From a virus, in the IMG/VR virus record IMGVR_UViG_3300033141_004690, positions 1-23,627 of that record: a stretch of 23,627 bases of DNA; one strand, written 5' to 3'. Positions 1 through 23,627 of the stretch are shown piece by piece (within the stretch, counting starts at the first letter, position 1; each line of letters starts with the position of its first letter). Made by a program: the position numbers and the translations under genes. The notes below the pieces were generated by a model. That model was given only the letters and a program-made list of their open reading frames with translations. It was not told where the DNA came from and ran no database searches.

Positions 1-519
1 CTCCTCGCAACGGTGCGGGAGGGGAATCGGAGTTGGCTCCGGCAGCGGGACCTCGCGGCGATTGCACTAATGCTGGGTGCGGGGTTGCGAATCTCCGAGG
101 TTGTCGGCCTGGACTTGGGTGACCTCAACCTGGAGTCCGAACCTGCATCTGCGCTCATTGAGCGGAAGGGCGGCGACCAGCAGCGTCTACCCCTCAACGC
201 CTGGGTAGAGGAGCTGCTCTGTGACTACCTGGCGGTGCGCCCGGAGGTTGAGACTGACGCCCTCTTCGTGACCACACATCGGCGACGCTGGGGTCGGACG
301 CCGCTGGGTCTCCGTGTCAAACGGTATCTCCAACGAGCCGGGTTGCCAGGCTCTGCGCATACCCTGCGCCACACCTTCGCAACGCTGCTGCTGGCGCGGG
401 GCGTTCCCATCACCTACGTGCAGAGGGCGCTCGGCCACCACTCGCTTAAGACGACCGCCATCTATCTCCACCTCATCCCTGGTGAGCTGGAGAAGGCGGT
501 GGAGGCGCTCGTGTTTTGA
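1..519 (+). CDS. Tyrosine recombinase/integrase, C-terminal catalytic part (5' truncated by window edge)
   Basis: Site-specific recombinase of the XerC/XerD/phage-integrase family, which cuts and rejoins DNA through a 3'-phosphotyrosine. The frame is open to base 1, so the gene starts outside the window. The GTG at 13 is only an internal codon, and residues here are counted from it. The catalytic set is complete: Arg26 in GLRISE, the beta-hairpin Lys52, His116 and Arg119 in HTLRH, His142 in LGHH, and the nucleophile Tyr151 in IYLH. The N-terminal SAM-like DNA-binding domain is missing from view. It lies upstream of small + strand genes and converges on the phage late operon, as expected for a phage or prophage integrase, though a resolvase of a plasmid-like phage is also possible. 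No att site was recognised. Confidence 0.93.
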   Translation, partial: LLATVREGNRSWLRQRDLAAIALMLGAGLRISEVVGLDLGDLNLESEPASALIERKGGDQQRLPLNAWVEELLCDYLAVRPEVETDALFVTTHRRRWGRTPLGLRVKRYLQRAGLPGSAHTLRHTFATLLLARGVPITYVQRALGHHSLKTTAIYLHLIPGELEKAVEALVF

Positions 520-536
520 GCGTTCAGGTGTAGGTC

Positions 537-1193
537 ATGAAAGAAGTCTACAGCACCACCCTGCGCACCAGCCTGGATGACCACTATGGCCTCTACAGCC
601 GAGCGGAGGCTGCGGCCTGGCTCAGGATACATGGCATCACGCCCCACCTGCACGTGGAGCGGCGGCGAAGTCGCGCAGCTTACGCAGGGCCGGGCAGCAC
701 TTGGGCGGCCTCGCGCTGGAGCGTTGAGGTCGCCAACCGCAGCGAGGCGAGGGCGCTGCGGTTGCTCCCCTTGCATCGCCAGGCCCGGCAACTGTCCAGC
801 GACCTGCGTTGGCGGTGCTACGAGGTGACGGGTGAGTTCCCACGGGCGGAGTGGCCATTGCCGCTCGAATACGAGGGCTGGTGTGGCGTCTACGGCTGCC
901 GCTCCAAGGTCAGCGAGCATGACTACGCGCTCGCCGCCTGGCAGGTGGGTGGAGAGGTGTGGGAGGCCTATCGGCAACTGCTATTGCAAAACTTCCACCG
1001 CTGCCCGTTGTATCTTCCGCACGGCATCGGAACCACCTACCTGTTTACGCCTGACGGCTACGAGGCCCTCTCTGAGAAGGGGCAGGAATTGCTGGTCGAA
1101 CACGATGATGGGCAATGGCAGGAGTACCTGGCCGACCTGACGAAAGAGCAGTGCGAGCTGCTGCTGCTGGATGACGATGATGACGAGGGTTGA
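537..1193 (+). CDS. Hypothetical protein, 218 aa, acidic C-terminus
   Basis: Not recognised. The ATG at 537 follows the recombinase stop by 17 bases, with AGGTG at 526-530 as ribosome binding site. Residues 18-50 (YSRAEAAAWLRIHGI and a following basic stretch) loosely resemble the small helix-turn-helix of excisionase-like proteins. With a recombinase directly upstream that would fit, but the match is weak and the protein is much longer than a usual excisionase. Cys116 and Cys121 form a CGVYGC pair. The C-terminus is strongly acidic and ends in a run of five Asp. Its last 23 bases overlap the start of the next gene, suggesting translational coupling. No signal peptide or membrane segment is visible. 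Confidence 0.72.
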   Translation: MKEVYSTTLRTSLDDHYGLYSRAEAAAWLRIHGITPHLHVERRRSRAAYAGPGSTWAASRWSVEVANRSEARALRLLPLHRQARQLSSDLRWRCYEVTGEFPRAEWPLPLEYEGWCGVYGCRSKVSEHDYALAAWQVGGEVWEAYRQLLLQNFHRCPLYLPHGIGTTYLFTPDGYEALSEKGQELLVEHDDGQWQEYLADLTKEQCELLLLDDDDDEG

Positions 1194-1665
1194 GGCCGCA
1201 GTCCTTCGCGCCGTCCCGGAGGAGGTCCGCGCCGTGGTCTTTGAGCGGGTCCCCAGGGACTTCCCTTTCTGTGTGAGGGCTGCACTCCTGATAGCAGAGC
1301 AGACGGGCCTCTGTCCCACCCTGGTGCTGGCGAATCTCCACCAGGTTGCCCGGCAATACAACAACGAGGTGCGCGAGATGGCCCTGCCTGAAAGCAGCAT
1401 TGACATCATCATTCACCCAGGAGCCAAGAGGCTCTCAATTCGGGAGAACATGACTCCCGATGGCATCCCCTGGGAGGTCCCATGCGACCCGACCACGACC
1501 TCGGTGTTGCTCGCCGCTTTGAGAAGTGGCAAGGGGTTCATAGTCACCGAGGTCAATGTGGATGTGGACCACCCCAACGGGGCTTGCGCAACGAAGGTCG
1601 AGCTGGTCTTCCTGGATGCGAGACCTCATGCTGAGGTGGTTCCGAGTGGAAGGAAAGGAGAGTGA
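1171..1665 (+). CDS. Hypothetical protein, 164 aa
   Basis: Not recognised. The frame starts inside the Asp-codon run that ends the previous gene; ATG codons at 1171, 1177 and 1180 are possible starts and none has a strong SD, so the exact start is uncertain. The first part (about residues 5-65) looks helical. The second part (about 75-155) alternates strands and turns, with hydrophobic strands such as SIDIIIHP, GFIVTEVNVDVD and KVELVFLDA, suggesting a small beta-rich domain. No membrane segment is visible. It is packed between overlapping genes on the same strand, which argues that it is real. No function can be given. Confidence 0.65.
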   Translation: MTMMTRVEAAVLRAVPEEVRAVVFERVPRDFPFCVRAALLIAEQTGLCPTLVLANLHQVARQYNNEVREMALPESSIDIIIHPGAKRLSIRENMTPDGIPWEVPCDPTTTSVLLAALRSGKGFIVTEVNVDVDHPNGACATKVELVFLDARPHAEVVPSGRKGE

Positions 1666-1670
1666 GTGAC

Positions 1671-2396
1671 ATGCGTCAGAAGTCGGCATGGAATCAGAAA
1701 GTGACGTGGAAGACGCTGGTTTTCCTGGTCATCTGCTTCGTCGCCACATTCGTCGTCTTAGTTGTGGCCGACCGCTCGAAGGTGAAGAAGGAGCAGCCGG
1801 TTGCTGCCTCGCAACCACAGGGGGTGGAGCAGGAGGATTGGGTGGAGCTGGCGGATGCAAAGCCCAGCACCACGGGTGACTCTAAGCCTGATGTGGCCGT
1901 TCAACCTCGACCAGCCCCTGCCTCGGAGTCTTCGAGGAAAGACGCTGCATTCAAGTCTGCTCGCAAAGCCATGAAGCTGGGCAGGGCACTCTACGACAAA
2001 GGGCACTACGAGGAGGCAAAGGAAGTCTTCGAGTTCGCCGCTGACATTGCACCTGAGTTGAATGACCCCAGCAAGTGGATTGCGGCGTGCGACACCCAGC
2101 TTCGCATAAGCAGCGGGAAGTCACACTACGTGGACCCTAAGGTGCTTGCCGAATCGAGAGAGGCTGCTCAAGCAACCGGTGGGTGGGCCGCAGGGACAGG
2201 TGAGGTGGGTGCGCGCGGCGGGAGAGTCACTACGACTCAGAGCATGGGCGTCATCGAGACCCACCCTGCACAGCGACGGTTCTACCGCCTGATAGATGAC
2301 CCAACCGCTGCCCCTGGCGAAATCGGGAACGCTATGCTCGACGCGCTGGATGAGATTGACCGCGAGTGGGAGCAGGATATGCGGGAGTGGAGATGA
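1671..2396 (+). CDS. Membrane-anchored protein with TPR-like segment
   Basis: Predicted inner-membrane protein with one N-terminal transmembrane helix (about residues 14-34 from ATG 1671, TLVFLVICFVATFVVLVVA), then a Pro/Ala/Glu-rich linker to about residue 85. Next comes a helical pair (roughly 90-145) containing KLGRALYDKGHYEEAKEVFEFA, which has the spacing of a tetratricopeptide repeat. The C-terminal third contains a Gly-rich stretch and ends in an acidic helix. ATG 1671 is preferred because AAAGGAG at 1654-1660 lies 10 bases upstream; the in-frame GTG at 1662 sits too close to that SD. A short helical hairpin in an envelope protein usually mediates protein contacts, but no partner or role is known. 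It could be a lysogenic-conversion or lysis-associated gene. Confidence 0.72.
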   Translation: MRQKSAWNQKVTWKTLVFLVICFVATFVVLVVADRSKVKKEQPVAASQPQGVEQEDWVELADAKPSTTGDSKPDVAVQPRPAPASESSRKDAAFKSARKAMKLGRALYDKGHYEEAKEVFEFAADIAPELNDPSKWIAACDTQLRISSGKSHYVDPKVLAESREAAQATGGWAAGTGEVGARGGRVTTTQSMGVIETHPAQRRFYRLIDDPTAAPGEIGNAMLDALDEIDREWEQDMREWR

Positions 2397-2424
2397 GCAA
2401 TGGGAAGTGGTAAGGTGACTTGAA

Positions 2425-2724
2425 ATGCGTAGTCACTTGTGGGTGCTCGCCGGAATCTTGTTGATGGTGGTGCTGGTGACGTTGAATACGCCACCTTCCC
2501 CGCCTACTCCCTTGGTGGAAGTCAAGCAGGACGTGACCGACCTGAAGACCAGCGTAGCCAAGTTGAAGACCGCTATGGCTTCGGGCAAGCAGGATGTAGC
2601 CGAGTTGAGAATGAGCCAGGATGCGATGAGGGCCGACATTGACGACTTGCAGAGGGTTCAGGGATTGATTCTGATGGAGTTGTGGAATCGTCTAGGTAGT
2701 GAGTTGAGTGAAAGAGGTGAGTGA
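2425..2724 (+). CDS. Small membrane-anchored coiled-coil protein, 99 aa
   Basis: A single hydrophobic N-terminal helix (about residues 5-21, WVLAGILLMVVLVTL) is followed by a Pro-rich turn and then a continuous heptad-patterned helix from about residue 32 to 90 (VKQDVTDLKTSVAKLKTAM and a partly repeated KQDVAELRMSQDAMRADIDDL). Topology is most likely N-in with a periplasmic or extracellular coiled coil. AAGGTGA at 2414-2420 supports ATG 2425. The architecture is shared by Rz-type i-spanins and many other small phage membrane proteins. The next gene has a signal peptide and follows immediately, so a spanin-like pair can be imagined, but no diagnostic sequence or lipobox supports it. Confidence 0.68.
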   Translation: MRSHLWVLAGILLMVVLVTLNTPPSPPTPLVEVKQDVTDLKTSVAKLKTAMASGKQDVAELRMSQDAMRADIDDLQRVQGLILMELWNRLGSELSERGE

Positions 2725-2725
2725 G

Positions 2726-3127
2726 GTGCGAGGACTGACCTGCCTGCCGCTGCTACTGCTGCCGCTTGCTGTGGCGGCAGACGACCTGCCGACCATGACC
2801 CAACCTGAGATGGAGCAGTTCCTGGGTCGCCCGCTCACCAGCCACGAGGCCTGGGTGACGAGTCCTGAGTATGCTCGCCGACTTCAACTATCACGCTGGC
2901 AGGCACGAAAGCAGGCTTGGGAGGCTGCGCAGTCCGTCACCTTCAGCCCTGGTACGGTGTGGTTCCTGCTGCAAGAGGATGCACGGCTGCGCTACCACGC
3001 CGAGCGCCGCTGGTACGAACACTCTCCAACCGCCCGGCCAGGTGACCTCCTGCGCGTGTTCGATGCCTGGGCGGACTGGCAGGCAACGCTGAGTTCGACC
3101 CAAACCCCACCCCAACCCTTCCCGTAG
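2726..3127 (+). CDS. Small secreted protein with signal peptide, about 133 aa
   Basis: Begins with a textbook signal peptide (V/MRGLTCLPLLLLPLAVA, then ADD), predicting cleavage after AVA and export. GTG 2726 is chosen because it gives the short basic n-region and has AGAGGTGAG (2713-2721) upstream; a longer frame opens at GTG 2708. The mature part is about 115 residues, helical, rich in Trp and Arg, with segments such as QPEMEQFLGRPLTSHEAW and RWQARKQAW, and ends in a Pro/Thr-rich tail. No enzymatic motif or lipobox is seen. It is the last + strand gene before the convergent late operon. Function unknown; an envelope or lysis accessory role is only a guess from context. Confidence 0.65.
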   Translation: MRGLTCLPLLLLPLAVAADDLPTMTQPEMEQFLGRPLTSHEAWVTSPEYARRLQLSRWQARKQAWEAAQSVTFSPGTVWFLLQEDARLRYHAERRWYEHSPTARPGDLLRVFDAWADWQATLSSTQTPPQPFP

Positions 3128-3129
3128 CT

Positions 3130-3154
3130 CCTGGGCCACCCTGTGCGCCCCAGG
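3130..3154. terminator. Possible hairpin between convergent genes
   Basis: A 6-bp stem CCTGGG/CCCAGG with a 13-base loop lies in the 38-base gap between the + strand stop (TAG 3125-3127) and the end of the - strand operon at 3166. There is no T-run on either side, so it is a weak candidate for a bidirectional terminator. Position is the main argument. Confidence 0.22.
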
Positions 3155-3165
3155 CAACCTGTCTG

Positions 3166-3642
3166 CTACCCCGTCCAGGTGAGGATGACGTTGCGGGTGT
3201 CGAGGGCACACGCATCCGGGTCGAACCGCTTGCGCAGGTCGTCGGCCAGGTTCTCCGCCGAGGATGGACTGAAGGGCATAATGAGGCCCCGGTCCGCCAC
3301 CGTCATCAGGGCGTTGTGGAGGGGGTGCCTGCCGCCGTAGAAGACCAGCACCTCGCGGTCATAGGTGCCAGCGGACCTGAGATGCGCAGCCAACTCGTGC
3401 AGTTGCTCGAAGCTCGGATTGCTGTCCGCGTGGCCGGTGAGGAAGCCACAATGGTCGTGGACAGGTCCGGCCTCAACGTCCTTGGGCACGTAGGTCTTCC
3501 CATCCCGCTCGATGGCCCAGACCAGCAGGGGCGGGAGGCCCTGGCGCTCCCGCTCGTCCCACCCCTCGACCTCATGCCACCCACCACCCGCGTAGTAGCC
3601 GGTGAGGAAGGCTGGCCTCTGAACGGTGATGTTGATTTCCAC
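3166..3642 (-). CDS. Hypothetical protein, 158 aa, last gene of the late operon
   Basis: Not recognised. It starts at a GTG (3642-3640) with GGAAAGG about 11 bases upstream. The protein mixes short strands and helices, with many aromatic and His residues: GYYAGGGWHEVEGW near the N-terminus, VHDHCGF near residue 62, VLVFYGGRHPLHNAL near residue 98. No signal peptide or membrane helix is seen. It is the most promoter-distal gene in the structural operon, 64 bases after the small Ig-like protein, so it may be virion- or lysis-related. No catalytic motif of a known lysin could be found. The 3643-3706 gap holds nothing but a weak CCCC/GGGG hairpin at the upstream stop. Confidence 0.65.
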   Translation of the reverse strand: MEINITVQRPAFLTGYYAGGGWHEVEGWDERERQGLPPLLVWAIERDGKTYVPKDVEAGPVHDHCGFLTGHADSNPSFEQLHELAAHLRSAGTYDREVLVFYGGRHPLHNALMTVADRGLIMPFSPSSAENLADDLRKRFDPDACALDTRNVILTWTG

Positions 3643-3706
3643 GTCGCAGGGGACCTTTCCGTGCCCTCAGGCGTCCATGCTACCAAGAAATGTGTCGCAC
3701 CCCGTC

Positions 3707-3946
3707 TTAGGGGAGCGCCGAGACCATAATCCCAAACTCACCCTCGTAGCTCCCCCCCTCCGAGGTTTTCGCCACGATTTCGCAGATGTAGACATGGCCG
3801 TCCGTCCCGCCCTTGAACTTGGCGGAGATGCCGCTGCCGGAGACCACGAGGTCACCGTCAACCATGTCGCTGGTCACGTCGGCCCCACTCTCGCGAGTGC
3901 CGTTGTGCGTGACCTCGGTTGTCAGGTCGAAGGTGTAGGTTGGCAT
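3707..3946 (-). CDS. Small Ig-like beta protein, possible tail/fibre adaptor
   Basis: A 79-aa all-beta protein starting MPTYTFDLTTEV. Its second half runs through GDLVVSGSGISAKFKGGTDG to HVYICEIVAKTSEGGSYEG. This resembles the C-terminal Ig-like half of small phage adaptor proteins, in which a 'sgGtaGt.Y.vt..vttsgGr..er' pattern recurs. That similarity is from memory and moderate. ATG 3946 is preferred over an in-frame start at 3979 because it gives a natural beta-domain start and has GTGAGGA about 10 bases upstream. The gene overlaps the 3' end of the glycosyltransferase by 25 bases, so the two are probably translated together. Likely a virion component; host range or appendage attachment is an inference. 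Confidence 0.6.
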   Translation of the reverse strand: MPTYTFDLTTEVTHNGTRESGADVTSDMVDGDLVVSGSGISAKFKGGTDGHVYICEIVAKTSEGGSYEGEFGIMVSALP

Positions 3947-5127
3947 TCCTGGTCTATCCTCACTCCCGGTCCCAGCCATTTCCGCCGGAACGCTACGTCC
4001 GCCTGGTGCATCGCCTCAACCTCGCCGGACCTCCTGGTCAACCCCTGTCCAAGCCCATCACGGAGAGGACCGCCCAGGTGCATCATCTCCACCTGGCCGT
4101 CGAGCCAGAGTTCATACCCGGCCTCTTTGATGCGCCATAGCAGGTCAGTATCGCTTCGACCCTGCAACCTCTCGAATGGCTCGCAATGCAACCTGCCAGG
4201 CTCCTCCTCTGCATCCCTGACGGCCTGGGTCCGATACAGGTTGTTTGAGGCGGCCATGTCCTGCGGCTGCGCCGCAGTCCACCTCCACCTGTCTGAATAG
4301 ACATTCGACCACGCGCCGATAGCGCCGATGGCCGGATTCGTGTGCATCTGCCTCACCAGCGGCCCCAACCAGCCTGGCGGAACGAGCATGTCGTTGTCCA
4401 CCCAGGCGAAGTAGGGAGCAGCAAGGTGCTCGTAGGCGAGCTGCCGACCGCCCGGACAACCCAGGTTTTCGCCGGGTTCGAGGACCAGGCAGGGTTGAGG
4501 TGCGACCATCAGGGCGACCTGCCTGAACAGGTCGCCGACCGGCTCCATGCTCCCGTTGTCCACCAGCACCAGTCGGTAGGGCACCCAGGTGTGAGCGAGC
4601 AGGTGGTGAACGCACGAGCTGGTCACCTCAAGTTCGTTGTGGGCAAGGACCACGATGTCGGTTATCGGCAAGACGGCGGCGCGATACCGTGCCAGGCACT
4701 CCTCCGCCGTCTGGTCGCCCACCACCTCCACCTTGGGCACCCCAACCCACTCCGCGAACTCGGCACCTCTGCTGTCGCCGATGTGCAGGAGGTGAGGTCT
4801 GAAGTCCAGGACGGCGCGAAGGAACTGCCACCTTTGTATGAGAGGGGTGGGCGTAAGCAGCCGGACCTCGCCGTGCTCATTTGGGCGTTCATCCTGCTCC
4901 TCGACCAGGTAGAGCCACTCGACCGCCCCTGGGGGCATACCTTCGGCCAGGCGGTCGGTCTCCTCCTTCGACGCAGCAGGTGCGTAGTGCAGCACCCGCA
5001 GCGGCTCGCCCTCCGCTGGAGGGTAGGCGGGACCAGGGTAGCCATCCCATCCCTCCTGAGGGGTTGGAGGAGGGATGCGCGGCGGCTCATGGTACTGATA
5101 CTTCTCTATCAGCGCGACCATGTCCAT
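3922..5127 (-). CDS. Family 2 (GT-A) glycosyltransferase in tail module
   Basis: Nucleotide-sugar-dependent glycosyltransferase. Residues are numbered from the GTG at 5136, three codons before the preferred ATG 5127. The GT-A domain covers about 158-360: start strand TDIVVLAHNELE, LVDNGS at 191-196, ENLGCPGG at 223-230, the metal-binding DxD as DND (247-249) in YFAWVDNDMLVPPGW, an acidic acceptor loop RSDTDLLWRIKEAGY (327-341), and a late metal-ligand-type His353 in MMHLGG. Residues 45-155 form a second Rossmann-like region (LRVLHYAPA, HLLHIGD, VEVVGD). ATG 5127 has GAGGTG at 5139-5134, six bases upstream. Family members add sugars to surface polysaccharide, protein or DNA; inside a tail operon the acceptor could be a virion protein or the host surface. 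No membrane segment is seen. Confidence 0.87.
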   Translation of the reverse strand: MDMVALIEKYQYHEPPRIPPPTPQEGWDGYPGPAYPPAEGEPLRVLHYAPAASKEETDRLAEGMPPGAVEWLYLVEEQDERPNEHGEVRLLTPTPLIQRWQFLRAVLDFRPHLLHIGDSRGAEFAEWVGVPKVEVVGDQTAEECLARYRAAVLPITDIVVLAHNELEVTSSCVHHLLAHTWVPYRLVLVDNGSMEPVGDLFRQVALMVAPQPCLVLEPGENLGCPGGRQLAYEHLAAPYFAWVDNDMLVPPGWLGPLVRQMHTNPAIGAIGAWSNVYSDRWRWTAAQPQDMAASNNLYRTQAVRDAEEEPGRLHCEPFERLQGRSDTDLLWRIKEAGYELWLDGQVEMMHLGGPLRDGLGQGLTRRSGEVEAMHQADVAFRRKWLGPGVRIDQECQPTPST

Positions 5128-5139
5128 CTCCGGCACCTC

Positions 5140-5643
5140 TCAGCTCGGCAGGCGGGTGATGACCGACCCCAGTTTGGTATAGGTCAGCGTGACCATGACA
5201 TCGCCGTCCGGGTCGAATATCCTGACCGTGTTGGCGTCTTCGTCCGACTCGACCTTGCCGGTGTGCGCCTGGACGAGCAGCCGGATATACCAGGCCAGGG
5301 TGCCCTGCACCTCGTCACAGTAGTAGGTCGGATGGCAGAGAATCTCGTCTGCGATGTCCTTGGCGGAGGGGCCGGGGCTGACCTTGACAGGAATCACGAC
5401 GGTGTTGGGGACCGTGCAGGTGCCCTCTGCCGTGATGAAATCCGCGTCCATCTCGGCGTCGGTGAGGGTCAAGGCGTAGAGGCCGTTCTCAAGCTCGACC
5501 GGGGCGTTGGCCGCGTTAGCGGCAACCCCATTGTCCTTGATGACGCGCAGGTTGAGCTGCGTCGCAGCGCCCAACTGTGGCGAGTTGGTACTTACGTTCC
5601 AGACCAGGAGTGTGACTGTGAGTTGCTGCGCTCGATAGGCCAC
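5140..5643 (-). CDS. Phage appendage/structural beta protein, 167 aa
   Basis: N-terminal beta domain (about 1-90), opening LTVTLLVWNVSTNSP and LNLRVIKDNG, with a GLYALTLTDAEMDAD segment typical of small phage tail-appendage proteins in which a payload loop is followed by 'Gvy.l.lt..E..ad'. A helix follows (about 93-130, SAKDIADEILCHP then LAWYIRLLVQAHTGKVE), which corresponds to the 'IAdavwde' helix recurrent in such proteins. A final strand pair reads TVRIFDPDGDVMVTLTYTK. It starts at GTG 5643 with a weak SD. Its stop is followed within six bases by the glycosyltransferase SD. Probably a virion appendage or baseplate accessory; identification is by pattern memory and not certain. Confidence 0.68.
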   Translation of the reverse strand: MAYRAQQLTVTLLVWNVSTNSPQLGAATQLNLRVIKDNGVAANAANAPVELENGLYALTLTDAEMDADFITAEGTCTVPNTVVIPVKVSPGPSAKDIADEILCHPTYYCDEVQGTLAWYIRLLVQAHTGKVESDEDANTVRIFDPDGDVMVTLTYTKLGSVITRLPS

Positions 5644-5683
5644 CCGTAATCATCCCTTCTCTCGCGACCTCGAAGCGGGAGGC

Positions 5684-6481
5684 TCAGTCCGCCACCCAGT
5701 TTTGACAGCCCAGCACCTGAAGCTCCTTACTGCGGCCCGGTGCGAGCGTTAGCTGAATCCAGAGGCCCTGAGCTTCGTCCTGGACCATGTTCCCATCTTC
5801 GTTGTCGCCACAGACGTGGGCAGTTCCCGCCGTGGCGTGGTCGGCCCAGGTGTAGCCACCCCCCACGTTCGGCTCGGTAAGGCGGTTGGCGACCTGCTCG
5901 GTTCCCCCGGTGACGGTATTGCCACCAACGTCCTCCTCCAGGTCCAGTTTCATTTCGGCGTCCTCGTCCTGGCTCATGTAGGTTTTGCAGCCGGTCAGGG
6001 CGTCGGCGTCGGGGTTCACCAGGAAGACCTTCTCATAGAGCTTCTTGGTGGCTCCGCCAGCGGCCTCGGCCTTGGCCTTGAGGAAGACAGCAGCCGCACC
6101 GCGCTCCCCTGCGGGGATGGTGAACTTCTCCGCTGGCGCACCACCATTGTACTCGGAGACGGTGATGACTCCGACCGCATCGGCGGCCATCTCGCACTTG
6201 CGCATGTGGAGATACTCGTTGGTGGTCTGGACGTGGGCCGCGCCGTTGAGCGCCACGACCTCCTGCACCCAGGTGCCGTCGGCCTTGTAGCCCGCCACGG
6301 TCACGTTGCAGGTGTCACCTGCGTTGTCGGAGACGAAGTCCAGCTTGTCACCTGCCCCACCACCCAGGCTGTCACCGTCCGCACGGGCCAGCCACCGCAT
6401 CTTGCGGTCAACTGCACCGCCGGATGCAGAGACATCATCCTCAGGCCTGTTCTGACTGAGGTAGAAAATGATGGTAGCCAT
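5684..6481 (-). CDS. Putative phage structural protein, 265 aa, beta-rich
   Basis: Not assigned to a named family. The sequence is Gly/Ala/Asp-rich and beta-patterned: GDKLDFVSDNAGDTCNVTVAG, then a mid-region ERGAAAVFLKAKAEAAGGATKKLYEKVFLVN, then TLAPGRSKELQVLGCQNW at the end. The stretch KVFLVNPDADALTGCKTYMSQDEDAEMKLDLEED reads like a Ca-binding or surface-exposed module in which virion proteins list payload elements. The SD AAAGGAG lies 10 bases before ATG 6481, and the gene sits within 6 bases of the preceding small gene. Its place in the distal tail module supports a role as tail or fibre component. No enzyme motif was found. Confidence 0.65.
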   Translation of the reverse strand: MATIIFYLSQNRPEDDVSASGGAVDRKMRWLARADGDSLGGGAGDKLDFVSDNAGDTCNVTVAGYKADGTWVQEVVALNGAAHVQTTNEYLHMRKCEMAADAVGVITVSEYNGGAPAEKFTIPAGERGAAAVFLKAKAEAAGGATKKLYEKVFLVNPDADALTGCKTYMSQDEDAEMKLDLEEDVGGNTVTGGTEQVANRLTEPNVGGGYTWADHATAGTAHVCGDNEDGNMVQDEAQGLWIQLTLAPGRSKELQVLGCQNWVAD

Positions 6482-6487
6482 TGCACG

Positions 6488-6688
6488 TCAACTCCTTTTG
6501 AGTTTGTATGCGCACGAAGCCACGATGAAGTCGGTGTGGGGCACCACACCCATCGTGGTCACTTCGATGATTCCCGTGTCGTCCTCAACCTCAACAACCC
6601 GACCGGACTGCTGGACCCCGTGCACGTCCGAGTAGTCAACCAGGTCACCTGCGCGGATGGTTCGGCCCTCAGCATCCTCGACGGTCAT
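6488..6688 (-). CDS. Small SH3/KOW-like protein, 66 aa
   Basis: A short protein with the rhythm of a small SH3- or KOW-type barrel: IRAGDLVDYSD, then QSGRVVEVEDDTGIIEVTTMG, then DFIVASCAYKLKR. Such barrels bind nucleic acid or other proteins. ATG 6688 has GGAGTTGGTGAG just upstream. It is closely followed by the 265-aa structural gene. The 95-base stretch 6689-6783 before it contains no gene that can be supported. Function unknown. Confidence 0.62.
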   Translation of the reverse strand: MTVEDAEGRTIRAGDLVDYSDVHGVQQSGRVVEVEDDTGIIEVTTMGVVPHTDFIVASCAYKLKRS

Positions 6689-6783
6689 GTCTCACCAACT
6701 CCAGCAACTTCAGGCTCGTGATAGAAGCCAAGTTAGAGCGCGTTTCAGGTGCCTCATGGGGCTGGGGGCCATCTCACAATTCT

Positions 6784-7158
6784 CTAGGCCTTAGAGCGCG
6801 TCTTTGACTTCGACTTCGACTCTTGCTGCCTGCGCTCTTTCCAGCACTTGGAGACTCGCCTGAACTCGTCGCCCAGTATGAACGTCCACATCTCGCCGAC
6901 CAGGGCGAAGGCCATCCCCACGAATAACGCAATGGGGCCTGAGCCGCGTATGAGGGCGGTGGTAACACCACTCGGACTGTTGCGGATGTAGAGCGTGTGC
7001 GGCTCCGCCGACTCGGACGAACGCTCCCACGCCAGCTCAACGTCAGGCTTCAAGGCCCGTGCGAAATCCTCGAACTCCTGCCAGGCCTCCTCGTCGCCGA
7101 AGGCCATGCGCACAGCGCGTTCGGCCATCGTGGTGAAGAAAGGTGGCTGCTGATTCAT
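6784..7158 (-). CDS. Small membrane protein, 124 aa, basic C-terminus
   Basis: Starts in an ATGA overlap with the stop of the 560-aa protein, a typical coupled start. An acidic, amphipathic first half (MAERAVRMAFGDEEAWQEF) is followed at about residues 73-95 by one strongly hydrophobic stretch, GPIALFVGMAFALVGEMWTF, long enough to span a membrane. The tail is highly basic and Lys/Ser-repetitive (KSKSKTRSK). One membrane span with a basic cytoplasmic tail could fit a class III holin or a small inner-membrane protein, but the family was not recognised. Alternatively the helix packs inside the tail tip. Modest confidence in the gene, none in the function. Confidence 0.63.
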   Translation of the reverse strand: MNQQPPFFTTMAERAVRMAFGDEEAWQEFEDFARALKPDVELAWERSSESAEPHTLYIRNSPSGVTTALIRGSGPIALFVGMAFALVGEMWTFILGDEFRRVSKCWKERRQQESKSKSKTRSKA

Positions 7159-8837
7159 CGCACCATCGTGTCCTCTTCGAGCAGGATGACGATGATGCTC
7201 CAGGCCCCCAGGGTCTCGGCCCCGTAGCTGAACGGGAGGTCTCCTCCGGTCATCAGCCCAGCCCCATAGCTGAACCGCAACTCACCCTCCTGCACGGCGT
7301 CTGCGGTGTAGCTGAAGGCCAGCTCGCCCTCCCGGACAGCATCGGCCCCGTAGCTGAACTTCAGCGCCCCTTGTCGGCCCGCGTCCACACCATAACCGAA
7401 GGCCAGCCTGCCCTCCCTGCCATCTGCGCCGTAGCTGAACGGAAGCTCACCCTGGGCACCGACACCGTAGCTGAAAGGCAGTTCTCCACCCCGACCTACT
7501 CCGTAGCTGAAGACCAGCGCACCCTCCCGCCCAACACCGTAGCTGAAGGGGAGCAGGCCGCCCTTGCCAAACTCTCCTGTGGCATAACTGAACTCCAGCT
7601 CGCCAGATTTGGTGGGCGGGGCGTAGCCGGTCAGCACGGTGCAGAAGATGCTGAAACCAACCTCCTCCGCAATAGGCTCCACCTCAGCCGGGTCAGGCCA
7701 GCCGTCGTAGGAGGTGCCGTCACCGTCAATCCAGCCCTGGCCACTCTCTGTGTCATACGCCAGGTCCAGGTCATCCGAACTCGACCACACCGCGATGACA
7801 TAATGGGTTGCATCGGCTATCGGCGGTCGGCTCTCGGCAGGGAAAGGGAACTCAACCCAGCCCTCGTAACCAGCAGCCACCTCTACCTCTTCGGTTACTC
7901 CCACCAGGGCACCGGCGGGCGTGTAGAGGGCGGCCTTGGCCGAGCGTGGCCCTCCTTCGTTCAGGCTTACCGTTGGGGCGGGTGGTACGCCCAGGCCAGT
8001 CGTGGACCACGGGTTAGCAGGCAGGCCTGCGTTCAGGTCACCCTGATAACGCTCGTCACCACCGCCTAGCGAGTCGTTTAGCGCCCACCAACCACCGCCC
8101 ATCTCTGGTGCCCAGTACAGATACCTCAGCGGAGCGCCCTTAGTGTAGTAGGGCTTGCCGTCGTGGGTTCCCGCCGCCGTGTAGACCCCGTTGTAGGTCC
8201 CATCCCCCGCGCCCTCGACCAGCCACCCTCCTCCCGCTCCTGTGGTGTTGCGAATGTAGGCGCTGATGCTCAGGCCCTCGCCCGCCCCACAACTGATGGC
8301 TCCGGCACCCACGAAGAGGCGGAAATCAGACCAGCTTCCCCCCTGCGTCTCCTCTCCGAAGTTGCAGGTCTCCTCGCCAGTCTCATAGTCCACGTAGATG
8401 CTGTAAAGCCAGTTCTCAGCGCCCAAGTGAGCCGGGTCGGGCCACCCATCGTAATCGTTGGCCTGCGTGTCGTACTGGCCCGCTCCACCAGACTTGCAGG
8501 CAATCTCCGGCTGCTGGTTTGGGCCTGTCTCCTCCGCCCAGACCACAAGCACATAGGAGTTGCCCTCAGTCACCACCGGCCTGTTCTCAGTTGGAATCGT
8601 CAGGCATTCCCATCTCTCAATCAGGCCCATGATGGGCCGCTCTTCCGTCTCGGCAAGCAAGGTCCCGTCTTCCTCGTAAATCGCCCCCTTGATGTGAATG
8701 ACTCCGGCATCGTTGTAGAGCCAGAAGAAGTGCAGATGACTAACGAGGCCGGTGCTAGGCGCTACGAACTTCCCACCCCTGAAATGGTGGAAGACGAAGT
8801 GGCGGTCGCCGATTGTCCGATTTCCAAACCAGGCCAT
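7155..8837 (-). CDS. Large repeat-containing tail appendage protein, 560 aa
   Basis: Likely virion appendage with four visible parts. Residues about 45-150 and 295-402 are two copies of one beta-sandwich-like domain: GAIYEEDGTLL and AALYTPAGALV align, both reach a VLVVW/VIAVW strand, and both contain DGWPDPA (130-136 and 378-384). Between them, about 203-290, is a Gly/Trp-rich module with TYNGVYTAAGTHDGKPYY and WWALNDSLGG, resembling small modules I recall in environmental phage proteins. Residues 411-545 hold ten 12-15-residue repeats of the form GEL.FSYG. ATG 8837 follows the previous stop by three bases and its own stop overlaps the next ATG. Receptor or polysaccharide binding is inferred from the distal position and beta architecture; no catalytic site is seen. 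Confidence 0.8.
   Translation of the reverse strand: MAWFGNRTIGDRHFVFHHFRGGKFVAPSTGLVSHLHFFWLYNDAGVIHIKGAIYEEDGTLLAETEERPIMGLIERWECLTIPTENRPVVTEGNSYVLVVWAEETGPNQQPEIACKSGGAGQYDTQANDYDGWPDPAHLGAENWLYSIYVDYETGEETCNFGEETQGGSWSDFRLFVGAGAISCGAGEGLSISAYIRNTTGAGGGWLVEGAGDGTYNGVYTAAGTHDGKPYYTKGAPLRYLYWAPEMGGGWWALNDSLGGGDERYQGDLNAGLPANPWSTTGLGVPPAPTVSLNEGGPRSAKAALYTPAGALVGVTEEVEVAAGYEGWVEFPFPAESRPPIADATHYVIAVWSSSDDLDLAYDTESGQGWIDGDGTSYDGWPDPAEVEPIAEEVGFSIFCTVLTGYAPPTKSGELEFSYATGEFGKGGLLPFSYGVGREGALVFSYGVGRGGELPFSYGVGAQGELPFSYGADGREGRLAFGYGVDAGRQGALKFSYGADAVREGELAFSYTADAVQEGELRFSYGAGLMTGGDLPFSYGAETLGAWSIIVILLEEDTMVR
7220..7608 (-). repeat. Ten coding tandem repeats (FSYG repeat, 36-45 bases each)
   Basis: Seen on the + strand as ten copies of a gtagctgaa-like core, at about 7223, 7266, 7309, 7350, 7391, 7431, 7466, 7503, 7539 and 7583. 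In protein these read as G-E-L-x-F-S-Y-G-(V/A) followed by 4-7 variable residues. Variants include FSYAT, FGYGV and FSYTA. The period always stays a multiple of three, so selection acts on protein. Core conservation with variable linkers suggests repeated beta hairpins or a beta-solenoid. Confidence 0.9.
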
Positions 8838-8840
8838 CGT

Positions 8841-9080
8841 TCAGTTTTCCTTCTGGAGCATCCCGCCGCTCAGGATGTGATACCACTTCTTCGGCCACCA
8901 GCCGTCACGAGTCCACTCACCCTCGGACATTGCCGACTTCATGTCAATGTCGCCGACCGCGATGGTGCCCGGCGATGGGTGAAAACCCAGCATTGCGCCG
9001 TGCGCGGTGCGCTTGCGAGGCTCCGCGATTGTCAGGATGGTCTCTCGGATTGCGGATGAGGCATCTCTGCCTTCGGGCAT
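8841..9080 (-). CDS. Small hypothetical protein, 79 aa
   Basis: Not recognised. Its ATG (9080-9078) overlaps the stop of the homing endonuclease gene as TGATG, so translation would be coupled. The centre reads AMLGFHPSPGTIAVGDIDMKSAMSEGEW and the end is Trp-rich (TRDGWWPKKWYHILSGG). No membrane segment. Placed between the hub/endonuclease and the large appendage protein, it is probably a small tail-tip component. An alternative, that it is a displaced fragment of the hub interrupted by the endonuclease, is not supported: the hub ends with a normal-looking C-terminus. Confidence 0.6.
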   Translation of the reverse strand: MPEGRDASSAIRETILTIAEPRKRTAHGAMLGFHPSPGTIAVGDIDMKSAMSEGEWTRDGWWPKKWYHILSGGMLQKEN

Positions 9081-9880
9081 CAGGGACTCACCTCAGCCAG
9101 CATCTGCAAGTACCTCTCGTACTTGCGGTCGAGTCGAATCAGGTCGTGCGAATCTTGGTAAAGAGCAGTTGCGACGGCGAGGGGGAGGTGGCTGCCACAA
9201 AGCGCGAATTGATAGATGCTACCGTGTGGGTGAACTCTTGCCTTTGTGTCAGAGACAGTTTGGCACCAGCCGCGCACAGCCTCCATCATAGCTTTGGTGC
9301 CACTCCAACGAACATGCCACTTCCCACCGCTTTTGAAAATCGTGCCGTCACCGTCGAAGACACCCCGCCAGAAGTGGGACCGGAGCCTCTCAGGGAGGAA
9401 GTCAGGCGGCTTGAGAGTGAGGCTCTTTCGAGGAGTAACAGCGTGTCGGGTGAGGTCGAAGACAAGCTGGGCACTAACAAGGGAAATCTTAGACTGAGTC
9501 CCACCCTTTGCAGGGTGTATCAGATAGTCGCTGTCCAGGCAGTCGAGGAGCTTCTGAAGGTAGCCTTTGTCCCCAGCAGTCAGGCTGACATCAACCCTAT
9601 TGTTCTTCGGCAAAACACAACCATCTGCTCCAAGAAAGCCCAGCCAGTAGGCACGGTCGGGGGTGTTGACGTGCTCGAAGTAGGCATCGTCCACCTGGTG
9701 TTGTCTTGGGCTACCAGTATGTCGAGGCCTCGCTTGAATACCCTTGCGCTTGAGGATGTTACCGACAGTCGCTTGGCTGAGGTCAACAGCCTCACCAACC
9801 TGCTCCTGAGTTTGACCGGTCAGGTAGAGTTGAGTCGCTTCGGCTTCCTGCTCAAGTGTGACGGGAATGCCTCTGGGCAT
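9080..9880 (-). CDS. Free-standing LAGLIDADG homing endonuclease with N-terminal HTH
   Basis: Homing endonuclease that cleaves a long DNA target to spread its own gene. Residues 9-47 form a helix-turn-helix (LEQEAEATQLYLTGQTQEQV to TVGNILKRKGI). Two LAGLIDADG motifs follow: WLGFLGADG (79-87, active-site Asp86) and WRGVFDGDG (171-179, active-site Asp178), about 92 residues apart as in two-repeat monomeric enzymes. The C-terminus has the usual DLIRLDRKYERYLQM. Both catalytic acids are present, so activity is plausible. It sits between complete genes: ATG 9880 begins two bases after the hub stop, and its stop overlaps the next ATG. It is not visibly in an intron or intein. Sampled lines are about 53-58% GC against about 63% in the hub, consistent with recent arrival. 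Confidence 0.93.
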   Translation of the reverse strand: MPRGIPVTLEQEAEATQLYLTGQTQEQVGEAVDLSQATVGNILKRKGIQARPRHTGSPRQHQVDDAYFEHVNTPDRAYWLGFLGADGCVLPKNNRVDVSLTAGDKGYLQKLLDCLDSDYLIHPAKGGTQSKISLVSAQLVFDLTRHAVTPRKSLTLKPPDFLPERLRSHFWRGVFDGDGTIFKSGGKWHVRWSGTKAMMEAVRGWCQTVSDTKARVHPHGSIYQFALCGSHLPLAVATALYQDSHDLIRLDRKYERYLQMLAEVSP

Positions 9881-9882
9881 GG

Positions 9883-12747
9883 TCAGACACTCACCTCGAT
9901 GGGCTTGCCCTCGCGGTCCAAGACTTGGGATAGCTCCAGCGTTTGACTATAGCGCCCACCCTCAAAGCGCCAGTTTTTGCGCGTGACTCGCCAGACGTGG
10001 GTGGGGTCTATGTCCATCTCGTCGAACTCGACCCGCGCGAAATCGTCTGGTTTGACCTCAGGACGGCCCTCCAGGACGACGACGATGGTATTCCGCAGTT
10101 CCATCCGCCGCCGGAAGAGGCGGTTCGCCACCTGCCGTATCTCGTTGGCGTCGTCAATGGTCTCAATCCTCCACCAGTCCTCACCGATGAAGTCAGGCGA
10201 GGTCGAGTCCATCATCGAGGCATCATCAAAAAGGACCTTGGACTGCGCCTCCCACCCACTTCCCTTCATAGCCACCAGCACGTTGAAGAAGTCTTCAGGG
10301 GTCTCGGCCTTGCGGAAGTCGAAGATGGTCTCCTCAGCAACCCCCGTGTCCTCGTCAATCACCAGGGTGACCTCATTCTCACCTGTCTCGAACGAGCCTT
10401 TCGACGCAACCTCCAGCCCCTTGCGCAGGAAGTAGCAGCCTTCGATGTTGCGCGGACCCATCACCCAGTTCTTTCCATCCTCACTCAGCACAGCCGTCTC
10501 CATCTCCATCGCCATTGAAGCGTAGCCCCATTGAAGGTTCTTGGTCTGGCAAATTTCATCCAGCATCTCGATGAGTCCGATGTCCGGCCCGAACTGGAGC
10601 AGCCGCTGCCCTTCACCAACCGGCAGGTAGAAGTCCATCCAGTTGTCCAGCGTTTTGCTGACGATGTGCAGGTCCCGGTGGTGCATCACCATCTCCTCAG
10701 GGACGCCACCGCGATTCAGGATGTGCTCGAAGAAGCTGGGGTAGGGCCACCCGTGCCCCTCGGTGGCTCCGGTCTGGAATGGGTTCGGGTAGGGGTAGAC
10801 ATCATTGCACACGGGCCAGCCCTCGTAGGAGCAATGCCACCAACTCTTGTGCTTGCGCAGGCGGGCCTCAGGAGCGTCGGCGCAGTTGATTGTAGCCACC
10901 ACCGGGCCGACCCCGCCGCCCTTCTCGCGCTGGGGCACGATGTAGCCGACGAACTGAGTGACGAGGCCCTGGTCATCGTCAACCTTGACCTGCACCTTGA
11001 CCTTCTGGTTGCTCTTGATTGCGGGCAGGGTCTCCCCGTGTTCAGCCCGCAGGGTGACCTGGCAGGTGGCACCACGCCACCTGCTGCTCACGCTTCCGCT
11101 GGCCTCCATCACCTTGAGCTGCGGGTTCCCCTGCGTCTGGACCGGCTCGCTCACCGCCGCCTCGATGTGGGCTGGGCGATATTCCTGCACGTTGTAGAGC
11201 AGCGCCCGCTGCTTCTGGTCGGCGACTCCTTCGAAGATGACCCGTGGCCGATGGACGTTCTCCTTAATCTCGTCGGCCTTGACCGTGATGGAGGGGCCGT
11301 AGCGGTCGGGGCTGTAGGGGTCATACGGTAGAGGCGACGCGATTCGCCGGTACTTCGGAGGCCTGTGAATCAGCGGTGGAACGCTCACCACACCTTTCGG
11401 GAACAGGCCATAGTCGTCCCAGACCGAGTGTCCATGCTTCTCCTCGTAGGCGGCCTGGCAATGCTCCTTGATTTCCTCATCACTCCAGGATGGATGCTTG
11501 GCTCTGGTGTCCACCAGGCAGTCCCGATACTCCTTGGGCACCCCAGGATAGCGAGGGTAGGTAAGCTCTTCGAGGTTGAAGGCCATCTTATGGCCGAGGC
11601 ACCAGATGCGAATCGGCCCTGGTTTCAGCCAGGACTGGAGGACCACCTCTCCCTCCTTGTTGCGGGTGAACGGCTGCCAACCTGGGGGACGCCAGGCCCA
11701 CCTGCCTTCATCCTCCTTCCCGTTCACTATCCTGCGCACCAGCAGCCAGCCGTTTATCGTGTATTCCACCACGTAAACGTCCAGCGTCGCCTCCCCTTCA
11801 GTCGGCTGACTGCCCCACCCCTCGAAGCGGGTCAGCTCCTTGACGCTGACCCCATCGTACTCATCTTCGTCCCAGGCCGCCTGTACGAGCACCGGGTAGT
11901 CCTGTTGGTCACCCTCCTCCTCACCAGCTCGCCCGGCGGGGAACCGCAGCATGTAGCTGTGACCCTTGCCCTGCCCAAGGAACTGGATACCGTTGCGAAT
12001 CGGGTCGGCCTCGTCCGGGTGTGGTGGCATATTCCAGAAGCGGACGATGAAGCAGGGGTTGATGTCATAGTTGGAGCGGACGCGACCCCACCCATCCTTT
12101 CCCAGGTTGGGCCGCCCGTCGAAGAACTGAATCCAGAAGGCTGGTGGCTGCCCTTTGCCGGTTATCCGCGCAACGTTCCATAAGCCCCGCTCACGAACCC
12201 AATGCTTGTCGCCCAGCGAGTGGGAGTAGGGAGCTACCTGTAGTGAACCCAGGTCCTCAGGATACCTCTTTGCAAAGCGGCGGGCGACCTCCTGGCTGAC
12301 CAGCTTCTCGTTGAAGTAGGGGAACTCTTTCTCACAGGCTTCATAGTCCCCCCTGAATATGCACCTCTCAGTAGAGCCAGGCTCACAAGGCTCCGAGTGT
12401 TCCTCTAGGCAGTCTTGAAAGCCCTCGTGCCACTCTGCAAAAACCTCGTTGGCAAGAGCCTGCCATTCCTCAAGGCGAACGGGGTCGAAAACGAATGAGT
12501 TCGACAGCTCCATGTCCGGCGGCTGCCGACTCCACCTGCCCTTCGGAGCAATCGCCATGACCGGGTCAGGGATGTATTCGAACTCGTCGCCGTAGTCCCA
12601 ACCCCATTGAAGGCCCAGGTCACCGGTCTGCTTGGCCTCCTTGACAGGTTCGGCGGCAATCCAGTCCCTACCCAGGCCGAACACGGTCTTCCGCCCGTCG
12701 CAGTCGGCCCGGTCAAGGATGACGTTGCAGGAGGGTCGAGCAGCCAT
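9883..12747 (-). CDS. Putative tail hub/tip protein, 954 aa, with large N-terminal extension
   Basis: Best read as the tail hub, the protein at the tail tip below the tape measure. The C-terminal half (about 540-954) has hub-like features: strands VKVQVKVDDDQGLVTQFVGY, a segment HIVSKTLDNWMDFYLPVGEG to LIEMLDEICQTKNLQWGY, and a late RNTIVVVLEGRPEVKPDDFARV that reads like the final barrel domain of hubs. The N-terminal half is unusual: Cys-rich at the start (Cys7, 16, 113, 121, 129, 138), then a Trp-rich beta region (PAFWIQFFDGRPNLGKDGWG) of possible carbohydrate-binding type, then a 37-residue Cys/His motif at 404-440 shared with the upstream propeller protein. It starts one base after the propeller stop. 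No peptidase motif was found. The hub assignment is by position and weak pattern, so moderate. Confidence 0.68.
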   Translation of the reverse strand: MAARPSCNVILDRADCDGRKTVFGLGRDWIAAEPVKEAKQTGDLGLQWGWDYGDEFEYIPDPVMAIAPKGRWSRQPPDMELSNSFVFDPVRLEEWQALANEVFAEWHEGFQDCLEEHSEPCEPGSTERCIFRGDYEACEKEFPYFNEKLVSQEVARRFAKRYPEDLGSLQVAPYSHSLGDKHWVRERGLWNVARITGKGQPPAFWIQFFDGRPNLGKDGWGRVRSNYDINPCFIVRFWNMPPHPDEADPIRNGIQFLGQGKGHSYMLRFPAGRAGEEEGDQQDYPVLVQAAWDEDEYDGVSVKELTRFEGWGSQPTEGEATLDVYVVEYTINGWLLVRRIVNGKEDEGRWAWRPPGWQPFTRNKEGEVVLQSWLKPGPIRIWCLGHKMAFNLEELTYPRYPGVPKEYRDCLVDTRAKHPSWSDEEIKEHCQAAYEEKHGHSVWDDYGLFPKGVVSVPPLIHRPPKYRRIASPLPYDPYSPDRYGPSITVKADEIKENVHRPRVIFEGVADQKQRALLYNVQEYRPAHIEAAVSEPVQTQGNPQLKVMEASGSVSSRWRGATCQVTLRAEHGETLPAIKSNQKVKVQVKVDDDQGLVTQFVGYIVPQREKGGGVGPVVATINCADAPEARLRKHKSWWHCSYEGWPVCNDVYPYPNPFQTGATEGHGWPYPSFFEHILNRGGVPEEMVMHHRDLHIVSKTLDNWMDFYLPVGEGQRLLQFGPDIGLIEMLDEICQTKNLQWGYASMAMEMETAVLSEDGKNWVMGPRNIEGCYFLRKGLEVASKGSFETGENEVTLVIDEDTGVAEETIFDFRKAETPEDFFNVLVAMKGSGWEAQSKVLFDDASMMDSTSPDFIGEDWWRIETIDDANEIRQVANRLFRRRMELRNTIVVVLEGRPEVKPDDFARVEFDEMDIDPTHVWRVTRKNWRFEGGRYSQTLELSQVLDREGKPIEVSV
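11428..11538 (-). repeat. Cys/His motif copy B (hub residues 404-440)
   Basis: Encodes PKEYRDCLV through EEKHGH. It aligns without gaps to hub-neighbour propeller residues 251-287, with 20 of 37 identical by direct count. Conserved: EY, C (20 residues before a second C), TxA.H, W, E, HC, A.YEE and HGH. The two coding segments lie about 2.1 kb apart in adjacent genes. Confidence 0.85.
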
Positions 12748-12748
12748 G

Positions 12749-14461
12749 TCAGTTTGTCACCTCGACGTTGGCCCGGAGATGGGTTAGAAGGGTGGGTCCC
12801 AGCCAGGTGTTGCCTTCGTCCTTCGAGTGCCACTCGTAGACGTGCCTGCTGCTGGCCTTACGTGCTAGGACAATGAGCGTCTCACCATCCCCTTCAATAT
12901 CAGCAGCATCGAAACCACTCGAATCAGGCAGCTCCCTGATGTCACCGGCGGCGTAAGTCGTCCACTCGGTCGGGTCACCCTTGCGCCGGAGGACCTCAAT
13001 CTTAGTCCAGCCGATGTTAACTGCCCATTGAACCCCTTTCGGGTCGGTGAACATGCCGAGCGCACCTCCTGCGCGTGTTATCAGGCCACCAACGATGCCG
13101 GGATGGTGGGTGCCGATGTTCAGCCAGTCATCCCATATCCTGCCAACTTCTGGCGAGGCCGGGTAAGCAGCAATATCGGCCATGCAGTAAGCGCAGAAGG
13201 CCCCGTAGAGATTCCGCTCAACCCAGAAGGGCTGGTCGAAAAGGTCCCTCTTCAGATAGAACCAACCCCCGACCAGGTCGGCGTCGCAGGGCCAGCGGCC
13301 ACAGTCCATGCTGTGGTGCAGCCTCATGTTGCTTGGGTCAGACACGTCCACGGCAAACAGCCCGGCAGTTCCCGGCACAATCCCCATCAACAGGTGGGAG
13401 AAGTCCTCGTCGGACCTCTGTATCCGCAGCGAATGGGGAGCACCCTGGTAGTACTTGCCACCGATGGGCAGGTAGCCCAACCGCGTCGGGTGAAGTCGGT
13501 TCTCGGAGGCGTCGAGCGCCACAATCCCACGATAGTCCCTGTCCTCCAGGCGAGCTGAGACGTAGAGCATATCGTGGACCGTCTTATCATCCTCAGCAGG
13601 GTGGCCGTGCTCTTCCTCGTAGTCAGCTTTGCAGTGGTCCTCAACTTGCTCCTCAGTCCAGTCATCGTGTTCGGCCTTGGTAGCTACCAGACACTCCAGG
13701 TACTCGCGTGGCATTATCTCCTGACCTTCCTGGGCAACGACACTTTGCCCCGCCCAGCCTCCCCACCACCCCGGCGTGAATGGGTCAGTCTCGAAGGCCA
13801 CCTCTAACGCTGGCTCGACCTCCAGCGCCTCAGGTTCAGGGCAATGGAGGACGTAGAGGTTGCCGTCGTGTTGGGCAGGCATGTAGAGGTAGTCGTCAAT
13901 CCAGGCGAAGTCGGCAGGCCAGTCCCCCTCAGGATACCAGACGGTCGGTGTCCAGATTTGATTCACCAACTGCGGGTCGTCAGGGTCTGAGATGTCGTAG
14001 ATGGTGAAAGCCGGGGGAAGCTCACCTGTTCGCTGCAAGAAGTTCAACCCGCTGAAGGCCCAGAGGTAGTGCCCGTGAACGAACAGCCTGATGATGCAGT
14101 AGCCGGTCTCATCCCAAGGCCGAAGCGCCCTGACCAGTTGCATGTTCTCAGGGTCGCTGACATCAATGACCGCCAAGTGCTCGGCAGGTGCCTGGCAGCC
14201 CGAAGCATGGGTGCATTCGACGCCTGCCTCAGCATAAATGTAGTTGCCGACGCGGGTGATGTCCCCGTATTGACCTTCAAGCACTCCCACCAACCGGAAG
14301 ATGCTCCACTCAGGGTAGCCCCCAGGCTCCCACGGCTCCTCAGGAGGCTCCGCCACCACCGGCACATAGGCTTGCAGCGGGTAACGCTCCGCAGGCTGCG
14401 GGTCCCATTGCTCCCTGAACCGGCTGGTGATGAAGGTGCACTCTGCGGGGTCGTAGCCCAT
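12749..14461 (-). CDS. Beta-propeller (LVIVD-repeat) tail protein, 570 aa
   Basis: Contains three clear LVIVD-type propeller motifs: LAVIDVSDPENMQLV (96-110), FTIYDISDPDDPQLV (152-166) and LFAVDVSDPSNMRL (368-381), with weaker blades between (YLYMPAQHDGNLYVL, IVALDASENRLHPTRLG). Near the C-terminus SKDEGNTW (546-553) is an Asp-box of the BNR/sialidase type, though no sialidase catalytic set is visible. A 37-residue Cys/His motif interrupts the propeller at 251-287. The gene lies between tape measure and hub, where siphoviruses normally encode distal tail or tail-tip adaptor proteins, and overlaps neither. Propellers mostly bind ligands, so receptor or glycan recognition at the tail tip is plausible but inferred. 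No signal peptide, unlike many cellular LVIVD proteins. Confidence 0.82.
   Translation of the reverse strand: MGYDPAECTFITSRFREQWDPQPAERYPLQAYVPVVAEPPEEPWEPGGYPEWSIFRLVGVLEGQYGDITRVGNYIYAEAGVECTHASGCQAPAEHLAVIDVSDPENMQLVRALRPWDETGYCIIRLFVHGHYLWAFSGLNFLQRTGELPPAFTIYDISDPDDPQLVNQIWTPTVWYPEGDWPADFAWIDDYLYMPAQHDGNLYVLHCPEPEALEVEPALEVAFETDPFTPGWWGGWAGQSVVAQEGQEIMPREYLECLVATKAEHDDWTEEQVEDHCKADYEEEHGHPAEDDKTVHDMLYVSARLEDRDYRGIVALDASENRLHPTRLGYLPIGGKYYQGAPHSLRIQRSDEDFSHLLMGIVPGTAGLFAVDVSDPSNMRLHHSMDCGRWPCDADLVGGWFYLKRDLFDQPFWVERNLYGAFCAYCMADIAAYPASPEVGRIWDDWLNIGTHHPGIVGGLITRAGGALGMFTDPKGVQWAVNIGWTKIEVLRRKGDPTEWTTYAAGDIRELPDSSGFDAADIEGDGETLIVLARKASSRHVYEWHSKDEGNTWLGPTLLTHLRANVEVTN
13601..13711 (-). 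repeat. Cys/His motif copy A (propeller residues 251-287)
   Basis: Encodes PREYLECLV through EEEHGH. Cys257 and Cys277 are 20 apart, as are Cys410 and Cys430 of the hub copy; His265, His276, His285 and His287 are also matched. It sits between propeller blades and adds an apparent helical pair rather than a blade. Confidence 0.85.
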
Positions 14462-14463
14462 GA

Positions 14464-16224
14464 CTACCTCGCCCCCACCGTGGCCCCGTGGAGGGCATCA
14501 AGGGCCACCCGCCGCTGCCTTTCGTCAAGCTTCTCGTTACCGATGTAGACGTTGACGGGCACCGTTATCTCCGGGGGTTTCACTCCCGGCCCCTGGGCCG
14601 CAGGCAACCCCAAGGACTTTCGAGCCGCAGCTATCTCCCCCGCCGTAGGTGCTGCTCCCGCCTCCTTTTGCATCCACCTCTCTTCAGCCAAGGTCTTCCC
14701 GGTCGCACCGGGTGTGATAAAGCCCATAAGCGTCTCTCGTACTGTTGGCGTGACTGCCTTGAGTTCCGCTGTCTTGCCAACCAGGTCAGCGTACTCTTCC
14801 GTCTTGGCCTTGCACTCTGCTATCGCCGCCGCCGTCTCTTTAGCGGACTGCCAGAGCTTGTAGAACTCAGTCGCCAGCAGAGCAACACCACCAGCCAGAG
14901 CAATCCAGGGTCCTGCCGCCAGTAAGCCCGGCCCCAGCGCAGTCAAGGCACTTGCCACCTCGCTCACCAGACCCGGCAGCTTGCCGAAGAACCCTATGAG
15001 GCCCGGTCCTACTCTGACAATCCCACTCAAGGCGCTCGAAACCGTCGGCAGCATGTAGACCAGCGGGCCGAACGCCTGGCAGAATGCCCCTATCCCCAGC
15101 GCCCACTTGGTAGCACTCTTCCCCAAGTCGGTCTTCACAAAGTCACCCACACGCGCTATGAAATCGGTGAGCATGGGGAGTATCTCAGCGAGGGTTTCAC
15201 GAACAGGCTCCCCGACCTCAATGGCGAAGTTCTTGAGTTGGGCGGTAATCTCCCGCCACGGACCCATGCCCTTCTCCGCTTTGGTGGCGGCGGCCTCAGC
15301 CGCAAACCCCTGCTTCTGTATCTCCTCGGTGGTCTTCGCGACAGCGTCGACCTGCCCTATCAAGGCCCTGGCAGCAGCGCCCGCCCGACTTCCGAACATG
15401 GCCGTGATGTTGGCCCCGCGCTCCTGCGCCGTGGTCAACAGCTCGATGAGGGTCACGGGGCTTTTCATGGCCTTGGTCACATCGGCCATTGAGATGCCCA
15501 CGCCCTCGAACTCAGTCACCATCTTCTTAGTCGGGGCCAGCAGCTTGTCAACCATCCCCCGGAAATAGGTCCCCGCCATGCTCGCCTCGCCGGTCACCTT
15601 GATGACCTGGTCGGTCACCGCGATGGTGTCCTCAAGCGACCAGCTGAGGGAGCGACCGGCCATCCCCGCGTATTTCATAGTCTCCGCCAGCTCATCACCC
15701 TGGAAAGACGTGTCCGCCAAGGCCCCGGTGAGCGTATCGGCTATCCGCGCCATGTCGCCGGTTCCTAGCCGGAACTGCTCCATCAGGTTGAGCATAATCT
15801 TGGTGGTCTCACCCTGTTCGAGGCCGAGACCGATGCTCGTCTCGGTGATGGGCTTGAGCATCTCCTGCATCTTAGCGATGTTGTAGCCCTCTGATGCCAG
15901 CCGCTTATACGCCCCCGCCACGTCGGTAGCACTCAGACCGAGCTTGGTGAAATCCTGCGCTTTGCAGGCCTCGCGTATGGCCTCCATTTCCTTGGCGGTC
16001 GCACCGGACTGTATCTCCACATCGGCGAGCACATCCTCAAACGATGCAGCTTCCCGTCCGGCGGCAAGCAGACCACCGACCACGGTGGTGCCAGCAGCAG
16101 TCATGCCCGCGCCAACTTGCCGCAGGCTGGTGGCGTTGGCCCTTATCTTGTCACCCAACCCCTTCAGGCCGCGACTGGCCTCGTCCTTGAGACCGACTAT
16201 GATGCTGACCGTGTAGTTAGCCAC
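14464..16224 (-). CDS. Tail tape measure protein, 586 aa
   Basis: Sets tail length and is ejected ahead of DNA. The N-terminus (MANYTVSIIVGLKDEASRGL) and the following core (about 60-330: SFEDVLADVEIQSGATAKEM, LASEGYNIAKM, GMAGRSLSWSLEDT, ALIGQVDAVAKTTEEIQ) match the phage tape-measure core family. Residues 372-455 are hydrophobic and Gly-rich with several possible membrane-spanning segments, common in these proteins for DNA passage. It starts at GTG 16224, overlapping the stop of the frameshifted chaperone (GTGGCTAA), which couples the two. At about 0.15 nm per residue the length predicts a tail near 90 nm, short for a siphovirus. No lysozyme or peptidase domain is present. Confidence 0.93.
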   Translation of the reverse strand: MANYTVSIIVGLKDEASRGLKGLGDKIRANATSLRQVGAGMTAAGTTVVGGLLAAGREAASFEDVLADVEIQSGATAKEMEAIREACKAQDFTKLGLSATDVAGAYKRLASEGYNIAKMQEMLKPITETSIGLGLEQGETTKIMLNLMEQFRLGTGDMARIADTLTGALADTSFQGDELAETMKYAGMAGRSLSWSLEDTIAVTDQVIKVTGEASMAGTYFRGMVDKLLAPTKKMVTEFEGVGISMADVTKAMKSPVTLIELLTTAQERGANITAMFGSRAGAAARALIGQVDAVAKTTEEIQKQGFAAEAAATKAEKGMGPWREITAQLKNFAIEVGEPVRETLAEILPMLTDFIARVGDFVKTDLGKSATKWALGIGAFCQAFGPLVYMLPTVSSALSGIVRVGPGLIGFFGKLPGLVSEVASALTALGPGLLAAGPWIALAGGVALLATEFYKLWQSAKETAAAIAECKAKTEEYADLVGKTAELKAVTPTVRETLMGFITPGATGKTLAEERWMQKEAGAAPTAGEIAAARKSLGLPAAQGPGVKPPEITVPVNVYIGNEKLDERQRRVALDALHGATVGAR

Positions 16225-16773
16225 GTCTCACACCTCGCCTGGCCCTGGCGTCCCGCCGCTCCCGTTCAGCGGCCTTGCCCCTCTCCTCCAGGATAATGAG
16301 CCAGCGCTGAATCACCCACGCTGGCTCACGGTCGAGCTGCTCGCGGGTGTAACCACCCAGTGTTTCGAGCAGCACAAACTCTAGGATTTCGTCGGGTGGG
16401 TTCGCAACAGAGCGCCCCTCGACAAAATCGCGGGCTAACTGTCGGAACCCCCCGCCGGGGGGACTACACCACCGCTCCCCTGCTGACCGATGGAGGTGAC
16501 AGCCCTCACTATCGCCCTGGCAAGGCCCGGCGAGAAGGTGTCGAGAACTTCAGGGGTCACCTTCGTGACCGGGTTCCCGTCCTTGTCCTCGACACCCCTG
16601 ATGCTGTGGATGTAGGCACAGACCTTCTCCCCAACCGCATCCAGCGTTGCGGGGTCCTCGTTTGGCAGGGCGTCAATCTCCTTGACGAGCTTCTTGTATT
16701 GCCCCCAGTCAATGTTGAGTATGAGGGTGACCTCATCATTGACGGGCACCGTCGTAAGCTGTCCAACTTTCAT
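16217..16773 (-). CDS. Tail assembly chaperone GT-type product by -1 frameshift, about 185 aa
   Basis: Analogue of lambda gpGT, which binds the tape measure and recruits tube subunits. Reading in frame from ATG 16773 to codon 109, then slipping -1 at G-GGG-GGT (16453-16447), gives 76 more residues, beginning FRQLARDFVEGRSV and continuing through EILEFVLLETLGGYTREQLD and WVIQRWLIILEERG to a basic tail. This frame has no stop until TAA 16219-16217, which overlaps the tape-measure GTG. The extension looks like coding sequence: amphipathic helices and a charged end. The extension has no plausible start of its own. An indel in the C6/G6 tract would give the same picture, but the position between tube and tape measure is exactly where this recoding is conserved in tailed phages. 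Confidence 0.85.
16435..16773 (-). CDS. Tail assembly chaperone, unshifted G-type product, 112 aa
   Basis: The major product of the chaperone gene, ending at TAG 16437-16435 when no slip occurs. The N-terminal part (VTLILNIDWGQYKKLVKEI) is strand-helix, followed by an acidic helical middle (LPNEDPATLDAVGEKVCAYIHSI) and a Gly/Pro-rich end GSGGVVPPAGGSDS that carries the slippery run. It lies between tail tube and tape measure, as in lambda G. In that system the short form is made in excess and both forms act during assembly and are absent from the virion. The start ATG 16773 has GGGAG about 11 bases upstream, a relaxed spacing. The 70 bases upstream of it (16774-16843) hold no gene. Confidence 0.87.
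   Translation of the reverse strand: MKVGQLTTVPVNDEVTLILNIDWGQYKKLVKEIDALPNEDPATLDAVGEKVCAYIHSIRGVEDKDGNPVTKVTPEVLDTFSPGLARAIVRAVTSIGQQGSGGVVPPAGGSDS
16447..16453 (-). promoter_or_regulatory. -1 ribosomal frameshift slippery heptamer (G GGG GGT)
   Basis: On the - strand the frame-0 codons GGG GGT are preceded by G, a perfect X-XXY-YYZ heptamer in which both tRNAs re-pair with GGG after a -1 slip. The 0 frame meets a stop five codons downstream; the -1 frame stays open for 76 codons. A second legal heptamer, C CCC CCG, lies just upstream at 16462-16456. No clear downstream pseudoknot was found by eye. Confidence 0.8.
16448..16462 (-). other. C6-GGC-G6 hairpin overlapping the slippery site
   Basis: CCCCCCGGCGGGGGG forms a 6-bp all-GC stem with a three-base loop; its 3' arm is the slippery G-run itself. 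Unlike usual stimulators it overlaps the slip site rather than lying downstream, so it must melt as the ribosome enters. Confidence 0.55.
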
Positions 16774-16843
16774 CTCTGACTCAGCTCCCTATGAACGCGA
16801 TACACGATGCGCGGTACTCTTTGCAGCCAAGTCCATTCCTCAC

Positions 16844-17716
16844 TCAGGCCAGCGAGACTGCGAACACGTCCAGGTCGTTGTGCTCGGCCTCCGCGCTGAC
16901 CCTCCACAGGACCTCGTCGGCACCACTCTCGATGGGCAGCGGGTCGCCCGCCAGGTGCAGACCGTTGCCACCTGTCAGGTCCACGGTGAGGAGCTGACCC
17001 GCCTGGGACGTGCCCGTGGCCTTGAACCCGAAGGTCGGCACCCAGTCGGCGATGAAGTTGAAGCTTGCTCTGACGCGGAACTCCACGGTCAGCGCGACTG
17101 AGAAGTCCCCAGGGTCCATCCACTCAGGCAGCCTCTCCGCGTCGGTGGCCTTCTCGTCCTCCGAGGTCTGCGCCGTGATAGCGTTCTCGACGGTGACGGT
17201 CCAGCGTTGGGTCTTGAACATCTCGTCAGCTATCAGCACGTTGCCGGTATGCCAGGCGATTGCGAGATTGCTGGCCTTCTTCGCGGCGGCGGCGGCGATG
17301 TTCACCTGCTCCTGCCCCAAGGCCATCCAGTTGTAGGTCGCCATGAATAGGCCACCCCGCTCGCAGCTCAACTCCAGCGTGTTGAGGTAGCAGTCGGACT
17401 GTTTGCGAGCGGCGTTGACATTGCCGACGACGCCACCCTGGATGAACTTGATGACAGGTGGCAGCGCCCCAACAGAGGGAGGCTTCGCGCAGTTGATGAG
17501 GTCGAGGGACTGGACAGCACAAGTGGCGTTGCCGATGGGCACGACCATGTCTCGATAGACGATGTCCTGCCCGCCCGTGCCGACATTGTGCTGCGGCTCG
17601 CCACCCTCGTAGTCGAGACCGCCGCTGTCCACCTTGTCGAAACTAACCCACGGGCCGCTACCGGCCACATCGTATTCTGCACACTCGGACAGCCCTACAT
17701 AGGCCTCTACTGCCAT
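16844..17716 (-). CDS. Major tail tube protein, 290 aa
   Basis: Forms the hexameric rings of the tail tube. The call rests on position (directly after the terminator and before the chaperone pair), length and beta-rich pattern. Typical stretches are FDKVDSGGLDYEGGE near residue 26, RDMVVPIGNATCAVQSLDL near 55, TLELSCERGGLFMATYNW near 113, and WTVTVENAITAQT and VALTVEFRVRAS later. A C-terminal section (LTVDLTGGNGLHLAGDPLPI and DLDVFAVSLA) describes a final beta domain; lambda V carries an Ig-like one, but this was not confirmed. Only one such gene exists and no sheath gene precedes it, supporting a non-contractile tail. ATG 17716 has GGGGTGA just upstream, overlapping the previous stop. Confidence 0.82.
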   Translation of the reverse strand: MAVEAYVGLSECAEYDVAGSGPWVSFDKVDSGGLDYEGGEPQHNVGTGGQDIVYRDMVVPIGNATCAVQSLDLINCAKPPSVGALPPVIKFIQGGVVGNVNAARKQSDCYLNTLELSCERGGLFMATYNWMALGQEQVNIAAAAAKKASNLAIAWHTGNVLIADEMFKTQRWTVTVENAITAQTSEDEKATDAERLPEWMDPGDFSVALTVEFRVRASFNFIADWVPTFGFKATGTSQAGQLLTVDLTGGNGLHLAGDPLPIESGADEVLWRVSAEAEHNDLDVFAVSLA

Positions 17717-17722
17717 GAGAAC

Positions 17723-18199
17723 TCACCCCTGGGTCTCTAGCTCCTCATACCACTTGACTAGGAACGGTATCAGCTCTATCTCCCACGACTGGTCCTCCTC
17801 GTCGCGGCCCTCAACACAGGTGCTGGGACCGGGCGTCCCCGTCAACCAGTAGTCCGTCTGTTTGAAAAACATGAGATTCCTGAGCACGTTGGCCGCGAGG
17901 ATGCTCACGTAGTCGTCAAGCCGCTCCGGGTCGCCCACGTATCGCGTGGCGAGCGTGACCGCCCAGACCCCGTCAACCTCCACCTGCTGGTCGCCCATGA
18001 AATACTCCCAGTTGTCAATGCCTGAGCGGTAGACGAAGACGGCGTGCCGGTCAGCCACCGACGCCAACCGGCGCGGTCCCTTGAAGACACGCACCTCTTC
18101 CGACAGGCCCTCGCTGAGGTTCTGGTCGTCGCGCAGGTTGGCGATGATGGTGTCGGTGACTCTCACGAACAGGTTGCTGGGCGGCTTGGTGAGTTCCAT
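17723..18199 (-). CDS. Tail terminator protein, 158 aa
   Basis: Likely the terminator that caps the tube and joins it to the head, equivalent by position to lambda gpU. Helix first (NLFVRVTDTIIANLRDD), then strands: VRVFKGPRRLASVADRHAVFVYRSG, EVDGVWAVTLATRYVGDPE, and near the end SWEIELIPFLVKWYEEL. This helix plus beta-sheet pattern and size (about 130-160 aa) suit the family. The start ATG overlaps the preceding gene's stop as TGATG at 18201-18197, giving coupled translation. Assigned by order and fold pattern rather than a signature motif. Confidence 0.75.
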   Translation of the reverse strand: MELTKPPSNLFVRVTDTIIANLRDDQNLSEGLSEEVRVFKGPRRLASVADRHAVFVYRSGIDNWEYFMGDQQVEVDGVWAVTLATRYVGDPERLDDYVSILAANVLRNLMFFKQTDYWLTGTPGPSTCVEGRDEEDQSWEIELIPFLVKWYEELETQG

Positions 18200-18762
18200 C
18201 AGCCCATCACAACCTCAAAGTGCCGAATGAGCATCTGGAGCATCGTCCTTATGTCGGCGCGATTCATCCCGACGAAGGGCCTGGCAGGGATGCCAGGATG
18301 GTGGACCTCGCGGGCGAAGACTACTCCTGCTGCTGTCACGAACCGCAGCAGGCTGACGTTGACGGGCCGGATGGTATGCGGCCCCGTCCCCCCATGTTGC
18401 CACGGGCTTTGCTCCGTGCCCGCCCCCACCTCAACTGACAGGCCCCGAACTACCGAGGTCACCGACTGCTGCATCCGGCGAGTGTCCTGGAGCGCCCTGG
18501 CTCCTCCTCCACCTCCGCGCCGAGCTGCCAACGTGCCCTCCGCCAGCGGCACCCAGGCTCTTCCGGCGGCAGCGGTGGCTCTGCCTACATCGGCCACTAT
18601 CTCCGGCGCGGTCTCGGTGCGGAAAGCCCTGGCGATGGATGACTCAATCACCACTCCGAAGTCCTGCATCACGTGCCGTATACCGGCAGGCGTGAGGCCC
18701 CGTTGAAGAAGTCCCAGACCCTCTTCAACCTCGTCCAGGCCCTCGACTCGCACGTAAAGCAC
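18199..18762 (-). CDS. Neck/tail completion protein, HK97 gp10 / Mu gpG-like, 187 aa
   Basis: Belongs to the gp10/Z/gpG-type morphogenesis proteins at the head-tail junction. The diagnostic order is visible: N-terminal VEGLDEVEEGLGLL helix; RAWVPLAEGTLAARRGGGGGARALQDTRRMQQSV (about 68-101), where a substrate-like W.PL...T...R..G..L.dt..l..S run recurs; a VEVGAGTEQSPWQHGGTGPH loop; and GIPARPFVGMNRAD near the end, the family's conserved 'paRPFlG' motif. It starts at GTG 18762 with AAGGAG nine bases upstream; that SD overlaps the preceding gene's stop (TAGCTAAGGAG). Good confidence in family, less in exact position in the neck. Confidence 0.85.
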   Translation of the reverse strand: MLYVRVEGLDEVEEGLGLLQRGLTPAGIRHVMQDFGVVIESSIARAFRTETAPEIVADVGRATAAAGRAWVPLAEGTLAARRGGGGGARALQDTRRMQQSVTSVVRGLSVEVGAGTEQSPWQHGGTGPHTIRPVNVSLLRFVTAAGVVFAREVHHPGIPARPFVGMNRADIRTMLQMLIRHFEVVMG

Positions 18763-18773
18763 TTGCCGTCTCC

Positions 18774-19220
18774 TTAGCTAAGGCCGAACTCACCCGCAGG
18801 GGCTTTCGTAATAGATGGCCCCGCGCTGCCCTTGACCTTCTTCAGCTTGAAGTGGGCCTCGGAGTCGGCGATGTCTTTCAGCCACCTGCGGGCCTCGCGG
18901 TCAGCATCCTTGAGGTTCTCGGCCACTTCACCAGCACCACCAGCGTAAACGCGGTAGCGGACGGCACGAAAGACGGCCATGACCGCGACCGCCTCACGCA
19001 GCTCGCGGGGCGGCGACGAGAACGGCCAGGTGTTGGGCCACCGCGACCTCAGGATAGACTTGGCGCGGTCGGTAGCGAGCCTGATGCAGCCGTCGAGCAG
19101 GTCGGTATCCTGGCGCAGGATGTCGGACAGGTCGGCGATGACCATGCAGCAGTCGGACCTGCTGCACCAGCACCCTGACCCCAGCGTCGTCTCTTGGAAC
19201 GGTAGAAACTCCGATGGCAT
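18774..19220 (-). CDS. Head-tail connector protein, Mu gp36-like, with N-terminal Cys cluster
   Basis: Probable adaptor at the capsid portal. From residue 26 onward it follows the DUF1320/gp36-like pattern: MVIADLSDILRQDTDLLDGCIRLATDRAKSIL, RELREAVAVMAVFRAVRYRVY and a final DADREARRWLKDIAD helix. The start at ATG 19220 is fixed by AAGGAG six bases upstream. It adds an unusual N-terminal leader of about 25 residues with GCWCSRSDCC, four Cys within nine residues, which would suit a metal site or disulfides. It lies directly after the capsid gene and its downstream hairpin, in the place of lambda FI/FII. Confidence 0.76.
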   Translation of the reverse strand: MPSEFLPFQETTLGSGCWCSRSDCCMVIADLSDILRQDTDLLDGCIRLATDRAKSILRSRWPNTWPFSSPPRELREAVAVMAVFRAVRYRVYAGGAGEVAENLKDADREARRWLKDIADSEAHFKLKKVKGSAGPSITKAPAGEFGLS

Positions 19221-19236
19221 AGTGAACTCCTTCGGC

Positions 19237-19266
19237 GTAGGGTGGACCGTGTCAGGTCCACCCTAC
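19237..19266. other. Perfect 12-bp inverted repeat downstream of the capsid gene
   Basis: GTAGGGTGGACC and GGTCCACCCTAC are exact reverse complements separated by six bases (GTGTCA). It lies in the 83-base gap between the capsid stop (19304) and the connector ATG (19220), ending 6 bases before that gene's AAGGAG. No T-run follows on the - strand, so it is not a canonical intrinsic terminator. Partial attenuation, RNA end-protection of the capsid message, or a protein-binding site are possible. The rest of this gap holds nothing else. Confidence 0.88.
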
Positions 19267-19303
19267 ACCTTGGCCCTCTGGTGGCTTGCTAAGTCAGGAC
19301 GGA

Positions 19304-20353
19304 CTACGACTCCGCTCCTGCGGTCACGTCCTGGTAGACGTACTGCGAGCACGCCACCGCGACTTCCGGCCCACCAGTCCACTCGCCGGTGACATCAACC
19401 CTACCAGGAGCGTCCTTGACGGTGTCGGAGGTGTAGAAGGCCCCGAAGTGACCAGGAGGCGCCTCTACGTGAACCGCCTCACACTCCCTCATCACACGGC
19501 CTGAGCGAGTGTTGTCGGAGTCGAGGACAATCGCTACATTGTCCGGGATGTAGTTAGTCTCAACGCCGGTCAATGGGTGGACATAGGCCCCATCATCCAC
19601 CACCACATCCAGCTCATCAATGCGGGTGACACCACCCTCCAGCAGCACGACAGTCTCGATTCCAGGCATATTCCCCGAAATCATAACGTTCGTGGAGATA
19701 TACCTGCGAGTCACGCTGTCGAGGAGAAGGGTGTCGGCGACACACCCGGCCCTGGCAATGGCAGCCTTCGCCGCGTCTAGGTCTGCCATGATGTTCGCGA
19801 GATTGGCCTGGGCCTCCGCCTGAGTCGGCCCGTCGTCGAAGCCGTAGTTCCAGGCACCCGCCGTGTTATAGGCCTGGAGGCAGTCGTCGGTGCAGAGCAG
19901 CAGCTCCTTGACCTCGGTGTCGGAACCCTTAGGCTTGTAGGTCTTGATTCCCATCAAGGCCTCAGCCCGCAGCCACTCCCAGAACGACTCCAGGCGCAGG
20001 CGCAGCTCGCGCTCGGCGCGAGCCAGCTCACGCTGCCCACGGCTCTGCGTGGAGCTGCCAGGCTCACGCAGGTCCTTGAGGGTCTGCGCGGAGATGTGAA
20101 TCCCCTCTCGCCAGGTCTCCGCGACGTAGTCCACCTGCATCAGCACGGGTGGCTCCACGAACTTGGCCTCACCCCCACGGGTGTTGACCTCCCCTCGCAC
20201 CCTGGAATAAGCAAGCACGTCGTACGTCACATGATTGCCGGGTCCGGTGTTGGGCACGAACGGGAAGAACCGTGAAAGCGGAGCCTCGACCTTGGTGAAC
20301 TGCTCCATAGTCCTCGCGATGGTTTTTGGTTGCAGTTCAATCGGCACAGCCAT
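19304..20353 (-). CDS. Major capsid protein, lambda gpE-like (phage_cap_E family), 349 aa
   Basis: Forms the icosahedral shell. Length is close to lambda gpE (341 aa) and the sequence follows the family: N-terminal TIARTMEQFTKVEAPLSRFF, VTYDVLAYSRVRGEV, GGEAKFVEPPVLMQVDYVAETWREGIHISAQTLKDL, a helix RELARAERELRLRLESFWEW, then RAEALMGIKTYKPKG. Later strands include VADTLLLDSVTRRYISTN and YIPDNVAIVLDSDNTRSG, matching the 'vp.g.a...' turn near the end of gpE-like proteins. ATG 20353 has GAGGTG seven bases upstream. No N-terminal delta domain is present, consistent with the separate scaffold made by the upstream gene. A hairpin follows the gene. Confidence 0.92.
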   Translation of the reverse strand: MAVPIELQPKTIARTMEQFTKVEAPLSRFFPFVPNTGPGNHVTYDVLAYSRVRGEVNTRGGEAKFVEPPVLMQVDYVAETWREGIHISAQTLKDLREPGSSTQSRGQRELARAERELRLRLESFWEWLRAEALMGIKTYKPKGSDTEVKELLLCTDDCLQAYNTAGAWNYGFDDGPTQAEAQANLANIMADLDAAKAAIARAGCVADTLLLDSVTRRYISTNVMISGNMPGIETVVLLEGGVTRIDELDVVVDDGAYVHPLTGVETNYIPDNVAIVLDSDNTRSGRVMRECEAVHVEAPPGHFGAFYTSDTVKDAPGRVDVTGEWTGGPEVAVACSQYVYQDVTAGAES

Positions 20354-20383
20354 TGTTTTTCACCTCACTTTCAGTTGCAGCTA

Positions 20384-21103
20384 TCAGACCATGTCCGGCA
20401 CGTCTACGGCCACCGCACCGTGCGGGCGAGTGATGATTTGCACGCCACCCGACGCCGGGTTCCAGAGCGACAGCTCCGGGACCAGGATAAGGTCGGTGGT
20501 TGCGGCCACCGGGAAGTTCAACGCGCCCTCCTCGATTGCACCCTCAACGACCACCTCGGCGGTGGTCAGGGTGCCCGTGGTGTCGCTGGCGGTGACCCTC
20601 ATGTCCACAGGGTCCCTCAGCACACCAACGGCCTTGGGCACTACCCACTCACCGCGAGTCAGGTCGGCTGCGCCGTTCTCGTAGCACTCAATCCAGTCCG
20701 TTGCGGCCACGCCAGCCGACGCCGCGACCGTGATGATGTTAGTGGTGTAGTCAACCGCCACCACCTGACCGAGCGCAACACCACCACCCGTCGCCGGACC
20801 GGTCACATCAATGGACTGGATGGTGTCACCAGCCTTGAACGGGCTGGCGTCGGCCACCGTGATGTGCGTCGCGTCAGGCACATCCGTGACCTGCGACCGG
20901 CGAATAGGCAGCCACAGCCCCTCGTCGGCATAGCCCGCCTGGTGAATCGCCGCCATCGGGGTCCCCGCCGGAATCACGAACGAGGTGTGGTCAAGCGGGT
21001 CGCGGGCCTCGGCAGAGATGTTGATTCCGAGAATCCGCTCGATGGCCTGGAACGGCGCGTCGTACGCCAACTCCTCACAGTTTCGCTCCACATCGTATGG
21101 CAT
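20384..21103 (-). CDS. Head decoration protein, gpD-like, 239 aa
   Basis: Between scaffold and capsid genes, the place of lambda D. The C-terminal half has gpD-like features: PKAVGVLRDPVDMRVTAS, TTAEVVVEGAIEEGALNFPV. The middle (about 70-140) is an inserted beta domain with DATHITVADASPFKAGDTIQ to NIITVAASAGVAATDWIE, a pattern found in many virion proteins. The N-terminus reads LGINISAEARDPLDHTSF. It is about twice the size of lambda gpD (110 aa), explained by the inserted domain. The SD TAGGAGGTGA seven bases before ATG 21103 is one of the strongest in the window, fitting an abundant structural protein. Confidence 0.75.
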   Translation of the reverse strand: MPYDVERNCEELAYDAPFQAIERILGINISAEARDPLDHTSFVIPAGTPMAAIHQAGYADEGLWLPIRRSQVTDVPDATHITVADASPFKAGDTIQSIDVTGPATGGGVALGQVVAVDYTTNIITVAASAGVAATDWIECYENGAADLTRGEWVVPKAVGVLRDPVDMRVTASDTTGTLTTAEVVVEGAIEEGALNFPVAATTDLILVPELSLWNPASGGVQIITRPHGAVAVDVPDMV

Positions 21104-21158
21104 CGAATTGTCACCTCCTACTGCATTAGTTCGGTTACAGGTGTGACCCTACCCCTCG

Positions 21159-21767
21159 TCAGTCCTCCGGCTCGTTGGCCATCGCCGCCATCTTGGTCGC
21201 GACGGTGTCGGCCTGAGCGTCGGATGCCTGGTCGGGGTCCTCCGACCCCTCCCACACCAGTCCCTGCGGCCCCCGGCGGACAGCCTGCGAGCTACAGGCC
21301 TTGAGCAGGGTGAGCACCACCTGCGCAATCGGCTGCTCGGCTTCCTCCTCGCCCCCGTCCTCCTCCGCCCTAACCAGCACGGTCACCTTGTCGTCGCGGG
21401 CGAGCAGGTACTCCAGCAGCACATAGGCCTGCCGCCTCTGCGCCGGAGGCACATAGCCCTCGCGGACCAGGTCATCCACCAGGGCCTCGGCCTGGTCCCG
21501 ACGCCGCGCAACTGTCAGGGCCTCGACCTGACCCGCCAGCTCCTCGCGGGCCTTGCGCTCCTGCGCGAGCAAGCGCAGGGTCTGGTCCTGGTCATCATCC
21601 CCGGCGGGCCGATTGCCCAGCGTGTCAGCCACTACGTCGGCCCCCTCAGGCAGCCGCTCCGGGTCCTCGACACCCACAGGGTCGTCCAGGTCCGCGAGGC
21701 TCTCAGGCTTGGCCTCACCCTTGAGCACGGAGACCAACCCCTCCTTGAACTTCTCCCAACTGGACAT
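21159..21767 (-). CDS. Nested scaffold protein (internal start), 202 aa, lambda Nu3-like
   Basis: In frame with the protease gene and sharing its stop. ATG 21767 begins MSSWEKFKEGLVSVL and is preceded by AAGGAGGTG at 21784-21776, eight bases away: a near-perfect SD, better than that of the full-length gene. The product has an amphipathic start, an acidic linker (SLADLDDPVGVEDPERLPEG), a long coiled coil (RLLAQERKAREELAGQVEAL to RRRDQAEALVDDLV) and an acidic end, matching a capsid scaffold. It would make scaffold in excess over protease from one mRNA, as lambda does with Nu3 inside C. Seen: frame, SD, composition. Inferred: that the site is used. Confidence 0.78.
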   Translation of the reverse strand: MSSWEKFKEGLVSVLKGEAKPESLADLDDPVGVEDPERLPEGADVVADTLGNRPAGDDDQDQTLRLLAQERKAREELAGQVEALTVARRRDQAEALVDDLVREGYVPPAQRRQAYVLLEYLLARDDKVTVLVRAEEDGGEEEAEQPIAQVVLTLLKACSSQAVRRGPQGLVWEGSEDPDQASDAQADTVATKMAAMANEPED

Positions 21768-22946
21768 CGTCTTCGCACCTCCTTCCGAACTGAGTTCATC
21801 AATAACCTCGGACTCAACCTCACACGCTGTCGCCGCAGCTTTCAGCCGCCGCTTGGCGGTGGCGTCAAGGTCTGAGGGTGTCCACTCGCTGCCCCGCGCC
21901 CCCCTCAGCGCACCGGCAATGGCCCGCACACGAGGGCAACTGATGGGACCTGCCTTCGTGTATCTCTCCACGCGACCCCACCTGTCAGTCTTCTCCGAAC
22001 TGGTGTCGGCGTCTCGGTAAGGCAGGTGCCAACTGTCCGGCTCGTCTATGTCTCCAACTATCAGAAAACACTCAGGTGGGAGCAGGGTCTGCTTCATCGG
22101 CCTGCTCTCCGTCGTGTCGGCGTGTATCCTGGTCATAGGTATCTCACCTCTCAAAGCGTCCGTCCAAGTCTGTTTGACCTCGATGCGTTCAGGCTCGACG
22201 GTGACCTTGACGCCGTCCACCTCGTAGTTGTGGCGGTAGTAGCGGCCCTCGTGACTGACGACCATGTAGCCGTCGAAAACATCCCGCACATACGGGCCGA
22301 AATCGTCGCCTGCGTAGTCCGGCAGCTCGGCAAGCGCAGCCTGGAGTTTCTCGGACAGCTCAGAGGCCGAGAGGTCGCCGAGCTGCTGGGTGTGAACGAC
22401 ATCCTGAAGGTGCGAGTACTCGGCGCGGTTCAACACGATTTCCCAGGGCAGCCGCTTGACCGCCGGGTCATCCACCCAGGCAACGCCCACCAGGGCCGGG
22501 CCGATGGATTTATCCTCATCCCCACCCTCCAGGACATAGTCATCAACAGTTTCAGCGGAGAGGTAGCGCAGCTTGCCCTTCTGCATGTCGGCTATCATGC
22601 TCTCCTCGACCACCTCAAGGTCGCCGAACAGGACCCCATCCTCCTCATCGAAGCGGAGGTCGCTGAGCCAGGCCATGACCTCGCGGGCGTCCGCGTTTTC
22701 GGGTTGGCCGGTCCGGGCATCATACGTATGCCTGGCTTTGAGAGCTGGACTCCAGGACTCCTCGTCCCGCAGTCGCACGAAGTTGTCTGCCATCTGCTGG
22801 AGGTCAGCGGCGCTGTAGTCCTTCCCGTTGAACTTCCCCGGACGCATGATGGGCAGGCCCCGCACCACCTGCTTGTCGCCGTCCTTTTCATACAGGACCT
22901 CGTAGTTAGTCAGGTCGTTCAAGAAGAGGCTCACGCCTGGTCCCAT
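21159..22946 (-). CDS. Fused prohead protease and scaffold protein, about 595 aa
   Basis: Capsid maturation protease with the scaffold in the same chain (compare lambda C/Nu3). Residue numbers run from an in-frame ATG at 22961; ATG 22946 is preferred because GGAGG lies eight bases upstream. About 30-175 is a Mu gpI-like serine protease domain: GLPIMRPGKFNGKDYS, KARHTYD (candidate His78), LRYLSAETVDDY (candidate Ser135), GVAWVDDPAV. About 225-270 is a beta module (FDGYMVVSHEGRYYRHNYEVDG). About 297-390 is a separate domain with CFLIVGDIDEPDSWHLPYRD, also found with other phage proteases. From about 399 it is acidic and coiled-coil (RKAREELAGQVEALTVARRR), the scaffold. Internal starts at 22136 and 21767 could yield shorter products. 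Overlaps the upstream 95-aa gene by 41 bases. Confidence 0.87.
   Translation of the reverse strand: MGPGVSLFLNDLTNYEVLYEKDGDKQVVRGLPIMRPGKFNGKDYSAADLQQMADNFVRLRDEESWSPALKARHTYDARTGQPENADAREVMAWLSDLRFDEEDGVLFGDLEVVEESMIADMQKGKLRYLSAETVDDYVLEGGDEDKSIGPALVGVAWVDDPAVKRLPWEIVLNRAEYSHLQDVVHTQQLGDLSASELSEKLQAALAELPDYAGDDFGPYVRDVFDGYMVVSHEGRYYRHNYEVDGVKVTVEPERIEVKQTWTDALRGEIPMTRIHADTTESRPMKQTLLPPECFLIVGDIDEPDSWHLPYRDADTSSEKTDRWGRVERYTKAGPISCPRVRAIAGALRGARGSEWTPSDLDATAKRRLKAAATACEVESEVIDELSSEGGAKTMSSWEKFKEGLVSVLKGEAKPESLADLDDPVGVEDPERLPEGADVVADTLGNRPAGDDDQDQTLRLLAQERKAREELAGQVEALTVARRRDQAEALVDDLVREGYVPPAQRRQAYVLLEYLLARDDKVTVLVRAEEDGGEEEAEQPIAQVVLTLLKACSSQAVRRGPQGLVWEGSEDPDQASDAQADTVATKMAAMANEPED
21776..21784 (-). 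promoter_or_regulatory. Strong internal ribosome binding site AAGGAGGTG
   Basis: Exact match to the anti-SD core inside the protease coding sequence, eight bases before ATG 21767. It falls in the codons for SSEGGAKT and divides the protease part from the scaffold part. Confidence 0.8.
22143..22150 (-). promoter_or_regulatory. Second internal SD (GAGGTGAG) before in-frame ATG 22136
   Basis: Six bases separate GAGGTGAG from an in-frame ATG at 22136 (residue 276, MTRIHADTTESRP). Use of it would give a 325-aa product starting at the boundary between the protease part and the PDSWHLPYRD domain. The site falls at a domain boundary but the SD is weaker than the one at 21784, and LRGEIP codons could make it by chance. 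Confidence 0.4.
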
Positions 22947-23193
22947 CGTCATTGCCTCCATCCCTTTGTCTGCGCACCTTCCGAGCCGCTGCGCTGTAGG
23001 CGTCGAAGGCGCAGGACCGTATCCCGTCGAAATAGGCCCGCCACTCCTCCGGCAACTCGTCGTCCGACACCTCCGGGCAATCCCCTGGAGGACTCCGCTT
23101 GAAAAGCGTATGCTCCTGCGCGTCCTTGTAGCCCCTCACCATCCACGTGAAGAGGTCCCTCAGTTTGGAGCCGATGACATGCCCTCCCGACAC
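22906..23193 (-). CDS. Hypothetical protein, 95 aa, upstream of protease
   Basis: Not recognised. Mostly helical and charged: GSKLRDLFTWMVRGYKDAQEH, then an acidic DDELPEEWRAYFDGI, then CAFDAYSAAARKVRRQRD and a basic tail. Its start is GTG 23193 with AGAGGG ten bases upstream; ATG 23142 is an alternative. Its first bases overlap the preceding gene by 34, and its last 41 overlap the preferred start of the protease gene, so the three are tightly coupled. Its position suggests a small head protein or portal accessory, but nothing in the sequence proves it. Confidence 0.62.
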   Translation of the reverse strand: MSGGHVIGSKLRDLFTWMVRGYKDAQEHTLFKRSPPGDCPEVSDDELPEEWRAYFDGIRSCAFDAYSAAARKVRRQRDGGNDDGTRREPLLERPD

Positions 23194-23531
23194 TGAAGCA
23201 CGACCCTCTGCACGATGTTCTCCGCCAGCAACTCAATCTCAGTGCGGGGCATGAAGGTCTTCCCTGCCTCACTCAGGGTGAAGTGGATGTGCCTATCCTC
23301 GCAGTGGGCCTTCAGCTTTTGCAGGGCCATCCCATAGCCTAAAGCTACCCCCGCTGCTGTGGTCAGCAGCCCTAGCAGCGCCGCAACGTCAACACGGATT
23401 GTGACGCCGTCGTCAGGGTTCACGGTGGATGGGGGTTGGGCATAGGCGTAGGGGAGTGCCACATAGCAGCCCATCACCACTGCGAGCAGCACCCAGGGTA
23501 TGGCGTTTGACTGCCAGAAGCGTTGAGTCAT
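23160..23531 (-). CDS. Small membrane protein, about 123 aa
   Basis: Two hydrophobic segments, numbered from ATG 23531: about 10-30 (AIPWVLLAVVMGCYVALPYAYA), which also looks like a cleavable signal peptide ending AYA, and about 48-68 (VAALLGLLTTAAGVALGYGMAL). A charged soluble tail follows with a Cys/His pair (KAHCEDRHIHF) and an amphipathic helix (TEIELLAENIVQRVVLQC). ATG 23531 is preferred because GGGAG lies seven bases upstream; an in-frame ATG at 23555 has no SD and sits in the preceding gene. A membrane protein inside the head-gene cluster is unusual. Holin or superinfection-exclusion roles can be imagined, and neither is supported by motif. Confidence 0.68.
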   Translation of the reverse strand: MTQRFWQSNAIPWVLLAVVMGCYVALPYAYAQPPSTVNPDDGVTIRVDVAALLGLLTTAAGVALGYGMALQKLKAHCEDRHIHFTLSEAGKTFMPRTEIELLAENIVQRVVLQCREGMSSAPN

Positions 23532-23544
23532 CGTCCTTCTCCCT

Positions 23545-23627
23545 TCAGAGACCATACTTCGCCTTCACCCGCTCGACCCACTCGCGCATCTCGGCCTTAT
23601 CCGACTCGGATAGCGGCCTCAAGAAGT
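23545..23627 (-). CDS. C-terminal end of a gene cut by the right window edge
   Basis: The frame is open from base 23627 to TGA at 23547-23545 and encodes FLRPLSESDKAEMREWVERV and then KAKYGL at the end. The helical, charged composition and the spacing (stop 13 bases before the next preferred ATG, with the SD between) argue for a real gene end. It is too short to identify; by synteny terminase or portal genes should lie in this direction, but this end alone does not show either. Confidence 0.6.
   Translation of the reverse strand, partial: FLRPLSESDKAEMREWVERVKAKYGL

Follow-up and report, generated by a model that had tools for sequence, protein, structure and literature searches.

A lambda-type G/GT tail assembly chaperone locus with tandem GC-only slippery heptamers, predicted in an uncultured siphophage-like virus

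The genes located between the tail tube and tape measure genes in the viral record IMGVR_UViG_3300033141_004690 (positions 1 to 23,627, hereafter the window) very probably encode the G/GT tail assembly chaperone of a siphophage-like, uncultured virus; a minority -1 slip on a C6/G6 tract would give rise to the GT protein. The codon bias of the T extension, its match to PHROG 9001, the T parts and slip sites of related phages, and the identical tract in a second contig place the locus in the lambda-type G/GT class. Synteny, T-domain homology and the slip sites of the relatives give strong support to the assignment as a lambda-type recoding site, and from the same sequence data we infer that slippage occurs, at which heptamer and how frequently, and that both G and GT are made. 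Frameshifting of the G/GT type is itself ordinary biology, and this locus is unusual only in that its tandem heptamers are GC-only and are accompanied by a hairpin.

According to the mechanism that we propose, most ribosomes would end G at TAG 16437, and a minority would shift to the -1 frame within the C6/G6 tract, using G_GGG_GGT, C_CCC_CCG or both, and so produce a fused GT protein of approximately 185 residues. In the lambda model (PMC5009743), G binds the tape measure protein, T brings in the tail-tube subunits, and the ratio of the two products is determined by slippage. By analogy, the G part would here coat the tape measure protein in many copies, the T part would recruit tail-tube subunits, and the G:GT ratio, set by the slip frequency, would matter for assembly.

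Gene neighbourhood and the two reading frames

The coordinates of the analyzed features are summarized in Table 1. The gene order is head maturation protease, major head protein, head-tail adaptor, neck protein, tail tube, G, T and tape measure, and the two frames thus follow the major tail protein and precede the tape measure, where lambda-type chaperones are located. From neck to tape measure, this order is the one known from tailed phages, and it can also be observed in Bacillus phages Jayan and vB_BpsS-36.

Table 1. Features of the predicted G/GT locus and of its flanking genes
Feature	Position	Strand	Description and evidence
Tape measure protein	14464..16224	-	586 aa, start GTG 16224; PHROG 1533 E 5.7e-55, Pfam PF10145 E 7e-30
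T, -1-frame extension	16217..16447	-	76 aa, from TTC 16447-16445 to TAA 16219-16217; translation
Predicted RNA hairpin, candidate stimulator	16394..16453	-	dG about -31 to -36 kcal/mol, z about -5 to -7
G (0 frame), predicted tail assembly chaperone	16435..16773	-	112 aa, ATG 16773, TAG 16437-16435; ORF
Slippery heptamer G_GGG_GGT (site of the initial annotation)	16447..16453	-	in-phase; corresponds to the slip sites of relatives in its placement before the T domain
Second in-frame heptamer C_CCC_CCG (alternative or additional slip site)	16456..16462	-	in-phase
SD-like stretches GGAG (16478-16475) and GGTGG (16473-16469)	16469..16478	-	upstream of the heptamers; read from sequence
Tail tube (major tail) protein	16844..17716	-	just upstream of G; Pfam PF18906 E 1.7e-6, PHROG 290 E 4.6e-5

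The initial annotation described G as ending at a TAG before the tape measure gene, and a -1 frame as remaining open for 76 codons past G_GGG_GGT up to a TAA that overlaps the tape-measure GTG. The ORF list and the translation confirm both points; the TAA lies 8 nt inside the tape-measure ORF, and the overlapping -1 frame therefore reaches the tape-measure start, as required of a lambda-type G/GT pair. In arrangement, the locus is like lambda G/GT (PMC5009743): it is positioned between tail tube and tape measure, G is short and in frame 0, a heptamer is present at the end of G, and T extends in the -1 frame up to the start of the tape measure. It differs from lambda in the shorter T (76 aa) and in the C6/G6 heptamers. 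The T frame contains no ATG, GTG or TTG before GTG 16375, which is situated past a conserved FVEG..NPP motif and is not preceded by a Shine-Dalgarno (SD) sequence, in agreement with the initial annotation that the extension has no start of its own.

The -1 frame stays open in 9% of the dinucleotide shuffles of the region, so that its openness alone is weak evidence, and the case is carried by homology and by codon bias. When scored with a model derived from the window's other genes, G showed in its own frame a codon bias of 0.35 bits per codon, like the other genes. Past the overlap only the -1 frame has a positive bias (up to 0.45), the others being negative, corresponding to a switch from frame 0 to frame -1.

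Several other genes of the window deserve mention. The large adjoining proteins encoded at 14461-12749 and 12747-9883 (both on the minus strand) have in common a stretch of about 40 residues (REYLECLVATKAEHDDWTEEQVEDHCKADYEEEHGHP, KEYRDCLVDTRAKHPSWSDEEIKEHCQAAYEEKHGHS), and the former matches an LVIVD repeat. A LAGLIDADG-like endonuclease (9880-9080, minus strand; PF14528 E 3e-9, PHROG 4645 E 3e-43) is encoded within the tail gene region, and a family 2 glycosyltransferase (5136-3922, minus strand; PF00535 E 1e-18) downstream of the tail genes. The C-terminal part of the protein encoded at 8837-7155 (minus strand), for which no family match was obtained, consists of about 10 tandem copies of a GELPFSYG-like motif. 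A tyrosine integrase gene at 1-519 (plus strand), cut by the edge of the window, suggests that the phage is temperate.

Homology of G and T and the slip sites of related phages

The T extension matched PHROG 9001, "tail assembly chaperone", with an E value of 2.2e-4, and its comparison with a profile built from the T domains of nine relatives gave an hhalign probability of 91% (E 9e-7). Over 76 columns it is 32% identical to the T part of Jayan. The same PHROG also matches the T parts of Jayan (8e-28) and of Gordonia phage Jumbo (1e-5), which ties these three groups together. Taken with the phage-like codon bias and the homologous T parts of the relatives, these matches bear out the earlier impression that the extension is a genuine protein. 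The tblastn matches in isolate phages were weak; two of them are located at the equivalent position in Bacillus phages Jayan and vB_BpsS-36.

The similarity of G to known G proteins is marginal. The BLASTP E value was 0.23, and the profile comparison with the G proteins of Bacillus phages gave an hhalign E value of 0.0026 with a probability of 11%, which is a weak similarity. Searches of PHROG, Pfam and NCBIfam returned no significant family match for G, as expected for fast-evolving chaperones, and T had no match in Pfam or NCBIfam. No relative was found by tblastn with G alone or in scans of genome contigs, and the capsid and tail-tube queries had no match among the isolate phages. The 12-row alignment of T sequences was too diverse to be used as a search query. 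The AlphaFold model of G is unreliable (pLDDT 47); that of T is helical (pLDDT 71) and had no matches in a structural search, and a sequence search of the PDB found nothing.

Slip sites were then analyzed in 14 isolate phages. In 11 of them, A_AAA_AAG or A_AAA_AAA is located 0-1 codons before the G stop, with T in the -1 frame, which remains open for 224-254 nt past the heptamer. These 11 comprise phages of Bacillus, Geobacillus and Rossellomorea, and records labelled Staphylococcus and Pectobacterium. The same A_AAA_AAG/A arrangement was observed in five further viral contigs (a sixth, L026, is outside this count). The Bacillus phages Andromeda, Jayan, 276BB001 and their relatives (T in PHROG 9001, G in PHROG 9046) are like the window in the homologous T, the gene order, a similar size of G, the -1 overlap and the presence of a heptamer at the G stop. 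They carry A_AAA_AAG or A_AAA_AAA, whereas the window has C_CCC_CCG and G_GGG_GGT together with a strong predicted hairpin, and its G is only marginally similar to theirs. In Bacillus phages 276BB001 and 019DV002, G/GT is annotated as a joined CDS.

Gordonia phage Jumbo, which is also annotated as joined, has G_GGA_AAT immediately before FRRQARQFVEG, and the window has G_GGG_GGT immediately before FRQLARDFVEG. As both heptamers abut the T motif, the slip region appears to be orthologous, with the heptamer changed; the G of Jumbo is longer (203 aa). In Rhodococcus phage Perlina and Gordonia phage Camerico, the T domain is in the -1 frame, and no classical in-phase heptamer was found at the junction; T of Camerico is not annotated as joined.

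The initial annotation had proposed that G/GT recoding is conserved at this position and that relatives with a stop-filled -1 frame would speak against it. The -1 frame of the relatives is open, with a heptamer at the junction, and the synteny, the T-domain homology, the corresponding slip sites and the joined annotations support the proposal. We rejected the alternative that T is never fused to G and is expressed as a gene of its own, through re-initiation or internal initiation. Several relatives are annotated in this way, their T being assigned an internal start, but the first possible start in the window falls after the FVEG..NPP motif and is devoid of an SD sequence, the sequence conservation extends as far as the heptamer, and the heptamers would be left unexplained; we regard this reading as very improbable.

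The analysis of tract accuracy was based on IMGVR_UViG_3300033149_003963 (24384 bases), the only other contig found for this virus; in the viral-contig searches with G, T, tape measure, tail tube and capsid, it was the only one returned. It differs from the window at 13 of 11758 aligned bases (99.9% identical), without indels, and contains the identical C6/G6 tract. It is important to mention that such a near-identical contig is uninformative as to selection on the tract and covariation of the hairpin. The possibility that the tract was wrongly assembled or sequenced, and that G and T form a single uninterrupted gene, arises from the fact that the junction lies in a homopolymer, the usual site of indel errors. 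An altered tract length had been named beforehand as evidence against recoding; the unaltered tract of the separate contig, and the corresponding frame break that relatives have at this point with a different heptamer, led us to reject this explanation as extremely improbable.

Slippage of RNA polymerase, and not of the ribosome, on the G6 or C6 tract could also produce the fusion, as homopolymer tracts can cause transcriptional slippage. We consider this highly unlikely, owing to the A6-7 heptamers of the relatives, which are in ribosomal slip phase, and to the fact that transcriptional slippage in bacteria usually needs longer A/T runs.

Slippery heptamers and the predicted hairpin

In addition to G_GGG_GGT, a second in-frame heptamer, C_CCC_CCG, which the initial annotation had not listed, was identified 9 nt upstream, and the two are thus located at 16 and 25 nt before the G stop. 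The slippery heptamer of lambda is GGGAAAG. This phage has few in-frame X_XXY_YYZ heptamers (10 in 5839 codon positions), so that two within the 112-nt overlap are unlikely by chance (Poisson P about 0.0013; for at least one, P about 0.05). Slippage at C_CCC_CCG would give a fusion reading PPGGGFRQLA instead of PPAGGFRQLA, and the predicted products (PPGGGFR and PPAGGFR) differ by one residue. A literature search found no paper on the G_GGG_GGT heptamer in tail chaperones.

All 64 heptamers have been measured in E. coli (Sharma et al. 2014, PMC4066793); without a stimulator, G_GGG_GGU was the lowest of the 64 (0.018%) and C_CCC_CCG was one of the motifs above 0.10%. When a strong pseudoknot was present, only three heptamers failed to exceed twice the background, and G_GGG_GGU was not one of the three, which indicates that structure matters. 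The weakness of G_GGG_GGU without a stimulator argues against G_GGG_GGT as the only slip site.

A very stable hairpin, one of the most stable local folds in the 19-kb region, is predicted at the junction, formed by the pairing of GGG/GGGUUC/CGACAG with CUGUUG/GAACCC/CCC, with bulges and an additional apical stem. Its predicted start at 16453-16450 is 2-5 nt past C_CCC_CCG, and its 5' arm is the G6 tract. Only 0.25% of the windows sampled across 19 kb had a z as low as that of the fold from 16450. Judging from the ribosome footprint, a ribosome positioned on G_GGG_GGT would already have melted most of this structure. An alternative stimulator for G_GGG_GGT, a 10-bp stem (GAUUUUGUCG/CGACGAAAUC), was rejected, since it lies about 17 nt past the heptamer, which is too distant, and its z of -1.9 is unexceptional.

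Upstream of the heptamers, the motifs and spacing of GGAG and GGTGG are within the stimulatory range given for C_CCC_CCG in PMC4066793, and GGTGG is in the range for G_GGG_GGT too. The best anti-SD pairing (GGTGGTGT) is 12 nt from the G6 heptamer and only 3 nt from the C6 heptamer, a spacing better for G6. The layout of a three-part signal, with an SD-like stretch 6-17 nt upstream and a stable structure close downstream, fits C_CCC_CCG, and partly G_GGG_GGT. In this respect the locus is like the three-part -1 signals of dnaX and IS911 (SD-like stretch, heptamer, here C_CCC_CCG, and downstream hairpin), a likeness drawn partly from general knowledge. It differs from them in the heptamer and the gene, and the stimulation of frameshifting by the SD-like stretches and the hairpin is putative here.

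These observations allow a reading in which the recoding is the same G/GT recoding, with the slip taking place at C_CCC_CCG and the G6 tract serving mainly as the 5' arm of the hairpin in a dnaX/IS911-like signal. The heptamer is in-frame, the hairpin is suitably placed for it, and its efficiency in E. coli is higher in the data cited above. The decoding tRNAs also favour it: tRNA-Pro with cmo5U34 can read both CCG and CCC, whereas GGG does not pair with the tRNA-Gly(GCC) that reads GGU. However, the slip sites of the relatives align with G6, directly before the T domain, the best anti-SD pairing lies only 3 nt from C6, most poly-A relatives have no hairpin of comparable strength, and the E. 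coli efficiencies may not apply in the host. We give this reading somewhat less than an even chance. As slip sites, G_GGG_GGT, favoured by positional homology, and C_CCC_CCG, favoured by the hairpin placement and the E. coli data, are about equally likely, and both may be used. The slip site originally proposed retains its phase and its correspondence to the sites of the relatives; it is less certain than first proposed that G_GGG_GGT is the slip site, or the only one, given the better placement of C_CCC_CCG relative to the hairpin and its greater slipperiness in E. coli.

We tentatively suggest, as a possible but rather unlikely history, that A_AAA_AAG at an orthologous GT site was replaced by the tandem C6/G6, with G6 forming the 5' arm of a hairpin that stimulates slippage at C_CCC_CCG. 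If this is true, a weak GC-only slippery site would have been rescued by RNA structure, and if C_CCC_CCG and the hairpin are the working signal, the locus would be a compact system for testing how RNA structure makes up for a poor heptamer. With the G/GT assignment, an unannotated ORF pair of an uncultured phage can be named G and GT, and the heptamers recorded at orthologous loci for tail chaperones would come to include a GC-only slip site.

The strongest other fold in the 19-kb sampling is a very stable predicted hairpin at 19289-19222 (minus strand; dG -36, z -7.8). It is situated in the gap between the stop of the major head protein gene (19304) and the start of the next gene (19220, by position), where it may be a terminator or a processing site.
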